Shown here: positions 1 through 64,000 of the stretch, one piece after another | Layout: each line of letters starts with the position of its first letter | How positions within the stretch are numbered: the first letter of the stretch is position 1 | Position numbers and translations under genes: made by a program | Notes under the pieces: model-generated | The model's database searches: none | What the model saw: only the letters and a program-made list of their open reading frames with translations | What the model was told of the DNA's origin: nothing | From: Candidatus Zixiibacteriota bacterium | GTDB lineage: Bacteria; Zixibacteria; MSB-5A5; GN15; FEB-12 | Length of the DNA: 64,000 nucleotides | Direction of reading: 5' to 3' | Assembly: GCA_024280215.1 (NCBI GenBank) | Contig: JAJRQO010000042.1 | Coordinates: forward strand, 1-64,000

Positions 1-141
1 AGGGCTTGTTGAAAAAGTCCAAACAGTCTTTCAAGACCCTTCGACTCCGCTCAGGGTGACTTGAAAGACAACAACTTATAATTTGTCATACTGAGCGGAG
101 TCGAAGTATGTTCCAAAATAAGAGGTTTCTCAACAAGCCCT
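1..141. repeat. MITE-like palindromic repeat with 12-bp terminal inverted repeats
   Basis: The ends AGGGCTTGTTGA (1-12) and TCAACAAGCCCT (130-141) are perfect inverted repeats. Inside are two facing copies of a repeat found elsewhere in the window: CCCTTCGACTCCGCTCAGG (37-55) and its opposite near 86-110. Positions 91-134 recur exactly, in inverted orientation, at 63574-63617. No coding frame was seen. The structure fits a non-autonomous, structured intergenic repeat. The left boundary coincides with the window start, so the element may extend further. Confidence 0.7.
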
Positions 142-168
142 CAAGCACGGGAAGGTGTTATCCATGAT

Positions 169-229
169 TGTAGGTCGCGGTTCCGTTGGTTTGAAATCGT
201 TAGATTTCAAAATCGAGAAACCCGACAAA
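169..229. repeat. GTAGGTCG...CCCGAC intergenic palindromic repeat, copy 1
   Basis: A unit of about 60 bp starts with GTAGGTCG, carries an inner palindrome GAAATCGTTAGATTTC, and ends GAGAAACCCGACAAA. A near-identical inverted copy lies at 37776-37836, and looser relatives occur at 36477-36526, 37993-38043 and 38062-38109. Together with the terminators it accounts for much of 142-404, where no gene was seen. Confidence 0.7.
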
Positions 230-263
230 AAGCATAGCAAAACTCTATTACTTAAAATTATGC

Positions 264-300
264 AAAAAAAGAACCGTCAGGGGGAGCGGTCCTGACGGTT
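264..300 (-). terminator. Intrinsic terminator downstream of flagellin
   Basis: On the minus strand a 10-bp stem (AACCGTCAGG pairing with CCTGACGGTT, loop of about 10 nt) is followed by CTTTTTTT. It lies about 105 nt beyond the flagellin stop codon in the right orientation. Confidence 0.8.
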
Positions 301-306
301 ACGCAC

Positions 307-324
307 AAAAAGCCATCCAATGGC
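307..324 (-). terminator. Weak secondary terminator hairpin after flagellin
   Basis: Minus strand GCCAT-TGG-ATGGC followed by TTTTT. The stem is only 5 bp, so it may only assist the stronger hairpin at 264-300. Confidence 0.35.
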
Positions 325-404
325 ATATTGGGAGGGTAAAAAACTTTGTAGAGGCATTACAGTCACGCCCCAACGAAAACAGCCCTATTGAAAAAGGCAT
401 AAAA

Positions 405-1175
405 TTATCTACTGTTAAAAAGAGAAAGCAGTGATTGTGAATTCATGTTATAATGACTAAGTAATGCAAGTCCTGCATCTGCCTGTATTTGAAACTTTAT
501 CAGATTTGAATACTCAATGGCGTAATCAGTCGCTCGAATATTTGACTCAGCAGCTACAAGATTTTGTCTAGAAATTCTCATTGTAGAAATATCTGATTCA
601 AGTTTGTATTTTTGTGTCGACCCAACTTCTATGGTAGCAGCATCTATCTCGGCAATCTTAGCGTCGATAACTTCAAGAGATGCATTAGCAGATTCGGCTG
701 TAGAGAGATTGACACCAGATAAATCATTTAAGTCTGCTAAAGATCCTTCGGAACCATCAAAAAGAACAGCACCATTATATTCCGCTCTATTAAGCGTCAG
801 ATTAAAATTCGATTCCAAGACAGACGCTGAATCGGCATAGGCTTTTTGAGCAGCAGGAGAATTGCCTCCCTCATTAGCAGCAGAAACTGCAAGGCTTCTC
901 ATCTCAGTAAGTTCCGAACGCATTGATGATAAGGTCGCCGAACCAGTATTATATTTACCAATTTGCATCGAGGTGTTTTCTATCTGTTGATTCAAAGTTG
1001 CGATTTGTGAACGAAACCGTTCTGAAATCATAAGCTGGGCAGGTCCATCAGTAGCAGAATTAATTTTCATTCCAGAGCTTAATTTTTGCAAGGACTCATA
1101 CATCCTCGAGAAAGAAGCGTTGAGACTTCCACTGATAGAAAGCATCGATGATTTGTTATATATAGAATTTATCAC
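405..1175 (-). CDS. Flagellin (short)
   Basis: Structural subunit of the flagellar filament. The 256-residue protein is almost only the conserved coiled-coil ends. The N-terminal half carries LSSGMKINSATDGPAQLMIS, close to the family hallmark KLSSGxxINxAxDDAAGLxIS, then RSQIATLNQ and MRSLAVSAANEG. The C-terminal half carries NLVAAESNIRATDYAIE and a hydrophobic helix that ends the protein. The variable D2/D3 middle is nearly absent. The start is GTG at 1175 with AAGGA seven bases upstream. A sigma-54-type promoter lies at 1225-1243. No other flagellar gene is nearby, so the gene stands apart from its assembly machinery. A flagellin-like accessory protein cannot be excluded. Confidence 0.9.
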   Translation of the reverse strand: MINSIYNKSSMLSISGSLNASFSRMYESLQKLSSGMKINSATDGPAQLMISERFRSQIATLNQQIENTSMQIGKYNTGSATLSSMRSELTEMRSLAVSAANEGGNSPAAQKAYADSASVLESNFNLTLNRAEYNGAVLFDGSEGSLADLNDLSGVNLSTAESANASLEVIDAKIAEIDAATIEVGSTQKYKLESDISTMRISRQNLVAAESNIRATDYAIEYSNLIKFQIQADAGLALLSHYNMNSQSLLSLFNSR

Positions 1176-1224
1176 TCCTCCTCCTTCCTTCGTCCGTCAT
1201 TTTGGGAGGTTTCATTAGAATCTA

Positions 1225-1243
1225 AAGCAGGAGTTGTGCCAAA
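1225..1243 (-). promoter_or_regulatory. Sigma-54-type promoter for flagellin
   Basis: On the minus strand TTGGCAC and CTGCT are placed so that GG and GC are exactly 10 nt apart, the diagnostic -24/-12 spacing of RpoN promoters. The predicted start site is near 1215, giving a leader of about 40 nt before the GTG start. Sigma-54 control of flagellins is known in many bacteria. An activator-binding site was not identified. Confidence 0.65.
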
Positions 1244-1404
1244 ACATAGCTTTCTTACTAAAAAGCTAAACAACAACGTTTTACGAGAGCTAGTAAAACT
1301 GACACAGATAATGTATTTCTAAAAAATCGAATATATTATTGGATTATTTCAATAGAATACTGGAGAAAACACGAGAATTTTTTTAAGAAATACTCGTAAG
1401 ATTA

Positions 1405-3381
1405 TTAATGCTTGATACGTATTTTTCTTGATATTGTCGTATCAGCAGTAACAAGATTTAGATAATAAGTTCCATCTGGTTGCGATGATATATCTATTGG
1501 AAAATATAATTCTTTGACTGCTTGATAGTTCTTTTCGTAGATAATCCCAAGAGAATCTGAATTTATTTCCAGTCTAAAATCTCTGCTATCATTAAAAAAC
1601 AAGTCGACCTCGAATTGACCGTTGTTTCGAGGTGGGAATATTTGAACTATTGGATCATTGTCTATTTGAATCTCTGCGTCATCATCTAAAACTTGAAATG
1701 CAAATTTAACTTCAGAACCAAAATCAGAATTGAAGTTTTTGAGCAACTGTTCATTCATATCAAGGATCCGCACATATCCATATCCCCCATCTGGATTAAA
1801 CCAAAGGGCTAAGCCATCACCCGAAGTATCCGCAAAATTAAATTGATAGCACCCTGCTACCAAATATATTGTGTCCCGATAAATTGAATCAGACACAAGA
1901 GAACCGAGTGGTCTTTCTAAATATAATTCTCCAACAGTAATACTGGAGCCATGATTGAATTTAAAATCAACGCCTCCTCCCATCTGAGATAGTGAAAGCT
2001 CGTTGTGATTGGGTTCTTTGTTTGCTTTGTATGATACAATAAATGAATATGGCAAAGTAGGTGGATTGGCAAATTCAGATTTTAAATAATTATCAGAACT
2101 ATATGCATCATCATGGTTATTCGGTTGTTCAAGATTAACATAGAATGTATCTAACTCTTGAGTTGTTAGCAAATAGGTAGGAAGTGAAACTTGAGTATAT
2201 TGTTGTGGTAGGAGTTTACCTATCCATCTATGAATATTCATTTCTCCAACCATTCCATATTTTATAACAATACTTTTTATAGTTTCAGACCCATTATTTT
2301 TTATCAGAATTTCAGGGTTAGCACATGCGGGATTGATACGAGAATAGACATCCTCAGAACTTGGTATAAGTATTTCTTCAAGCGAAACGTCGTTTGCAGC
2401 CCAAGGTTTTTTATAATAAAACAAATACGAATATATCCAATAATTTGCTGATGGTTTGTTTGGGTTGATATATGGTTCCATGTCTATGTTAACAATATGC
2501 TTTTTATTTTTCGTGATTTCAAAATCATATATATCAGGGAATACAACCGAGCCAGGACACCAATTGGCACGATCAAATATCCATGTCCCTGCTTGGGGAT
2601 AGAGTGGATTGTCGGTGCATTTACGCCAAATTTGACGCTGGTTAAAAAGGGAATCGTCAAAAAAAACTTGTCTATACTTCGAACAAAACTCAGCACAATT
2701 AGCAGAGTCGTCCATGCCATGTCCTGTCTGATGAATCCTCAGGCGAGCAATATCAGCAAAATCGTTTGAGAACTCTATTGGAGATAATAATTCTTCAATT
2801 GGATTAGCTGTATCGCCGTACGGGAATTTTCCAGACCACAGCGTGTCTATACCGATACACTCCATCGCAGGTCTTCCCTCGGTTATTTCAAAATCCAAAG
2901 TTATCAACCAACCACGGTCATCTTTATTTTCATACCCTCCGTGATAAAATTCAATTTCAACAGAGTCATGTAGCAAAAAACCAAAATCGGTCACATCAAC
3001 ATGCCAACTAAAACTCCATGTCGAATCAAAAGACCATCCATACGGTGATATTGTCCGAGCAAGTTCGTAATTTAATGAATCCGAATCTTGAGAACCTACT
3101 CGTCTTAAAAATATCCCATCGAGATAATCCCATTGTCCACAATGTAGCGAGTCGGGACATTCATAGGTAATGTTCAAAATTATTTTTCGATACTGAATTG
3201 AATCAGATGGAAAATGAGTCCAATTCGTATACGTGTTAAATCCCCGAGATGGGTCAGTGACAACAAATTCTTTATCGTGTGACAGAATATTTATTTTATC
3301 ACCACTCTTTGCTGAAACAGAAATAACGGATAATAAAATTAATAACAATATAAGACAGTTGTTTTTTGTAATCTGGTTCAT
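1405..3381 (-). CDS. Secreted PNGase F-like protein with C-terminal sorting-type domain
   Basis: The 658-residue protein begins with a signal peptide (about residues 1-24). The next part resembles bacterial peptide-N-glycosidase F, which removes N-linked glycans from asparagine: YECPDSLHCGQWDY near residue 75, then TGHG...NCAEFC and finally PQAGTWIFDRANWCPG in the 215-280 region, all recognisable PNGase F elements of the two-domain PNGase F/PHM jelly-roll fold. The C-terminal part (about 570-658) resembles a beta-rich secretion/sorting domain of FCB bacteria. The start codon ATG has AAAGGA upstream. It lies after the ftsZ terminator and before flagellin, all on the minus strand. Enzymatic activity is inferred from motifs; a monooxygenase-fold relative without deglycosylating activity remains possible. 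Confidence 0.72.
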   Translation of the reverse strand: MNQITKNNCLILLLILLSVISVSAKSGDKINILSHDKEFVVTDPSRGFNTYTNWTHFPSDSIQYRKIILNITYECPDSLHCGQWDYLDGIFLRRVGSQDSDSLNYELARTISPYGWSFDSTWSFSWHVDVTDFGFLLHDSVEIEFYHGGYENKDDRGWLITLDFEITEGRPAMECIGIDTLWSGKFPYGDTANPIEELLSPIEFSNDFADIARLRIHQTGHGMDDSANCAEFCSKYRQVFFDDSLFNQRQIWRKCTDNPLYPQAGTWIFDRANWCPGSVVFPDIYDFEITKNKKHIVNIDMEPYINPNKPSANYWIYSYLFYYKKPWAANDVSLEEILIPSSEDVYSRINPACANPEILIKNNGSETIKSIVIKYGMVGEMNIHRWIGKLLPQQYTQVSLPTYLLTTQELDTFYVNLEQPNNHDDAYSSDNYLKSEFANPPTLPYSFIVSYKANKEPNHNELSLSQMGGGVDFKFNHGSSITVGELYLERPLGSLVSDSIYRDTIYLVAGCYQFNFADTSGDGLALWFNPDGGYGYVRILDMNEQLLKNFNSDFGSEVKFAFQVLDDDAEIQIDNDPIVQIFPPRNNGQFEVDLFFNDSRDFRLEINSDSLGIIYEKNYQAVKELYFPIDISSQPDGTYYLNLVTADTTISRKIRIKH

Positions 3382-3419
3382 ACATATCCTTTGATATAAT
3401 AATATATTTTGTAGAGATA

Positions 3420-3448
3420 AAATATATCAGCGATAAAGAATTATCAAG
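3420..3448 (-). promoter_or_regulatory. Possible sigma-70 promoter for the PNGase F-like gene
   Basis: Minus strand TTGATA (3443-3448), a 17-nt spacer and TATTTT (3420-3425). It sits between the ftsZ terminator and the gene start. Neither hexamer is perfect, so this is tentative. Confidence 0.3.
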
Positions 3449-3453
3449 TGCAT

Positions 3454-3493
3454 AAAAAAATGCCGTTGGAAGGGTAGTTTACCCAACGGCATT
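3454..3493 (-). terminator. Intrinsic terminator closing the dcw cluster
   Basis: On the minus strand ATGCCGTTGG and CCAACGGCAT form a perfect 10-bp stem followed by TTTTTTT. It is about 85 nt after the ftsZ stop and ends the mraZ-ftsZ transcription unit. Confidence 0.88.
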
Positions 3494-3578
3494 AGTGGAG
3501 GAACCAAACGAGAGCGTCATAACCGCTCATAGTTAGGTTAATTGGTGGTCTTTATATAAAAAATAATTCAATCAAAAT

Positions 3579-4868
3579 TTATTCTTCGCCAAGTCTCCTG
3601 ATATAAGCAGGAATTGACGTATCTTCAGCAGAAAACATCGGCACTCTATTTCGCCCGCTTGTACCGCTGTTTTGTTTCTGTTCAATCTCTTGCTGTGTTT
3701 CACGAATTTCCATTTTGGCACGATTTACCACAGTTTCTTGTTGTACTGGTTGCTGTGGTTGAGGTTGTCTTGGTGTTATATTCGTTTGAGCAGGTTGCTG
3801 AGGAGTTATCATTTGATCTTCAAAAAGTGAAATCGGTACCCCTGGTTTTGTTTCATCGATAACTTCTTCTTTTACTGGTACAATAACATCTTCATCACCA
3901 TGGAACCCAGTTGCGATAACAGTCACACGCATTTGATCTTGCATAGACGGGTCAATGACAGCACCAAAAATAATATTGGCATCATCACCAGCAGCTTCAT
4001 AAATAAGTGAAGTCGCAGTGTTGACATCAAAGAGTGCCATATCATCACCACCAGTTACATTTATCAAAACGCCTTTTGCACCAGCAATAGAAATATTTTC
4101 AAGTAATGGAGATGAGATAGCAGCTTGAGCAGCATCGATAGCTTTCTCTTCACCTTTACCATAACCAGTCCCCATGATAGCATCACCTCGTTCAAGCATC
4201 ACGGTACGAACATCTGCAAAGTCACAGTTGATAAGCCCAGGAATCGTAATCAAATCTGAAATACCTTTTGTTGCTTGGTAGAGTACTTCATCAGCCGTAG
4301 CAAAAGCATCGGTAAGCGTAGTTTTTTTGTCAACGATTTCCAATAGTCTTTCATTCGGAATTGTAATAAGCGTATCAACTTTATTTCTAAGTTCTTTAAG
4401 TCCGTCGTTAGCACGATCGACACGTTTTTTTCCTTCAAAGCGAAAAGGTTTAGTAACAATTGCAACTGTCAAGGCACCCGCATCTCTGGCAAGTTGTGCA
4501 ACTTCAGGAGCAGCACCTGTACCAGTTCCTCCCCCCATACCAGCAGTAATGAATACAAGGTTTGGTGTTCCGATTGCTTCAGTTAACTCATCTTTACTTT
4601 CGTGTACTGCTTTTTTTCCAATTTCAGGATTAGCCCCAGCACCAAGACCATCGGTCGCTTCTCTACCAATTTGAACTTTTACTTCCGCCATATTTTGGTC
4701 TAAGACCTGTGCGTCAGTATTTATAGCGACAAAATCAACGCCTTTTAATTTTGCATCAATCATACGATTGAGAGCATTACCACCACCACCGCCAACTCCA
4801 ATAACTTTTATTTTGGCGTAACCGATAAAGTCTTCGGCGAAATCAAATTTATGTTTGTTAGGTGTCAT
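3579..4868 (-). CDS. ftsZ: Cell division protein FtsZ
   Basis: Tubulin-like GTPase that polymerises into the division ring. The nucleotide-binding core starts with VIGVGGGGGNALNRMI near residue 22, and the tubulin signature GGGTGTG is at residues 112-118. The T7-loop region and GTPase domain continue to about residue 320. A Gln/Pro-rich linker (about 345-400) follows, and the conserved C-terminal peptide ends IPAYIRRLGEE, the docking site for FtsA. At 429 residues the length is normal. ATG start with AGGAGG-like sequence upstream; 19 bases separate it from ftsA. It is the last gene of the cluster. Confidence 0.98.
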   Translation of the reverse strand: MTPNKHKFDFAEDFIGYAKIKVIGVGGGGGNALNRMIDAKLKGVDFVAINTDAQVLDQNMAEVKVQIGREATDGLGAGANPEIGKKAVHESKDELTEAIGTPNLVFITAGMGGGTGTGAAPEVAQLARDAGALTVAIVTKPFRFEGKKRVDRANDGLKELRNKVDTLITIPNERLLEIVDKKTTLTDAFATADEVLYQATKGISDLITIPGLINCDFADVRTVMLERGDAIMGTGYGKGEEKAIDAAQAAISSPLLENISIAGAKGVLINVTGGDDMALFDVNTATSLIYEAAGDDANIIFGAVIDPSMQDQMRVTVIATGFHGDEDVIVPVKEEVIDETKPGVPISLFEDQMITPQQPAQTNITPRQPQPQQPVQQETVVNRAKMEIRETQQEIEQKQNSGTSGRNRVPMFSAEDTSIPAYIRRLGEE

Positions 4869-4887
4869 TATAGTTCCTCCTGAACTA

Positions 4888-6111
4888 TTAAAATTGTTTT
4901 GTGATCCAATCCTCGAATCTCTTTAACCATCCCTTTATATTGCCACTTGAATTTCCTTTGACTGGTTCGTTATGAAAACCGTAATAAAGTAAACCATGGA
5001 TTGCAGCATAGCGGGTGTTATCGATTTCATCTGGACTATGATCTATGTTTTTTATTTTTTCTATTCTAACTGGCATATCAAAAATTTGTTCAGCAAGCTC
5101 GACAACTCCCAAGAGCATCGAACCACCACCAGTGAGGACAATTCCTCCTGCTGGAATTTCTCTGATTCCTGCTTTTCTAATTTCTTTGGCAACTAATGAA
5201 AATATTTCTTCCATACGCGGTTCTATAATAGACGAAAGAACGTTACGGGAAATTTCTTTTGCAGGACGGTTCATCAAACCGTCAATTGTTATCATCTCCT
5301 CAGGGTCTACCATTGATGCCAACGCGGAACCATGAGCAAGTTTGAGAGTTTCTGCCTGATCAACAGATGTTCTCAAACCGATAGCAATATCATTTGTGAC
5401 ATTTTTACCACCAAGTGAAACGACTGATGTAAATCGAATAGCTCCATTGTAGAAGACAGATATATTTGTTAAGTCACCACCAATATCGATTAAAATTATA
5501 CCATCTTCTTTTTCATCATCAGTTACTAAGACATGTGAAAGTGCTAACGATTCAAGTACTATATGATCGACACCTAACTTGCATCTTTCTAATGCACGCA
5601 TAATATTTTTTGCAGAGGTAATCGATGCCGTCACAATATGTGCTTCTACTTCAAGTCTGACACCCGACATTCCGACAGGGTCTTTGATACCTTCGGTTTC
5701 ATCAACAGAATATTCTTGTGGTATAACATGAATAATTTCACGGTCAACAGGGATAGCAACTGCTTTGGCGGCAGATATTGCTTTTTCTACATCATGAGCA
5801 GAAATTTCTTGATCGGAACGAGAGACCGCAACGACACCATTACTATTGATTGAACGTATATGCTCACCCGCGATACCAACTGTCACACGGTCGATTTCGG
5901 TACCTGAAACCATCTGGGCATCATCAACTGCTTTGCGAATCGACTTTACAGTTTTTTCCATATCGACAACAATACCACGACGTAACCCCTCGGAATTACT
6001 CATGCCATGTCCGATGACATAGACACCTCCCGCTTCATCCATCTCAGCAACGATGCAAACAATCTTTGTCGTACCAATATCTAAGGCTGCGATTATATTT
6101 TCAGAAGCCAT
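4888..6111 (-). CDS. ftsA: Cell division protein FtsA
   Basis: Actin-like ATPase that tethers FtsZ to the membrane. The N-terminus AALDIGTTKIVCIVAE is the phosphate-1 loop of the actin/Hsp70 fold, GGDLTNISVF near residue 215 is the phosphate-2 loop, and GGIVLTGGGSML near residue 325 is the adenosine motif. The 1C domain typical of FtsA is present. The protein ends with an amphipathic helix (GWLKRFEDWITKQF), the membrane anchor. It starts one base after the ftsQ stop, consistent with co-translation. Confidence 0.97.
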   Translation of the reverse strand: MASENIIAALDIGTTKIVCIVAEMDEAGGVYVIGHGMSNSEGLRRGIVVDMEKTVKSIRKAVDDAQMVSGTEIDRVTVGIAGEHIRSINSNGVVAVSRSDQEISAHDVEKAISAAKAVAIPVDREIIHVIPQEYSVDETEGIKDPVGMSGVRLEVEAHIVTASITSAKNIMRALERCKLGVDHIVLESLALSHVLVTDDEKEDGIILIDIGGDLTNISVFYNGAIRFTSVVSLGGKNVTNDIAIGLRTSVDQAETLKLAHGSALASMVDPEEMITIDGLMNRPAKEISRNVLSSIIEPRMEEIFSLVAKEIRKAGIREIPAGGIVLTGGGSMLLGVVELAEQIFDMPVRIEKIKNIDHSPDEIDNTRYAAIHGLLYYGFHNEPVKGNSSGNIKGWLKRFEDWITKQF

Positions 6112-6831
6112 CTATTTCTTCCCTTGTGAGCAAACAATCATTTCATCATATCGTAAATCGAGAAGCTTTACATCTTCTAAATTCGGATCAAAGCGACTTA
6201 CAAAACGAATAAATTTATCTATATCTTCAAGCAAATAATCATAGCGAACTTTAAGCCGGTAATTGAGACCATCAATGGAAATTTTCAAAAAACTTGAATT
6301 CCCAAAATCAATTTCATCGATTAAACCATACAAATCTCTATTTTGATTTTTTAATTTTTGTAACGCTTTCACAACAGGCTTTACTCGAAAATCTTTGCAA
6401 AAACCATATGGGTTACTTATTGTCAAAGAAGTCAAAATTGGATTATCCCAAGAATATTCTGAATTTTCTAATAGCACCACTCTTGAATCTATATCTAATC
6501 CGTATATTTTCTTTGTAACTTTGTCCAAGACAAAACAACACGATTCATAGTTATTTGTTTTAATTTCAATTTTATTCGGAAGAGTGTAACCAATATCAAC
6601 TTTATAAATATGTTTCTTTTTCATTAACTCAATAGCAAGTGAATCAAGAGGTTGATTTGTTATAGGTTTGTTCTCATGTAGATTATAATTGTCTGACCAG
6701 TTATCCAAAACAGACGCATTTACTGTTACTGTCTCTAAGACAAAGTAGTCAGTAAAGTTGCCAACCGACAAAAGTGTCGATCCAAAAATGATAAATGCGA
6801 TAAGTGATAATTTTATTTTCTTAGGTAACAT
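6112..6831 (-). CDS. ftsQ: Cell division protein FtsQ/DivIB
   Basis: Bitopic divisome scaffold. One membrane segment lies at about residues 8-28, followed by a POTRA-like stretch (VETVTV-type beta strand, then a region ending in KKHIYKVDIGYTLPNKIEIK) and a beta domain ending DLRYDEMIVCSQG, the typical FtsQ end (DLRxxxxVVxR-like). At 239 residues it is of usual length. Sequence identity in this family is always low, so the call leans on architecture and the murC-ftsQ-ftsA order. Confidence 0.88.
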   Translation of the reverse strand: MLPKKIKLSLIAFIIFGSTLLSVGNFTDYFVLETVTVNASVLDNWSDNYNLHENKPITNQPLDSLAIELMKKKHIYKVDIGYTLPNKIEIKTNNYESCCFVLDKVTKKIYGLDIDSRVVLLENSEYSWDNPILTSLTISNPYGFCKDFRVKPVVKALQKLKNQNRDLYGLIDEIDFGNSSFLKISIDGLNYRLKVRYDYLLEDIDKFIRFVSRFDPNLEDVKLLDLRYDEMIVCSQGKK

Positions 6832-6832
6832 C

Positions 6833-8260
6833 TTATTTTTTTAACGCTTCCATAATTTTATTTTTGATAAGTGTTATCGAGCCCGCACCCATAGTAATTA
6901 TCAAATCATTTGGTTTAGCTATTTTTGCAATTTCGTCTATTGCGTTTTCTTTAGGACCAAGATATGCAAAATTTTCATAGCCAAATTTTTTGGCGTCAGC
7001 AACAATAACCTCAGATGAAATCCCTTCTATAGGTTCTTCACGAGCGGGATATATGTCTACCAGAAATGTTTTATCAGCAATTGAAAGTGCATGAGCAAAA
7101 TCATCTCTAAAATCTCTGGTACGACTATAAAGATGCGGTTGGAAAATAACAATCACCCGACGGTCATATACTTTTTGAGCTGTTTCCAATGTAACTTTTA
7201 TTTCAGATGGATGATGTGCATAATCGTCGATAAACAAAATATTATTTTCTTCCCCGATAATTTCAAATCGTCTCCCAACACCGTTAAATTGCATCAGTCC
7301 ATCTGCTATCATTTCAAATGGAACGTCCAACTCATGACAAGCAGCAATCGACGCCATTGCATTGAGAATATTAAACTCACCAGGCACTCGTAAAATAATA
7401 TCACCAAGCAAGTCACCCTCTTTGTAAACTGAAAATGTTGTCCGTCCAGAATTCATCTGCACGTTTAAGGCTCGGTAATCTGAATCAATTGAAAAACCAA
7501 AAGTTTTGTAAGGACGACTGATACGGTGACGGATATTTTTGAGATTTTCATCATCGGCTGAAAGAATAACTTGTCCATAAAATGGTACACGGTTCATATA
7601 TGCGACAAAAGAATCAATCAAATCTTCTTCACCATCATAGCAATCAAGATGATCCGCTTCCAAATTTGTTATAACAGCCATCGACGGAAACATTGCTAAA
7701 AATGATTTGTCATATTCATCTGCTTCAGCTACTAAATAATCACCAGAGCCTAATGCTGCACCTGTACCTAACCCCGCAACAACACCACCAACAATAAGAG
7801 TAGGTTTATATTTTCCATGACGTAAAATTGTACCAATCATTGAAGTCGTCGTTGTTTTTCCGTGCGTTCCAGAAACACCGATAGAAAACTTAAGTCGCAT
7901 CAATTCACCAAGCATCTCGGCTCTTTTGATAACTGGAACACCAATCCGTCTTGCTTCTACAACTTCGGGATTCTCTTCTCCGACCGCCGATGTAATCACT
8001 ACAACATCAACATCTTTTAAATTGGCGGCCTTATGTTCTGTAAAAATATTGATACCAAGTTTTTGCAAATATTCTGTGATCTCACTTGGTGTTGAATCGG
8101 ATCCTTTGATTTCATACCCAAGATTAAAAAGGATTTCTGCTATGCCAGACATACCAGCACCGCCGATACCAACAAAAAATAATTTTTTAATTTTTCCGAA
8201 CATAATTTTTTCTCTTTTAAAAGCGTGTTCTGTTTTCAAGACAGCATTGTTGTTAGACAC
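6833..8260 (-). CDS. murC: UDP-N-acetylmuramate--L-alanine ligase MurC
   Basis: Adds L-alanine to UDP-MurNAc in the cytoplasm using ATP. The N-terminal Rossmann motif is FVGIGGAGMSGIAEIL, the ATP P-loop is GVSGTHGKTTTTSM, and the Mur ligase signatures EADEYDKSF and DDYAHHPSEI are present. The start is probably GTG at 8260: AGGAG lies five bases upstream, overlapping the murG stop. A second possible start, ATG at 8203 (MFGKIKKL), matches the usual MurC N-terminus but has only a weak ribosome site. Confidence 0.97.
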   Translation of the reverse strand: MSNNNAVLKTEHAFKREKIMFGKIKKLFFVGIGGAGMSGIAEILFNLGYEIKGSDSTPSEITEYLQKLGINIFTEHKAANLKDVDVVVITSAVGEENPEVVEARRIGVPVIKRAEMLGELMRLKFSIGVSGTHGKTTTTSMIGTILRHGKYKPTLIVGGVVAGLGTGAALGSGDYLVAEADEYDKSFLAMFPSMAVITNLEADHLDCYDGEEDLIDSFVAYMNRVPFYGQVILSADDENLKNIRHRISRPYKTFGFSIDSDYRALNVQMNSGRTTFSVYKEGDLLGDIILRVPGEFNILNAMASIAACHELDVPFEMIADGLMQFNGVGRRFEIIGEENNILFIDDYAHHPSEIKVTLETAQKVYDRRVIVIFQPHLYSRTRDFRDDFAHALSIADKTFLVDIYPAREEPIEGISSEVIVADAKKFGYENFAYLGPKENAIDEIAKIAKPNDLIITMGAGSITLIKNKIMEALKK

Positions 8261-8268
8261 TCATTCTC

Positions 8269-9408
8269 CTACGCAACCTCTTGTAAGATTTGCATCTCTT
8301 CAAGTTGCTTGATTATATCCATTGCAATAACATCAACAGCTGGCTTTTTATTTACTGTTTCTTTTTTTATACTTGTTCGCAACATGTTGTACAGTTCACT
8401 TTCACAAACAGAAATCACTTCAGCAAGAACATCAATTTCATCTAACTCTGTCTCTTCAATCATGATTGCCATTTTCCGATCAACATAATCAAGTGCATTT
8501 TTCTTTTGATGGTCTCCAGCAGCAAATGGAAATGGAATCAATATAGACGGTAATTTACAATGTACAATTTCGGCAAGAGTCAAGGCTCCCGCTCGGGCAA
8601 TCACTATGTCAGCGGCTGAATACACCTGTGCCATATTTTTGGCAAACGGAAAAAGAGAAGAGCTTATAACCTTGTTCCCTACTTTCGTAGCTACATCCTT
8701 GTAGTCTCTTTTTCCACTCTGCCATAAAAGTTGATAATTTTTATTTAATTCATTGTGTTGTAAACTTTTTATAATGGCATTATTTATTGCTCTTGCTCCT
8801 TGGGAACCACCAAGGATCAAAATAGTTTTTTTATTAGAATCTAATCCTAAAGCATTACATGCTTTCTCGCGAGACATCAGTTTAATTTCAGAACGTACAG
8901 GATTCCCAGTTGTAATAATTTCAGCATTTGTCTTTAGGAGTTCTTTTGCTTTTTCAAATCCGAGATATATTTTTTTTGCTTTTGGAGCAAGCTGTCTGGT
9001 AGTAACCCCAGGGAAAGAATTCTGTTCTTGTAAAAGCGTCCGAATATTTTTCCATGACGCAACTTTTAGAATTGCCCACGATACATAGCCACCAGTACCA
9101 ATGACAATCTGAGGTTTAAATGAATTCAGAAGCGACCATGATTTGAATATTGCACTAATAACAATAAATGGAACCATCAAATTTTTCAGTGTAAATGACC
9201 GTGCGATACCTCGCATGTTAATGATATGTAGTGGATATCCGAGTGAATCTTTCATTCTGTACTCAATACCACGTTTGGTTCCAATAAATATTATTTCTAT
9301 TTCAGTTCTTTTTTCAATCATCTCTTTTACTTTATCAGCAATCGCCAAAGCAGGAAATAGATGACCACCAGTGCCACCACCAGCAAAAATCAATTTTACT
9401 TTTTTCAT
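8269..9408 (-). CDS. murG: UDP-GlcNAc:undecaprenyl-PP-MurNAc-pentapeptide GlcNAc transferase MurG
   Basis: Peripheral membrane GT28 enzyme that converts lipid I to lipid II. The N-terminal G-loop GGTGGHLFPALAIA is diagnostic, LGGSQGARAINNAI is the second G-loop, and ARAGALTLAEI with PFPFAAGDHQKKNA forms the UDP-GlcNAc site. At 379 residues it is of normal length. It overlaps the end of ftsW by four bases (ATGA), implying translational coupling. Confidence 0.98.
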   Translation of the reverse strand: MKKVKLIFAGGGTGGHLFPALAIADKVKEMIEKRTEIEIIFIGTKRGIEYRMKDSLGYPLHIINMRGIARSFTLKNLMVPFIVISAIFKSWSLLNSFKPQIVIGTGGYVSWAILKVASWKNIRTLLQEQNSFPGVTTRQLAPKAKKIYLGFEKAKELLKTNAEIITTGNPVRSEIKLMSREKACNALGLDSNKKTILILGGSQGARAINNAIIKSLQHNELNKNYQLLWQSGKRDYKDVATKVGNKVISSSLFPFAKNMAQVYSAADIVIARAGALTLAEIVHCKLPSILIPFPFAAGDHQKKNALDYVDRKMAIMIEETELDEIDVLAEVISVCESELYNMLRTSIKKETVNKKPAVDVIAMDIIKQLEEMQILQEVA

Positions 9409-10520
9409 GTTTTGACCCTTCTTTTTGAAAGGTTTAACAATACTGCAATCGCAGCCGATGAAACCATGAGCGATGATCCACCATAGGATAAAAATGGAAG
9501 CGGTAAACCTGTAACTGGGATTAATGCCGTTACAACTCCTAAGTTGATTGCGATATTCAAAAAGAGCGAAAGAGTGATTCCAGAAGCGAGTAGATAACCA
9601 AACCTATCAGGTTGTTGTGAGGCAATTTTGAGTCCTCTAAAAATAATGTAAAAGAATAGCATTAAGATTATCATCAGTCCAAGCATCCCAAGTTCTTCAC
9701 CGATTGCAGCAAAAATAAAATCAGTGTGTGGATATGGCAGAAAGAATAATTTTTGTCTTCCTTCACCAAGTCCCATTCCAAAAAAGCCACCCGCCCCAAG
9801 AGTTAAAGCAGCCTGTTTGACTTGATAGGAACCTTTAAGTGGGTCAGCAATCGATGCGACATAATCTATGATTCGAGCTTCTTTATAACCAAGTCCAAAA
9901 ACAACAAATGTAGCGACTGCTGGTATCGGTAGTATTCCGTAACAAAGGTGTTTCATTCTGGCTCCAGCTAAAAACAAAATTCCTAATGCGGAAAGTGCGA
10001 TAACTATTGTCGTACCTAAATCAGGTTCTAACAAAATTAACATAAGCCCAATACCAATTAGCGGTAGATATGGGAAGAGAAGTTGTTTGAGTTCTTCGAT
10101 TTTTCGTTTTGGATTTGACAATGAAAATGCTAAATATACTATCATAACAAATTTAAAAAGTTCCGACGGTTGAATATTGATAATACCAAGCATCAGCCAA
10201 CGGTGGGAACCGTTACGAGATGGCATTAAAAAGACAAGCGAGAGCATTAGAATTATTACAAAAAGTGCTGGAGCAGAATATATTGCCAACCGTTGTAAAT
10301 TTACTTTAATAATTCCATATACTGCAATCACAGAAAGAATTGTCCATATCAATTGCCTCTTCAAAAAGAAAATATTTGAACCAAATTTTGTTTCGGCAAT
10401 CATCGATGATGTAGAATAAATCATAACAAGTCCTGTGATGACAAGAACTATATATGCCAACAAGAGACCTTCATCTATTGATTTAGTTTTGGCTGAGCGT
10501 CTCATTCTCATTCTTTCCAT
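9405..10520 (-). CDS. ftsW: Lipid II polymerase FtsW (SEDS family)
   Basis: SEDS-family peptidoglycan glycosyltransferase of the septum. It has about ten hydrophobic segments, NIQPSELFKF (the SEDS signature), the catalytic-loop region around LEPDLGTTIVIA, and GEELGMLGLMIIL plus LPFLSYGGSS near the C-terminus. It overlaps the end of murD by 38 bases; later methionines at 10511 and 10505 are alternative starts. Confidence 0.96.
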   Translation of the reverse strand: MERMRMRRSAKTKSIDEGLLLAYIVLVITGLVMIYSTSSMIAETKFGSNIFFLKRQLIWTILSVIAVYGIIKVNLQRLAIYSAPALFVIILMLSLVFLMPSRNGSHRWLMLGIINIQPSELFKFVMIVYLAFSLSNPKRKIEELKQLLFPYLPLIGIGLMLILLEPDLGTTIVIALSALGILFLAGARMKHLCYGILPIPAVATFVVFGLGYKEARIIDYVASIADPLKGSYQVKQAALTLGAGGFFGMGLGEGRQKLFFLPYPHTDFIFAAIGEELGMLGLMIILMLFFYIIFRGLKIASQQPDRFGYLLASGITLSLFLNIAINLGVVTALIPVTGLPLPFLSYGGSSLMVSSAAIAVLLNLSKRRVKT

Positions 10521-11865
10521 TTTTTAAACCACGTACTGCATTTTTAAATTCTCTACCTCGTTGTTCAAAACTTTCAAACATATCAAAACTCGCACATCCT
10601 GGCGACAACAAAACAGACTCACCAGGGATTGCCTTGGTGAATGCTTGCTTGACCGCATCTTGTAATGTCTCAGCAAAACAGACGGTAAAGATGTTACCGA
10701 GTTGTTCAGATATTTTTTCTTTTGCTTCACCAATCGCTATGATTGCTTTGATTGTATTTTTTCCATAAGGAATTAGTTCTTTAAAATCAGCACCCTTGTC
10801 TCTACCACCAGCTATAAGATAGGTTGGTGTTTGCATAGAACGAAGTGCATACGTAACCGAGTCAATGTTAGTCGCTTTGGAATCATTGATAAAATTGATT
10901 CCCGCTACTGTATCAATTTTTTCAAGACGATGTTCAACTGGTTGAAATGATGATAACACTTTGGCGAGAATATCAGATGGGATATTAAACAATGATGCAA
11001 CACAAACCGCAGCTGTGGCATTTTGTATATTATGCGGTCCAAGTATCAATAACTCTTCAGTCGAAACAATAGGATTCTCTTCAACGACGATAGAATTATT
11101 CTCTACGTAGACAGATGCATTATTATTTTTTAAATTAGAAAAATATTTCAAAGAAGCTTTTGTTTGAACATTAAACTTTTGTGTATCTTTATCATCAGCA
11201 TTTAAAACAAAATAATTATCATCTGTTTGATTTTCGGTGATACGAAATTTTGTTTTTACATAGTTTTCATAAGTGCCATGTCTATCCAGATGATCAGGTG
11301 ATAGATTCAATAACAATGCAACATCAGGTTTAAAATCTGAAATCGTTTCAAGTTGAAATGTCGAAACTTCTAAAATAGCGATACTATCTTCTCCGATTTT
11401 CTCAACAATCTCAGAAAATGGTAAGCCAATATTTCCCGCCACAAAGGTATCAAATCCGGCAGATGAGAAAATTTCACCAAGCAATGTAGTAGTCGTTGTT
11501 TTCCCATTAGAACCAGTAACAGCAATAATTTTTCCTTTACAACACCATGAAGCAAATTCTAATTCAGAAAATATCGGAAGTCCTTGAGCTTGAGCTTTTT
11601 TAATAATATTTATGGTTAATGGAACCCCGGGAGAAACAACCAAATAATCAGCATTCAGAAGTTTGTCAGTATGCCTACCAACTTCAAACGGAATTTTTGC
11701 TGATTCCAAACGAGCAATCTCTGTACTCAAATTTTCAGCGGAATTATTATCAGAGACAAAAGGTTTACCACCAAAACTATCAGCAAGCACAGCCGCAGCT
11801 ACACCAGAACGTGCCATTCCGATAATGCCAATTTTTCTATCTTTTATTTTCTGTTCAGTTGTCAT
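10483..11865 (-). CDS. murD: UDP-N-acetylmuramoyl-L-alanine--D-glutamate ligase MurD
   Basis: Adds D-glutamate to UDP-MurNAc-Ala. The Rossmann start is KIGIIGMARSGVAAA, the P-loop is TGSNGKTTTTTLLGE, the Mur motif NLSPDHLDRHG follows, and INDSKATNIDS is the C-terminal domain signature. The start is placed at ATG 11865, which overlaps the mraY stop as ATGA. The reading frame stays open further upstream (to 11919), but that part lies inside mraY and has no family similarity. Confidence 0.97.
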   Translation of the reverse strand: MTTEQKIKDRKIGIIGMARSGVAAAVLADSFGGKPFVSDNNSAENLSTEIARLESAKIPFEVGRHTDKLLNADYLVVSPGVPLTINIIKKAQAQGLPIFSELEFASWCCKGKIIAVTGSNGKTTTTTLLGEIFSSAGFDTFVAGNIGLPFSEIVEKIGEDSIAILEVSTFQLETISDFKPDVALLLNLSPDHLDRHGTYENYVKTKFRITENQTDDNYFVLNADDKDTQKFNVQTKASLKYFSNLKNNNASVYVENNSIVVEENPIVSTEELLILGPHNIQNATAAVCVASLFNIPSDILAKVLSSFQPVEHRLEKIDTVAGINFINDSKATNIDSVTYALRSMQTPTYLIAGGRDKGADFKELIPYGKNTIKAIIAIGEAKEKISEQLGNIFTVCFAETLQDAVKQAFTKAIPGESVLLSPGCASFDMFESFEQRGREFKNAVRGLKNGKNENETLSQN

Positions 11866-12944
11866 CGTATCTTTAAGGTTGCTAAAGTTAGTAAAGCACA
11901 TAATGCCCCAATAATCCAAAAGCGTATCACTACTTTTGATTCATGCCATCCAGAGAGTTCAAAGTGATGATGGATTGGAGCCATTTTAAAAATTCTTTTT
12001 TTATTTCTAAATTTATAAGATAAAACCTGTAATATCACCGAGACTGCTTCAACAACAAAAACACCTCCAACAATCACCAAAAGTAGTTCTTGTTTTAGTA
12101 AAATTGAAATAGCTCCCAAAGCACCACCGAGTGCCAGCGACCCAGTATCCCCCATGAAAACTTCCGCAGGGTGAGCATTGAACCATAAGAAGCCTAATGC
12201 CGAACCAATTGCTGCCCCACAGTAAATAGTTAATTCACCAACGCCTGGCATATAATCTAATTGTAAGTATGATGAGTAGTCTAACCGACCTGTGACATAG
12301 GCAATTCCACCAAAAGCGATAAAACTTAAAGCACATAAACCAATAGCAAGACCATCAAGACCGTCGGTCAGGTTCACAGCATTAGAAGTACCCGTAATAA
12401 CAATAATTATAAATGGGATATATAGCAGACCCAAATTTAGAACATAGTTTTTGAAAAATGGGATATTGGTAGAACCTTCATAATTTGGTGATATATATGT
12501 CAATGCTAATCCAAACAGCAGTCCTAAGATAATCTGACCGACTAATTTCTTTTTACCAACCATTCCCTTTGGTTCTTTTTTAACTGCTTTGAGATAGTCA
12601 TCCATGAAACCAAGCAAACCAAGCCAGACAGTTACCAGTAGTACCGATTGAATATAAAAATTTGTTAGGTCTGCCCATAAAAGTGTTGGGATAATTATAC
12701 CACTTAAAATAATCAGCCCACCCATTGTAGGTGTACCAGCTTTTTTATGATGTGACTCTGGTCCTTCGGCTCGAATAGACTCTTTAATCTGCATCCTTTG
12801 TAAAAGTCTAATAAAAAATGGTCCTAAAATCAGGCAGATAAATAGGGCTGTAATTGTCGCTCCCGCAGAACGGAAAGTAATATACCGAAAGAGATTAAAA
12901 CCAGAGAAGTAGTCCGTTAACGGGTATAAGAAATGATAAAACAT
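11862..12944 (-). CDS. mraY: Phospho-MurNAc-pentapeptide transferase MraY
   Basis: Integral membrane enzyme that forms lipid I. It has about ten transmembrane segments. KKAGTPTMGG and FMDDYLKA are in the N-terminal part, NAVNLTDGLDGLA is the Mg/uridine region, FMGDTGSLALGG and MAPIHHHFE are the remaining MraY signatures. At 360 residues it has standard length. It overlaps murF by one base (TGATG). Confidence 0.98.
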   Translation of the reverse strand: MFYHFLYPLTDYFSGFNLFRYITFRSAGATITALFICLILGPFFIRLLQRMQIKESIRAEGPESHHKKAGTPTMGGLIILSGIIIPTLLWADLTNFYIQSVLLVTVWLGLLGFMDDYLKAVKKEPKGMVGKKKLVGQIILGLLFGLALTYISPNYEGSTNIPFFKNYVLNLGLLYIPFIIIVITGTSNAVNLTDGLDGLAIGLCALSFIAFGGIAYVTGRLDYSSYLQLDYMPGVGELTIYCGAAIGSALGFLWFNAHPAEVFMGDTGSLALGGALGAISILLKQELLLVIVGGVFVVEAVSVILQVLSYKFRNKKRIFKMAPIHHHFELSGWHESKVVIRFWIIGALCALLTLATLKIR

Positions 12945-14329
12945 CAGGTCTCCTCCCCGGATGTTTGTAGTTGTTGTAAAACTTTCTCAAGTCCAACCCC
13001 TCTTGAACCTTTGATGTAAATAAAATCATCTTTGGCAACAAGGGATATAATTACACTTGAGAGAGTCATGCTGTCTACATATTCTACTTTTTTTAGACCA
13101 CTAACGTTGCAATTATTATAAATTTCTTTTGCCAGCTTGCCAACGGTAATAAGTAAATCAAATTTGTTACTTGCAATATACTCACCAAGCTCCGCATGAT
13201 ATTTTTTGGCATCATCTCCAAGTTCAAGCATATCACCCAAGATAAGGACTTTTCGGTTGTTACTCTTCAGATCAAAAAATGCTTTAAGTCCAGCTTTCAT
13301 CGAGTCAGGATTGGCATTATAGCAATCAGCAATAATTTTCATCCCTGCTACTTCTATCAGTTGTCCACGCATCGGAGCAGTATCAAGTTGTATACTCATC
13401 GTGTCAACATCATCAAATGCATATCCCAAAGTTCTCACCGCTGCATAAGCTGCTACGAGATTTGCTACTTGATGTTTCCCAATAAGTGGCAGATAGAATT
13501 CATGAGTTTCAATCTTTACAATATTTCCACCATCAGCATGAGGAGTTATGCTTTCAACTTTATAGTCAGCATCATTATCAACAGAGAATGTAATAAATGA
13601 ATCACACAGATTTTTTGTTTCTGCAACAAGCACGGCATCGTCAGCATTTATAATAAGCGGAACCGAGGAATCTGTATTTTTTATCAATTCAAGTTTTGCC
13701 TTGGCAACATCTTCCACTGTCGATAAAAATTCTAAATGCGAAATACCAATATTTGTAATTAAGACAACATCTGGTTGAGCAATATCAGCAAGTTGAGGCA
13801 TTTCATTTTCGGTTGAGATTCCAAGTTCAAGCACCATAGCATTACACTCTTTATCTACTCCCAATATTGTCAACGGTAAACCAAACAAATTATTCAAATT
13901 CCCTGGAGTTTTATAAACATTTTTTTCAACAGCTTGCAGGAGGGCAAAAGTAAGTTCTTTTGTTGTTGTCTTACCATTGGAACCTGTAATAGCAATTGCT
14001 TTTGCTGTTAGAGAGTTTCGATATTCTTTTGCTAAGGCAAGCATGGCAGTATGTGAATTATCAACAGCAACAACAGCAATTTTGTCTGACAGAGTATTAC
14101 TCTGCAGATATGAACTCTCCGCAACAATCCCTGCGGCACCTTTACCAATCGCATTATCGATATATGCATGACCATCCTGTTTTTCACCATTGATAGCAAT
14201 AAATAACTCATCAGTATTGAGAGTTCTGCTGTCAATTGAGACACCATGAAACAATTTCGCATTGTGCGAACTATTGTATAGATTGCCTTTGCAATATGTA
14301 GCTAATTGGTCAAAACGCAATTGTATCAA
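12944..14329 (-). CDS. murF: UDP-MurNAc-tripeptide--D-Ala-D-Ala ligase MurF
   Basis: Adds D-Ala-D-Ala to complete the pentapeptide. SIDSRTLNTDELFIAI is the N-terminal domain signature, ITGSNGKTTTKEL the P-loop, LGISTENEMPQLADI and NIGISHLEFL the central domain, and DCYNANPDSMKA the C-terminal motif. Length 461. The start overlaps the murE stop by four bases (ATGA). No ddl gene is present in the window, so D-Ala-D-Ala must come from elsewhere. Confidence 0.97.
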   Translation of the reverse strand: MIQLRFDQLATYCKGNLYNSSHNAKLFHGVSIDSRTLNTDELFIAINGEKQDGHAYIDNAIGKGAAGIVAESSYLQSNTLSDKIAVVAVDNSHTAMLALAKEYRNSLTAKAIAITGSNGKTTTKELTFALLQAVEKNVYKTPGNLNNLFGLPLTILGVDKECNAMVLELGISTENEMPQLADIAQPDVVLITNIGISHLEFLSTVEDVAKAKLELIKNTDSSVPLIINADDAVLVAETKNLCDSFITFSVDNDADYKVESITPHADGGNIVKIETHEFYLPLIGKHQVANLVAAYAAVRTLGYAFDDVDTMSIQLDTAPMRGQLIEVAGMKIIADCYNANPDSMKAGLKAFFDLKSNNRKVLILGDMLELGDDAKKYHAELGEYIASNKFDLLITVGKLAKEIYNNCNVSGLKKVEYVDSMTLSSVIISLVAKDDFIYIKGSRGVGLEKVLQQLQTSGEET

Positions 14330-15795
14330 TTCTCCTGCTTATCCTCAGATTTTGAGTGTCCAAGTTCTTGCAAAAATTTCAGGGCGACATCCTTGTCGCT
14401 AAATGGAGATTTCACTCCTTTGGTTTCCTGATAGTTTTCATCGCCTTTACCTGCTAACAGAACAACGTCGTTTTCTTTAGCGAGGCTAAGAATTTTTTCG
14501 ATAGCTTCTTTGCGATCAGTGCAAATTTCATAATTATTTCCTACCAACCCAGGTTTAATATCTTTTATAATTGCATCAGGTTCCTCCGAACGAGGATTAT
14601 CTGATGTGACAACAACATAGTCAGAGTTTAGTGTTGTCGCTTGCCCCATCAACGAACGTTTCCCTTTATCACGATCACCGCCACATCCAAAAAGAGTTAA
14701 AATGCGACCATTAGAAATTTCTCGCGCTGACACTATCAACCGTTCTAACGCATCAGGTGTGTGAGCATAGTCAATGAACACCGCAAATGGTTGTCCTTGG
14801 TCGACATAGTTAAATCGTCCAGGTATTGGTTCTGCCATTTCAAGCCCTTTGACAACGGAATCAATATCGACTCCACATGCCATCCCACCACCAATAGCGG
14901 CAATTGCATTCATCAGATTAAATTTACCAGGAAGTTTATAGTCGATAGTTCTATTCCCCATCGGCGTAACAATATCAAAAATTGTACCACTTGCTTGGAT
15001 ATCATAATTAACACAATAAATATCAGCTTCAGAATTATCTAAAGAATAGGAAATATACGACGATGCAAAATCTCCAAAAAGTTCTCTAAACTCTGGAACA
15101 TCAAGATTGATTACTGCATAACTCAGAGGTCCTTCAAGTTTTTCGAGAAGTAAAGTTTTGGCTGCTAAATATTCTTTCATCGTTTTGTGAAAATCAAGAT
15201 GGTCACGAGTAAGGTTTGTATAGACCGCAACTCTGAAATTTATATTGTCAACACGATGCAGTGCTAAGGCATGCGATGAAACTTCGATGATAGCGTTTAC
15301 ACAGAAATTTTTCTTCATTAGAAATAGAAGACGTTGTAAATCTAAAGATTCAGGTGTTGTCCGCTCTGCTTCAAATGTTTCGTTGCCCGTATCATACACT
15401 TGTGATGTTATTAACCCGACTTTTTTATTTCGTGCTTCAAGAATATACTTCATCAAAAAACAAGTCGTTGTCTTACCATTGGTACCCGTAACTCCGCAAG
15501 CTTTGATTTTTAAACCAGGATGACCATAAAACATCGCCGCAATTTCAGGCATTGCTTCACGAATATTCTCAACTTGCACATAGTTAGGAGCTTCTGCACA
15601 AGAATCTTTTTCGCCTATGACTGCAACAGCACCATTGACGATAGCATCGTTCACATAATCATAGCCATCGACTTGATACCCAGAGACGGCAATAAAAAGA
15701 CCGTTCTCCTTTATCAATCGTGAATCATATTCAATATTTTCTATTTCGACATCAGGGTTACCAATAACATCCTTATGATCTAACCCTGAAACCAC
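14326..15795 (-). CDS. murE: UDP-MurNAc-L-Ala-D-Glu--diaminopimelate ligase MurE
   Basis: Adds the third stem residue. YDSRLIKENGLFIAVSG is the N-terminal domain, TGTNGKTTTCFLMKY the P-loop, NLTRDHLDFH the Mur motif, and DNPRSEEP the motif associated with meso-diaminopimelate use (DNPR). The 15795 start is a GTG with no well-placed ribosome site. Reading on upstream adds codons for I-K-L-K-D, and an ATT at 15808-15810 has AGGAG exactly six bases before it. True initiation may therefore be at ATT 15810, or a one-base sequence error hides an ATG. See findings. Confidence 0.95.
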   Translation of the reverse strand: MVSGLDHKDVIGNPDVEIENIEYDSRLIKENGLFIAVSGYQVDGYDYVNDAIVNGAVAVIGEKDSCAEAPNYVQVENIREAMPEIAAMFYGHPGLKIKACGVTGTNGKTTTCFLMKYILEARNKKVGLITSQVYDTGNETFEAERTTPESLDLQRLLFLMKKNFCVNAIIEVSSHALALHRVDNINFRVAVYTNLTRDHLDFHKTMKEYLAAKTLLLEKLEGPLSYAVINLDVPEFRELFGDFASSYISYSLDNSEADIYCVNYDIQASGTIFDIVTPMGNRTIDYKLPGKFNLMNAIAAIGGGMACGVDIDSVVKGLEMAEPIPGRFNYVDQGQPFAVFIDYAHTPDALERLIVSAREISNGRILTLFGCGGDRDKGKRSLMGQATTLNSDYVVVTSDNPRSEEPDAIIKDIKPGLVGNNYEICTDRKEAIEKILSLAKENDVVLLAGKGDENYQETKGVKSPFSDKDVALKFLQELGHSKSEDKQEN

Positions 15796-15819
15796 ATCCT
15801 TGAGTTTAATAACATGCTC

Positions 15820-17898
15820 CTATATCGGTTTGCATTCCAATTTGCAAACTGATTCGTTTTGTACTATTGCACCTGGTTTTAGTGACTGACGATACACTTT
15901 TCCATTACCAGTCACAGAATAATCTAAATTTAAATGTTGCATATATGCAGATGCTTCACGAATTGTCATTCCTGTTAGATCCGCCATCTTTTGTTCTTGT
16001 TCATCATTTGATTGTACTACGACAAGAATTTCATCATCTTCAAAAATCAACCGATCCGCTTGCGGATACTGCCATACGACAAAACCTGAGTCGGCTGTTG
16101 ATTTTAGATGTAACATTTTATTTTCAGTTTCTTGTTTGGCACTTGCTAATAACTGCCCCATCAAATTTGGAACAACTTGTGTCTTTTTAATTTTGTCAGA
16201 ATTCTCAGCAATCATTCTTGTTGGCACTGTAAATAAATCAGGATGAATAATAGTATACCGTTCAGCTATTTTCCTAAAGGTTACTCCAGAAGTATGTCCA
16301 CCATAATGAACTGGTTGAGGGTTCTTCATCACGACTATCCCTGTCACCAATGGATTCTCTGCAGGGAAGAAGCCCGCAAAGCTCGCCATATATTTACTAT
16401 AAGAATATCGTTTCCGTTCTCTATCATAGATTTGTGCTGTTCCTGTTTTTCCAGCTATGGTTACTATTTGAGAATTCACTAACTCAGCAGTTCCTCTCTC
16501 AACAACCCCCCGTAAAAAAGACTTGAGTGTATCTGCTGTTTCTTTAGACATTAGTTCTGCAATAATTTCTGATCTCTGTTGATTAAATGGGTTCCCTTTT
16601 TCATCAACATCACAAAGAATCAATTTTGGTTTATAGAGCGTTCCACCATTGGCAACTGCTGCCATAACATTTGCCATCTGCAATGTATTCACTGCCACCG
16701 CATGTCCAATAGATAACGATGCGACATTAAAATCAGACCATCTTTTTGGTTTAGAAATGTATCCAGCTTGTTCACCTGGCCATCCGTCGAGAGTTTTTGT
16801 ACCTATACCAAATTTTTTCGAAAGTTGATAGAGCTCTTCACCACCATATTCAACCGCATATTTCCCAATACCGATATTACTTGAGAGTTCTATAACAGAG
16901 CGAAAATTAAGCCATTCATGTTTATGATCATCACGAAGCCGGTTACGCCCCATTTGCCATCTACCATTTTCACAATAAATAGTGTCATCAAGACTCATAA
17001 TCGAATTTTCTAAAAGACCTGCCGCTGCAATAACTTTGTACACAGAACCAGGCTCATAAAGATCAGTGAGAACTCTCAACTTTTGCGGTTTGTTTCTATT
17101 TTTTTCATTCGGATCAAAATGTGCCATGGCAATAATTTCGCCATTTCTATTATTCAAAAAGACAGCCATGCCTAATTCGGCATTATGTTTTATAACTCCC
17201 TCTCTGAGCTCCTCTTCCAAAATTTCTTGAAGTTGCCAATCAATAGTAAGAACTTTTGACTGACCAGGGACTGGTTGGCTGATGGCTTGTTCTCTAATCC
17301 TAAAACAGTTACGCTTACCATCACGACGAAAGGCAAAAACACCTGAATCACCCGCAAGCTCTTTATTACACCAAAGTTCAAAACCCGACAATCCCTTACT
17401 ATCAATATCCGTAAAACCAATTATTTGTTTTCCAACGAAATCAAAAGGATAAGAACGTACAATACCATCTTCTAAGTATAAACCTTTTGGACTTTGTTTT
17501 TCTATCTCTGAAGCAAGCTCATCGGAAAGATTTCGTTTTATCCAAGAATAATGATGAACACCAAGATTAAACTTTTTTATAGCAGTTCCTTTTGGAAGAT
17601 TTAAGAAATCTTCTAAGAAGGAGGCTATTTCCTTTACTTCCTGCTTATCATTTGGCCATGCCGACAATGATTGTGATTCAATATTGTTAGCGACAATCAT
17701 TCCATTGCGATCGTAGATTAAACCTCTTGAGGCTTGAATAGTTTGAGTACCTTCTGCTTGTATTTGGACTTTTTTACGGTATTCAGGAGCAAGGTAAATC
17801 TGCAGATGGACAAGACGTGCTAAAACTGAAGCAAAAACAAAACAAACAAAAAAGAAAACCCATCCGAGCCTGATATTTTTTTTCTTTTTTAGCTTCAC
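15820..17898 (-). CDS. ftsI: Septal penicillin-binding protein FtsI/SpoVD type with PASTA domains
   Basis: Transpeptidase that crosslinks septal peptidoglycan. One membrane segment (about residues 10-30) is followed by the PBP dimerisation domain (RGLIYDRNG at 58-66). The catalytic motifs are SVYK (285-288), SSN (339-341) and KTGT (484-487). Residues from about 577 to 692 form two PASTA repeats (VVPNLMGQLLASAKQ, then DLTGMTIREASAYMQ), as in SpoVD-like class B PBPs. The start ATG overlaps the ftsL stop (ATGA). SD for the next gene murE overlaps its stop codon. Confidence 0.96.
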   Translation of the reverse strand: MKLKKKKNIRLGWVFFFVCFVFASVLARLVHLQIYLAPEYRKKVQIQAEGTQTIQASRGLIYDRNGMIVANNIESQSLSAWPNDKQEVKEIASFLEDFLNLPKGTAIKKFNLGVHHYSWIKRNLSDELASEIEKQSPKGLYLEDGIVRSYPFDFVGKQIIGFTDIDSKGLSGFELWCNKELAGDSGVFAFRRDGKRNCFRIREQAISQPVPGQSKVLTIDWQLQEILEEELREGVIKHNAELGMAVFLNNRNGEIIAMAHFDPNEKNRNKPQKLRVLTDLYEPGSVYKVIAAAGLLENSIMSLDDTIYCENGRWQMGRNRLRDDHKHEWLNFRSVIELSSNIGIGKYAVEYGGEELYQLSKKFGIGTKTLDGWPGEQAGYISKPKRWSDFNVASLSIGHAVAVNTLQMANVMAAVANGGTLYKPKLILCDVDEKGNPFNQQRSEIIAELMSKETADTLKSFLRGVVERGTAELVNSQIVTIAGKTGTAQIYDRERKRYSYSKYMASFAGFFPAENPLVTGIVVMKNPQPVHYGGHTSGVTFRKIAERYTIIHPDLFTVPTRMIAENSDKIKKTQVVPNLMGQLLASAKQETENKMLHLKSTADSGFVVWQYPQADRLIFEDDEILVVVQSNDEQEQKMADLTGMTIREASAYMQHLNLDYSVTGNGKVYRQSLKPGAIVQNESVCKLECKPI

Positions 17899-18389
17899 TT
17901 CTTACCCCATCCGTTGACAGATGAATCGACCTTGATATTTTCAACTGCTCCCGCTTTAGCACGGGTCTCCTCGATGACAGGAAAAAACTGAGCAATCCGT
18001 TTTACTGCTGTAAGCATTTGTTGAAGTTCATCAGGCTGAGATAAAACAATTTTATCAGGCACTAAGGTATGCATATTATCAGCATCAACTAAGCGTAGTC
18101 CGAGAGAATCAGCAGCATAACGTTCGATTCGTGATGATGTCGAAAGTGATGCAATCTTAGAATAGAGTTTCTTCTTGCTATCTAAGAGAACAAGATTTTC
18201 TTTTTCAAGCAAAGAGACATCTTTAACCAACGAAACAACTATCGCTTGTTGCCATATATGAAAACAACAGACAATTAAAAAACAGACAAACAAAGTCGAA
18301 AGGGAAAAATATTTATGAGACTTCAACTTATTGAGAGTTGAAGAATTAATCTCTACTGTTTCTTTAAATTTCCTAATCGTCTGCTTCAT
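17895..18389 (-). CDS. ftsL: FtsL-like bitopic division protein
   Basis: Small single-pass protein (164 residues). A membrane segment lies at about 30-50, followed by a leucine-zipper-like coiled coil (VSLLEKENLVLLDSKKKLYS) and a conserved-looking SSRIERYAADSLGLRLVD, the usual FtsL ending. It then carries an extra tail of about 50 residues. The assignment rests on topology and position between rsmH and ftsI; FtsL sequences are poorly conserved. Confidence 0.82.
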   Translation of the reverse strand: MKQTIRKFKETVEINSSTLNKLKSHKYFSLSTLFVCFLIVCCFHIWQQAIVVSLVKDVSLLEKENLVLLDSKKKLYSKIASLSTSSRIERYAADSLGLRLVDADNMHTLVPDKIVLSQPDELQQMLTAVKRIAQFFPVIEETRAKAGAVENIKVDSSVNGWGKK

Positions 18390-19322
18390 CTATAGTTTCT
18401 CAGCTACTCTTAATTTTGCAGAGCGTGCTCTTGGGTTTGCTTTTATTTCTTCATCTGTTGGAGTAAGTGCTTTTTTAGTCAAGATTTTAAAAGAAGGATC
18501 AATACCACAAATACAGACCGCAAAATCAGTAGGACAGACACATCCTTTGTGCATTTGCTGGAAAAACCGTTTGATTATACGATCTTCTAAAGAATGATAA
18601 CTCAAAACCGCAATGCGACCCGATTTATTTAATAGGGGAACTAATTTTGGCAAAACTGCTTTGAGTTCATCGAGTTCACCGTTTAAGGCGATACGGATAG
18701 ATTGAAAAATTCGTGCTAACGCTTTTTTCTGATGATGCGGGAAGATAACCGAATCGATAATTTTTTTTAATTGCGTTGTTGTTTCCAAGGCACTCATCTG
18801 TCTTTCCATGACAATTGCTTTTGCTATCCGCCGTGCCTGTTTTTCCTCACCGTAAGTAAAGAAAATATCAGACAACTCTCTTTCAGTGCTTTCATTTAAC
18901 AAATCCGCCGCCATGCGACCTGACAGTTGAGGGTCAAAGCGCATATCCAAAGGTCCATCCTCTTGAAACGAAAAACCTCTTGTGGCATCGTCAATCTGAA
19001 GCGATGACAGACCTAAATCCAAAAGGATTCCATCAAATGAACTTACAGAGAACTCCGGCAGAATTTTGTCGAGCGTTGAATAAGGTGCTTCAGCAACTTG
19101 TATCTGCTGGGGGCAATCTGCTAATCTTTCTTTTGCTATTTTAAGAGCAGCCCTGTCTCGGTCGGTCCCGAAGAGTTTTGCATCTTTTGAAAGATGCCTT
19201 GAAAATGCTTTGAGATGACCACCCAAACCTGCTGTTAAATCTATATATGAACCATCTTTTTGAACTATTAAAAAAGAAACTATCTCGTCAACCATTACTG
19301 GGAGATGATTAAAATCATTCAT
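18390..19322 (-). CDS. rsmH: 16S rRNA m4C1402 methyltransferase RsmH (MraW)
   Basis: SAM-dependent N4-methyltransferase acting on C1402 of 16S rRNA. The start MNDFNHLPVMVDEIV (ATG 19322) matches the family N-terminus HxPVLLxEV. YIDLTAGLGGHLKAF is the SAM motif I, DGILLDLGLSSLQIDD and GFSFQEDGPLDMRFD are RsmH signatures, and SYHSLEDRIIKRFF is the C-terminal motif. The start lies eight bases inside the end of mraZ. An upstream-extended frame would lie fully within mraZ and is not favoured. Confidence 0.97.
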   Translation of the reverse strand: MNDFNHLPVMVDEIVSFLIVQKDGSYIDLTAGLGGHLKAFSRHLSKDAKLFGTDRDRAALKIAKERLADCPQQIQVAEAPYSTLDKILPEFSVSSFDGILLDLGLSSLQIDDATRGFSFQEDGPLDMRFDPQLSGRMAADLLNESTERELSDIFFTYGEEKQARRIAKAIVMERQMSALETTTQLKKIIDSVIFPHHQKKALARIFQSIRIALNGELDELKAVLPKLVPLLNKSGRIAVLSYHSLEDRIIKRFFQQMHKGCVCPTDFAVCICGIDPSFKILTKKALTPTDEEIKANPRARSAKLRVAEKL

Positions 19323-19788
19323 CCTTTTTTCCGTCACCTGAAGACAACCGCTCGGATACTTCTTCATAACTACCAGAATACTGGTCAAGGTAACTTTGAT
19401 ACCAGACTGGGTCCCAAATCTCTATTGAGCTGTTGACACCAATAACTAATAGGTCTTTTTTCAATTTTGCTTCTGTCACCAAATGCGCGGGAATCAGAAT
19501 TCGACCATTTTTGTCAGGAGTAACGGTTCCAGCAGAAGAGTATAATTGCCTAAGAAATATTCTGGAATCTTTTTTAGTGTAGCTAAGCGATGAATATTGT
19601 GACTGGATTTTTTCCCATTCAGCTTGTGAATATAACGAAAGACAACCCTCATGCCCTTTAGCAATAGTCAATTCTCCTTCTAAAAGACAAATCTTGTTTT
19701 TATCAACAACCGACCGTAACTTAGCTGGTAGAGCGAAACGCCCTTTATTGTCCATTGTTGTTTGATATTGTCCTAAAAACCCGCTCAC
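19315..19788 (-). CDS. mraZ: Transcriptional regulator MraZ
   Basis: DNA-binding repressor of the dcw cluster, with two AbrB-like swapped-hairpin repeats: MDNKGRFALPAKLR near residue 13 and PDKNGRILIPAHLV near residue 90. The start is GTG at 19788 (VSGFLGQYQTTMDNKGR), with GGAG about six bases upstream; an in-frame ATG at 19812 has no such site. It is the first gene of the cluster and sits about 44 nt after the promoter at 19832-19859. Confidence 0.95.
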   Translation of the reverse strand: MSGFLGQYQTTMDNKGRFALPAKLRSVVDKNKICLLEGELTIAKGHEGCLSLYSQAEWEKIQSQYSSLSYTKKDSRIFLRQLYSSAGTVTPDKNGRILIPAHLVTEAKLKKDLLVIGVNSSIEIWDPVWYQSYLDQYSGSYEEVSERLSSGDGKKDE

Positions 19789-19831
19789 TCTATTCTCCAC
19801 TTTGCACCACATCTATCAGATTATGACCTTA

Positions 19832-19859
19832 ATAATCACTTTTCTCCCACCAATGTCAA
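19832..19859 (-). promoter_or_regulatory. mraZp: Sigma-70-type promoter of the dcw cluster
   Basis: On the minus strand a perfect TTGACA (19854-19859), a 16-nt spacer and GATTAT (19832-19837). The spacer contains GGTGGGAGAAAAGTGATT; TGGG-type and AAAGTG-type words spaced by ten bases are what MraZ binds in other bacteria, so autoregulation is likely but the operator is not proven. The rest of 19860-20160 shows no gene. Confidence 0.6.
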
Positions 19860-20162
19860 GGAAAAACTCTATTTAATAACAGAAAAAATAAATTTTATTG
19901 AAGCCATAAATATGTATCTGACAAAGAGTAATGAAGATGAATTTATTGATTTTTTAGTAAGTCGTTCGGCTGAAACCAAATTCGAGGGAATAATTTTCTC
20001 TTGACCTGCTACTCAACAGTTTCAAAAGCCTATAATATATAGGTTTACCCCAATAATTTTAATTAATCCTCACTCTAACATTTCCTACCAAAAACCACCT
20101 CTTCACCTATATCCTATTTTGCCACAACAAGATAACAAACATCTATTACCATCATCTCAAAA

Positions 20163-20180
20163 AAGGCTGATTCTTTGCAC
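20163..20180 (+). promoter_or_regulatory. Possible sigma-54 promoter upstream of the C25 peptidase
   Basis: AGGCTGATTCTTTGCA has GG at 20165-20166 and GC at 20177-20178, the exact 10-nt spacing, with an ideal TTTGCA -12 element and a partial -24 element (AGGC). The predicted start site is about 27 nt before the ATG at 20217. Confidence 0.42.
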
Positions 20181-20216
20181 TAAAATGTTCTGTTCATGAT
20201 GAAACAGGAGAAAAAA

Positions 20217-22520
20217 ATGAAATTCTATCAATACCTTGTTCTAATACTTATAATCAGTTGTAGTACGATATTTTCAGCTGAAGATACTATACAACTTGAC
20301 CAGCAATTATTGACAATCAACGACCAGAAAGTAACCTACGATAACTACGATAGTCTGTTGCTCCCCAATGGATTATCGCTCCCATATCAAACTATTTATA
20401 TACCAATGACCAATTTTGATAAAAATAGCCAACTTTCAGTAATTAATATCACCAAAGAACTGATCACCCAATTTGATCCGATCGACTACACCGAAATTCC
20501 GACCTCATCTGACCCAAATTTGTACACCGATGTCATCTCATCAGTTGCCTTTGATAAATTAGGTTCAAAACAAATTCAAGTTATAGATAAAGTGACTATT
20601 GACGGGTATGAATACTTAAAAGCGATGCATTTTCCACTAACAATCGATTCTCTCGGCAACGCATATTTTCATAGCACATCGACTTTTCAATTTGGCGAAA
20701 ACAATGTTACGACATCCAGCCTTTTAACTTTGTCGCAGATAACTGGAATTGAAAGTTCTAAAAAGAGCTATCAAAATAAATCTCTATCCACTTCAGCAGA
20801 ATATCTCATCATCACAAATCAGGCTTTGAAAGAGTCCTTTGAAAAACTTGTTGCATATAAGAATGAAACAGGAATCACGACCATAATAAAATTAATTGAA
20901 GATATCCTTCCAACACAAACAGGCAGAGATGACGCCGAAAAATTGCGTGAATACCTCAAAGAGTTTTACGCCGATGGCGGGCAGTATCTTTTATTAGGTG
21001 GTGATGAAACGATTCTTCCTATTCGATACACCTATCACAACTTAGCCTTTGATACTATCAGCCTTGAGAACCAACAAGTCTGTGATTTATACTTTGCTGA
21101 CTTAACTGGAAACTGGAACGCCGACAATGATATGGTGTGGGGAGAAAAATATTCGGACTCAGCAGACCTCACACCAGAACTTTTTGTCGGACGGCTCCCA
21201 TTTAATCAGCCATTTGAAGTAAACCAGTATATTGAAAAACTAATTCAATATGAAACCAATCAAAAACAAGTTGACCTTTCATACTTAGAAAAAACATTTT
21301 TCTTCTGTTCTGATCAGATGCGTGACTACGGCACAAACGGCCAACACGGACTTATCTCAGAAGCATTTCCAGATTACTTTTTCATAGACACAACCAACGG
21401 TGTCGAGTTTTCATCAGGCAATGCCCTTAACCCCACCAACCCAAGCTCACAAGAGTTAGAACCTATACTATCAGAGGGATTTGGTATTATCAACATTCTT
21501 GCCCATGGAAGTAGTATGACCTTTGAAGTTCGCACCTCAGACTACAACGAATGGCCGAAATCCTATTTTACAACTGATACAAATTTAATAGGAAGTGGAA
21601 TAATTTCAAATTTAGAAGATAATAATAAAATTTCATTATACATTTCTCTTGGGTGCGATAATGGTGCTTTCGATAAAGACCAACCACCATTTAATCATCT
21701 AAATCCTAACATGGCACAAACTCTTCTTGCCCAAAAGAATTCTGGAGCAGTTGGATTTGTAGCAAACACAAGATGGGGATGGGTCAGCACTTCGCATCTC
21801 TTACAAAAAAGATTCATCGAATATCTTTTTGCCAATGAGAATCAACCTGCGGTATTATCACTCTATCAAATGAAAGATGACTTCTATTACTATCGTGACT
21901 TGATTTATGGTATCAATTATTTTGGTGACCCAACGATGGTTATCTATACAAAAAAACCTGAATCAATTGAACTCGACATCAGTTATCAACAAAGCAATGT
22001 TCTCATCACCGCAACAATCGAAAACGCTCCAATTGAAAACAGCACTATTTTGCTAAGTGAAAACAGTTCTGTTGTCGCTACATATACAACTGATGCAAAC
22101 GGTCAAGCACTAATAAATTATCAATTTGATTTAGGAGCCTCATACAAAATCTCAGCATCAAAAGATGGTTTCACTATCAATCAAACTGCCTATGCCCCAT
22201 CGATAGCAACTGACATCGACGATGAAAATATAACTTTACCAACTTCATTTGCCTTAGAGCAAAATTATCCGAACCCATTTAACCCAAGTACAACGATAAC
22301 ATTTGCACTTCCGACAAAAACTCAGGTCAAACTACAAGTGTTCAACATGCTGGGACAAGAAGTCAAAACTCTCGCAAGTGGTAGCTATACTGCGGGCATC
22401 CACCAATTTGAATGGGATGGCAAAGATAATACTGGGAATACATCTGCCACGGGAATATATCTCTATCGTTTTGAAACCGCAGAATTTGTAGAAGTCAAAA
22501 AAATGATTTTGATAAAATAA
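20217..22520 (+). CDS. Secreted gingipain-type cysteine peptidase (family C25) with sorting domain
   Basis: Extracellular endopeptidase. The start ATG 20217 has AGGAG six bases upstream and begins a signal peptide (MKFYQYLVLILIISCSTIFS). Residues to about 190 are a propeptide-like beta region. The C25 catalytic domain follows: YLIITNQAL near 200, LLLGGDETILPIR near 260, the catalytic His in NILAHGS near residue 430 and the catalytic Cys in SLGCDNGAFD near 480. The end (from about 680) is the beta-sandwich sorting domain FALEQNYPNPFNPSTTI...GIYLYRF, as in type IX secretion cargo of FCB bacteria. It meets the next gene tail to tail with no gap. Confidence 0.9.
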   Translation: MKFYQYLVLILIISCSTIFSAEDTIQLDQQLLTINDQKVTYDNYDSLLLPNGLSLPYQTIYIPMTNFDKNSQLSVINITKELITQFDPIDYTEIPTSSDPNLYTDVISSVAFDKLGSKQIQVIDKVTIDGYEYLKAMHFPLTIDSLGNAYFHSTSTFQFGENNVTTSSLLTLSQITGIESSKKSYQNKSLSTSAEYLIITNQALKESFEKLVAYKNETGITTIIKLIEDILPTQTGRDDAEKLREYLKEFYADGGQYLLLGGDETILPIRYTYHNLAFDTISLENQQVCDLYFADLTGNWNADNDMVWGEKYSDSADLTPELFVGRLPFNQPFEVNQYIEKLIQYETNQKQVDLSYLEKTFFFCSDQMRDYGTNGQHGLISEAFPDYFFIDTTNGVEFSSGNALNPTNPSSQELEPILSEGFGIINILAHGSSMTFEVRTSDYNEWPKSYFTTDTNLIGSGIISNLEDNNKISLYISLGCDNGAFDKDQPPFNHLNPNMAQTLLAQKNSGAVGFVANTRWGWVSTSHLLQKRFIEYLFANENQPAVLSLYQMKDDFYYYRDLIYGINYFGDPTMVIYTKKPESIELDISYQQSNVLITATIENAPIENSTILLSENSSVVATYTTDANGQALINYQFDLGASYKISASKDGFTINQTAYAPSIATDIDDENITLPTSFALEQNYPNPFNPSTTITFALPTKTQVKLQVFNMLGQEVKTLASGSYTAGIHQFEWDGKDNTGNTSATGIYLYRFETAEFVEVKKMILIK

Positions 22521-23102
22521 TTATTTCTTGAGTACCTGTGTAATTTCAACCAAAGATTTACAAATTTTGCTGACGGATTCTTTTTGTTTTACATCAACAA
22601 GCATACCACTTTCATCAAAGGCTGCATAGGCATTACCTAATCCAAACTGCCCAGGAATAACATGCATCTGTAAATTTGAAAGTAAATGTCTGACATGCGG
22701 AAGTACCCGAACCCCTCCAAGACCACCAGGAGATGCCGCTAAAAGAGCTACAGTTTTCCCAAGAAAACAATCAAGCGGAGGATGTCCATCGAGAGGGCGA
22801 GACAACCAGTCTATCATATTTTTAAAACTGCCTGAGAAGAAACCATTATACTCAGGTGACGAAATCAAAAAACCATCTGCGTTTATAAAAATTTCTTTTA
22901 AATCACAGACAACTTTTGGTATACCTTCATTTTTTTCAATATCCTCATCAAAGATTGGTAACTGATACTCTTTCATATCTAAAAGCTGTACTTCGGCACC
23001 AAACTCTTCAAGAAATGGAATCGACGCTTTAACAAGTTTTTTATTGATAGAGCCTGCACGACTACTTCCTGAAAATACTACTATTTTTATTGTATCAGAC
23101 AT
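22521..23102 (-). CDS. NADPH-dependent FMN reductase family protein
   Basis: Flavodoxin-fold quinone/azo/chromate-reductase-like protein. SGSSRAGSINKKL at residues 11-23 is the FMN phosphate loop and SPEYNGFFSGSFKNMIDWLS near 85 is the flavin ring loop. Length 193 is typical. ATG follows the stop of the upstream glycosyltransferase directly (TAAATG). The physiological substrate cannot be told from sequence. Confidence 0.9.
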   Translation of the reverse strand: MSDTIKIVVFSGSSRAGSINKKLVKASIPFLEEFGAEVQLLDMKEYQLPIFDEDIEKNEGIPKVVCDLKEIFINADGFLISSPEYNGFFSGSFKNMIDWLSRPLDGHPPLDCFLGKTVALLAASPGGLGGVRVLPHVRHLLSNLQMHVIPGQFGLGNAYAAFDESGMLVDVKQKESVSKICKSLVEITQVLKK

Positions 23103-24356
23103 TTACGACCTCTTGTTTTCACTTATAACTTTTTTGATGATGACCGAAAATTTTACAGCCATAGTATTTGAACTATACGGCAAAAGCGTAACAGGTATTG
23201 GGTTTATTTTCATCGGACTTATTGATATTTTCTCAAGTACAAACTGCACCGCTTCAGGCAAATTCTCATGAGTAAAACAATACGTATTTGGTACATCCTG
23301 TAAGAGCGTTGCTACCTCAGATTGTTTTGTAACCGACGCAATAATAGCACGACCCGAGGCAATCATATCAAAAATTCGAGTAGTCACTATGCCATTTTCA
23401 AATTTAGGATTAAGTCCCATATAAAGCATCGATGCTTTATTTAAAATTTGAATCGTATCTTCTCTGTTTTTTTGATTATGAATTCCAAACAAATCTTTCA
23501 GTTTATATTTTTCTAACGTTTCATAAAACTGGTGATCATTTATATTTCCAACTTGCAAAATTTTTATCTTTTTAAACACTTCTACATTCTGTTTTCGGAT
23601 AGAATCAAGTAATTGGCAAAGCGGTTCTATTAGACAAAGTTTATCAAGCGTCCCTAACACACCGATATAAAACAGGGAACTATCAATTTTGTCATTCCAG
23701 AGTTTGGCTCGGTTCTCGTCGTATGAATTATAAATGACTTCACCTGTTGAAAGATAGCCCTGGATTGGATTGCTTACAGACGTTACACCAGACGCAGTCT
23801 TACAGATTTCATTAAGTAATTTTTTGGCACGTGTAATATCTTTTTCCTGTGAGTACCAATCCTCAGGTTTGTACGATGTCCAATAGTCCCGAAAGTCAGC
23901 AATGTATGGAATCTTAAATTCTTTACTTAATTTTTTTGCAACAAGATGAGTCGAAATTGGCGGTGATGTCGAAAGAAGTAAATCATACTTTTTATTTTCC
24001 GCAAGAACTCGTCCAACTTTGACCGCTTGTTTGACCCACCCAACTTTTGAATCGGGGAAAAAACTATCAATCAACGAACGTCCTTTACTTATCGTCTTCT
24101 CTTTTATCTTTCGCATCCCTAACAAGTACATAATACGTTGAGGATCAAATGAACCAGTTCTATAAATTCGGCTCCTATCTAAATCATCTAACAACTCAGG
24201 CTCATAGGTTCTGTATGATATTTTTTTCACAGTGAGAACATCTACATCAATTCCAAACTTAGGTAATCTTTTGAGCAACGCAACAGGGCGTGACACTCCG
24301 GCACCACCAAGAGGAGGGAAATAATAGGCGATAAGTAAAATCTTCAAACGTTTCAA
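23103..24356 (-). CDS. Glycosyltransferase, GT4-like
   Basis: GT-B fold glycosyltransferase of 417 residues. The N-terminal domain has LIAYYFPPLGGAGVSRPVAL and ADFRDYWTSY, typical of GT4 enzymes in surface polysaccharide clusters. The C-terminal domain holds a nucleotide-sugar site with YIGVLGTLDKL and a degenerate E-x7-E region. Its start overlaps the end of the adjacent upstream gene by four bases. Acceptor and sugar are unknown; cell-surface glycan synthesis is inferred from the neighbouring glycosyltransferase and acyltransferase-like gene. Confidence 0.85.
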   Translation of the reverse strand: MKRLKILLIAYYFPPLGGAGVSRPVALLKRLPKFGIDVDVLTVKKISYRTYEPELLDDLDRSRIYRTGSFDPQRIMYLLGMRKIKEKTISKGRSLIDSFFPDSKVGWVKQAVKVGRVLAENKKYDLLLSTSPPISTHLVAKKLSKEFKIPYIADFRDYWTSYKPEDWYSQEKDITRAKKLLNEICKTASGVTSVSNPIQGYLSTGEVIYNSYDENRAKLWNDKIDSSLFYIGVLGTLDKLCLIEPLCQLLDSIRKQNVEVFKKIKILQVGNINDHQFYETLEKYKLKDLFGIHNQKNREDTIQILNKASMLYMGLNPKFENGIVTTRIFDMIASGRAIIASVTKQSEVATLLQDVPNTYCFTHENLPEAVQFVLEKISISPMKINPIPVTLLPYSSNTMAVKFSVIIKKVISENKRS

Positions 24357-25423
24357 TTCGACTCTTTCACTAATGATTTAAAAATAGATATTTGATGCTC
24401 AATATTTTTTTCAAAAACTGCACACTCTTGAACTCGTTTTTTATTATTTGCTCTCATTGAATTAATATCAGTTTTAGTATTCAATAATTTCTCTATCGTA
24501 GAAGATAACGAAACTGTTTCATGCTCAAACATAAAACCATTCTCATTTGAAACCCATTCTTTAACACCATCAATATTCATGACAACAGGAACCAATCCTA
24601 TTGCCATTGCTTCAATCAGCGACACAGGCGAGGAGTCCGATAGGGATGCCGAGAGATAGACATCTTGCTCCGATGCAAGTTTCAAAAAATCTTTTCGCTC
24701 TGCTTTCTCATAAAATTTTATTTTATCTCCAACTAACAATGTACATTTAGTTTTAAATTCTTCACAGAGAGAACCAAAAGCTGGAAAAGTAAGAATGATT
24801 TCACCAGCATTAATACGCTCTTTCAAAGATTGCACAATAAATAAATTATTGTAGACTGTTTCATGCGCACGTGGTACAATTATTTTTAGTGGTGACGAAA
24901 GTGTAATCTCTTGTTTATATAATCCCAAAAAGTCTTTCTCAATCCCCCATGGAATCACCGTATAAGAGTTGAACTGATAAAGCTCTCTGGCAGCATCTAT
25001 GAGATACTGTGAATCGGCAAAAACATATTGAGCCTTTTTTAGAGCGTATCTTGTTTTATACTTATGAAAAATTGATTTTTTCGGAACAATCAGTATATCA
25101 GAACCCCACAAGTTTAATGCAAGTGGGGTGTTAGCTTTTTGTTTTGCAAGAGCTGCGATATGCCCATACCCCGAAGCAAAATGTGCTGAAATAATATCAG
25201 GTTGAAAATCAATGATAAGTTTTTTAATCTGTCCAACTGTTCGCCTGTAATAGAGCTGTTTGACAAAACCCTTTTTCTCAAGAGTAACAGAGCCAGAGAT
25301 ACCATTTTCAAGAGAGGCTAAAAGAACCTCACAGTTTTGCTTTTGCAATTCAGCATAAAACCGTTCGGTGTGAAACGACGCAGCATCGGCAAGTAATAGC
25401 ACTTTGAATTTCTTTTGGTTCAA
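24353..25423 (-). CDS. Glycosyltransferase family 4 protein
   Basis: GT-B fold enzyme (356 residues). N-terminal HTERFYAELQKQNCEVLLAS and SAHFASGYGHIAALA; NLWGSDILIVPKK is a typical GT4 linker element. The C-terminal domain holds ASLSDSSPVSLIEAMAIGLV, the E-x7-E-like donor-binding signature (SLIEAMAIG). Start and stop each overlap neighbours by four bases, so the three-gene group is co-translated. Substrate unknown. Confidence 0.88.
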   Translation of the reverse strand: MNQKKFKVLLLADAASFHTERFYAELQKQNCEVLLASLENGISGSVTLEKKGFVKQLYYRRTVGQIKKLIIDFQPDIISAHFASGYGHIAALAKQKANTPLALNLWGSDILIVPKKSIFHKYKTRYALKKAQYVFADSQYLIDAARELYQFNSYTVIPWGIEKDFLGLYKQEITLSSPLKIIVPRAHETVYNNLFIVQSLKERINAGEIILTFPAFGSLCEEFKTKCTLLVGDKIKFYEKAERKDFLKLASEQDVYLSASLSDSSPVSLIEAMAIGLVPVVMNIDGVKEWVSNENGFMFEHETVSLSSTIEKLLNTKTDINSMRANNKKRVQECAVFEKNIEHQISIFKSLVKESN

Positions 25424-26349
25424 AAGATTTTCCCCAGCATCGTTTTATGTACATAGCAAACATATTCTTTTATCTCTCCACCCCATTTATTTTTATATTC
25501 AATAAGAGTTGGAGTCTCAATAGGAGAAGCACCTAAATTCAGGTATCGCTTATTATGAAAACGAGCAGTTTGAGCTAAATCAAAAAGCATTTTTTGGTTA
25601 GCTTTTAAAGACGAAAACTTTTTATTAAAATAAACCTGCCAATTAATAATTTGATTTTGTTCTATAAAATTTATATGCGAACTAACTGCATGCCCATCAT
25701 GCTCACACCAATTCCAGATAATCCTCTCATCATTTTCAGCTAACTCCGCAAAAGTCTTAAAAAAGATGTCAGAATATTTAGGTTTTCGGTTATGACGTTT
25801 TTCCGTTTGATGCATTAGTGATATAAATTTATCAAAATGTTTTTCATAGTGAAATTTTTCAACTATAACATTTTCCCGTTCAGCTTTTCTGATTTCAGAT
25901 TGTAACTTTTTATCAGGTGGTTGCCAATTGGGTGATGACACATCTATAAGTGTTGTTTGGCATTTCAAAACATCGTAACCCTCTGCATTTGAAACAGAGT
26001 TATAAAAATCATAGATAAATATTTTCACATACCCAGACGAAGCTATCGCTTGTAACAATTCCTCTTTATACTTTTCAGAATCAATATTATTATTTGTATA
26101 TATTGAACTATAACAACCATCAGGTAATGCCTGAATACGTTTGAGCTTGCTTATACCAAACTCAACTGATGGGAGAACCGCTACAATATTATCATTTTCT
26201 TCTACAATCCAATGGACAGCTGTACCAGACATATATTTCCATAAACGGATAAAATCATATGAAGCAAAAAAAGAATTACCAGTAAGTATATCAATTTCTG
26301 ATTGTATTGATGGAGATATATCAAAAGATGTCAAACGTCTGACTTGCAT
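25420..26349 (-). CDS. GNAT/FemAB-like acyltransferase (BioF2-like domain)
   Basis: The 309-residue protein has a two-part GNAT-like layout. The C-terminal half shows LQSEIRKAERENVIVEKF, FISLMHQTEKRHNRKPKYSD and KANQKMLFDLAQTARFHNKRYLNLG, resembling the acetyltransferase domain found in CelD/BioF and FemAB proteins of polysaccharide clusters. It overlaps the next gene's start (ATGA) and the previous stop (TAATG). Likely modifies a glycan or a peptide precursor; the acyl donor is unknown. Confidence 0.7.
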   Translation of the reverse strand: MQVRRLTSFDISPSIQSEIDILTGNSFFASYDFIRLWKYMSGTAVHWIVEENDNIVAVLPSVEFGISKLKRIQALPDGCYSSIYTNNNIDSEKYKEELLQAIASSGYVKIFIYDFYNSVSNAEGYDVLKCQTTLIDVSSPNWQPPDKKLQSEIRKAERENVIVEKFHYEKHFDKFISLMHQTEKRHNRKPKYSDIFFKTFAELAENDERIIWNWCEHDGHAVSSHINFIEQNQIINWQVYFNKKFSSLKANQKMLFDLAQTARFHNKRYLNLGASPIETPTLIEYKNKWGGEIKEYVCYVHKTMLGKIF

Positions 26350-28577
26350 TAGTTACGTACCAGTAGAATTTTACCTTTACCTATATTACCATCTTCATCT
26401 TTGACAATAAAAAGATAGACACCTGAAGCGACATCGTTACCTTTGTCATTTTTACCATCCCAGGAATCAATAACAGACATCGTAATAATATGTTCACCTG
26501 AAGCATTGTAAATACTGACGTCAGTTGTAAGAGCAAAATTAAAATTCAATTTATCCGACGGAGAGTTTATCACAAATGGATTTGGAAATGCAAGCACTTC
26601 ACTGATTTCAAAGACTGGTTTCCCTTGTAAGGATGAAATAACTGATATCCCTTTATCTGTTGCGACATAAATTTTACCAGTTAACTTATCGAAAGTTATA
26701 TTTTGAATAAAGTCAGAAACTAAACCTGAATTAAAAGTTGTAAACACTTCATAGCTTCCATCATTTGGATTTCTCAGTGCTAAACCATCCTGTGTGCCTA
26801 TCCATAAATTCCCACGGGAGTCAAACTCTAAGGCATTGATATCGGAACTAATTCCACGAGGCATTTGAATATCTCTAAAAAAGTCGATTCCTAAATCATA
26901 TCGTGAAAGTCCAAAATTAGTCCCGACCCATAGTTCATCGTTGGGAGCATAAGCAATATCTCTGACCGTGTTTGAAATTAGATTTGAGTTTTCTCGAGTC
27001 AGATGTCGGCATATTTTATCAGAAACAAATGGGTTACTTCCCACGGAACATTCAAAGATACCATCTGATTCTGTGCCGACGGCAACCTTTCCAGCTTGGT
27101 AATCAAGCGATGTCAAAAACTGATTTGTTAATCCGTTAACAGTTCCAATAGAATCCCACCCAGTAGGAGAGTTCAAATTTTCTATATCACCAATAGCAAT
27201 CGGATAATTATTCACCGCTCTATAAGATGTCATAAACAGAAAACGTCCATTATTATCCATGCCTGTCGTATAAACCCACCCAAGACCAGTTGCACCATTA
27301 TCAGAGTTTCCTCGAAGGGACGAATTATTTTCATCATAATTAATTATAACGGTGTCATCCAAAACCCATACACCTTTACCCCAAGTTCCCATCCATACTC
27401 TTCCTAAGGAATCCAACATTGTCACCGTAGCATCCTGCCCGACAGGAAAGTTGAAATTCTCCCAGTTAGAGCCTGTTGATGCCGCAAATGTTTTGTCAGA
27501 AAAGCCACCAAAAATCCGTTCATCTTTATCAACAACAATATCAGAAACAACATTGTCAGGCAATCCACCAAGTTCAAATTTTGCTATAGTTGAATTAGAA
27601 ATGGTTTCTAATCCGTCTTTTTCAGAACCAACCCAAAGTAGCCCATCAAAAGTAACAGCGTCGGTAGGATTGATATTCCCCAAAGAAATTGTCTGGTTCA
27701 ATGTATCCGATAAAAGATAGTACATCGTCCCGACATTGTTTTTTTCTGCCAAAACAATAAGAGTGTCATTTTTTATTGTCATATTTTGAAGTGTAGCAGC
27801 TACGGGCAACACTATTTCTGTAAGAGTAACAAAATCAAAAACGTCAACATCAACTCTATAGAGACTTGTTCTATTTAAAGCATAAATGGATGAGTTATAA
27901 AATACGATACTTAGAAATTCATTATTATCTATTTCTGCAAAATTACGTGTACTGATTGTTGTCCAATTTGAGGGAGATTTTAATAGTGAAAAATTTGTAA
28001 AATCAGCAAATGCAACACCATCAGATGTAGCTAACCAAATAATGTTACGATCAACGAGTATATCATTCACAGATGGGTTCGGATTCAAATCGCCAAACAA
28101 AGGATAACTATCTTCAATCTGTCCACCATCATTAACTTTAGAAAAAAGTACGAGCCCTATTGAAGTTGCTACCCAAAGATAGTCACCTTGTTCTAATAGT
28201 GTATTTAATTGAAAAAGGTTATTATTCAGATTGTCGAAAAAGAGAAATTGTTCAAAAGTATTATCAGACCATTTGATTAATCGTCCAAAGCCAGTAAGCC
28301 ATTTATCACCATTGCTATCTTTTATAATATCGGTAATATTATTAGTTCCGAGTCCATCAAGTTTATGATACGACTGAGGCGTATCAACAAATGAAGCAAC
28401 ACGAATCAGTCCACCAGAAGTGGAGATGTACAAACTATCATCAATAACTTTCAGACTTTGCACTTCTTCAAATGAAGAAAAGTTTTTCCATTCAACAGCA
28501 TCAGCATTAGTTGATAGGAGTAGTATCAAAAATGCGATGAGTAGATGTTTTATTTTGTAAATTTTCGTATAATCCAT
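26349..28577 (-). CDS. Secreted two-component-regulator-type beta-propeller protein with FlgD/sorting-like C-terminus
   Basis: The start is placed at ATG 28577, giving signal peptide KHLLIAFLILLLSTNADA; an ATG at 28619 lies further inside lnt. The body carries many propeller repeats of the type found in the sensor part of hybrid two-component proteins, for example NNITDIIKDSNGDKWLTG, RDIAYAPNDELWVGTNFGL and INALEFDSRGNLWIGTQDGL. There is no kinase domain. The C-terminus AFPNPFVINSP...GVYLFIVKDEDGNIGKGKI is a FlgD-like, T9SS-type sorting domain. About 742 residues. Role unknown; a surface scaffold or binding protein is plausible. Confidence 0.82.
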   Translation of the reverse strand: MDYTKIYKIKHLLIAFLILLLSTNADAVEWKNFSSFEEVQSLKVIDDSLYISTSGGLIRVASFVDTPQSYHKLDGLGTNNITDIIKDSNGDKWLTGFGRLIKWSDNTFEQFLFFDNLNNNLFQLNTLLEQGDYLWVATSIGLVLFSKVNDGGQIEDSYPLFGDLNPNPSVNDILVDRNIIWLATSDGVAFADFTNFSLLKSPSNWTTISTRNFAEIDNNEFLSIVFYNSSIYALNRTSLYRVDVDVFDFVTLTEIVLPVAATLQNMTIKNDTLIVLAEKNNVGTMYYLLSDTLNQTISLGNINPTDAVTFDGLLWVGSEKDGLETISNSTIAKFELGGLPDNVVSDIVVDKDERIFGGFSDKTFAASTGSNWENFNFPVGQDATVTMLDSLGRVWMGTWGKGVWVLDDTVIINYDENNSSLRGNSDNGATGLGWVYTTGMDNNGRFLFMTSYRAVNNYPIAIGDIENLNSPTGWDSIGTVNGLTNQFLTSLDYQAGKVAVGTESDGIFECSVGSNPFVSDKICRHLTRENSNLISNTVRDIAYAPNDELWVGTNFGLSRYDLGIDFFRDIQMPRGISSDINALEFDSRGNLWIGTQDGLALRNPNDGSYEVFTTFNSGLVSDFIQNITFDKLTGKIYVATDKGISVISSLQGKPVFEISEVLAFPNPFVINSPSDKLNFNFALTTDVSIYNASGEHIITMSVIDSWDGKNDKGNDVASGVYLFIVKDEDGNIGKGKILLVRN

Positions 28578-30127
28578 TGCACTATAAATATACAGAATAA
28601 AACGAGAGTAATCAACCATGAGATGTATCCTATTATATCGCCATATTTTGTGAAAATCGATTTTTCTTCGAGTAAGTTAATCTTACTTTGTAGTGCGGCG
28701 ACCTCAAAAAGTTCCAATTCATCACGTATCCGACCATACCCATCAACGACATAAGTAAAACCAGAGTTTGCCACTCGAACTCCCCATGTACGGTTTTCAA
28801 TCGCACGAGTAAGAAATATTCGTGAATGCATATGAATACCAACCGATGCACCAAACCAAGTATCGTTGGTCACGGTAACCAAAAAACTGGCACCTTTTTG
28901 AATCGCTTCACGGGAAAATTCTGGAAAGGTTGACTCAAAACAGATCAATACCGCATATTCATAATCAGGCATTTTAAAAAGCGTAATAGAATCTCCAGGG
29001 TAAAAATCAGACCACCATTGCACATTGTAAGTTTTTATAAAAGTAAGATATTTTTCAACAAAATCTTTTTGTAAAAAAGGGAAATAATCCTGATACGGTA
29101 CATGCTCAGCATACGGAACCAGTTTCATTTTATCATATCTCTGTACAAACTGTCCCTCGGGATTAAATTGATATATCGAATTAAAATACCGCTGTTTTTT
29201 ATTTTTATAACTCGCCCCTAACGCACCAACTATATGATAACCACCTGATTTTTTCGCCGTTTGTCCAACCACTTTTCGATACTCAGCATTGTGAGATAAA
29301 TAAGTCGGTGCAGATGTCTCAGGCCAGATAAAAAGTTTTGGAATTGTATCTGCGGCCGTTTGTGCTAAGGAATCATACAAATTAAAAGAATGCCATTCAT
29401 TTCCTTTTGCCCACTTTACTTCAATAGGCACCGAACCCTGCAACAAGACAACATCAACTGTGCCAGGAAGCGGATACTTCGGCATGACAATCCATCCGAA
29501 TGAGATCAAGCCACCGATAAGAGCAACAGAGACTAAAATAGAAGTCAGCTTTCGCTCAACTGCAACCTCTTTTCGTAAAAGTTGCCAAAGTAAAATATTT
29601 ACAATGATTATTATAAACGAAAGACCATGCACCGATGTCACTGACACAATCTGCATAATTTTCAAATAGTATGATTGGCTGTACCCAATATCTGACCATG
29701 GAAATGAAAACTCGGTAAGCGTCCGAAAATACTCAAGCCCAACCCACAAAAATGGAAACGCAGTCAGACCAAAAATTGGTTTAATCGCATAGACTTTATT
29801 AAAGAGCCATATAATAATCGCAACATAGAAAGCAAGCAGAAAGACAGCTCCAAAGACTCCAGGCACTGTCACCATTATAACCCAATAGATTAAAAAGAGA
29901 TTTAAGAAAAAACCATAGAAAAAACCAGTACGAAATGCTTCTTTTGATGAAAGTTTTGAAAAAATCGCAATCGGTCGTACCAATGCAATCCATGCCAGAA
30001 AACCAGTCATCTCAGAATAAAATGAAAGCGATAATAAAAACGCCCAGAGAATAAGTTCGAACCTTTGATTTCGAAGAACTTTATCTTTGGGTATAAAAAA
30101 AAGAATTTTTTGAAAGATAGCTTTCAA
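28550..30127 (-). CDS. lnt: Apolipoprotein N-acyltransferase Lnt
   Basis: Inner-membrane enzyme that N-acylates lipoproteins. The N-terminal half has about six to seven hydrophobic segments, including the conserved WVGLEYFRTL-type element. The periplasmic nitrilase-like domain has the triad: Glu in WPETSAPT, Lys in YDKMKLVPYAEHVP and Cys in LICFESTFPE. One more membrane segment follows near the C-terminus. Start is TTG at 30127 with AAAGGA seven bases upstream, one base after the gpmI stop. Confidence 0.96.
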   Translation of the reverse strand: MKAIFQKILFFIPKDKVLRNQRFELILWAFLLSLSFYSEMTGFLAWIALVRPIAIFSKLSSKEAFRTGFFYGFFLNLFLIYWVIMVTVPGVFGAVFLLAFYVAIIIWLFNKVYAIKPIFGLTAFPFLWVGLEYFRTLTEFSFPWSDIGYSQSYYLKIMQIVSVTSVHGLSFIIIIVNILLWQLLRKEVAVERKLTSILVSVALIGGLISFGWIVMPKYPLPGTVDVVLLQGSVPIEVKWAKGNEWHSFNLYDSLAQTAADTIPKLFIWPETSAPTYLSHNAEYRKVVGQTAKKSGGYHIVGALGASYKNKKQRYFNSIYQFNPEGQFVQRYDKMKLVPYAEHVPYQDYFPFLQKDFVEKYLTFIKTYNVQWWSDFYPGDSITLFKMPDYEYAVLICFESTFPEFSREAIQKGASFLVTVTNDTWFGASVGIHMHSRIFLTRAIENRTWGVRVANSGFTYVVDGYGRIRDELELFEVAALQSKINLLEEKSIFTKYGDIIGYISWLITLVLFCIFIVQWIIRKFTK

Positions 30128-30128
30128 A

Positions 30129-31658
30129 TTAGTTTCCTTTTTTAATAAGAGATTTCCCGGTCATTTCAATTGGTTGTTCTAATTTCAGAATTTCAAGAAT
30201 TGTCGGAGCCACATCGGCTAAAATTCCACCATCACGTAGAGAAATATTTTCAAGCGAATGTGATGGGTCATACAATACAAACGGTACTAAGTTGGTCGTG
30301 TGAGCAGTCCATGGTCCGCCAGTCTCTGGGTTTATCATCATCTCAGCGTTACCATGATCGGCAGTTACAAGTGCTACGGAATTTTGTGCTTCAATCGCTT
30401 CAAGAATCTGCCCCAACCCTTTGTCGACCGCTTCGACCGCTTTTTTGGCAGCATCAAAATCACCCGTATGCCCAACCATATCACAGTTGGCATAATTTAT
30501 AAGAATAAAATCAAACTCGTTTGAATTGATTCGTTTGACAATATTTGAAGTCACTTCGGGGGCTGACATTTCAGGTTGTAAATCATAGGTCGCTACTTTT
30601 GGCGATGATACCATATCACGAACCTCTCCCTCAAATGGTTTTTCGACACCACCATTAAAGAAGAATGTTACATGAGCATATTTTTCAGTCTCGGCTGTCC
30701 GTACCTGTTTCATCTTGGCAGATTCTAAAACCGCACCCAAAATATTTGTATGCTGAATTTTACCGTAGGCAACTTTTGCCTGCGTAAGAGAAATATCATA
30801 ATTTGTCATCGTAACTAAATTAATCTTCGGATGATTCCGTTTGTCATACCCTTCGACATCATGACCAGTCAACATATATGACAACTGTCTTGCTCTATCA
30901 GCACGGAAGTTGAACATAATAACTAAATCACCATCTTTGACAACGCCATCTGCATCAAGTAAAACAGGTTCTATAAATTCATCGGTTATATCTTTGTCAT
31001 ACGAATCTTGTATCGCTTTCATCGGGTCGTCGGCTTTTTCACCTTTGCCTTTTACAAACGAATCAAATGCTTTGTCCATCCGTTCCCACCGTTTGTCACG
31101 GTCCATACCGTAATAACGACCACCAAGCGAGGCAACTTTACCAAGTCCGATTTTCTCAAACTGGTCAAGCGTTGCTTGCATATATTTTAGTCCATTTGTT
31201 GGGGGGGTATCTCGTCCATCCATAAATGCGTGGAGATATAATTTTGTTACATGTTTCTGTTTAGCAAGTTTGACCAATGCGTACAAATGCTCAAGCGACG
31301 AATGTACCTTACCGTCGGAGAGCAGACCAAAAAGATGAACGGCATTTCCTGATGCGGTAGCCTTTTCCATCGAAAGCGTGAAGGCTTCATTTTCAAAAAA
31401 TTCACCATCTGCAATTGATTTATCAATACGGGAAATATCCTGATAGATTACTCGTCCCGCACCTAAATTAAGATGCCCGACTTCAGAGTTCCCCATCTGT
31501 CCATCTGGTAGACCGACTGACAAACCAGAACCATCTATCAATGTATGTGGACAAGTCGCTATCAGCTTGTCAAAGTGTGGTGTATGAGCCGCGGCAACAG
31601 CATTGTCAGGCAGAGCTTCTCTGTTGCCAAAGCCATCTAAGATACAGAGTAATACCAT
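30129..31658 (-). CDS. gpmI: Phosphoglycerate mutase, cofactor-independent (GpmI)
   Basis: Interconverts 3- and 2-phosphoglycerate with two Mn ions. N-terminal LLCILDGFGNREALPDNAV, the catalytic-serine region LPDGQMGNSEVGHLNLGAGR, HAFMDGRDTPP, FNFRADRARQLS, and C-terminal NYANCDMVGHTG plus VTADHGNAEMM for the metal sites. Length 509 is standard. It starts nine bases after purM, so the two are co-transcribed. Confidence 0.97.
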   Translation of the reverse strand: MVLLCILDGFGNREALPDNAVAAAHTPHFDKLIATCPHTLIDGSGLSVGLPDGQMGNSEVGHLNLGAGRVIYQDISRIDKSIADGEFFENEAFTLSMEKATASGNAVHLFGLLSDGKVHSSLEHLYALVKLAKQKHVTKLYLHAFMDGRDTPPTNGLKYMQATLDQFEKIGLGKVASLGGRYYGMDRDKRWERMDKAFDSFVKGKGEKADDPMKAIQDSYDKDITDEFIEPVLLDADGVVKDGDLVIMFNFRADRARQLSYMLTGHDVEGYDKRNHPKINLVTMTNYDISLTQAKVAYGKIQHTNILGAVLESAKMKQVRTAETEKYAHVTFFFNGGVEKPFEGEVRDMVSSPKVATYDLQPEMSAPEVTSNIVKRINSNEFDFILINYANCDMVGHTGDFDAAKKAVEAVDKGLGQILEAIEAQNSVALVTADHGNAEMMINPETGGPWTAHTTNLVPFVLYDPSHSLENISLRDGGILADVAPTILEILKLEQPIEMTGKSLIKKGN

Positions 31659-31666
31659 ATACTACG

Positions 31667-32725
31667 CTATACCAACTTCACAGATTTATCACCCTTGGTG
31701 ATTGTACCAATAGTGTAAACCTCTTCGCCAACCGCTTTGATGTCGGCTACAATAGCGTCGGCGTCATTTTTATCAACAACCAAGATATAACCAATCCCCA
31801 TATTAAATGCAGAGTAAATATCAACAGGGTCGATATTACCGATCTCTTTCAAGAAATTGAACAACGGGTTTATTTCCCCCCAGCTATTTTTTTCGATAAC
31901 CGCAGTCAGATTGACAGGAAGAACTCGTTTTAAATTTCCAGGAATCCCACCACCAGTAATATGTGCCATACCGTGAATATCATGTTTTTCAAGTAGCGGA
32001 TGGATAAGTGAACTGTAACATTTGTGAACCGAAAGCAAGGCGTCACCGATTGTCATCCCAAGTTGGTCAACATGGTCGGATGGTTTCAATCCTCCAATAT
32101 CAAATGCCGCTTTGCGAGCCAGCGTGTAACCGTTAGTGTGCAGTCCTGTCGACGGAAGACCGAGACAAACATCACCCTCTTTAATGGTCGAGCCATTGAC
32201 AATTTTATCTTTGTCAACCATACCAACCACAAAACCGACCAAATCGTATTCGCCTTCTTGGTAAAATTCAGGAAGTTCCGCCATCTCACCACCGATTAAA
32301 GCGGTCTTGTTTTGTTTACAAGCCAGAGCGAGACCTTCTAATATCTCCGTAATAGTATTTTGGTGTAATTTCCCAACTCCGATATAGTCCAAAAAGAACA
32401 TCGGCTTGGCAGCATGCACTAAAATATCATTGATACAATGATTGACCAGACATTGCCCGATTGTATCGTGCTTGTCAGTCATAAATGCAACTTTGAGTTT
32501 TGTCCCGACGGAATCAGTCGATGAGAGCAGGACAGGATTTTTTATATTTGAAATATCTGGCTGAAAAAACCCGCCAAATGCCCCTAACCCCTGAAGTACC
32601 TGAGGATTAAATGTCGAGGCTGCCAGCTCTTTGATGCGGTTAACCGCTTCTTCACCAGCTTTTACGTCAACGCCTGAATCGGCATACGTTATCTTTGAAT
32701 CTGATTTGTTTTGTGTCATTGTCAT
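31667..32725 (-). CDS. purM: Phosphoribosylformylglycinamidine cyclo-ligase PurM (AIR synthetase)
   Basis: Fifth step of purine synthesis. ITYADSGVDVKAGEEAV is the family N-terminus; SSTDSVGTKLKVAF, GQCLVNHCINDILVHAAKP, LIGGEMAELPEFY, GLPSTGLHTNGYTLAR and HITGGGIPGNLKRVLP are AIR synthetase signatures. Length 352 is normal. Two ATGs (32725 and 32719) lie only a few bases from a strong -10 box and no ribosome site is visible, suggesting a leaderless or near-leaderless message. Confidence 0.97.
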   Translation of the reverse strand: MTMTQNKSDSKITYADSGVDVKAGEEAVNRIKELAASTFNPQVLQGLGAFGGFFQPDISNIKNPVLLSSTDSVGTKLKVAFMTDKHDTIGQCLVNHCINDILVHAAKPMFFLDYIGVGKLHQNTITEILEGLALACKQNKTALIGGEMAELPEFYQEGEYDLVGFVVGMVDKDKIVNGSTIKEGDVCLGLPSTGLHTNGYTLARKAAFDIGGLKPSDHVDQLGMTIGDALLSVHKCYSSLIHPLLEKHDIHGMAHITGGGIPGNLKRVLPVNLTAVIEKNSWGEINPLFNFLKEIGNIDPVDIYSAFNMGIGYILVVDKNDADAIVADIKAVGEEVYTIGTITKGDKSVKLV

Positions 32726-32753
32726 ATATACGATTGTGGCTGATATTTGTCAA
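32725..32753 (-). promoter_or_regulatory. purMp: Strong sigma-70 promoter of purM, overlapping its start codon
   Basis: Minus strand TTGACA (32748-32753), exactly 17 nt, TATATA (32725-32730). The -10 box touches the first ATG of purM and ends six bases before the second, so transcription would begin at or inside the start region. The -35 box overlaps the first two bases of the 27-bp repeat at 32752-32778. Confidence 0.7.
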
Positions 32754-32778
32754 TAATTGAGTAAAGATATATTGGGAG
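32752..32778 (+). repeat. 27-bp direct repeat, left copy (edge of inserted cassette)
   Basis: AATAATTGAGTAAAGATATA then TTGGGAG. It is identical, base for base, to 34021-34047. Flanking bases differ on both sides, so the identity has sharp limits. The pair brackets two plus-strand genes inside otherwise minus-strand DNA. An inverted copy of its first 14 bases lies at 33998-34011. Confidence 0.9.
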
Positions 32779-32900
32779 CGTTTTCGAAGAATTTATTTTT
32801 TCATTGTCAATCGAAATGTGATGTGATACATTACTAAATGATATTATTAAAATAATAAAGAGAATTTCTTTATTAACAATATTTTAGGACATATTTGAGT

Positions 32901-32930
32901 TTGGTCGATTTCGACTGCCAATATTATAAT
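32901..32930 (+). promoter_or_regulatory. Promoter-like sequence at the cassette gene start
   Basis: A consensus TATAAT (32925-32930) ends four bases before the ATG at 32935; a weak TTGGTC lies 18 nt upstream. No ribosome site precedes the ATG, so the message would be leaderless. Confidence 0.4.
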
Positions 32931-32934
32931 TCAT

Positions 32935-33702
32935 ATGGTAAGAAATAAGCATAAAAATTACGAGATTCTTAATTTGATAGGTTATGGCTTGTCAAAATTT
33001 AATGACGATTTTATAAAAGAATTTGGGTTTTTAACTAAATCAGCTTTCTATGAATTTTGTGTAGAAAATAAAATAGCTGATACAGTTGGAACAGTAAAAA
33101 ACAGAATGGATTTATTTGATCCTTTCTTTCCAAAAAACGGTAGAAAAGGATGGTGGCAAAAAGGGGACGCTTACATTCATAGAAAAATACTTATTGATAG
33201 CTTATTTGGTAAAGAAAAAGTTAATGAATATGCGGATATAGTAAAACTGTATATGAATAAATCATTTAAAGTTAAAGATTTTAAGTATCATGCTAAACCA
33301 ATAATTAAAAGTCGATTTAAGAAATTACAGGAGACAGGTTTAGAAGCTGAACTGTTTTTCATGGAAAATTTCAATCAGATAGATATTTTTCAAAATGGCT
33401 CTTTAGAAGATGCAAGATTATTTGGAGATGGCTATGATTTTCAGATAGAGGTAAAAAAACATTCTTATTTAGCGGAAATTAAAGGCATAAGAGGTAAAAA
33501 AGGTAAATTTCGACTTACAGAAAATGAATATCAAAAAGCTCGAGAATACGAAGATGATTATATTGTCACTTTAATATTAAATCTTAATGAAATTCCAAAA
33601 TTTCTTACAATTGAAAACCCAATCAAAAACTTAAAATTTGAAGAGAAACTAATAAAGTCAAGAATTTCAAAAGAATATCACTTAATCAACTCAATATGCT
33701 AA
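32935..33702 (+). CDS. DUF3883-type PD-(D/E)XK nuclease-fold protein
   Basis: The 255-residue protein has a C-terminal DUF3883-like domain: GLEAELFF (135-142), a segment with Asp168 in FGDGYDFQ, and the EIK core (Glu181-x-Lys183) followed by KFRLTENEYQKAREY. This D...E-x-K arrangement is the PD-(D/E)XK nuclease pattern; DUF3883 domains often accompany restriction or helicase proteins in defence islands. The first 130 residues are Lys- and aromatic-rich and unrecognised. Codon use is strongly A/T-biased relative to purM. Its stop overlaps the start of the next gene. Nuclease activity is inferred only. Confidence 0.7.
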   Translation: MVRNKHKNYEILNLIGYGLSKFNDDFIKEFGFLTKSAFYEFCVENKIADTVGTVKNRMDLFDPFFPKNGRKGWWQKGDAYIHRKILIDSLFGKEKVNEYADIVKLYMNKSFKVKDFKYHAKPIIKSRFKKLQETGLEAELFFMENFNQIDIFQNGSLEDARLFGDGYDFQIEVKKHSYLAEIKGIRGKKGKFRLTENEYQKAREYEDDYIVTLILNLNEIPKFLTIENPIKNLKFEEKLIKSRISKEYHLINSIC

Positions 33703-33944
33703 ATTTCAAAGAAAAACAGAAAATATTTATATCTATTTTAGAGCAAAACGAATTTTCCTATGCAGATGGTTATAATGCATTTATTAGCATTAGTGCAGAG
33801 AATCATCAATATATATTTCTAAAACAATTAAGCTCTGAAAAAGATATTGAATATTGGATTGTAAAATTAAAAAGTAGAATTGTATTAAAAGAAGATTTAG
33901 CTCCGATTGATGATATAATTGATGATTATATAAGTTGTGGATAA
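33696..33944 (+). CDS. Small cassette protein of unknown function
   Basis: An 82-residue acidic protein whose ATG lies inside the last codons of the DUF3883 gene (7-base overlap), so translation is probably coupled. It has no signal peptide or membrane segment and no motif I recognise. It looks like a compact alpha/beta protein with an Asp/Ile-rich tail (PIDDIIDDY). As a partner of a nuclease-fold protein it could be an immunity or regulatory subunit, but nothing in the sequence shows that. Confidence 0.6.
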   Translation: MLNFKEKQKIFISILEQNEFSYADGYNAFISISAENHQYIFLKQLSSEKDIEYWIVKLKSRIVLKEDLAPIDDIIDDYISCG

Positions 33945-33997
33945 TATCACCCTCAACTTTTGAAATAAATTTCTCAGAAGTTGGTTCTTTTGAAAGA

Positions 33998-34034
33998 TTT
34001 ACTCAATTATTTCTCATTTAAATAATTGAGTAAA
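33998..34034. repeat. 15-bp perfect inverted repeat at the right end of the cassette
   Basis: TTTACTCAATTATTT (33998-34012) and AAATAATTGAGTAAA (34020-34034) are perfect reverse complements around a 7-base loop. The right arm is part of the 27-bp direct repeat. The stem is all A/T-rich and has no T-run, so it is a poor terminator and more likely a recombination end. Confidence 0.8.
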
Positions 34035-34047
34035 GATATATTGGGAG
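34021..34047 (+). repeat. 27-bp direct repeat, right copy (edge of inserted cassette)
   Basis: Exact copy of 32752-32778 in the same orientation. Confidence 0.9.
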
Positions 34048-34060
34048 GAAAAGTAATAAA

Positions 34061-34285
34061 CTACTTTAAAGCTGTTTGTTTTTTGTTCCGTACTGATTTC
34101 CCGTTTAATTCATTTTTAACTGGTTCTTTTTTTAGTCTAAAAAACAGCCCAAAACATAACATTAGCCCTCCAAGCATCATAATACCTGAATTATCATAAC
34201 TGAAACCGATAACTAACCAAACAACACCTAAAAAAAGTCCGACAAGTGCTGAAGTTGAATTTTTTAAAAACACAAAGTTCTCCAT
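34061..34285 (-). CDS. Small membrane protein of unknown function
   Basis: 74 residues with two hydrophobic stretches (SALVGLFLGVVWLVIGFSY at about 12-30 and GIMMLGGLMLCFGLFF at about 34-49) and a basic tail (KSVRNKKQTALK). This is a two-helix hairpin with both ends probably cytoplasmic. No family was recognised. It stands alone just outside the cassette; its start has no strong ribosome site. Confidence 0.5.
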   Translation of the reverse strand: MENFVFLKNSTSALVGLFLGVVWLVIGFSYDNSGIMMLGGLMLCFGLFFRLKKEPVKNELNGKSVRNKKQTALK

Positions 34286-34361
34286 CTTAAAATCATTATT
34301 CTTAAGACGTGAGAACTTCTAATAAGTTACAAACTAAATTAAACTACGCAATATTATTTTG

Positions 34362-34463
34362 TTCTGTTAGTTCCTGATTCCGCTTCTGCGGGATTGTGAA
34401 CTGACAGATTTCCAAGTGTCAGATGTCATCCGACTTCGTCTGATAGCATCAGACACAACAGAA
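34362..34463. repeat. Composite hairpin repeat, copy 1
   Basis: Contains AGTTCCTGATTCCGCTTCTG and continues to GTGAACTGA (34369-34404), 35 of 36 bases identical to 35046-35081. It is followed by a second arm that starts GTGTCAGATG and ends CATCAGACAC. TTCTGTT and AACAGAA bracket the unit. Non-coding. Confidence 0.65.
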
Positions 34464-34480
34464 ATAAAACTACAAACTAG

Positions 34481-34942
34481 CTACCCTATCTCAATCAGTT
34501 TACACTTTTCCCACTCATCACCAAGCACAACAGACGCTTCATTATCAACATCTTCAAGCGAATTACTGTCGACAAAAAGTGAATATCCACCCCCAATTGG
34601 ACTATAAGAAGACATCCCAAGCTGACCTGTGATTCCAAAATAGCCTGTTTCCGAATGGATGACCGCTGCAATATCTTTAGCATGAAGAACCTCAAGGATC
34701 ATATCTGCCATCTGCTGTGAGTGTAAACGGGCAATGTGTACCCAATTAATATCTTTGGGAAAATCAGGAGCATCGGTAAATGCCTCACCATTGGTAAGTT
34801 CTTCCAAAAGTGGGGATGCATCGACTTTCTTTTCATCCTCGACAACAGTTTTTAATTCTTCTTCGGTAACCAATGTCTCATTGCAATCAGCACAGACAGT
34901 CACTACGGGTGTATATTCATATTTACATTTTGGACAAAACAT
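34481..34942 (-). CDS. Zinc-ribbon plus DUF2007-like protein
   Basis: The start is ATG 34942 because GGAGG lies five bases upstream. The N-terminus MFCPKCKYEY...CADCNETLV is a zinc ribbon with two CxxC pairs. After an acidic linker the C-terminal half (NWVHIARLHSQQMADMILEV then GGGYSLFVDSNSLEDVDNEA) matches the small DUF2007 domain, a ferredoxin-like fold once called a putative signal-transducing protein. About 153 residues. Function is unknown in the family. The gene is flanked by two copies of a structured repeat. Confidence 0.75.
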   Translation of the reverse strand: MFCPKCKYEYTPVVTVCADCNETLVTEEELKTVVEDEKKVDASPLLEELTNGEAFTDAPDFPKDINWVHIARLHSQQMADMILEVLHAKDIAAVIHSETGYFGITGQLGMSSYSPIGGGYSLFVDSNSLEDVDNEASVVLGDEWEKCKLIEIG

Positions 34943-34992
34943 TAAGTCCTCCAATTTTTATTCTTTTTCTTCTCAAACCCTTACTATCAGCT

Positions 34993-35024
34993 TGAGCAGT
35001 CAGGAACCCATTCCTGACTGCTCA
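34993..35024. repeat. 14-bp perfect hairpin with CCCA loop
   Basis: TGAGCAGTCAGGAA (34993-35006) pairs with TTCCTGACTGCTCA (35011-35024). There is no adjacent T-run on either strand. It shares the TCAGGA/TCCTGA words with the composite hairpin repeats on either side. It could stabilise the 3' end of the rluD message. Confidence 0.75.
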
Positions 35025-35035
35025 CGATAATTCTA

Positions 35036-35135
35036 TTGTTTCGTCAGTTCCTGATTCCGCTTCAGCGGGATTGTGAACTGATGAATAGGTGTCTGGTCAC
35101 AATTTACTAAAAGTAAATCAGGACCTGACACAACG
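35036..35135. repeat. Composite hairpin repeat, copy 2
   Basis: Second copy of the unit at 34362-34463. The first arm (35046-35081) is nearly identical; the second arm keeps the outer GTGTC...GACAC pairing but has a different inside (ATTTACT/AGTAAAT), so pairing is conserved more than sequence. Confidence 0.65.
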
Positions 35136-35164
35136 TAAAATATTATTATTTTAAATAGTACTTT

Positions 35165-36145
35165 CTATGCACCTTCATTGTTCAACATATTGATAACTTT
35201 ATTATAATCATCAGGAATCTTCGCTTCAAGTTCAATCTTCTCGCTCGTTATCGGATGTATGAAAGCGATTTTCTGAGCATGCAACGCCTGACGTTTGAGC
35301 GTTCCCAACAACCGTTTGGCAAGAGGTCGTTCAGGACCAAAAATACCTTTGTGCCATTTATCCCGACCACCATATTCATTATCACCAAAGACAGGATGCC
35401 CTAAATGCGAAAAATGTACCCGAATCTGATGTGTCCGTCCAGTCTGCAAATTCACTTCCAAAAGGTCGTATGTTCTATATCTGCTCAACAGTTTATAATC
35501 GGTAATAGCTTCACGAGATCCAACATTTGTCACCGTCATTTTCCGACGGTCATTTATCGACCGACCAATCGGAAGATTTATCTCGCCCGAATCATCTTTC
35601 ATATGTCCACAAATCAAAGCAAGATAGGTTCGTTTTACTTCTCGTGCCTGAATTGCTTCTTGTAATTTAAGATGTACCTTATCATCTTTGGCAATTAAAA
35701 GAAGCCCCGAGGTATCTTTATCTAAGCGATGAACAATCCCAGGTCTGTCTTTATCGGTTGATTGAGACAATGATTTCAAATGAAAAAGCAACGCATTTAC
35801 AAGCGTCCCGCTTTTGTTTCCAGTTCCAGGATGAGTCACCAAACCAGCTTGCTTATTGACCACAGCTAAGTATTCATCTTCAAAAACAATATCAAGCGGT
35901 ATATCTTCAGGCTCTAACAAAATTTCTTCAGGAGGAGCAATAGAGATAATAATCGTGTCATGCGGTTTGACTTTGATTTTTTTATTCGCTTCTACACCAT
36001 TAATAATAATTGCATGGTCAGCAATCAAATTTTGAATTTTACTGCGGGTCAGTTCTAAATCAGGATGCGAGGCGAGGTATGAATCCAAACGTTCTGATTC
36101 AGTGCCTTCATCGACGATAATTTCAATTTTTTCTATTTCATTCAT
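35165..36145 (-). CDS. rluD: 23S rRNA pseudouridine synthase, RluA/RluD family
   Basis: The N-terminal S4 RNA-binding domain (RLDSYLASHPDLELTRSKIQ to about residue 75) precedes the pseudouridine synthase domain. The catalytic motif GIVHRLDKDTSGLLL carries the essential Asp, and LQTGRTHQIRVHFSHLGHPV is the conserved RluA-family tail. Length 326 is standard for RluD, which modifies 23S helix 69, but the exact target is inferred. Upstream and downstream are repeat-rich spacers. Confidence 0.93.
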   Translation of the reverse strand: MNEIEKIEIIVDEGTESERLDSYLASHPDLELTRSKIQNLIADHAIIINGVEANKKIKVKPHDTIIISIAPPEEILLEPEDIPLDIVFEDEYLAVVNKQAGLVTHPGTGNKSGTLVNALLFHLKSLSQSTDKDRPGIVHRLDKDTSGLLLIAKDDKVHLKLQEAIQAREVKRTYLALICGHMKDDSGEINLPIGRSINDRRKMTVTNVGSREAITDYKLLSRYRTYDLLEVNLQTGRTHQIRVHFSHLGHPVFGDNEYGGRDKWHKGIFGPERPLAKRLLGTLKRQALHAQKIAFIHPITSEKIELEAKIPDDYNKVINMLNNEGA

Positions 36146-36610
36146 ACAGACAACAAACGATTTTTGTCCAATAAAGTCAAGTTGTCAGATTATTGGAGTA
36201 ATTTGACCCTTCGACAAGCTCACATCTTGCAAGCTGTTCAAGGTAACTCTTTTTTTGTAGGGAACTGGCATGCCTGTTCCATTTTAGACAGGGCAATGCC
36301 CTGTCGGTACAATTTAAAAAGGTTCGGGCATGCCCGAACCCTACAATTTTTTTAGGGTTTGTATAATTGTCATTTCCAGCCTGCAGGCTGTTCCCCTCTT
36401 TTAAGAGGGGATTAAGGGGAGTTTTTGTTTTTACAATACGTCATACTGAGCTTGTCGAAGTATGCACCACTAATTCGTAGGTCGGCGTTCCGATTCTATA
36501 AAATATAATTGTGAGAAACCCGACATCCTCCCCAACTCCTCTCCGGCAGAGCCGTAGTCCAGAGCAGCAACATATCAAAGTAATTTAACTCATCTACTGT
36601 TGCACTTGTG
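36146..36610. other. Gene-free spacer rich in palindromic repeats
   Basis: No supported gene. It holds a TTCGACAAGCTC-type repeat (36205-36240), three GC-rich palindromes in a row (36261-36280, 36287-36305, 36321-36340), a GTCATACTGAG-type repeat (36439-36465) and a GTAGGTCGGCGTTCCG...GAGAAACCCGAC unit (36477-36526). Short open frames here coincide with the repeats and look like chance. Confidence 0.7.
36261..36340. repeat. Run of three GC-rich palindromes
   Basis: GGAACTGGCATGCCTGTTCC (one mismatched pair), GACAGGGCAATGCCCTGTC (perfect 9-bp arms) and GGTTCGGGCATGCCCGAACC (perfect 20-bp palindrome), the outer two within GTAGGG...CCCTACA flanks. A fourth of the same style, GGAACAGGCTTGCCTGTTCC, is at 37961-37980. 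Confidence 0.8.
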
Positions 36611-37546
36611 CTAATCTATAACACCTATTATTTCACCTAGATCATCTACAAATAATTCAGTTTCTGTTTGGTTAGAAAAATCGTACAATAAAACTTTCAT
36701 TTTATTAACATGAAGAGTAAATGTAGGGTGATGGCGTTTTCCTATCAAATACTTAAACTCATCTACTTTATAGACTGTAATCGGTATTATCTCATCACAT
36801 CGTATTTCTTTTTCAACAGTATATGTATCATTTAGTAATCGAAGCTTATGATCCTGTTTAGAATAGACTAATACGTCAGAACTGTTCACTGGTATAACAG
36901 GTATTTCACCTTGATAAAGAGTATCAATAGTGCCATTAGCGATGTTGTATTTCAGAGCAAATTCTCGTTTGTTGTAATAAAAATTATTCCCAGAACTATC
37001 AATAAAACCATTTTGAAAATAATAATGCTCATTTCTGAACAATGAATCAACGAAGTACAGAGAATCAGTATTAACGTTATATAGAGTATAAAAATATAAA
37101 AACCCAGTCCATCTTGGATATTTACTATTTTTTATACTCTGGTAAACAGTTGTCTTAAAAGAAGTGATACCTGCATCTTGATTACATGTACCATATAATT
37201 TCTCAACTTCTAGAGAGTTAACATTATATTTATCAATAATAGTATTGGAACTTAAATCAACACTCATATTCTCCGCTGAGAACATATAATCATCTGGCCA
37301 GTGTTGTTTTCTATCCACGGGTTTAGTTTTAAGTTCTCCGCACCAAAGATACCCTACTTTATCCCAATAATCTTCCTTGATAATAAATTTCTTATCTTTA
37401 GAAGTGTCGTAAAGAAACACTTTCCCTGGCTGTTTTAAAGAACTACGTGTAATATATTTAACTTTAAAACCTATATCATTCGATGAACACGATAGACCTA
37501 ATGATATTATGAATATAATTAGAATGAGAAATATTTTATTTGCCAT
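36611..37546 (-). CDS. Putative lipoprotein of unknown function
   Basis: 311 residues. The N-terminus MANKIFLILIIFIISLGLSC is a signal sequence ending in LSC followed by SSND, a likely lipoprotein cleavage site although it departs from the classic lipobox at -3. The mature part is rich in aromatic residues and beta-strand patterns with recurring DSLYFVDS- and SSGNNFYYN-like units, as in extracytoplasmic beta-propellers. No family was recognised and no operon partner is adjacent. Confidence 0.65.
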   Translation of the reverse strand: MANKIFLILIIFIISLGLSCSSNDIGFKVKYITRSSLKQPGKVFLYDTSKDKKFIIKEDYWDKVGYLWCGELKTKPVDRKQHWPDDYMFSAENMSVDLSSNTIIDKYNVNSLEVEKLYGTCNQDAGITSFKTTVYQSIKNSKYPRWTGFLYFYTLYNVNTDSLYFVDSLFRNEHYYFQNGFIDSSGNNFYYNKREFALKYNIANGTIDTLYQGEIPVIPVNSSDVLVYSKQDHKLRLLNDTYTVEKEIRCDEIIPITVYKVDEFKYLIGKRHHPTFTLHVNKMKVLLYDFSNQTETELFVDDLGEIIGVID

Positions 37547-38143
37547 ATCTTAAAAACGACATATTAGAGTGTGATGTCAATTATAAAAGATGAGATTGCC
37601 ACGGCAACAAGTCACAATGTGACAAGTTGCCTCGCAATGACTATCGCACGAAAACTTTCCCTACACATCCACCACAGATTCACACACTCCCCTGTGTTAT
37701 ACGAAGCTAAATAATTTCTTAAATGAAATTTATTGTCAGACGAGGACGTCTGCCATGCACATATTTTCATAAATCTTTGTCGGGTTTCTCGATTTTGAAA
37801 TCTAACGATTTCAAATCAACGGAACGCCGACCTACGTGGAGGAACGAGTAATCAAAAAACTTAAATTTGACAAAACAAAGCCAATGTGCTGTAAGATAAA
37901 GAGAACTATTTGATTACAAAGAAATAGTTGTTTCGCAAATGGTGGATAACTCTTTTGTAGGGAACAGGCTTGCCTGTTCCGTTTAGAATTATCGTAGGTC
38001 GAGTTCACAAACCGACCGATAGGTGGGTATCGAACCCGACAAACTGTTCATCTATGTAACATGTCGGGTTCTGCATTCGCTATGGCGAATACTGTGAACC
38101 CGACCTACAAAAAAATTGAAATAAGGGATGACATGATGAAAAT
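37547..38143. other. Gene-free spacer with several GTAGGTCG-type repeats
   Basis: About 600 bases without a supported gene. It contains a CAACAAGTCACAATGTGACA-type palindrome near 37600, repeat units at 37776-37836, 37993-38043 and 38062-38109, and the palindrome at 37961-37980. The last unit sits just after the pdxJ-like gene and could act as its mRNA 3' structure; it has no clean T-run. Confidence 0.65.
37776..37836. repeat. GTAGGTCG...CCCGAC intergenic palindromic repeat, copy 2
   Basis: Nearly identical inverted copy of 169-229, including the inner palindrome GAAATCTAACGATTTC. Differences are confined to a few bases near the GTAGGTCG end. Confidence 0.75.
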
Positions 38144-38860
38144 TTACTTTTTCAACAGCGATAGCATATCTTCAATGGCGGTTTTTAAACCAAGCAACAA
38201 CGCTTTTGAAACAATAGCATCGCCGATAATAAATGACTCAAACATCTGCAATTCAACAAGTGGCTGGATATTTTTATAATGCAACCCCTCTGCCCCATAA
38301 AGCGAAAGAGAATGTTTATGTGCCGATTGTGTGGCTCTATCAATTCGATCAAGCTCCGCTTGGGCATCCTCTGTAGTTCTTGCGGCAGCATACCCCGAAC
38401 AATTGATAAGCACTAAAGATGCTCCCGCTTTGGCTGCCCCTTTGATTTCATCGGACTCAGGCTCGACAAAATAACCAACCTCAACCCCCACCGCCTGCAG
38501 TTGATTGGTCATAGTTTTATAATCAACAGGAGTAGAGTTAAAATCAATCGGTGACAATGGAGAATCAGAATCAGCATGGTCAGCAGCAAAAATCACCGTA
38601 TGCGGTTTCAGTTCAATAATTTTTTGAATCGCCTCATCAGATGGTGGCATGACAATAATAAGTTTTGATTTGACCATTCCTTTGAGCAGATACAGATCAC
38701 GCTCTTTAATATATTTTCGGTCACGGCGAAACTGCACCGCAATAGCATCAACCCCAAACAACTCACCAAGCATTGCAAGTTGGGATGGGTCAGGTTCATT
38801 TTGTCTTGAGGCTTGGCGAAGCACCGCAGCCATATCTACATTTAAAGTCAAAGTCGACAT
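38144..38860 (-). CDS. PdxJ-fold protein lacking the catalytic residues
   Basis: 238 residues that align over their full length with pyridoxine 5'-phosphate synthase: LNVDMAAVLRQASRQNEPDP, AVQFRRDRKYIKERD, GYFVEPESDEIKGAAKAGAS, ARTTEDAQAELDRI, GLHYKNIQPL and IIGDAIVSKALLLGL. Yet residues that do chemistry in E. coli PdxJ (His10, His45, Glu72, His193; numbering from memory) are Met, Gln, Val and Glu here, and GHAIIGRA has become GDAIVSKA. The TIM-barrel fold should remain but PNP synthesis is unlikely. AAAGGA precedes ATG. It is the last gene of the ftsE-rsmA run. An altered function, or a scaffold or regulator role, is inferred. Confidence 0.8.
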   Translation of the reverse strand: MSTLTLNVDMAAVLRQASRQNEPDPSQLAMLGELFGVDAIAVQFRRDRKYIKERDLYLLKGMVKSKLIIVMPPSDEAIQKIIELKPHTVIFAADHADSDSPLSPIDFNSTPVDYKTMTNQLQAVGVEVGYFVEPESDEIKGAAKAGASLVLINCSGYAAARTTEDAQAELDRIDRATQSAHKHSLSLYGAEGLHYKNIQPLVELQMFESFIIGDAIVSKALLLGLKTAIEDMLSLLKK

Positions 38861-38908
38861 AATATATTCCTTTATATTATTGCACTTATAAACGGTTGAA
38901 ATTGTTAA

Positions 38909-39712
38909 TTAGTTCTTATACGGAAGAATATTACGAATGACGAATAAATTAGTCAATTTTAAAAAGTTTTCGATTGAAATTTGTTCCGCACGAACTTTTT
39001 CGTCAAGCCCACACTCTGCTAAGATAGCGATGTTCTCATCAGATTTTTCAATCAACGAACGGGTCAGATTATTAAGAAGTGTTTTACGACGTTGTGAAAA
39101 TGACGCTCGCACAACCTGTTCAAACAGATCAGGATGTTCAATCTCAACGTCAGCTTTTGGGACTAACTTTACAATAGATGATTCCACTTTGGGTGGTGGA
39201 GAAAAATGTTTTGCTGAAATGTCAAACAGCAGCTCGACATCAAAATAAAGTTGAGAAAATATCGCGAGTGGCGACCAATCTTTGTTACCAGGTTTTGCCG
39301 ACAGACGCAAAGCAACTTCTTTTTGAGTCATAAAAAATGCCGATTGAATATCATTGCGACGCTCACATGCCCACTCGATAACAGGCGTGGTAATATTATA
39401 CGGAAGATTGCCAACCAAAATGTAGTTGTCAAAATCAGGTTCGTACAATAAAAAATCTTGATGGATAATTTCTACATTTGGGTGCTTTGACAGAAGTTTG
39501 GTGAGATAACCGATTAAATCATTATCAAACTCAATAGCGGTAACAATTGCCTGCGACTCAGCAAGCGGAAGGGTTATCGCTCCACGCCCAGCACCGATTT
39601 CTATAATACGAGAACCTTGTCGCGGATTGATTGCATCAATAATTTTTTGAATGACATCCTGAGATTTTAAAAAATTTTGTCCAAATCTTTTTTTGGCACG
39701 GTAACTTGCCAT
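38909..39712 (-). CDS. rsmA: 16S rRNA dimethyladenosine transferase RsmA (KsgA)
   Basis: Dimethylates A1518 and A1519 of 16S rRNA. KKRFGQNFLKSQDVIQKI is the family N-terminus, IIEIGAGRGAITLPLA the SAM motif, and VGNLPYNITTPVIEW contains the catalytic NLPY. The small C-terminal helical domain has VRASFSQRRKTLLNNL. Length 267. It begins three bases after tatD ends. Confidence 0.97.
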   Translation of the reverse strand: MASYRAKKRFGQNFLKSQDVIQKIIDAINPRQGSRIIEIGAGRGAITLPLAESQAIVTAIEFDNDLIGYLTKLLSKHPNVEIIHQDFLLYEPDFDNYILVGNLPYNITTPVIEWACERRNDIQSAFFMTQKEVALRLSAKPGNKDWSPLAIFSQLYFDVELLFDISAKHFSPPPKVESSIVKLVPKADVEIEHPDLFEQVVRASFSQRRKTLLNNLTRSLIEKSDENIAILAECGLDEKVRAEQISIENFLKLTNLFVIRNILPYKN

Positions 39713-39715
39713 AGT

Positions 39716-40492
39716 TTAGTCCCCGAACGTTTCTACAAGTTTAAAAAGTTTCTGCACCGTTCGGTCGACTGTTTTTTCAACTTCGCCCACATCGATTTGT
39801 CTAATGTCGGCAAGATGTTTATAGACATGCTTCACCAACGCAGGTCGATTGGTTTTGCCTCGGTATGGCACAGGGGTCAAGAATGGAGAGTCTGTTTCAA
39901 GCAGTAACTTTTCAAGCGGAACCTCACGAGCGACATCGGCCATAGTAGCATTTTTATAGGTGATGATACCACCGACCGAAATGACAAAACCTAAATCAAA
40001 AACTTTTTGTGCTTCTTCAACAGTCCCAGGGAAACAATGAAAAACTCCCCCAGGTAAATCAAAAGCATAATCTTTGACTATCTCGTAGGTATCATCAAAT
40101 GCTTCACGGGTATGAATGACAATCGGAAGTTTAACCTCGACCGCCATTTCAAGTTGTTGTTTGAAAACTTTTCGCTGGACATCACGAGGTGAATGGTCTC
40201 GGTAATAATCAAGTCCGATTTCGCCAACAGCGACGACTTTTTTTTCAGATGTCATTGCTTTGATTTTTGCGAGAACTTCGTCACTCGAATGATTGGCATC
40301 ACTCGGATGCACCCCAACTGCGGCGAAGACGGCATCGTACTCTTTGGCATAGGCAACAGAAATTTCTGATGATTGTAAATCGGTTCCAATATTTATAATT
40401 GTATGGACGCCATTATCGATTGCATTAGCAACCATGTCAGCGACAGAACCTGATTTTTCTATATAGTTCAGATGGCAATGTGAGTCAATCAT
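39716..40492 (-). CDS. tatD: TatD-family metal-dependent hydrolase
   Basis: TIM-barrel DNase-like hydrolase. IDSHCHLNY is the HxH metal motif, GEIGLDYYRD the Glu ligand region, VIHTREAFDD and GVFHCFPGT the His ligands, and LETDSPFLTP the final Asp ligand. Length 258 is typical. It shares one base with the metG stop region. 3'-5' nuclease activity is known for some members. Confidence 0.95.
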   Translation of the reverse strand: MIDSHCHLNYIEKSGSVADMVANAIDNGVHTIINIGTDLQSSEISVAYAKEYDAVFAAVGVHPSDANHSSDEVLAKIKAMTSEKKVVAVGEIGLDYYRDHSPRDVQRKVFKQQLEMAVEVKLPIVIHTREAFDDTYEIVKDYAFDLPGGVFHCFPGTVEEAQKVFDLGFVISVGGIITYKNATMADVAREVPLEKLLLETDSPFLTPVPYRGKTNRPALVKHVYKHLADIRQIDVGEVEKTVDRTVQKLFKLVETFGD

Positions 40493-42408
40493 CAGCTAAC
40501 TTTGGCACCCGCTGGTAAGTCATCCGATGGCATCAACAGCGTCAGCTTTTTACCTTTTTTAGCAGCTAACAACATTCCATTAGATTCGATACCTCGAATA
40601 GTCGCAGGCTTCAAATTGGCGACTAAGACAACTTTCATCCCTTTGATTTTTTCAGGAGGATAATGCTCAGCAACGCCCGCAACGACCTGACGAGTTTCAT
40701 CCCCTACGTTTACTTGAAGTTTCAACAAACGGTCGGCACCCTCAACTTTTTCCGCTTCTAAAACTTCTGCAACAACTAACTTTACTTTTCCAAAATCAGA
40801 AATATCAATCAAGTTATCATCATTTTGTTTGACTGACTCTTGTTTCTTTTTCTCTAAAGCTTTTATATCTATACGAGGAAAAACAACATCTTCAATTTGT
40901 ACAGATGCTCCTGGCTTGAGATCAAAGAAAGTATTAGCACTTTCGAGCGTTAAAGTAGAATCATCAAGTGAAAATACTTTTCTTATTTCACGCATTTTGT
41001 TCGGCATAATAGGAAACAGAATAATAGAAACTATTCGTATAACTTCAGCACATGCATATAACACTCCACCTGCTTCTTCGAGTTTTCCATCTTTGACAAG
41101 CTTCCATGGAGCCTTATCATTAAAATATTTATTCGTAAAGCGAATCAAATCAATCGCTTCATCTATCGCTTTTGAAAGTCTAAAATGTTTTATATGAGAA
41201 TAGGCGGCGTTTGGAACAGGTTCTGTTCTTTCCATTATTTCGGTAATTACTTTAGCATCTCTATTCGGACTTGGAAGTTTACCGTCGAAGTTGACAAGAA
41301 CCATTTTGGCAACTCGAGAAACCAAATTACCAAGGTCATTTGCTAAATCGGAATTATATTTTTCCGCAAACCGTTTTGCCTGCACGTCACCATCGACCCC
41401 AAATGGAAACTGAGTCAGTAACAGGTATCTGGCTCCGTCTATGCCAAATTGTTCGACAGTTTCATTCGGGTCAATCGTATTGCCTAATGTTTTAGACATT
41501 TTCTCACCGTCTACGGTAAAGAAGCCATGTAAAAACATGGTACTCGGAAGTTTCACACCAGCCGCCAAAAGCATTGCAGGCCAAAAAAGAGTATGAAATT
41601 TCAAAATATCTTTTGCCATCAGATGCACAACTTCACCATCATTCCACCATTTATTAAAAGTAGTCTCATCATCTCCATAACCAATAGCAGAGATATAATT
41701 TGAAAGAGCATCGACCCATACATAAGCGACCTGCTCTTTATCAAATGATAATGGAACCCCCCACTTGACCCGTTCACGGGAAAGAGAAAAGTCAGGAATA
41801 TCCTGATTGATAAGCCCAAGCACTTCACGTTTTCTTTCATCAGGAAGAATCCGCAATTCATCTGTTTCTATAAGTTTTTTTATCTTAGGTAAAAAAGCAG
41901 AAAGTCTAAAAAAATAATTTTTTTCTTTTAAGGCATCAGGTTTTACTTTGTGATCAGGACAAAGTCCATCTACTAATTCTTTTTCAGTAATAAATTTTTC
42001 ACATCCAGTACAATACAGGCCTTCATAATCAGCAGAATAGACTACATCCTGTCCGTCATCTGTTTTGGCAGAACGCATAGCATCTAATATTTTCCAAACT
42101 GCTTTTTTATGACGTTCTGATGTTGTCCGAATAAAATAATCGTTTTCAATATTTAACTTTTTTAATACATCTTGAAAAGAGACTACAATTTTATTACAAT
42201 AATCGATTTCAGTCATACCTGATGCAGCTGCCACTTCAGCAACTTTATTGCCATGTTCATCTGTGCCAGTTAGAAAAAAAACTTCCCGTCCAGCAATTTT
42301 ATGAAAACGGGAAATCATATCTACAGCAATAGATGTATATGCATGCCCTATATGGGGGACATCGTTTATATAATAAATAGGGGTTGTAATATAAAGTGGT
42401 TTAGCCAA
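40492..42408 (-). CDS. metG: Methionyl-tRNA synthetase MetG
   Basis: Class I synthetase. YYINDVPHIGHAYTSIA has the HIGH motif, CTGCEKFITEKELVDGLCPD is the zinc knuckle, VHLMAKDILKFHTLFWP lies by the active site, and KMSKTLGN is the KMSKS loop. After the anticodon-binding helical domain, the C-terminus from about residue 530 (DISDFGKVKLVVAEVLEAEK) is an OB-fold tRNA-binding dimerisation domain. Length 638. Confidence 0.98.
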   Translation of the reverse strand: MAKPLYITTPIYYINDVPHIGHAYTSIAVDMISRFHKIAGREVFFLTGTDEHGNKVAEVAAASGMTEIDYCNKIVVSFQDVLKKLNIENDYFIRTTSERHKKAVWKILDAMRSAKTDDGQDVVYSADYEGLYCTGCEKFITEKELVDGLCPDHKVKPDALKEKNYFFRLSAFLPKIKKLIETDELRILPDERKREVLGLINQDIPDFSLSRERVKWGVPLSFDKEQVAYVWVDALSNYISAIGYGDDETTFNKWWNDGEVVHLMAKDILKFHTLFWPAMLLAAGVKLPSTMFLHGFFTVDGEKMSKTLGNTIDPNETVEQFGIDGARYLLLTQFPFGVDGDVQAKRFAEKYNSDLANDLGNLVSRVAKMVLVNFDGKLPSPNRDAKVITEIMERTEPVPNAAYSHIKHFRLSKAIDEAIDLIRFTNKYFNDKAPWKLVKDGKLEEAGGVLYACAEVIRIVSIILFPIMPNKMREIRKVFSLDDSTLTLESANTFFDLKPGASVQIEDVVFPRIDIKALEKKKQESVKQNDDNLIDISDFGKVKLVVAEVLEAEKVEGADRLLKLQVNVGDETRQVVAGVAEHYPPEKIKGMKVVLVANLKPATIRGIESNGMLLAAKKGKKLTLLMPSDDLPAGAKVS

Positions 42409-42432
42409 AACTATCTCCAGTTCACAAAAGTT

Positions 42433-43338
42433 CTAATTATTGGAATCATCAAGTTTTTTAATATCTGCTTTACTATTCTCGCCTTCATCAACTTCATCTA
42501 AGCGAGGTTTTTCTATTGAATTTCTATCTCTTCGTGCTTTGTCGACATTTATAATATCTTCGGCAGATGAACGAATCATGACACCCTCGGCATCACGAAT
42601 CACCGCTTCTTCATTGAAAATATCAATACGAGTAATAACTCCATCGCCGTTTTTTGTTTTGACTCTTGTACCTGGTTGAGGAAACATCCCTTTGACTGTT
42701 TCATAGGTCTCAGTTTCATAACGCAAACAACAAAGCAGTCTGCCACAATTTCCAGAAATCTTAGATGGATTCAAAGGTAAGTCTTGATCACGGGCATGTT
42801 GGGTAGAGATTGGCTTGAAGTCAGCAATAAATGTATTACAGCATTGTCTGAGACCGCAAATACCTATACCACCAAGCCGACGTGCTTCATCACGAACACC
42901 AATCTGCCTGAGTTCGATTCGGGTTTTATAACGTGATGCTAATTCTTTTACTAACTCTCTGAAATCAACACGATGATCAGCAGTAAAAAAGACGGTCATC
43001 TTGTTGCCATCAAATTGCCATTCAATGTCGACAATTTTCATTTTCAGTTTGTGCTTTTTTATCATATCCAATATTTCAGATTTGTTAATCTTCTCTTTTT
43101 CCTGAAGAGTATCAAAATCTGTAATGTCAGTTTCCGATGCTGGACGTAATATCGAACGAGGTTTTTGACTTTCTTGAAATTCACGTTCGACATCAACTTT
43201 TTTTGAAAGTATCCCAATATCTTCACCACGCTCAGCTTGAATAATGACAAGTTCAGTGAGATTTAAAGAATGATAATATGTATTATAAAAGTACTCTTTA
43301 CGAGAACCTTTAAATTCTACTAAATAAAGTTCAGCCAA
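42433..43338 (-). CDS. ricT: PSP1-domain protein RicT (YaaT)
   Basis: 301 residues. The central PSP1 domain contains VDFRELVKELASRYKTRIEL and the Cys-rich block GICGLRQCCNTF followed by SGNCGRLLCCLRYE, whose cysteines bind Fe-S in the Ric (YlbF-YmcA-YaaT) complex of Bacillus. An SH3-like region (PGTRVKTKNGDGVITRIDI) follows. In Bacillus the complex affects mRNA maturation by RNase Y. Position next to holB and metG is widely conserved. Confidence 0.9.
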   Translation of the reverse strand: MAELYLVEFKGSRKEYFYNTYYHSLNLTELVIIQAERGEDIGILSKKVDVEREFQESQKPRSILRPASETDITDFDTLQEKEKINKSEILDMIKKHKLKMKIVDIEWQFDGNKMTVFFTADHRVDFRELVKELASRYKTRIELRQIGVRDEARRLGGIGICGLRQCCNTFIADFKPISTQHARDQDLPLNPSKISGNCGRLLCCLRYETETYETVKGMFPQPGTRVKTKNGDGVITRIDIFNEEAVIRDAEGVMIRSSAEDIINVDKARRDRNSIEKPRLDEVDEGENSKADIKKLDDSNN

Positions 43339-43367
43339 TTATAGCTCCTTGATAGAACTGCGTTTTT

Positions 43368-44498
43368 TTAGTTTTGCATAGATGAAATTTGTGCTTTTAG
43401 TTTTAATCCCAAAGCCATCAATGCCCCCTGAATATGCACATTACGTTCTAAATCGGCAAGGGTAATTTTTATTGTCTCAGCCATCTGCAAAGCCAGCTCT
43501 GATGAGTGAAAATAACCAGCTATTTGCTGAATATCAGCAGAAAAATCAATATTAAAAATTTCATTCTCATCCCGTGTCACAGCAAAGTTACCAACATCCC
43601 GAACCAGCATTTGCCATAAATTAAGCATCGCGAATGTCTCAGAACGGTCTCGCAAAGTCAGATATTCATTCATTTGCGACAATGTATCCGCTCCAGAATC
43701 ATGAAATAGAGATTTAAAAAGCATACAAAATATTGCTCGTTGGTTATTTTCATCATCACCATGTGATTCAAGCATTGCTATTGCTTGTCCAAGTGAACCT
43801 TCTGAAATTTTTGAAAAAAGCGAAGCAAGATGTTCGGTAGCATCTCCGTTTTCTAATAGATACTCTTTCATATCTTCAGAAGCCAGTCTTGGGATTTTAA
43901 TTTTCTGCGAACGAGATTGAATCGTCGGAAGAAGCGAATCTGGTTTATCCGCGATTAAAATAATAACGGTATCTTCTGGAGGTTCCTCAATCATTTTCAA
44001 AAGAGCATCAGCCGAAGCACCACGCATCTGTTCCATTTTGTAAAACAGCACCACTCGTATCTGACCTTTATCGTGTCTGAGGGCTAAACTTTTCTTGATT
44101 TCACGAGCAAGAGAGATTGGAATATTTGTTGTTTTTGCAGATGTCAGCAGAGCAAATGGTTCTGCTTTTTTTGTCTGAATCGCTTCAAGAGTAAAATCTA
44201 TCGCTTTATCTAATTTATTCTCATGTGGTGGTATCGGTACGACTATTTTGAGAGCATCAAAATTGAGATTAAAGATATTCATACAATTACGACAGGAACC
44301 ACAAGGTCTGAAGACTGAGTCAACCTCTTTGACATCCTCACAATTAAAAAGTGCCGTAAATGCAATAGCATGAAGCCAGCGTCCACTTCCCTCTTTACCA
44401 TATAGCAAATAAGTCGAAGAGGTTTTCTTTTGTTTATAAGCTCCCGAAAGAATGTTCCAAGCTTTTGAAGTATATATAAGTTTATCTAAATGATTCAA
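43368..44498 (-). CDS. holB: DNA polymerase III delta'-like subunit
   Basis: Clamp-loader AAA+ subunit. TYLLYGKEGSGRWLHAIAF is the P-loop position, with Arg replacing the catalytic Lys as is common in non-hydrolysing delta' subunits. A four-cysteine zinc module ends PCGSCRNCM, and KMEQMRGASADALLKMIEEP with LIADKPDSLLPTIQSRSQ are the sensor and SRC-type motifs. The start is uncertain: TTG at 44498 (LNHLDKLIYTSKAWNIL) best fits the family, whereas ATGs at 44564 and 44582 lie inside the upstream gene. Confidence 0.87.
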   Translation of the reverse strand: MNHLDKLIYTSKAWNILSGAYKQKKTSSTYLLYGKEGSGRWLHAIAFTALFNCEDVKEVDSVFRPCGSCRNCMNIFNLNFDALKIVVPIPPHENKLDKAIDFTLEAIQTKKAEPFALLTSAKTTNIPISLAREIKKSLALRHDKGQIRVVLFYKMEQMRGASADALLKMIEEPPEDTVIILIADKPDSLLPTIQSRSQKIKIPRLASEDMKEYLLENGDATEHLASLFSKISEGSLGQAIAMLESHGDDENNQRAIFCMLFKSLFHDSGADTLSQMNEYLTLRDRSETFAMLNLWQMLVRDVGNFAVTRDENEIFNIDFSADIQQIAGYFHSSELALQMAETIKITLADLERNVHIQGALMALGLKLKAQISSMQN

Positions 44499-45642
44499 TC
44501 TGTATCCATTCAACAGGGTCAACTGGTGTTCGTTTATCTCTAATTTCAAATCGTAAAAGACCATCAACACCAGCCGATGCAATCTTTCTACCTGCTAACA
44601 CATAGCTATCTTTTTGTACAACAATCTGACCTAAGCCAGCATAGGTTGTAAAAAATCGGTCATCATGGTTTATGATAATAAAATTTCCATAACCACGCAA
44701 CTCTCCAACAAAAGCAATAGTTCCCGATGCCACCGAAGTTACTTTGCCACCAGCAACACCCTTAATCGAGATGCTTGGGTTATGCGAACGTATATTCCGT
44801 TTCGATATTTTGTCACCAAAAGATTCAACAACTTTTCCTTTATATGGAGTAAGCAACTGTCCCTTTAGTGCGGCAAAAAATGATTCTCTTTGACTATCAT
44901 TATCCTGTGCTTTGCGTATAGCTTCTTCTTGTAGAGTTGCTATTATCTGTTCCATATCTTCAGCAGCTTGCTTGAGCATCAACATTTTATCAGTCGCAAT
45001 CAATTTTTTATTTTTAATTTTTTTTAAATCACGTTCCTGTTTGTTTTTACTATTCACCGCCAGAGATAATGAGGTTGATTTTTTTCTTTTATAATTTTTA
45101 ATCCGTTTATTTTCAGATGTTAAGTCATCCTTTTTTACTTTTGTCTCACTCAACAAATTTTGAGCCAGTTGCACATTTTCAGATTCAAAACCCGCAAGCG
45201 ATGATAAGTACATAATCTGCCTACTCAGAAGCATCTCTTCGTTTGGATCTTCTGAAAATAATTCATTGTCGGTACGATTAGCAGAAAGATAAAATTGCCT
45301 GAGATTACCAAGATAGCGACGTTTACTTTGTTCAAGGTACTGGGTTCGTCCATCAAGTTCCAACTCAGCATTTTTAATATTATTTTGAATCTGTCTCAGT
45401 TCTTTATTCAACCCAGAAATCACTTTATTATCAGCGTTTATTTTCTGTTTACTATTGGCGAGTTTTTTTTGAACAGAATTTTCATTACTACGAAGTTTAT
45501 TCAATTCTTTTTCAGATTTATCAATATCAGCATTTAAATCTTTGAGAGCATCCTGTTGCTTTTTAAAATCACCTTTTGAATCAGCCTGTACAACAGTAGC
45601 AATAATAAAAAATAAGAGTAATATAAAAATAGTTTTTTTCAA
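44482..45642 (-). CDS. envC: EnvC-like murein hydrolase activator (coiled coil plus degenerate LytM)
   Basis: 386 residues: signal peptide (1-20), long coiled coil (about 25-250, with many Lys/Asn/Glu heptads) and a C-terminal LytM/M23 fold. The zinc ligands of active LytM enzymes are missing: HxxxD reads HNPSIS, HxH reads YAGLG, and the LHFEIR motif reads LRFEIRD. The same loss is typical of EnvC, which activates amidases rather than cutting glycan itself. It follows ftsX by one base and overlaps holB, so it is the expected FtsEX partner. Confidence 0.88.
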   Translation of the reverse strand: MKKTIFILLLFFIIATVVQADSKGDFKKQQDALKDLNADIDKSEKELNKLRSNENSVQKKLANSKQKINADNKVISGLNKELRQIQNNIKNAELELDGRTQYLEQSKRRYLGNLRQFYLSANRTDNELFSEDPNEEMLLSRQIMYLSSLAGFESENVQLAQNLLSETKVKKDDLTSENKRIKNYKRKKSTSLSLAVNSKNKQERDLKKIKNKKLIATDKMLMLKQAAEDMEQIIATLQEEAIRKAQDNDSQRESFFAALKGQLLTPYKGKVVESFGDKISKRNIRSHNPSISIKGVAGGKVTSVASGTIAFVGELRGYGNFIIINHDDRFFTTYAGLGQIVVQKDSYVLAGRKIASAGVDGLLRFEIRDKRTPVDPVEWIQIESFR

Positions 45643-45643
45643 C

Positions 45644-46504
45644 TTACAACCTCAGTAATCGTCTAATACCAACATAGCCAGAAATTAGCCCAAGCAGACC
45701 AGCCGCTAAACAATAGAGACCGAGTTCCTCAAGAGTAGGGAACATAATTTCAAAGTTGGAAAATTGTATTTTATCTTTCCAATAAAAAATCATCCCCCAT
45801 CCAATTCCCGCCGATAAAGCTCCAAGCAGAATCCCCTCTATGATAAAGGGCATCGCCAAAAGAAGTTTCCCTGCACCTAAAAGACGCATCTGGTAAAAAC
45901 CAACTGCTCGTGTTTTTGCGGTTAGCCGCATATTATTGGCAGATGAGACCAATACAGTAAAGAATATAAGAATGCCAAGCAGTAGCCCAACGTCAGTTAT
46001 TATGTTTTTTGTAGACTCTGCCTTTGCCAACCAATTTTTACTATAATAAACATGCGAAACACTTTTCTGAGCCACAATCTGGTTTTCAATGTCAGCTAAA
46101 TCCGCTGAATTTAAGACATCATTATGAAAGGTCAGCACAAATGATTCTGGTAATGGATTTAATGAATCATAACCTACAAGTAAATCAACACCAACTAAAT
46201 CAGCAAGCTTTGAGCGGGCTATCTCTTTGGAAATAAAGACAAAAGAACTGATACCTTCAATATTTTTCATCTCATTTTTAAGTATAGTAAGAGCAGAATC
46301 TGGATATTCTTCTGAGATAAAAACTTCCATTTGTAAGTCAGAAAGATAGTTTTCATAAAATTTATCCGAAGTATCGGCAGCAATCCAAAACAAATCAAAA
46401 AGTAAAAAAAGAAGAGTCATCGAAAGTATCGCTGAAAGCGATGTCCCTGGATTTTTATATAAATTACGAAATATCTCTTTTATAACATGTCCAAATTGGT
46501 TCAT
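45644..46504 (-). CDS. ftsX: Cell division protein FtsX
   Basis: 286 residues with the FtsX layout: a cytoplasmic start, one membrane segment (about 20-42), an extracytoplasmic domain (about 45-165, VFISKEIARSKLADLVGVD and LPESFVLTF), then three membrane segments (about 175-198, 220-243, 258-280). The extracytoplasmic domain should bind EnvC. The start overlaps the ftsE stop by four bases (ATGA). Confidence 0.92.
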   Translation of the reverse strand: MNQFGHVIKEIFRNLYKNPGTSLSAILSMTLLFLLFDLFWIAADTSDKFYENYLSDLQMEVFISEEYPDSALTILKNEMKNIEGISSFVFISKEIARSKLADLVGVDLLVGYDSLNPLPESFVLTFHNDVLNSADLADIENQIVAQKSVSHVYYSKNWLAKAESTKNIITDVGLLLGILIFFTVLVSSANNMRLTAKTRAVGFYQMRLLGAGKLLLAMPFIIEGILLGALSAGIGWGMIFYWKDKIQFSNFEIMFPTLEELGLYCLAAGLLGLISGYVGIRRLLRL

Positions 46505-47166
46505 GACAATCCTCCATTGGACAAATGATAACTTGATGTATTGGGAAGATGACTTTTAAGTTCTTCAGATGATACAATCACCAGCGACAATCCTGAAATA
46601 GCTAATTTTGACATAAATTCATATATCCGCTCATACGTTTTTGGATCCATCCCTGCCAGCGGTTCATCAATGAGTATCAATGGCTGATGGGCGACATTGG
46701 CTCGAGCAAATTGTACCAACGTATTTTCAACTCGAGTAAGCATCTCGGGATAGACATTGGCTTGGTTCAAAAGTGAAAATTCTGCCAACATAGCCATCAA
46801 TCGTTCTTTTTGAAATCTTTTCCGTTCACCAGCTAAGACTAATGGTAATGTTATATTTTCAGCAACCGTATAGGTCGGCACAAGTGAAAAAAGTCCGCCG
46901 ATACCACCAATTTTACGACGGACCGATTTTATCAATCTTTTTTTATTTGGTCTTAAAAGTGAACCAAACATCTCCGTTGAACCAGAATCAGCAAACCGTT
47001 TGCCAATCAACAACTCTATAAGCGTACTTTTCCCTGAACTCGCAGGTCCATAAATAATAGCCGATTCACCCGATAAAAGCTTAAAGTTTAAATCTTTAAA
47101 GACCTCATGACCACGATGAGTTTTTAAATAAACGTTTGTAAGTTCGACAATTGTTTTATCTGACAT
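46501..47166 (-). CDS. ftsE: FtsE-type ABC protein with altered signature, Q-loop and H-loop
   Basis: 221-residue ABC ATPase partner of FtsX. The P-loop GPASSGKST (40-48) and Walker B LILIDEP (Asp157, Glu158) are intact. The Q-loop Gln is Gly91 (IGGIGGLF where the family has VVFQDF), the LSGGEQ signature reads LTRVEN (133-138), and the switch His is Glu/Ser (IVSSEE). These changes would weaken ATP sandwiching and hydrolysis. Placement before ftsX and envC keeps the FtsE assignment firm; activity is in doubt. Confidence 0.88.
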   Translation of the reverse strand: MSDKTIVELTNVYLKTHRGHEVFKDLNFKLLSGESAIIYGPASSGKSTLIELLIGKRFADSGSTEMFGSLLRPNKKRLIKSVRRKIGGIGGLFSLVPTYTVAENITLPLVLAGERKRFQKERLMAMLAEFSLLNQANVYPEMLTRVENTLVQFARANVAHQPLILIDEPLAGMDPKTYERIYEFMSKLAISGLSLVIVSSEELKSHLPNTSSYHLSNGGLS

Positions 47167-47280
47167 GAAAACCTTGTGTTTCGTTAAATTATTCTTTCAA
47201 TTTGAATAAATATCAGTTATTTTAAACTTATACCGATAGTAAGTGTAAAAAGATAAACTTAAAAAGACAATTTTAAAATT

Positions 47281-48219
47281 ATGAAGAAAATTATTATTTT
47301 ATTAAGCTGTTTAATCGTAACAGCAACAGTTTCCACCCAAGCCCAAGGCTGGAATGTCGTCAATTTTCCAGTAAGTGAGAATATCAATGGTGCTTCATTT
47401 TTAGGTGAAGATACCGCATTTTTTGTCACCAAAAACGGTAAACTAATTCGTTCTTTTGATAAACTCAAAAGTTTTGACACTTTTAACTCTGCCCCAGGCA
47501 TCTCTTTGGAAGATGTTCATTTCTTAAATTCAGATATCGGTTTTATTTGTGGTTCCAAAGGGACACTGATGAAAACAACCGATGGTGGCTATACATTTGA
47601 AAAAATCAACATCACCGACACAATCGCTTGGTTTTTTGATGTTGAGATGTTTGACAACAAGCATGGTTTGGTCATTGGTCTCTCCCTTAATCAAAAATCT
47701 CCATTTACAGGAATTTCATTTAGAACAGCAGATGGTGGAAAGACTTGGACTAAAACCAAACCAATTGGTTTAGGCGTTAGCGAAATTGGATATTACAACA
47801 ACGAAATTATAGTACAATCATTCGGTCGTCTCAACTATTCAACCGATTTTGGCAAAACATGGGAGTCCAGACAGACTGTCTCTGGTAACCCTGGACGTTC
47901 TTTTTCTTTTCATGGTAAGACAGGAATCATTTGTGGACTCAAAGGAATGATCGCTTATACAAACGATGGTGGAAAAATTTGGCTGCCATCTGAAAATAAA
48001 AATGATCAAAAAGTCTATGTCGCCTCTCAAATGCTCAACAATAGCGAGGGCTATATCGGTGGTCTAAAATCAACACTTCTTAAAACTACCGATGGTGGAC
48101 GTAACTGGAGTCCCGAACTCATGGCAAAATCATTTGATGTATATGATTTGATTCTCGTTAAGAATCGTATTTATGCCGTTGGCTCCGAGGGTGGCATTAT
48201 TTGGAAAAATGCGAAGTAG
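47281..48219 (+). CDS. Secreted YCF48/BNR-repeat beta-propeller protein
   Basis: 312 residues with signal peptide MKKIIILLSCLIVTATVS. The body has five Asp-box-like repeats, TTDGGYTF, TADGGKTW, STDFGKTW, TNDGGKIW and TTDGGRNW, with intervening GLVIGLS/GFICGSKGT strands. This is the propeller of YCF48/HCF136-type proteins. There is no C-terminal sorting domain. No ribosome site is obvious. A terminator follows. It is divergent from ftsE. Confidence 0.85.
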   Translation: MKKIIILLSCLIVTATVSTQAQGWNVVNFPVSENINGASFLGEDTAFFVTKNGKLIRSFDKLKSFDTFNSAPGISLEDVHFLNSDIGFICGSKGTLMKTTDGGYTFEKINITDTIAWFFDVEMFDNKHGLVIGLSLNQKSPFTGISFRTADGGKTWTKTKPIGLGVSEIGYYNNEIIVQSFGRLNYSTDFGKTWESRQTVSGNPGRSFSFHGKTGIICGLKGMIAYTNDGGKIWLPSENKNDQKVYVASQMLNNSEGYIGGLKSTLLKTTDGGRNWSPELMAKSFDVYDLILVKNRIYAVGSEGGIIWKNAK

Positions 48220-48247
48220 AATTTCAACATTTTATAAATATATAGAG

Positions 48248-48275
48248 CGGAACCAGCTTTGGTTCCGTTTTTTTT
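48248..48275 (+). terminator. Intrinsic terminator after the YCF48-like gene
   Basis: CGGAACCA and TGGTTCCG form an 8-bp stem with a 4-nt loop, followed by eight Ts, 28 nt after the stop codon. Confidence 0.88.
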
Positions 48276-48309
48276 ATGTAATAATGAGTTTATCGAAGTA
48301 TGTTCAAAT

Positions 48310-49026
48310 TTATGAAAAATAGGATGGGGAAATTATTGCTTTAAGAGCTTGTTCATAGTTAAATGTCGATAAGGCTTTATCAAGCATGATAAAATAAATA
48401 TCATCACCAGCAGAAACTAAAAATAATTTATTCCGTTCAACCTCATAGACACCTGCTTCACGGGAAAATGTAACTCCTGGAATAATTGTAAAAATTTCTA
48501 TCAATTCAGCAATAGATTTAAAAACAGATGAAAATGATTTTTTAAAATGGTCGCTTTCTATTTTATTAACAAATTTACCATCGATATTAAGATGATACAC
48601 ATACTTAACTCCCTCAATCGCTTTGAATTTATCTACAACAGAAACTTCCGCAGATTCATTTTGTGTGTCTAAGGTCGCCTTTGATATTTCAACAGAGTCA
48701 TTAGCAATGGCTGTTGGTATTTTTTGGCTATCTGATTTTTGTAAGAGTGAACTGGCATCATTTTCTTTGATGATCGCAACAACTTCGCCGTGTTGTTTTT
48801 TTATCCGATTTTCCATAATAGCTTGCTCTTCAAATGACTCAATCGGCTTCTCAAGTTTTTTCTCAATCTTGTGTAGAACCTGTCCATTAAGAATAATAGT
48901 CGTTGTAAGTCGTGGAAATGGGCGATATGCATATTCAGTTTGAATCTGTAAATCAGCACCATTTTTATTCACGAGCGAGGTACGACCCGCTGGTATATAT
49001 TTTGTTAAATTCATTACTATATCCAT
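48310..49026 (-). CDS. Conserved-looking cytoplasmic protein with possible roadblock-like domain
   Basis: About 238 residues from ATG 49026; starts at 49014 (ATG) and 49050 (TTG) are possible. The N-terminal 80 residues are a beta-rich segment (RTSLVNKNGADLQIQTEYAY, TTTIILNGQVLHKIEK). After a linker, the C-terminal half (GVKYVYHLNIDGKFVNKIES then REAGVYEVERNKLFLVSAGD) has the strand order of a roadblock/LC7-like fold. No operon partner. The fold assignment is a guess from pattern and has no motif proof. Confidence 0.5.
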   Translation of the reverse strand: MDIVMNLTKYIPAGRTSLVNKNGADLQIQTEYAYRPFPRLTTTIILNGQVLHKIEKKLEKPIESFEEQAIMENRIKKQHGEVVAIIKENDASSLLQKSDSQKIPTAIANDSVEISKATLDTQNESAEVSVVDKFKAIEGVKYVYHLNIDGKFVNKIESDHFKKSFSSVFKSIAELIEIFTIIPGVTFSREAGVYEVERNKLFLVSAGDDIYFIMLDKALSTFNYEQALKAIISPSYFS

Positions 49027-49086
49027 ACGCTTTGTTTCTCTTTCTGTCAATCAGAAAAATAACTATCTCTATAATTATCGGCATTT

Positions 49087-51306
49087 TTAACAGTTAGAAT
49101 AACCACAACTTACACAATTATAACAGCCCGACTCAAAACGCATAGATGATGAACAACTTGGGCAGATTTCAAACGAATCAAACTCTACCCCATCACTACC
49201 AATGAAATGCTTGTGCAAAATTTGAGCAATCGCATCTGGAATCGAAAAAACCTTTGCTCCACCCGAATAAATCTGATTTGCCCCACCTATTGAACGAAGT
49301 TGGGATATGATAGTTTCGACTGGTATTTGCGAACGAAGTGCTAAGGAAATAAGTCGGCAAATCGCCTCGGTATCTGCCATCGTTGTATATCCAGATTTGC
49401 CGATATGAGCAAAAACCTCAAACGGCTTCCCATCTTTGACATTGATTGTCACATACAAATTCCCATATCCTGTCCGCATTTTTTCGGTGATTCCATGTAA
49501 AATATCAGGTCGTTTTTCAACTTGAGGTTCTGACTCTACACTCTTACTCTCTTTTATAATTGGTGATAGAACCTGATTCGGACGAGAATTATCCCTATAA
49601 ATAGTAACCCCTTTACAACCTAATTCAAACGCCTGCAAAAAAGCATGAGCAACATCTTTTTTAGTCGCTGATTCTGAAAAATTGATAGTTTTAGAGACTG
49701 ATGAATCACAATATTTTTGAAATACTGCCTGCATTTTTATATGGTTTTCAGCCGATACATCGGCAGCTGTTACATAAATTTCTTTGATAGACTGCGGAAC
49801 AGTCTCGATATTTTGAAGTGATCGTTTTGAGGCGACCTCTTGCATGAGTCTCTCCGAATGAAACTTTTCTTCTATGGCAGACTCTTTGAAAAATCTGTTC
49901 ACCTCCAAAAGCTTACTTCCATCCATGACATTTCGTTCAAATGCAATTGAGTAATACGGCTCAATTCCCGATGAACAACCCGCAATTATCGAAATCGTTC
50001 CAGTCGGAGCAATCGTGGTTACGGTAGCGTTCCGCATCGAAAGATTTTGTTTTTTATAAATAGAGTTTTCCCAGTTCGGAAATTTCCCTCTTGATTTTGC
50101 AAGCTCTGATGATTGTTTTCTCGCTTCAAGCTCGACAAACTCAGCAAGCTTTTCAGCAAGTTGCATCGCTTGCTCGCTGTCATATCTGATACGTAACTGA
50201 ACCAGCATATCCGCCCAACCCATAAGCCCTAAACCGATACGACGATTTTTTTGGGTCTGCTTTTTAATCTCTGGTAATGGGTAACAATTTTGGTCGATAA
50301 CATTATCTAAAAAATGAACCGCAGTTCGGACAACATCGCCAAGTTTATCCCAATCAATTTTATCATCGATATTACCAGAATCAATTTGTATGACAAACTG
50401 CGAAAGATTAATCGAACCAAGATTACAGGAATCATACGGCGGCAATGGTTGTTCGCCACAGGGATTGGTTGCTTCGATAGTTTCATTAGTTGTAGGGTTC
50501 AAGCGGTTCATACGGTCGATAAAAATCAATCCTGGTTCACCAGTCTGCCAAGCATGAGCGACGATAGTGTCAAACAACTCTTGTGCATCCAAGAAAATTT
50601 CTTTTCTATTGAGCTGATATACTTTTTTAGTACGAGGATCTATCAATGGGAAGCTTTCTTTTTTAGAAAGTGCTTCCATAAAACTATCTGTAATTGCAAC
50701 TGAAATATTAAAATTTGTTATTTTATTTGTATTTTCTTTACAAGTGATAAATTCCAAAATATCAGGATGGTCAATTCGCAGGATTCCCATATTGGCACCA
50801 CGACGAGCCCCCCCCTGTTTGACCGCTTCGGTTGTCGAATCATAGACAGACATAAACGAAACAGGACCAGATGCAATCCCCGAGGTTGAGGCAACAATCG
50901 AGTTACGAGGACGGAGCCGTGAGAATGAAAAACCTGTCCCGCCACCTGATTTATGAATTAAAGCAGCATGTTTATTTGTCTCAAAAATTTCCTCCATCGA
51001 ATCGCCGACAGGCAGGACAAAACAAGCAGAAAGTTGCCCATTGGCACGACCTGCGTTCATAAGCGTTGGCGAGTTTGGCATAAAACAAAGTGACGAAATT
51101 ATCTCGTAAAATTTTTGTGCTGTCACTTTGATTTCATCTTCAGAACTTCCGTAGTTTTTATCAGCTAAAGCTATATAATCCGCAACTCGCCTGAACAATT
51201 CTGTCTCAGTTTCGATGATATTGCCCTGTCTGTCTTTGTGTAGATAGCGTCTTTTGAGGACGGCTCTTGCATTTTCGGTAAGCTGAGTTTCTTTGAATTT
51301 TGACAT
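49087..51306 (-). CDS. nrdJ: Adenosylcobalamin-dependent (class II) ribonucleotide reductase
   Basis: Makes deoxyribonucleotides using B12. SPTLMNAGRANGQLSACFVL has the first redox cysteine, HKSGGGTGFSFSRLRPRNS and VKQGGARRGANMGILRIDHP are class II hallmarks, EATNPCGEQPLPPYDSCNLG carries the thiyl radical Cys, and TIAPTGTISIIAG the substrate phosphate loop. The C-terminus CPSCSSSMRFESGCYNCVSC is a zinc-ribbon-like redox tail. Length 739; ATG with AGGA seven bases upstream. No cobalamin riboswitch was seen upstream, and no other nrd gene is in the window. Confidence 0.97.
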   Translation of the reverse strand: MSKFKETQLTENARAVLKRRYLHKDRQGNIIETETELFRRVADYIALADKNYGSSEDEIKVTAQKFYEIISSLCFMPNSPTLMNAGRANGQLSACFVLPVGDSMEEIFETNKHAALIHKSGGGTGFSFSRLRPRNSIVASTSGIASGPVSFMSVYDSTTEAVKQGGARRGANMGILRIDHPDILEFITCKENTNKITNFNISVAITDSFMEALSKKESFPLIDPRTKKVYQLNRKEIFLDAQELFDTIVAHAWQTGEPGLIFIDRMNRLNPTTNETIEATNPCGEQPLPPYDSCNLGSINLSQFVIQIDSGNIDDKIDWDKLGDVVRTAVHFLDNVIDQNCYPLPEIKKQTQKNRRIGLGLMGWADMLVQLRIRYDSEQAMQLAEKLAEFVELEARKQSSELAKSRGKFPNWENSIYKKQNLSMRNATVTTIAPTGTISIIAGCSSGIEPYYSIAFERNVMDGSKLLEVNRFFKESAIEEKFHSERLMQEVASKRSLQNIETVPQSIKEIYVTAADVSAENHIKMQAVFQKYCDSSVSKTINFSESATKKDVAHAFLQAFELGCKGVTIYRDNSRPNQVLSPIIKESKSVESEPQVEKRPDILHGITEKMRTGYGNLYVTINVKDGKPFEVFAHIGKSGYTTMADTEAICRLISLALRSQIPVETIISQLRSIGGANQIYSGGAKVFSIPDAIAQILHKHFIGSDGVEFDSFEICPSCSSSMRFESGCYNCVSCGYSNC

Positions 51307-51333
51307 AATAATTTCCTAACAATATACAATTTC

Positions 51334-51374
51334 TCATACTGAACAGCTTGCAAGCTGTGAGCTTGTCGAAGTAT
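51334..51374. repeat. Dispersed CATACTGA...GTCGAAGTAT repeat
   Basis: A unit containing GAACAGCTTGCAAGCTGTGA then GCTTGTCGAAGTAT, related to the repeats at 36205-36240 and 63639-63680 (opposite strand). Sits between nrdJ and the divergent membrane gene. Confidence 0.65.
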
Positions 51375-51458
51375 ACTCTCTATATAATATACGTGAGAAT
51401 TTTTATTATAGAATCACATAATGAAAGTTTTTTCGTAGATAAATAATGATTAATTTCG

Positions 51459-51464
51459 TATAAT
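51459..51464 (+). promoter_or_regulatory. TATAAT -10 element six bases before an ATG
   Basis: TATAAT ends at 51464, and the ATG of the membrane protein is at 51471. No -35 consensus was seen 17 nt upstream and there is no ribosome site, so initiation may be leaderless. Confidence 0.35.
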
Positions 51465-51470
51465 TTCGCT

Positions 51471-51899
51471 ATGAGTATACCAGAACCAGCAGTTAAAAGA
51501 ACAACACTTGTATTCACCGCAGGACTATTATGGGCAATTATCGGTCTGTTTCTGTTTGGTAGAGGTATTACAAAACTTCTCCCCCTTGACTCACAAGCAT
51601 ATATCATGATAGGCGTTGGGATTCTTTTGGGGATTCTCAAAAGCAGAGTTGTCTTTCAAAAGATTATAGATAAAAATATTGTGCGAATTAAATCACTCTC
51701 CCCTCATAAAGATAAAATATGCCTTTTTGCTTTTCAGGCAATGCAGTCATATTTTATTGCTGGCTTTATGATAGGTCTTGGAATTTTACTGAGACATCTA
51801 CCGATAGAACCGCTCTATTACGGAACAATACTGGTTATAATCGGAACCGCTCTATTCAGTTCAAGCCTGCGATATTTTAGTGCTGGAAAAAGAATGTAG
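51471..51899 (+). CDS. Four-helix membrane protein of unknown function
   Basis: 142 residues with about four hydrophobic segments (TTLVFTAGLLWAIIGLFLFG, SQAYIMIGVGILLGIL, SYFIAGFMIGLGILL, YYGTILVIIGTALFSSS). Charged residues fall mostly in the central loop (DKNIVRIKSLSPHKDK). I do not recognise the family. It stands alone between divergent nrdJ and a convergent small gene. Confidence 0.6.
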   Translation: MSIPEPAVKRTTLVFTAGLLWAIIGLFLFGRGITKLLPLDSQAYIMIGVGILLGILKSRVVFQKIIDKNIVRIKSLSPHKDKICLFAFQAMQSYFIAGFMIGLGILLRHLPIEPLYYGTILVIIGTALFSSSLRYFSAGKRM

Positions 51900-51914
51900 T
51901 ACTATTAAATCTAA

Positions 51915-52304
51915 CTATTTCATATTTTCACGTTTATCTTCAATAGCTAAAACTGATAATTCTTTAGCATCTTTATCTCGTTTTCCACGACCAAACAATC
52001 CAACTTCAACATGTTCTGGTGATTTATTTTCTAATTCATTTGGTCTTACAAGTGTTAAGATATCATTGTGATGACAAGTGACTATCCAACCAAGATGATT
52101 TTCCATGTTAATAATGGAAAAATCACCACCTGGTCCCCCTCCGTGAACAGGACCCCAACGTTTTAACAATTCTGTTGCATCATTTTCTAAATTTACAGCA
52201 CTACTATCTAAAAAGACAACAGTTCCATTCGTAAAAAGTACCCATGAATATGTATCTTTGATAAAAGTTTCATGACATAATTTTATTAAGTTTTCATCTT
52301 CCAA
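51915..52304 (-). CDS. Small soluble protein of unknown function
   Basis: 129 residues beginning with TTG at 52304 (an AAGGA is ten bases upstream). It contains TYSWVLFTNGTVVFLDS and a Gly-rich stretch WGPVHGGGPGGDFSI followed by HLGWIVTCHHNDILTLV, a beta-rich pattern. No signal peptide. The charged C-terminus (RGKRDKDAKELSVLAIEDKR) looks disordered. No family recognised. Confidence 0.5.
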   Translation of the reverse strand: MEDENLIKLCHETFIKDTYSWVLFTNGTVVFLDSSAVNLENDATELLKRWGPVHGGGPGGDFSIINMENHLGWIVTCHHNDILTLVRPNELENKSPEHVEVGLFGRGKRDKDAKELSVLAIEDKRENMK

Positions 52305-52420
52305 TGTAGTATTGTCCTTAATAGTATCAGCTACATAATACTAGCTAAAAAATAAAATTATTATCGAAGTAAAGACATACATTCTAAACTTTTAATTTTC
52401 TCTCTTATTTTATAAATCAC

Positions 52421-52771
52421 CTATGTATTTTTAATCATCATAGCGACTTGTTGAGCTTGAGCTTGGTTATATGAATAAGCCATTTTTTTCATATTTATTA
52501 GATCAATTATTGTTCCAATACCACAGAAGCCACCAGTAAGCAGATAAAGTATACCCATTCCGATTTGATCAATCATAAACCGATGTATCCCAGCAATTCC
52601 TAAAAACCCCGCCAAAGAGACTAAGAGTAATGTTGTTGAGTCTTTTCTACGAGTCCGATAAGAATTTGCAAACATCTGTGCTTTGGCGTCATCCATCTCT
52701 TTTACAAGACCTTGTACAAAAACCATTTCGTCACCTTCAAGTTCAGGCATTAGTTGCATGATATTAGCCAT
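52421..52771 (-). CDS. TM2-domain protein
   Basis: 116 residues. After a helical soluble start (MANIMQLMPELEGDEMVFVQ), residues about 40-100 form the TM2 domain: TTLLLVSLAGFLGIAGIHRF, then QIGMGILYLLTGGFCGIGTI and DLINM, two membrane helices joined by the HRF turn. AAAGGA precedes ATG. It overlaps the end of the next upstream gene by eight bases. TM2 proteins are common beside DUF2752 proteins; their function is not established. Confidence 0.85.
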   Translation of the reverse strand: MANIMQLMPELEGDEMVFVQGLVKEMDDAKAQMFANSYRTRRKDSTTLLLVSLAGFLGIAGIHRFMIDQIGMGILYLLTGGFCGIGTIIDLINMKKMAYSYNQAQAQQVAMMIKNT

Positions 52772-53084
52772 GATAATTTTCCTTTATTATTCTATTGTTA
52801 TATGATTTTTTCAAAAGATAAAATGAACGCCATGATAACATTCCTATTGTCACTATACCTAAAACATGAGCATCAAGTGATGCACGTATATTACCGTGAA
52901 AAAAATGAGAGATAGAATGTCCTAAGCCAAACCCAGGACTCTGTATATCAAACAATAACGATGGTAAGAAAATAGTATAATGTTCAGGGCTGTAAGGGTC
53001 AGAGACTGCCAGCACTATAAGAGCAGTAATCCAAAACAAAGCTTCAAAATCCAGCATGTTATATATTTTAATAATCTTTATCAT
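52764..53084 (-). CDS. DUF2752-like small membrane protein
   Basis: 106 residues with two to three hydrophobic helices. The central SPGFGLGHSISHFFHGNIRA then SLDAHVLG resembles the DUF2752 pattern CPGCGxTxxxxxLxxGxxxxAxxxHPLG, but both cysteines are replaced (Ser and Phe). It is translationally coupled to the TM2 gene, the usual partner. Function unknown. Confidence 0.65.
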   Translation of the reverse strand: MIKIIKIYNMLDFEALFWITALIVLAVSDPYSPEHYTIFLPSLLFDIQSPGFGLGHSISHFFHGNIRASLDAHVLGIVTIGMLSWRSFYLLKKSYNNRIIKENYHG

Positions 53085-53472
53085 CTCTTGTACTATTAAA
53101 TATTCCCACTTAAGCTTGATAGTAACATCTTAATATATATCTTTATCAATACTCATGTCAAACAAAATTGGTTCGGATTAGCAATCTCTATGACTGATAA
53201 ATCTATATTATATACTTTTATAACATAATTATATTCATATTTTATTTACACAATAAAAACCAGCAACTTCAATAATAGATGTTAGTCTCGTTTATTATTG
53301 ATGATTAATCGGAATTCCCCTATACTTTTAATCTAACCACAAGAGTATCCCTCCCAAACCATATTTGCAAGTAACTGAAACCTATACGCCTACAAGTTAG
53401 TCCACGTTAGTTTATTCTTTGGGTATCCAAGTTGCAATAATAATAGTAAAAGATTGAACTATGGAGTCATAT
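53085..53472. other. Spacer between divergent small membrane genes and the pilin operon
   Basis: About 390 bases with no supported gene. The only clear signal is a sigma-54-type element at 53419-53437 close to the pilin start. The remainder is AT-rich with no repeat of the families seen elsewhere. Confidence 0.6.
53419..53437 (+). promoter_or_regulatory. Possible sigma-54 promoter of the minor pilin operon
   Basis: TTGGGTATCCAAGTTGCAA has GG (53422-53423) and GC (53434-53435) ten bases apart and a perfect TTGCA -12 element; the -24 element is partial. Type IV pilin genes are classically RpoN-dependent. The predicted start site is about 25 nt before the ATG at 53473. Confidence 0.42.
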
Positions 53473-53868
53473 ATGAATAACAAAGGCGTTAGTATTTTAG
53501 AAGTTTTAGTCTCGATGATAGTCCTGAGTATTGGGTTATTAGGGGTGGCACCTCTGATTGTCGTATCTATCAAAAGTAATTCGATATCGAGAGATACCAC
53601 CATCACCTCAAAGTTAGTACGTGAACAAATCGAATACTATGAATCATTGGACTCTCTACCACCAGTCCCGTATGAGACAACTGAAAGAAGCGATGATGAT
53701 AAATTTGAAGTGCATGTTCTCATTCAGGATAACACAACCGATCTCGCAATTCCTTCGGGGCTCTTTCAAATCAAGGTAACTATCAACTGGGAAAGTGAAA
53801 CGAAAATACTCAATAAAACAACATTTGCGACCTACTTACGAAAAGGGGCTGTTCATGTGTACAATTAA
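53473..53868 (+). CDS. PilV-like minor type IV pilin
   Basis: About 131 residues from ATG 53473, chosen because GGAG lies six bases upstream. The N-terminus MNNKGVSILEVLVSMIVLSI has the prepilin site (G followed by VSILE, the conserved Glu5) and the hydrophobic helix that packs in the pilus core. The globular part is small and beta-rich. The 3' end overlaps the next pilin gene. Confidence 0.82.
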   Translation: MNNKGVSILEVLVSMIVLSIGLLGVAPLIVVSIKSNSISRDTTITSKLVREQIEYYESLDSLPPVPYETTERSDDDKFEVHVLIQDNTTDLAIPSGLFQIKVTINWESETKILNKTTFATYLRKGAVHVYN

Positions 53869-54433
53869 AAAAAATAATGGATTTACCTTGATAGAAGTTT
53901 TAATCGCTGTCTTACTTTCTGGCATTATTATTTCCGGTGGATTTAATTTTTACACAACGATGCAGAACCAAACATCAATACAAATGGAAATATCCAATAT
54001 TCAAAACATTGCACGTTCGAGTTTGGATGATATTGCCACAACAATTCGTAAAGCAGGCTATAAATTAAATACTCATGATGCATTCGAAATAAATGGTGAT
54101 AGCCTTATGGTTTTTTTTGCTCAGTATAATTCTGTTGATACTGTTATTTATTTTTTATCTTCGGATTCTGATGATGACGATAACGATGACGACGACGATG
54201 ACGATGACGAGTCATCGGATAATTCATCATACTATCTAATGAAGTACTGCTCATATGGAACAACATCAATTTATTCTGACAATATTGTCTCAATAGATTT
54301 TTTAGATATCGATAACAATATCATTGAGATTACTATTACAGCTCAATCAGAATATCCAGATGATACTTATGAACTCTATAACGGTTATAGAAGATGGACA
54401 CTTAGTGAAACCGTCTGTATCAGAAATATATAG
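53855..54433 (+). CDS. PilW-like minor type IV pilin with Asp-rich insert
   Basis: About 192 residues from ATG 53855 (AAGGGG upstream, overlapping the pilV end). MCTIKKNNGFTLIEVLIAVL is a textbook prepilin N-terminus. Residues near 50-65 (SSLDDIATTIRKAGYKL) match PilW proteins. Between about residues 103 and 125 lies an extreme acidic stretch (SDSDDDDNDDDDDDDDESSD), encoded by an imperfect GAT/GAC repeat at about 54165-54215. It may bind calcium or be a length-variable surface loop. Confidence 0.82.
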   Translation: MCTIKKNNGFTLIEVLIAVLLSGIIISGGFNFYTTMQNQTSIQMEISNIQNIARSSLDDIATTIRKAGYKLNTHDAFEINGDSLMVFFAQYNSVDTVIYFLSSDSDDDDNDDDDDDDDESSDNSSYYLMKYCSYGTTSIYSDNIVSIDFLDIDNNIIEITITAQSEYPDDTYELYNGYRRWTLSETVCIRNI

Positions 54434-54442
54434 GTGAATAAA

Positions 54443-55609
54443 ATGAAAATAATTAAAACCGAAAATGGTTCGACTCTTTTAGTAATTCTCGCTCTGATGG
54501 CGATTATCACTATTGCTTCACTCACAGCGGTCAATCAAGCAACCACCGATGTTGATATGACATTTAACCAACTTCACAAAGATCAGGCATTTTATATTGC
54601 TGAAGCAGGACTAAAACAAGCATTAGCAAAACTTTCTGAGAATCCATATTGGGATTCAGGATTTGTTGACATTGATTATGATGGAGGTACTTTTAATGTC
54701 GTCTACATTGACAGTTTTTCAGATCCAGGACTTTTTGATACGGTCATAATCAGATCGATTGCAACCATGCAAGATAGCCGAAGTGGTGTCGAGACATATT
54801 TGGTTCCTTTAGAATTTAACCCTTTTAAATATGCAATGTATGGTGATGAACTCGTCGATATTAGAAATAGTATGACAACCGATTCATACAATTCAGATTC
54901 TGGCTCTTATGCCGAATCTGTTCTTAGTGAGAATGGCTCCGTTGGGTCAAATGGAGATGTTATAGTTAAAAATGGTGCCACTGTCAGTGGTGATGCTATC
55001 ACTTCTCTTGAAGATGGACTAAACATTAATGCTGGAGCAGTTATTTTAGGTGACACAACATCTGTTGCTCCAGTACATGACTTAGAAATAGTTCCACAAT
55101 CTGAGTATGATTGGGCAGAAGCAACCAGTATCTCTTCGACTGGAATCAGTGGTACTTACGATTACAATCCAGTTACAAAGACATTTGAAGCGGATGATGG
55201 TGATGTTGTCTTAGAAAGTGGAGTATATTTTTTCTCTTCAATCATTCTTAGTAAAGATGCCGCAATCAGTCTTGCCCCAGATGCAGAAGTCACAATTTAC
55301 ATCACAGGTGATATAGAAATTAAAAATTCAGGGGATATAAATGCCGACGGTACACCATCTGATTTGGTCTTTAATTCTCAAGGTGATATAGTTTTAAAGA
55401 ATAGCGGAACTATATCAGCTGTTTTTTATTGTCCAGAAGGTTCTGCTGATCTCAGAAATTCTTCTGATTTTTATGGCTCAATTATTGCTAATGATATAGT
55501 TGCCCATAATAGTGCTGGTTTTCATTATGACCGAGAATTAGATAGTTATCGACGAGCGTCACAAATTTATAAAGAACAAATCGCATGGCGGGAAGTCGCT
55601 TTTTACTAA
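54443..55609 (+). CDS. PilX-like pilus assembly protein with DUF7305-like region
   Basis: About 388 residues from ATG 54443 (AGGTGA five bases upstream, overlapping the pilW stop; a GTG at 54434 is less likely). The N-terminus ENGSTLLVILALMAIITIAS is a class III-like signal, then VDMTFNQLHKDQAFYIAEAG is the PilX hallmark. The C-terminal half (about 255-365) is a right-handed beta pattern (GDIEIKNSGDINADGTPSDL, VLKNSGTISAVFYCPEGSAD) seen in DUF7305 proteins. Last gene of the operon; a terminator follows. Confidence 0.8.
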   Translation: MKIIKTENGSTLLVILALMAIITIASLTAVNQATTDVDMTFNQLHKDQAFYIAEAGLKQALAKLSENPYWDSGFVDIDYDGGTFNVVYIDSFSDPGLFDTVIIRSIATMQDSRSGVETYLVPLEFNPFKYAMYGDELVDIRNSMTTDSYNSDSGSYAESVLSENGSVGSNGDVIVKNGATVSGDAITSLEDGLNINAGAVILGDTTSVAPVHDLEIVPQSEYDWAEATSISSTGISGTYDYNPVTKTFEADDGDVVLESGVYFFSSIILSKDAAISLAPDAEVTIYITGDIEIKNSGDINADGTPSDLVFNSQGDIVLKNSGTISAVFYCPEGSADLRNSSDFYGSIIANDIVAHNSAGFHYDRELDSYRRASQIYKEQIAWREVAFY

Positions 55610-55632
55610 CAAATAAGTCGGTTATGAAAGAG

Positions 55633-55672
55633 ATAGGGCAGTAAGATATTGGAATCTGCCCTATTTTATTTT
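55633..55672 (+). terminator. Intrinsic terminator of the minor pilin operon
   Basis: ATAGGGCAG and CTGCCCTAT form a 9-bp perfect stem followed by a T-rich tract, 24 nt after the stop. Confidence 0.85.
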
Positions 55673-55685
55673 TGTATTATATCTT

Positions 55686-56054
55686 TTACAGCCAATCTTT
55701 GGTCATAAACTCTCCTTGATGACCGTCATCATCGAAAAAATACAAACTCCGCTGCCCATCTTTCCATGTATGCTCTAAAACTTCTACACCAAGTAACTCA
55801 AGCTTTTTCTTAAATGTATCATATTCACTCGGTGAAATTTGAAAAGCAAAATGTAGATGTTTGGCTGGTAGCCCATCAAGCAAACCGTGGTACCCATCCT
55901 CCCAAATTCCAAATGTAGAACCATCTTCTAAAACGATAAAAACTTGCTTGTTATCAGTATCTTCAATAATTTTTTTGTGTGGTAGTAACTGACTATAAAA
56001 TAAAACTGATTTATTAATATCATTCACACCAATATGCATTTCAAGCATTCTCAT
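55686..56054 (-). CDS. VOC-family (glyoxalase-fold) protein
   Basis: About 122 residues from ATG 56054, which has AAGGAG five bases upstream. MHIGVNDINKSVLFYSQLLP is the first beta-alpha-beta module, then FGIWEDG and LHFAFQISPSEYDTFKKKLE, SLYFFDDDGHQGEF. The metal ligand positions of VOC enzymes are partly present (His of MHIG, His of KHLHF, Glu near the end). Substrate unknown; members include glyoxalase and antibiotic resistance proteins. Confidence 0.85.
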   Translation of the reverse strand: MRMLEMHIGVNDINKSVLFYSQLLPHKKIIEDTDNKQVFIVLEDGSTFGIWEDGYHGLLDGLPAKHLHFAFQISPSEYDTFKKKLELLGVEVLEHTWKDGQRSLYFFDDDGHQGEFMTKDWL

Positions 56055-56078
56055 TAAAACTCCTTTTGTATACATATA

Positions 56079-56107
56079 TAAAAAGCGGAACCCAAAAGAG
56101 TTCCACT
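56079..56107 (-). terminator. Intrinsic terminator after the deacetylase-like gene
   Basis: Minus strand AGTGGAAC and GTTCCGCT pair over 8 bp (one G-T wobble) and are followed by TTTTTAT. Confidence 0.7.
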
Positions 56108-56198
56108 TTATTTAAATTTTATGTAATAAAAAGATATTTTTGTTCAGTAGAATTGATATGACTGTTTTCTGTTTTTCGATTACTGAATATAGTAATGG

Positions 56199-57086
56199 CT
56201 ACTGTGCAGGTAAATGATCAGGATCGGACTCTTTCAGCATTTGTAAAAAGTTGACAGTTCCCGCACCAAAATATGCTTCAGGGCGATGAAAAGCTTTATC
56301 CTTGAGAGCTTTTTCAACTGAGATAAATTTGTAGCCCATTTCTTTAATAGCCCCTAACATTTCATCTAAAAAGACCGCATTGATACGATTAGCTCGAAGC
56401 TTTAATATCTGTTTACACGGACGATTAAGCACTTCTATAGATAATCGTTCCGATGCTTCGATTTCATCTAAAACATGATTGATATATTCATTCATCAAAG
56501 CAAAATATTCAGACGTATCTGGTTCTTTGCCCATTTTGTCCAATGACATATTATAGAGATAATCCTCAATAACAACTGTTGCTGGAACAACTGCATATTT
56601 TTTATTATCAAGATACAAACTGAGTTGATTTTTTTTCTCAGAAGTATTTCCATAATGTAAATATGGGTATCTAAAATACCGATTTTTCTGTCCAAACCCC
56701 AAGAGCATTGGGTCTAACTCTTTTTCACCATGTTTGATATCATCGATAAATTGACCAATACCAAGCTGGTTAAAATCTTGATTAGAATAAGTCATATTGC
56801 CCATCGCATGTCCATTGTTGAGCCATTCGCCTAACAAATCAAATGATTCATGAATTTGCTCACCGACAACAAAACCAATCGCTTTGATTTCATACTTTTT
56901 GAGAGCCTGGAGAATCAGATACGAAACCGCATCACGGTCGACATCTTGAAACCCAACCGCTACAGGCAATTCATCAAAAGAGATACAGATTTCTTTTTTT
57001 GCTTTATTCTTTTTAGATTTGGGAGCAGAGAGAACCGCTTGCACAAAAAATAAACTGAGAACTATAAAGAGAATATTTTTTTTCAT
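56199..57086 (-). CDS. Secreted polysaccharide deacetylase-like protein lacking metal-ligand histidines
   Basis: 295 residues with a signal peptide (MKKNILFIVLSLFFVQAVLS). The NodB-fold is recognisable: ICISFDELPVA (family TFDDLPV), GHAMGNMTYSNQDFN (family GHELGNHTYSHPDLN) and YFRYPYLHYGN (family FRFPYL.YG). The two histidines of the zinc triad, in the HTYSH motif, are replaced by Met and Asn, and Asp in the first motif is Glu. Deacetylase activity is therefore doubtful. It is co-directional with pyk, six bases downstream of its stop. Confidence 0.75.
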   Translation of the reverse strand: MKKNILFIVLSLFFVQAVLSAPKSKKNKAKKEICISFDELPVAVGFQDVDRDAVSYLILQALKKYEIKAIGFVVGEQIHESFDLLGEWLNNGHAMGNMTYSNQDFNQLGIGQFIDDIKHGEKELDPMLLGFGQKNRYFRYPYLHYGNTSEKKNQLSLYLDNKKYAVVPATVVIEDYLYNMSLDKMGKEPDTSEYFALMNEYINHVLDEIEASERLSIEVLNRPCKQILKLRANRINAVFLDEMLGAIKEMGYKFISVEKALKDKAFHRPEAYFGAGTVNFLQMLKESDPDHLPAQ

Positions 57087-57091
57087 CTGTT

Positions 57092-58510
57092 TTATTTTTC
57101 TATCTCATGAATCATCATAAAATTTGTATCGGCATTAGAATCAAATGGTAATCCACCAGCAATAACAACTTTATCTTTTTTCTGACTGAGTTCAAATTTA
57201 CGACTAACTCTTTCAACAGTATTTACCATCAAACGAAACGACGATGGCTTCTTGACAAAAATTGGATAAACTGAACGAAGCAAAGTTAATTTTGTTAAGA
57301 CTCGTTTATTATAGGTCAGTGCAATAACTCTTTGAGGTGGAAACAAATTAGAAATGAGACGAGCAGTAAATCCAGAAGATGTAAATGCAAATATCGCTTT
57401 TGCTTCAATATCAGATTGTATTGAACTAACTGATTTCGCGATAGCATGAGTGACCGCCGAACGTATCAGATGTTGCTCGACATGTACATCAACATGATTA
57501 CGTTTTGAAAATTTTTCAGAATTCAACGCAACTTGTGCCATCGTCTGTACTGTTTCAAGAGGATAAGTACCTGTTGCTGTTTCAGCAGAAAGCATGACCG
57601 CATCTACATAATCGAACACTGCAGTGGCAACATCAGATATCTCTGCTCTGGTTGCTCTTGGAGAAAATCGCATCGACTCAAGCATTTGGGTAGCAACAAT
57701 CACAGGTTTGTGATGACAGTTAGCAAGTTTGATAATTTTCTTTTGTAAATGAGGAAGTTCTTCAAATGGAAGTTCCACACCCAAATCACCCCGTGCGACC
57801 ATCACTCCATCAGCTAATAGCATAATATTTTCAATATCATCAATTGCTTCTTTTTTCTCAAGCTTGGCAATAATATCCTGATCACCACCATGACGTTTCA
57901 AAATTTTACGTGCCTGAATTATATCATCTCCAGAACGTACAAACGAAAGTGCCACAAAATCTGCCATACACTCGCAAGCAGTTTTTAGATCTGCTTTATC
58001 TTTTTCTGTAATTGTAGGAATTTGTATATCAGAATCTGGTAGATTAATTCCTTTACCACCAGTCAACACTCCATCATTTCCAATCTCAAGTTCAATTTTA
58101 TTTTTTGAACATTTTCTAACATGTAAAACAATATTACCATCGTCTATAAAAACTCGTTCGCTTTTCTTAACCGATGCAATAATTGCAGGATGATTAACAC
58201 CAATGATTCGATTTTCTAAATCAGTTTCACCAGTTGTAAGTGTGAGCGACTCTCCTTGTTTCATGAGAAGTTCGCCTTCAAAACGGTCTAATCTGAGTTT
58301 AGGTCCTGAAATATCAAACAAGATACCAACAGGAAACTTTGCTTTTGCAATCCCTCTTCGAATTATTGAGACCGATTTTTTGAAATCATCAGCTGTTCCA
58401 TGTGAACAATTAACCCGAAAAACATTAACGCCTGCATCGGCAAGTTGTCTCACTTTGGAACTATTTGCTATCGCTGGCCCATAGGTCGCGATTATTTTTG
58501 TCTTCTTCAT
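57092..58510 (-). CDS. pyk: Pyruvate kinase
   Basis: Final step of glycolysis, ADP to ATP. KKTKIIATYGPA is the N-terminus; FDISGPKLRLDRF, SFVRSGDDIIQARKILKRHG, KLEKKEAIDDIENI (catalytic Lys) and GVMVARGDLGVELPFEELP (Mg ligands), then VATQMLESM are pyruvate kinase signatures. The C-terminal alpha/beta domain is present. Length 473. The start ATG at 58510 has AAGG about nine bases upstream; 58519 is an alternative. Confidence 0.97.
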   Translation of the reverse strand: MKKTKIIATYGPAIANSSKVRQLADAGVNVFRVNCSHGTADDFKKSVSIIRRGIAKAKFPVGILFDISGPKLRLDRFEGELLMKQGESLTLTTGETDLENRIIGVNHPAIIASVKKSERVFIDDGNIVLHVRKCSKNKIELEIGNDGVLTGGKGINLPDSDIQIPTITEKDKADLKTACECMADFVALSFVRSGDDIIQARKILKRHGGDQDIIAKLEKKEAIDDIENIMLLADGVMVARGDLGVELPFEELPHLQKKIIKLANCHHKPVIVATQMLESMRFSPRATRAEISDVATAVFDYVDAVMLSAETATGTYPLETVQTMAQVALNSEKFSKRNHVDVHVEQHLIRSAVTHAIAKSVSSIQSDIEAKAIFAFTSSGFTARLISNLFPPQRVIALTYNKRVLTKLTLLRSVYPIFVKKPSSFRLMVNTVERVSRKFELSQKKDKVVIAGGLPFDSNADTNFMMIHEIEK

Positions 58511-58598
58511 ATTTTTCATACCTTATTGAGTAGCATCTAATTACTCAGAAATCAACAAAAAATTATTAAATAGCAATCCCGCTATGCTAAAGCTCCAA

Positions 58599-58638
58599 CT
58601 GTTTCATCCGATAGAATTAATGTACCAAACTGAAACAG
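58599..58638. promoter_or_regulatory. Operator-like inverted repeat in the divergent pyk/sensor spacer
   Basis: CTGTTTCA (58599-58606) and TGAAACAG (58631-58638) are perfect 8-bp inverted arms with centres 32 bp apart, about three helical turns. This is the size and symmetry of a dimeric regulator site, and the adjacent module encodes a Fis-type helix-turn-helix protein. Binding is inferred. Confidence 0.4.
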
Positions 58639-58668
58639 GAAAATTATAATTCTCAAGGAAGAGACGGT

Positions 58669-59550
58669 TTGAAAACTATAACAGAAATAAAAAACAGATT
58701 CTCAAATAATCAATCAAGTGAGAAAAGCAATTCAAGAGGTTCAACAGATACTTTTTTATGGCACCTCTCCCTCTTTGATAAAATTTCAGAAAATGACCAA
58801 AAAATACTGAACGCTTTAACACCAAATAATTGTTCGATTTTCCTTATGAGCAACAAGAAAATCATATTTCATTCTGAAAACTTATCTATCAAAAGCATTC
58901 AAAACGAAATTCACTTCTCCCATGATGCCACTTATGTACAAAAAATCGTTGATGACAACCAAAGGCAACTCAGAGTTCTTACAATTCCATTTGATGATAA
59001 AAACGGCATAGGTCTCGTATCAGCAACAACGTTAAATACATCGACAGAACTTGAAGATAGTTTTTTACATAATGTGACAGACCTTCAAAAAAAGTACCTC
59101 ACAATAAAAAACTCAATTGAGACAATAAACCAAATAACAAAAAGTGCTGACCCTCTGCTTATTTTCAACCGTACAGACGGACAACTATTGACATCTAACG
59201 ATTCGACAACTTCTTTTTTTAGTCTTTCTCAAAAAGAACTTCTCAACGAATCTCTCCAGTCGCTTCAAAGTAAATTCCCAAAAGCTACACAACGAAAGAT
59301 GCATATCAGTAACCGCACAATTGGTACTACTGATTGCTCAGTTGTACATTACACTTTGATATCATCGGATACGTTTGACATCAACACAATCGCACAAGAG
59401 TTACAAGAACATACCGAACATCTAATCAAACAATATAGAGAATTACAAACGATAGAGAATGCTGACCAAAAGACAATCCAAAGAAAAATTGCTGAAGTAA
59501 ACAAGATATATACTTCACTTGTAGATTATTCAAATAATAGAAAAAAATAA
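58669..59550 (+). CDS. PAS-like sensory protein of unknown specificity
   Basis: 293 residues starting at TTG 58669 with AAGGA nine bases upstream. It has no membrane segment. An N-terminal GAF-like part (SIFLMSNKKIIFHSENLSIK, RVLTIPFDDKNGIGLVSATT) is followed by a PAS-like part near 160-215 (DPLLIFNRTDGQLLTSNDST) and a C-terminal coiled coil (about 240-290). No kinase domain or phosphoacceptor is seen. It sits 24 bases ahead of the NtrC-like regulator, and the two probably act together. Domain names are by pattern only. Confidence 0.6.
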   Translation: MKTITEIKNRFSNNQSSEKSNSRGSTDTFLWHLSLFDKISENDQKILNALTPNNCSIFLMSNKKIIFHSENLSIKSIQNEIHFSHDATYVQKIVDDNQRQLRVLTIPFDDKNGIGLVSATTLNTSTELEDSFLHNVTDLQKKYLTIKNSIETINQITKSADPLLIFNRTDGQLLTSNDSTTSFFSLSQKELLNESLQSLQSKFPKATQRKMHISNRTIGTTDCSVVHYTLISSDTFDINTIAQELQEHTEHLIKQYRELQTIENADQKTIQRKIAEVNKIYTSLVDYSNNRKK

Positions 59551-59574
59551 CATTTACTCATACAGGATAAATTA

Positions 59575-60936
59575 ATGCAATCAAAAACTAAAATTATAGC
59601 GGTAAATATCCCTATCAAATTATCAGAAAAACTAATGACAGATTTTTTGGAAAACCAATTTTCTGTCACTATGGTTGATAATTTATATTCACACGCAACA
59701 GCAACTTTGATTGAACAAAGCCATATTGTCATATTGAATACAGACGACAACCTTTACTCCGCCAAACAACTTGCGTCATTTTGTCAAAGTAACCCATTTG
59801 TTGAAGTTGTTGGGATAGTAAGAAATGATAATGACGAAAAACATCAATTTATTCAAGCGGGACTTTTTGATATTATCACAAATGATTGTTCACAAGATGA
59901 ACTCAAGACAATATTATTAAGAGCTGTAAAAGCACAAAAAAACAAAACTGAAATTTCACGATTAAAACAATACGTTGCTATGAATTTTGGTTTTGACAAT
60001 CTTATTGGTAATTCAAAACAAATGCTCCAACTGAAAGAAAAAGTAAAAAATGTCTCACCAACCGACATCGCAGTTCATCTCAATGGTCCATCAGGCTCGG
60101 GAAAATCAATCACCGCAAAAGTTATTCATCACCATTCTGAAAGACGAAAACAACCATTGCTAACAATTGATTTATCGGCAACATCTGAATCGATGATTGA
60201 TGAATTACTCTTTGGCACAACAGATTCACCAGAAAACGCTCTACTTTTTAAAGCAAACAACGGAACACTCTTTATAAAAAACATTCATCTTATACCAAAT
60301 ATGACTCAACAACGATTGATTCGTTTTTTCCATACCAACAAGTTAAACAATGCACCAAATTGTAAAAAACTTTCAGTAAGGTTCTTGAGCGCATCAGGAA
60401 TGAATCTAAATAGCTTGGTCAACGCTGGTACTTTTGAAAGAGAATTGTACCACCTTATAGGTGAAATTACAATTACAATTCCTCATCTAAAAGAACGTCT
60501 CGATGATGTTGAATCATTGGCTGAATATTTTGCACGCAAAGTATCCCATGAATCCGACCGACAAAATCTTACTTTCAGCCGTTCAGCTTTAGAACTATTG
60601 TACAATCATCATTGGTCTGAGAATGTTCGTGAACTTGAGAATATAATCAAAAGAGCTGCAACACTTTGTCGTACTTCTCAAATAGAAGAACACGATATTC
60701 TCTTTATAGAGTCAGGCCTTGCATCAACATCACCCAACAGATTCACCGTTGATATGACAGCAGATCAAGGGAATGGTATTCTCGATGAAGGGCAACGTTC
60801 TCTTATCGTAAAAACGCTCAATACCAACAATTGGAACTTTACCCAAACCGCCCAGGAGCTCGGTATTGGTAGAACAACTCTTTGGCGTAAAGTGAAAAAA
60901 TATAATCTCAAAAAAGAGTCGGCAGAACTTGTCTGA
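59575..60936 (+). CDS. NtrC-family regulator with degenerate receiver and AAA+ motifs
   Basis: 453 residues. Residues 1-120 look like a receiver fold, but the phosphoacceptor site is Asn55 (IVILNTDD). The AAA+ domain keeps Walker A GPSGSGKS (171-178), yet Walker B reads GTLFIKNI where active members have GTLFLDEI, and the GAFTGA loop that touches sigma-54 is deleted (LLFGTTDSPENALLF). Sensor II is normal (WSENVRELENII). The Fis-type helix-turn-helix is intact (NFTQTAQELGIGRTTLWRKV). It is therefore likely a DNA-binding regulator that neither hydrolyses ATP nor activates sigma-54. Cotranscribed with both neighbours. Confidence 0.85.
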   Translation: MQSKTKIIAVNIPIKLSEKLMTDFLENQFSVTMVDNLYSHATATLIEQSHIVILNTDDNLYSAKQLASFCQSNPFVEVVGIVRNDNDEKHQFIQAGLFDIITNDCSQDELKTILLRAVKAQKNKTEISRLKQYVAMNFGFDNLIGNSKQMLQLKEKVKNVSPTDIAVHLNGPSGSGKSITAKVIHHHSERRKQPLLTIDLSATSESMIDELLFGTTDSPENALLFKANNGTLFIKNIHLIPNMTQQRLIRFFHTNKLNNAPNCKKLSVRFLSASGMNLNSLVNAGTFERELYHLIGEITITIPHLKERLDDVESLAEYFARKVSHESDRQNLTFSRSALELLYNHHWSENVRELENIIKRAATLCRTSQIEEHDILFIESGLASTSPNRFTVDMTADQGNGILDEGQRSLIVKTLNTNNWNFTQTAQELGIGRTTLWRKVKKYNLKKESAELV

Positions 60937-60951
60937 TAGATAGGATATAAA

Positions 60952-61476
60952 ATGTCAAATCGTATCTATCTCACCGAGGAACGAAATCTCTCGTTTGACT
61001 TCGAATCGGATTTACCCGACAAAGCCAGCATAGCTGAAATCTTTGGAGAACTGACCCGACGACTCGAAGTTAAATTCGACATTAACAAAGGTGTCTTAGT
61101 TCTTCGCAATCAAATAGAAAATTCGTTTTTAGCCATTTCTACTTGGAACGACGGAGAGTTTTTGGACGGGTTGGCAATTTCTCTACCGACCGCTCCATCT
61201 CTATTTGAACAGGTCGCCGATGATGGTCAGGTATTTTCAGACAGTTATGCAGGAATTTTCTCTGGGAATTTCTTTGAAAAAAAATTACTGCTCAGTCGTA
61301 ACAGCAAATCCTATATGCTGCACCCTCTCAAACATGAAGGACAGATTGTTGGGATGCTTGGTTACAGTTCAGAAGAAGACCTATCATTTACTGTTTTTGA
61401 AGAGGGAATTCTTTTAGATATTACCACAAAATTTGCTAAAATAATCAACGATAAAAATGTTAGCGATAGATTTTAA
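60952..61476 (+). CDS. GAF-like domain protein
   Basis: 174 residues, soluble. A helical start (SIAEIFGELTRRLEVKF) leads into a GAF-type beta sheet (KGVLVLRNQIENSFLAIST, LAISLPTAPSLFEQVADDGQ, SYMLHPLKHEGQIVGMLGYS) and a final helix (FEEGILLDITTKFAKIIND). This is the layout of stand-alone GAF domains. It ends the three-gene module and meets mltG tail to tail with a four-base overlap. Ligand unknown. Confidence 0.72.
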   Translation: MSNRIYLTEERNLSFDFESDLPDKASIAEIFGELTRRLEVKFDINKGVLVLRNQIENSFLAISTWNDGEFLDGLAISLPTAPSLFEQVADDGQVFSDSYAGIFSGNFFEKKLLLSRNSKSYMLHPLKHEGQIVGMLGYSSEEDLSFTVFEEGILLDITTKFAKIINDKNVSDRF

Positions 61477-62459
61477 TTCGAACGGATTCGTCTAATTGCT
61501 CTATTATGTTCGGCGTTTGTTTTGGAAAAAAAATGCGTACCTTTATTATCAGCCACAAAATAAAAATATTCGGTTTGCTCGGGATCAATGGCTGCTTTAA
61601 TCGCTGCAAGCCCTGGAGAGTTTATAGGCGTTGGCGTCAAGCCTTTGTTTATATATGTATTGTACGGAGTGTCTTTTCGTAAATCTTTTCTCCACAATGG
61701 TCGCGTCAACCCACCTAAACCATAAATCACGGTCGGATCCGCATCTAATTTCATATTTATCCGTAAACGATTATGATAGACCGATGATACCAAACGACGT
61801 TCTCCCCCCACACCAGTTTCTGATTCTATAATCGATGCCATGATAACAATTTCGTCACGAGATAAATTGTTAGGAAGGTTTTCAATCCATATATCTTTAG
61901 TTTGCGATTTAAACATTGCGACAAGTTCTTTGACAACTGTTTTTTCGTTAATCCCCCAAGGAAAATAATACGTCTCAGGAAAAAGATAGCCCTCAAGTGA
62001 TGGAACCGAAAGCGACTGCACAAAGTTTTTATCATCGGCTAAATTTCGTATGACAGCGGAATCTAATTCCATCTTCTTTGACAATAGAGACGCCGTCTCC
62101 CAAATCATGTTACCCTCGGGAATTGTCACTTTGATACGAAGGAAATCACCTTTTTCAAGACGTGCCAAAACTGAGCGACAAGAATTTTTCCCAGAGAAAT
62201 CATAGCGACCAGGAGTAAGTTTTTTGTCTATCCCTTTAAACTGAGCAGGATATTTAAACATGATACGAGAGCTGATGACATTATTTTTTAGAAGCGTCGA
62301 ACTTATATCCGAAAATGACGAGCCTGACTTTATAATGAGTGTAACGGTCTCATCAGATAAATCAATTTCTTCAGTGTACATCCGATAGAGTATGAGTGAA
62401 GCGATTAACCCAATAATTATAGTGAGTGAGATAAATTTCAGAAATAAATTTTTGAACAT
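61473..62459 (-). CDS. mltG: Endolytic transglycosylase MltG (YceG)
   Basis: Inner-membrane enzyme that cleaves nascent glycan strands. One N-terminal membrane segment (about 8-26), a LysM-like fold (VTIPEGNMIWETASLL), then the YceG domain with LEGYLFPETYYF, VIMASIIESETG (catalytic Glu) and GLTPTPINSPGLAAIKAAID. Length 328. It follows ruvX by eight bases, a common pairing. Confidence 0.96.
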   Translation of the reverse strand: MFKNLFLKFISLTIIIGLIASLILYRMYTEEIDLSDETVTLIIKSGSSFSDISSTLLKNNVISSRIMFKYPAQFKGIDKKLTPGRYDFSGKNSCRSVLARLEKGDFLRIKVTIPEGNMIWETASLLSKKMELDSAVIRNLADDKNFVQSLSVPSLEGYLFPETYYFPWGINEKTVVKELVAMFKSQTKDIWIENLPNNLSRDEIVIMASIIESETGVGGERRLVSSVYHNRLRINMKLDADPTVIYGLGGLTRPLWRKDLRKDTPYNTYINKGLTPTPINSPGLAAIKAAIDPEQTEYFYFVADNKGTHFFSKTNAEHNRAIRRIRSN

Positions 62460-62467
62460 ACTTTTCC

Positions 62468-62896
62468 TTACGGGTTCTCTTCTAAATATCGCTCAAGAAT
62501 AATAACTGCTGCCAGACGGTCAATTCGTTTTTTATCTTTACCAGATTTTTGTCCATGGGCGACGATAATTTTGGTCGCTTCAACAGAGGTCGCATACTCA
62601 TCAATTCGAACAAGTTGACCTGTGTATGTCTCTTGTAATTTGTTGATAAATTTGTCAATCTCACGACATTTGTCTGATATATCGCCCGAACGTAAAAGCG
62701 GATAACCAAAAATAACGACATTTGGGTTGTATTCATCTATGAGTACCAGAATTTTTTCGAGAGCATCTTTTTGCGACTTCACTTCAAGGGTCGTAAGCGC
62801 CGAGGCGATAATGCCCATTGGGTCGGATTTGGCGACGCCAATACGACGAGTACCATAGTCAAATGCTAAAAATTCTCTGTTATATTGTTCACTCAT
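62468..62896 (-). CDS. ruvX: Putative pre-16S rRNA nuclease RuvX (YqgF)
   Basis: RNase H-fold protein of 142 residues. LAFDYGTRRIGVAKSDPMGI is the first acidic motif, VVIFGYPLL the second, VRIDEYATSVEA carries the third, and KKRIDRLAAVIILERYLEE is the conserved end. Start ATG 62896. It lies directly upstream of mltG. Confidence 0.95.
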   Translation of the reverse strand: MSEQYNREFLAFDYGTRRIGVAKSDPMGIIASALTTLEVKSQKDALEKILVLIDEYNPNVVIFGYPLLRSGDISDKCREIDKFINKLQETYTGQLVRIDEYATSVEATKIIVAHGQKSGKDKKRIDRLAAVIILERYLEENP

Positions 62897-62945
62897 TATG
62901 TGAATGTAGGTGATTTACCGTTTCAGGTCAAATAATGTTTACAGG

Positions 62946-63428
62946 CTAAAACCGTAAATTTAATTTGAATCCATACGTTTTAGTATCAGCAAAATAACTT
63001 GGTTCAATATTAAAGTTGGATTGCAACATATCTGCTTTCTTTTTTCGCATTGCTTTTTTTACTGTCGCAATATCATAGATAGCAGAAATAATTATGACAC
63101 TTGCCGATACGGTCATTATTATATCATCAGTAGAATCATCGTTATAATAACCACAATCAAAACAATCGGCAACAATCGCATCATCAATATAGGCACCATA
63201 AAATGCAAGGACGCCGAGCATTCTAATGCCAATTCCAGCCCACGCTCGTCCTGGTTTTTCGGCATAAAAATAGCCAAGCGATGGTCCAAAAACTAAGCTA
63301 GGAACGGCAAAAGCTATCGTTGGAAGTGGACCGACTGTCCCCCAAAATGATTCTTTAAATGCATGTGATTCTGTCTTAAGTTGAAATGTTAGTTTATTAT
63401 GAACAACTTGAGACAAGAATTGAAGCAA
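62946..63428 (-). CDS. Probable truncated membrane protein of unknown function
   Basis: The open frame runs 160 codons from a TTG. From about residue 20 on it looks like a genuine protein: ESFWGTVGPLPTIAFAVPS, VFGPSLGYFYAEKPGRAWAG and two further hydrophobic segments, a pattern of small FCB membrane or outer-surface proteins that normally begin with a signal peptide. The first 18 residues are instead antisense to a GIY-YIG coding remnant, so the true N-terminus appears lost at a junction near 63376. It may be a pseudogene. Confidence 0.5.
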   Translation of the reverse strand: MLQFLSQVVHNKLTFQLKTESHAFKESFWGTVGPLPTIAFAVPSLVFGPSLGYFYAEKPGRAWAGIGIRMLGVLAFYGAYIDDAIVADCFDCGYYNDDSTDDIIMTVSASVIIISAIYDIATVKKAMRKKKADMLQSNFNIEPSYFADTKTYGFKLNLRF

Positions 63429-63532
63429 TTCATAGAGAGAAACAATTAAAGAAATGGAATAGAAGTTGGAAATTAGAATTGATTGAAAAGTTTAATCGAG
63501 ATTGGGATGATTTGTATGAACAATTACTTTAA
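63386..63532 (+). pseudogene. 3' remnant of a GIY-YIG endonuclease-family gene
   Basis: Forty-eight codons read MLVYYEQLETRIEAIHREKQ, LKKWNRSWKLELIEKFNRDW and DDLYEQLL, followed by TAA. This is the invariant end of small stand-alone GIY-YIG nucleases (LVYYE...AIxREKQLKKWxRxWKxxLIExxNPxWxDLY). The first half, with the GIY and YIG motifs, is absent: a stop codon lies in frame at 63377. Too short to function as a nuclease; likely a decayed fragment. Confidence 0.75.
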
Positions 63533-63573
63533 GGCTGATTGGCAGTATTTGCTGGCTCCCAGTATTTGGGACT

Positions 63574-63680
63574 GTTGAGAAACCTCTTATTTTGGAACAT
63601 ACTTCGACTCCGCTCAGGGTGACAGTTTATTAAGAACATATTTCGACAAGCTCACAGCTTGCAAGCTGTTCAGAATGACA
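63574..63680. repeat. Dispersed repeat cluster at right edge
   Basis: Positions 63574-63617 are an exact inverted copy of 91-134. They are followed by a TTCGACAAGCTC/CTTGCAAGCTGTTC repeat (63639-63680) related to those at 36205-36240 and 51334-51374. Confidence 0.75.
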
Positions 63681-63730
63681 ATTTATACTGGATTCCCAAT
63701 CAAGTTGGGAATGACATTGTTTAGAGTTAC

Positions 63731-64000
63731 TTACGTTTTGCGTTCTTTTTTCTTAGCGGCGGGGAAAAGTATATTGTTCAAAATCAATCGGTAGCCCGGG
63801 GAGTTTTTATGCAGTTTCAATTCTGTAGGAGGGTCTGAAACCATGTGGCGATAGTCCTCGGGGTCATGTCCTGACAAAAAAGTAAATGTCCCCCGTCCGA
63901 GATTTCCATGAATATAACGCACTTCATCAAAATTATCTGGCTGTCCCAAAATAGTAATATGTTTTTTGAGATATGATTTCCGCCATGCCGTCGACTGTCC
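63731..64000 (-). CDS. C-terminal end of an asparagine synthetase B-like protein (partial)
   Basis: The frame is open to the window edge and encodes at least 90 residues. It runs from QSTAWRKSYLKKHITILG through YIHGNLGRGTFTFLSGHDP to SPGYRLILNNILFPAAKKKE. The GHDPEDYxHxVxDPPTxLxLHxxSPGYRLILNNxLFPAAKKK ending is, from memory, that of a family annotated as asparagine synthetase B in Bacteroidota and relatives. Only the tail is visible, so the name is provisional. Confidence 0.55.
   Translation of the reverse strand, partial: GQSTAWRKSYLKKHITILGQPDNFDEVRYIHGNLGRGTFTFLSGHDPEDYRHMVSDPPTELKLHKNSPGYRLILNNILFPAAKKKERKT

Follow-up and report, generated by a model that had tools for sequence, protein, structure and literature searches.

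A cassette of two genes, encoding a predicted nuclease of the NOV_C/DUF3883 family and a small partner, was found upstream of purM in the 64-kb window, which is the whole stretch of DNA analysed here. The unit is very probably an insertion with a 27-bp target duplication. At other loci, related cassettes repeatedly lie in broken operons of methyltransferase (M) and restriction (R) genes, and the nuclease site is conserved. The explanation preferred here, tentatively and at a little less than even confidence, is a foreign modification-dependent defence cassette of NOV_C and a small partner, captured at purM, which displaces cognate restriction-modification (R-M) systems of the GCNGC type. No R-M remnant was found at the window cassette by translations, by tblastn of M and R references or by eye, so displacement is proposed for the family and not for the window copy.

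Structure of the insert

The two copies of a 27-nt repeat, at 32752–32778 and 34021–34047, match exactly and have different flanks. With up to 3 mismatches allowed, just these two copies were found in the window (0 matches in 100 shuffles), and they were the sole matches in the 3.03-Mb genome. A search of 97 relatives gave no match. The left copy is native sequence directly upstream of purM, and the right copy is the target duplication. The housekeeping gene purM (31667–32725, minus strand) was recognised by its AIRS domains, and its upstream side was the target of the insertion.

Two overlapping plus-strand genes lie between the repeats: the NOV_C gene at 32935–33702 (255 aa) and ORF2 at 33696–33944 (82 aa). 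The G+C content of the insert is ~25–28%, against ~38–44% in the minus-strand housekeeping flanks. The inner segments beside the genes, at 32779–32934 on the left (included in the negative search for R-M remnants) and 33945–34020 on the right, are also AT-rich. Open reading frames of at least 40 aa fully within the insert are the two genes and one overlapping 41-aa frame, and none of them encodes a transposase or integrase. A terminal inverted repeat pair is absent from the insert. The insert region has no Rfam match, tRNA or terminator, and no tRNA lies close by. A sequence-only reading of this DNA had described identical 27-mers with different flanks, an AT-rich plus-strand gene pair inside minus-strand housekeeping DNA and the lack of a transposase or integrase inside. 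All of this was confirmed by sequence comparison, the reading frames and the G+C content.

Two similar intergenic stretches (GTTCCTGATTCCGCTTC..GCGGGATTGTGAACTGA) were seen near the cassette, at 34350–34405 and 35036–35079. One of them shares 44 identical bp with a site in the congener G002, which suggests a small dispersed intergenic repeat.

Empty sites and mode of insertion

The purM orthologs of three same-genus genomes (identity of 96%, 93%, and 78%) led to empty sites. Upstream of purM, G003 has GTCAATAATTGAGTAAAGATATATT, in which the first 22 nt of the 27-mer are identical to the window. Because the last five bases differ in G003, the precise extent of the pre-insertion target had to be inferred. 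G002 and G001 have single copies of the 27-mer homolog that are more diverged. The NOV_C gene is absent from all 97 relatives, including the three congeners with the empty purM site. Since the empty sites hold one copy and the gene is absent from the relatives, one insertion that duplicated 27 bp is the simplest account, and the repeat in the window is the scar of that event.

The sequence-only reading had proposed that the unit was inserted and had suggested comparing the purM region across related genomes. The three congeners without the genes, each with one homologous copy, support the proposal. It had named as contrary outcomes a common dispersed repeat or relatives with the genes and without the repeat. 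The 27-mer has two copies in this genome and none in 97 relatives, from which the NOV_C gene is missing as well. It had offered the repeat as a target duplication or a recombination site; the single-copy empty sites uphold the former, and the latter is not supported, with no reuse of the sequence, no equivalent repeat at other NOV_C loci and no paired arms in the empty sites. Its suggestion that the 27-mer may bracket other cargo found no example here or in the 97 relatives.

At 33998–34012 (minus strand), 7 nt from the right repeat, 15 nt reproduce the beginning of that repeat perfectly in inverted orientation, and 14 of them match the 27-mer itself. When the last 40 nt of the insert were shuffled, a match of at least 12 nt to the target arose in 4 of 20000 cases. 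The inverted arm is present at one end of the insert only, and no counterpart was found in the empty sites. With 14 nt of target sequence inverted just within the right end, break repair seems a better fit than transposition. Foreign DNA may have been captured once at a staggered break beside purM, where fill-in would give the 27-bp duplication and templated insertion during break repair would give the inverted arm at the right end. These details of repair are put forward with less confidence than the insertion itself.

It is distinctly improbable that the unit is an integrative or transposable element mobilised in trans by a recombinase, with the 27-mer as attachment site or transposition duplication. 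Such an element would account for an exact 27-bp direct repeat with no recombinase inside, and the right end carries a 15-7-15 palindrome with a superficial likeness to a recombinase core. A target-site duplication, as in transposons, is evident from the comparison with the single-copy empty sites. However, the insert has no transposase or terminal repeat pair, other loci have no equivalent ends, and 27 bp is long for the duplication of a DDE transposon. The palindrome occurs at a single end and is missing from the empty sites, which lack the left arm of a tyrosine-recombinase core. The 27-mer was used only once in this genome and its 97 relatives (98 genomes), and the lack of a nearby tRNA also argues against such an element. 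No flanking direct repeat comparable to that of the window was found around NOV_C in 65 loci. Exact direct repeats were considered as a general feature of NOV_C loci and rejected, as the few found in the 65 loci were short, distant or in repeat-rich DNA.

The predicted nuclease and its partner

The 255-aa protein matched NOV_C/DUF3883 (PF13020) with E=9e-16 and 58.2 bits, against a cut-off of 22.1. Residues E139, D168, E181, and K183 were invariant in 59 homologs, and the PD-(D/E)xK-type site is intact. The protein is therefore predicted from its sequence to be a DNA-cutting enzyme. DUF3883 was proposed earlier as a novel restriction endonuclease domain (PMC3710099), and NOV_C/DUF3883 was presumed to be a type II restriction endonuclease (PMC10609329). 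The AlphaFold2 model (mean pLDDT 90) showed a helical domain at about residues 9–131 and a nuclease-like domain at about 134–232. Foldseek with this model gave weak matches only, including Holliday-junction resolvases (Hjc) and SPARDA. The N domain matched no PDB structure, including the known readers of modified bases, which counts against the preferred explanation. The protein had no BisI family match in Pfam, NCBIfam, PHROGs, or the PDB. PADLOC gave matches of ORF1 to TmtA and of ORF2 to Cas11a, which were weak or limited to the nuclease domain.

ORF2 is conserved directly after NOV_C at other loci. Its model is helical with a pLDDT of 93, and a fold search against the PDB gave no match. 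At least four ORF2 types occupy the same place after NOV_C, and the window has type A. None of these types was found in the intact R-M operons compared. Type B occurred with R1b in 5/5 cases and types A/D with R1 in 14/14 (Fisher p=9e-5). This pairing involves about four switches on the tree, two of them on strongly supported branches. With so few switches, a role of ORF2 as an R-specific antidote is offered as a suggestion. A fairly improbable extension is that the module flips cells from cutting unmethylated GCNGC to cutting methylated GCNGC. NOV_C would attack the resident mark and ORF2 would neutralise residual R, and the R-M system would be overwritten without post-segregational killing.

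Distribution of the cassette

Relatives of NOV_C with 49–78% identity were found in Campylobacterota, Bacteroidota, Pseudomonadota, Lentisphaerota, Cyanobacteriota, Acidobacteriota, and others. Since the gene is absent from 97 relatives and yet up to 78% identical in distant phyla, the cassette is horizontally acquired. The nearest entries to the window NOV_C in the tree were L004 and L008. No phage match was found, and none in IMG/VR or PHROGs; plasmid carriage was represented by one distant match only. About one third of the loci, including the window, lie between housekeeping genes with no R-M remnants. At the Acinetobacter loci, the empty-site comparison showed a flanking gene only ~61–67% identical in relatives. 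The open-access literature searched contained no account of a short two-gene NOV_C cassette that takes the place of M-R operons.

Broken restriction-modification operons

Neighbour clustering and reading of the proteins showed fragments of C5-cytosine methyltransferases upstream of NOV_C and fragments of NgoFVII_C-type (PF20731) restriction enzymes downstream. By mapping to reference proteins, 37 of the 65 loci had M or R homology (E≤1e-3) next to NOV_C. Seven further loci, judged by eye, had a short methyltransferase start or the C-protein gene of the operon, giving a total of about 44. The cassette-free operons L135–L138 consist of M followed by R, both intact. The last residue of the M fragments varies between about 35 and 389, and the 3' end is almost always missing. 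Most of them stop within about 65 nt of NOV_C, at many different positions. R1-type fragments begin at residue 19 to about 390, with the 5' end missing. Both M and R fragments were present at 14 loci. At L005, the start of R3 was kept and the 3' part was lost. L003 is an exception, with M3 and R3 apparently intact directly before NOV_C. It counts against displacement, together with L005, which breaks a system resembling the M3-R3 kind of L003.

At ten loci, the junction before NOV_C carries a motif similar to GTTGCWTAA, which reads in frame as VA-stop (the pattern was hit 11 times, versus 1.2 expected after shuffling). It was rejected as a general element terminus because it is missing from the window. 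M fragments of varied length end in frame with -[FL]VA-stop directly before the NOV_C start codon at L013, L016, L018, L021, L037, L038, L041, and L042, and this ending recalls an ssrA-type C-terminal tail, which might act like a degron. R fragments often start at about residue 230–271, near the start of a B3-like DNA-binding domain (L004, L018, L022, L026, L034, L036, L045, and L064). A free-standing DNA-binding domain left over from R may sometimes lie downstream of ORF2.

Methyltransferase specificity

M1 and the methyltransferases encoded next to Bsp6I-family enzymes have nearly identical recognition regions, and a Bsp6I-type M methylates GCNGC (PMC9465063). Plasmid relatives of M2 adjoin PLD-type or AlwI-type R genes. 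In the NOV_C tree, one clade occurred with M2 contexts (12/12 known) and the other with M1 or M3-like contexts (27/28). The association between NOV_C clade and M family gave a Fisher p=2e-9, computed on tree tips that are not independent.

The genome of the window (G000) has three intact C5-cytosine methyltransferases, at C42:156008–156949, C29:44447–45403, and C38:2428–3408, and their recognition regions are unlike the GCNGC type. Among 49 cassette genomes, two metagenome-assembled genomes (MAGs), G106 and G302, were found to have an intact M with a GCNGC-type region, which counts against the preferred explanation. None of the cassette isolates examined shows an intact GCNGC-type M. In 150 relatives of a cassette-bearing Flavobacterium, a GCNGC-type region was present in 3 of the 11 best M loci. 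With a background of only 3/11, the low count in the 49 cassette genomes is no evidence of exclusion. The MAG containing L009 has an intact methyltransferase with a GCNGC-type recognition region, followed by an ATPase-like gene and a Z1-like gene (L227, ~3100–7001). This neighbourhood is perhaps a different R-M or defence system.

Proposed displacement of restriction-modification systems

By homology, NOV_C would belong to a family that cuts DNA with 5-methylcytosine from GCNGC-type methyltransferases. Such a nuclease would be incompatible with the cognate methyltransferase in one cell, and the cassette would therefore sit where M and R are both broken, in hosts with such an R-M system. A cell should tolerate the loss of R alone, and losing only M while R still works should kill it. 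The regular loss of M therefore calls for an explanation, and a nuclease directed at the product of M would account for its being broken nearly everywhere. The location in broken operons suggests that the enzyme attacks the DNA that the lost methylase would mark. A cutter of unmethylated GCNGC would attack its own host, since the isolates examined have no intact GCNGC-type M. Homology and genomic context are what suggest cleavage of methylated DNA, GCNGC as its context and the part played by ORF2.

On another reading, the cassette is a mobile module of general defence, such as a nuclease toxin that ORF2 inhibits. It would land in defence loci, where broken R-M operons are common and expendable, with no epigenetic conflict. 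The loci among housekeeping genes agree with this, and so does the small overlapping partner of varying type, which recalls the layout of an inhibitor or antitoxin. Such a module is nonetheless unlikely. The remnants are narrow, a C5 methyltransferase and mostly an NgoFVII_C-type R with no mix of defence genes; the M family is tracked by the NOV_C clade; and the regular loss of M along with R is left unexplained. It is less likely still, and indeed quite improbable, that NOV_C and ORF2 were originally internal to an M - NOV_C - ORF2 - R operon and that the truncations are later decay with nothing displaced. The order of M fragment, NOV_C, ORF2, and R fragment is constant in most loci, and some junctions look common, such as that near M1 residue 298 in L020 and L034, with L032 added by eye. 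However, intact M, NOV_C, ORF2, and intact R occur in order at no locus, and NOV_C and ORF2 are missing from intact M-R operons. The 3' end of M is gone beside NOV_C almost everywhere, most fragments are uninterrupted up to the junction, and the junctions fall at many positions in several M families.

If displacement of cognate R-M systems by the cassette is correct, it would give a role to one NOV_C/DUF3883 group and its small ORF. Dozens of bacteria would then preserve a record of how a Type II R-M system was physically overwritten by a methylation-dependent enzyme, and epigenetic conflict between defence systems would be testable with defined pairs.

Comparison with known systems

The DpnI cassette has a nuclease of ~254 aa and a small second gene. 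In Streptococcus pneumoniae, a single locus holds either DpnI, which cuts methylated sites, or DpnII, an R-M system that recognises the same sequence (PMC12707154). NOV_C may similarly take the place of M-R genes whose intact forms exist in other genomes, although not at the window locus. The target of DpnI is G-m6A-TC, and the enzyme includes a winged-helix domain, whereas the mark proposed for NOV_C is m5C and its N domain is unlike any PDB entry. Other differences from DpnI and DpnII are the irregular NOV_C junctions and an apparent replacement seen repeatedly in different phyla.

In the PcaRCI/PcaRCII conflict of Pectobacterium, an m5C R-M system is incompatible with an antagonistic methylation-dependent nuclease (PMC8989522). 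There, methylation of its promoter silences the nuclease and settles the conflict, whereas the R-M genes at the NOV_C loci appear physically broken. The Pectobacterium nuclease is an HNH enzyme, and that of the cassette is NOV_C. McrBC is reported to kill cells that acquire a methyltransferase (PMC2614495). The BisI family consists of Gm5CNGC-dependent endonucleases (PMC4926085, PMC11347163). The target proposed for NOV_C, GCNGC with 5-methylcytosine, would be like that of the BisI family, although no sequence or family match between the proteins was seen in Pfam, NCBIfam, PHROGs, or the PDB. Earlier accounts of NOV_C/DUF3883 described helicase fusions and HMM groups, whereas here the same nuclease domain was found in a short two-gene cassette.
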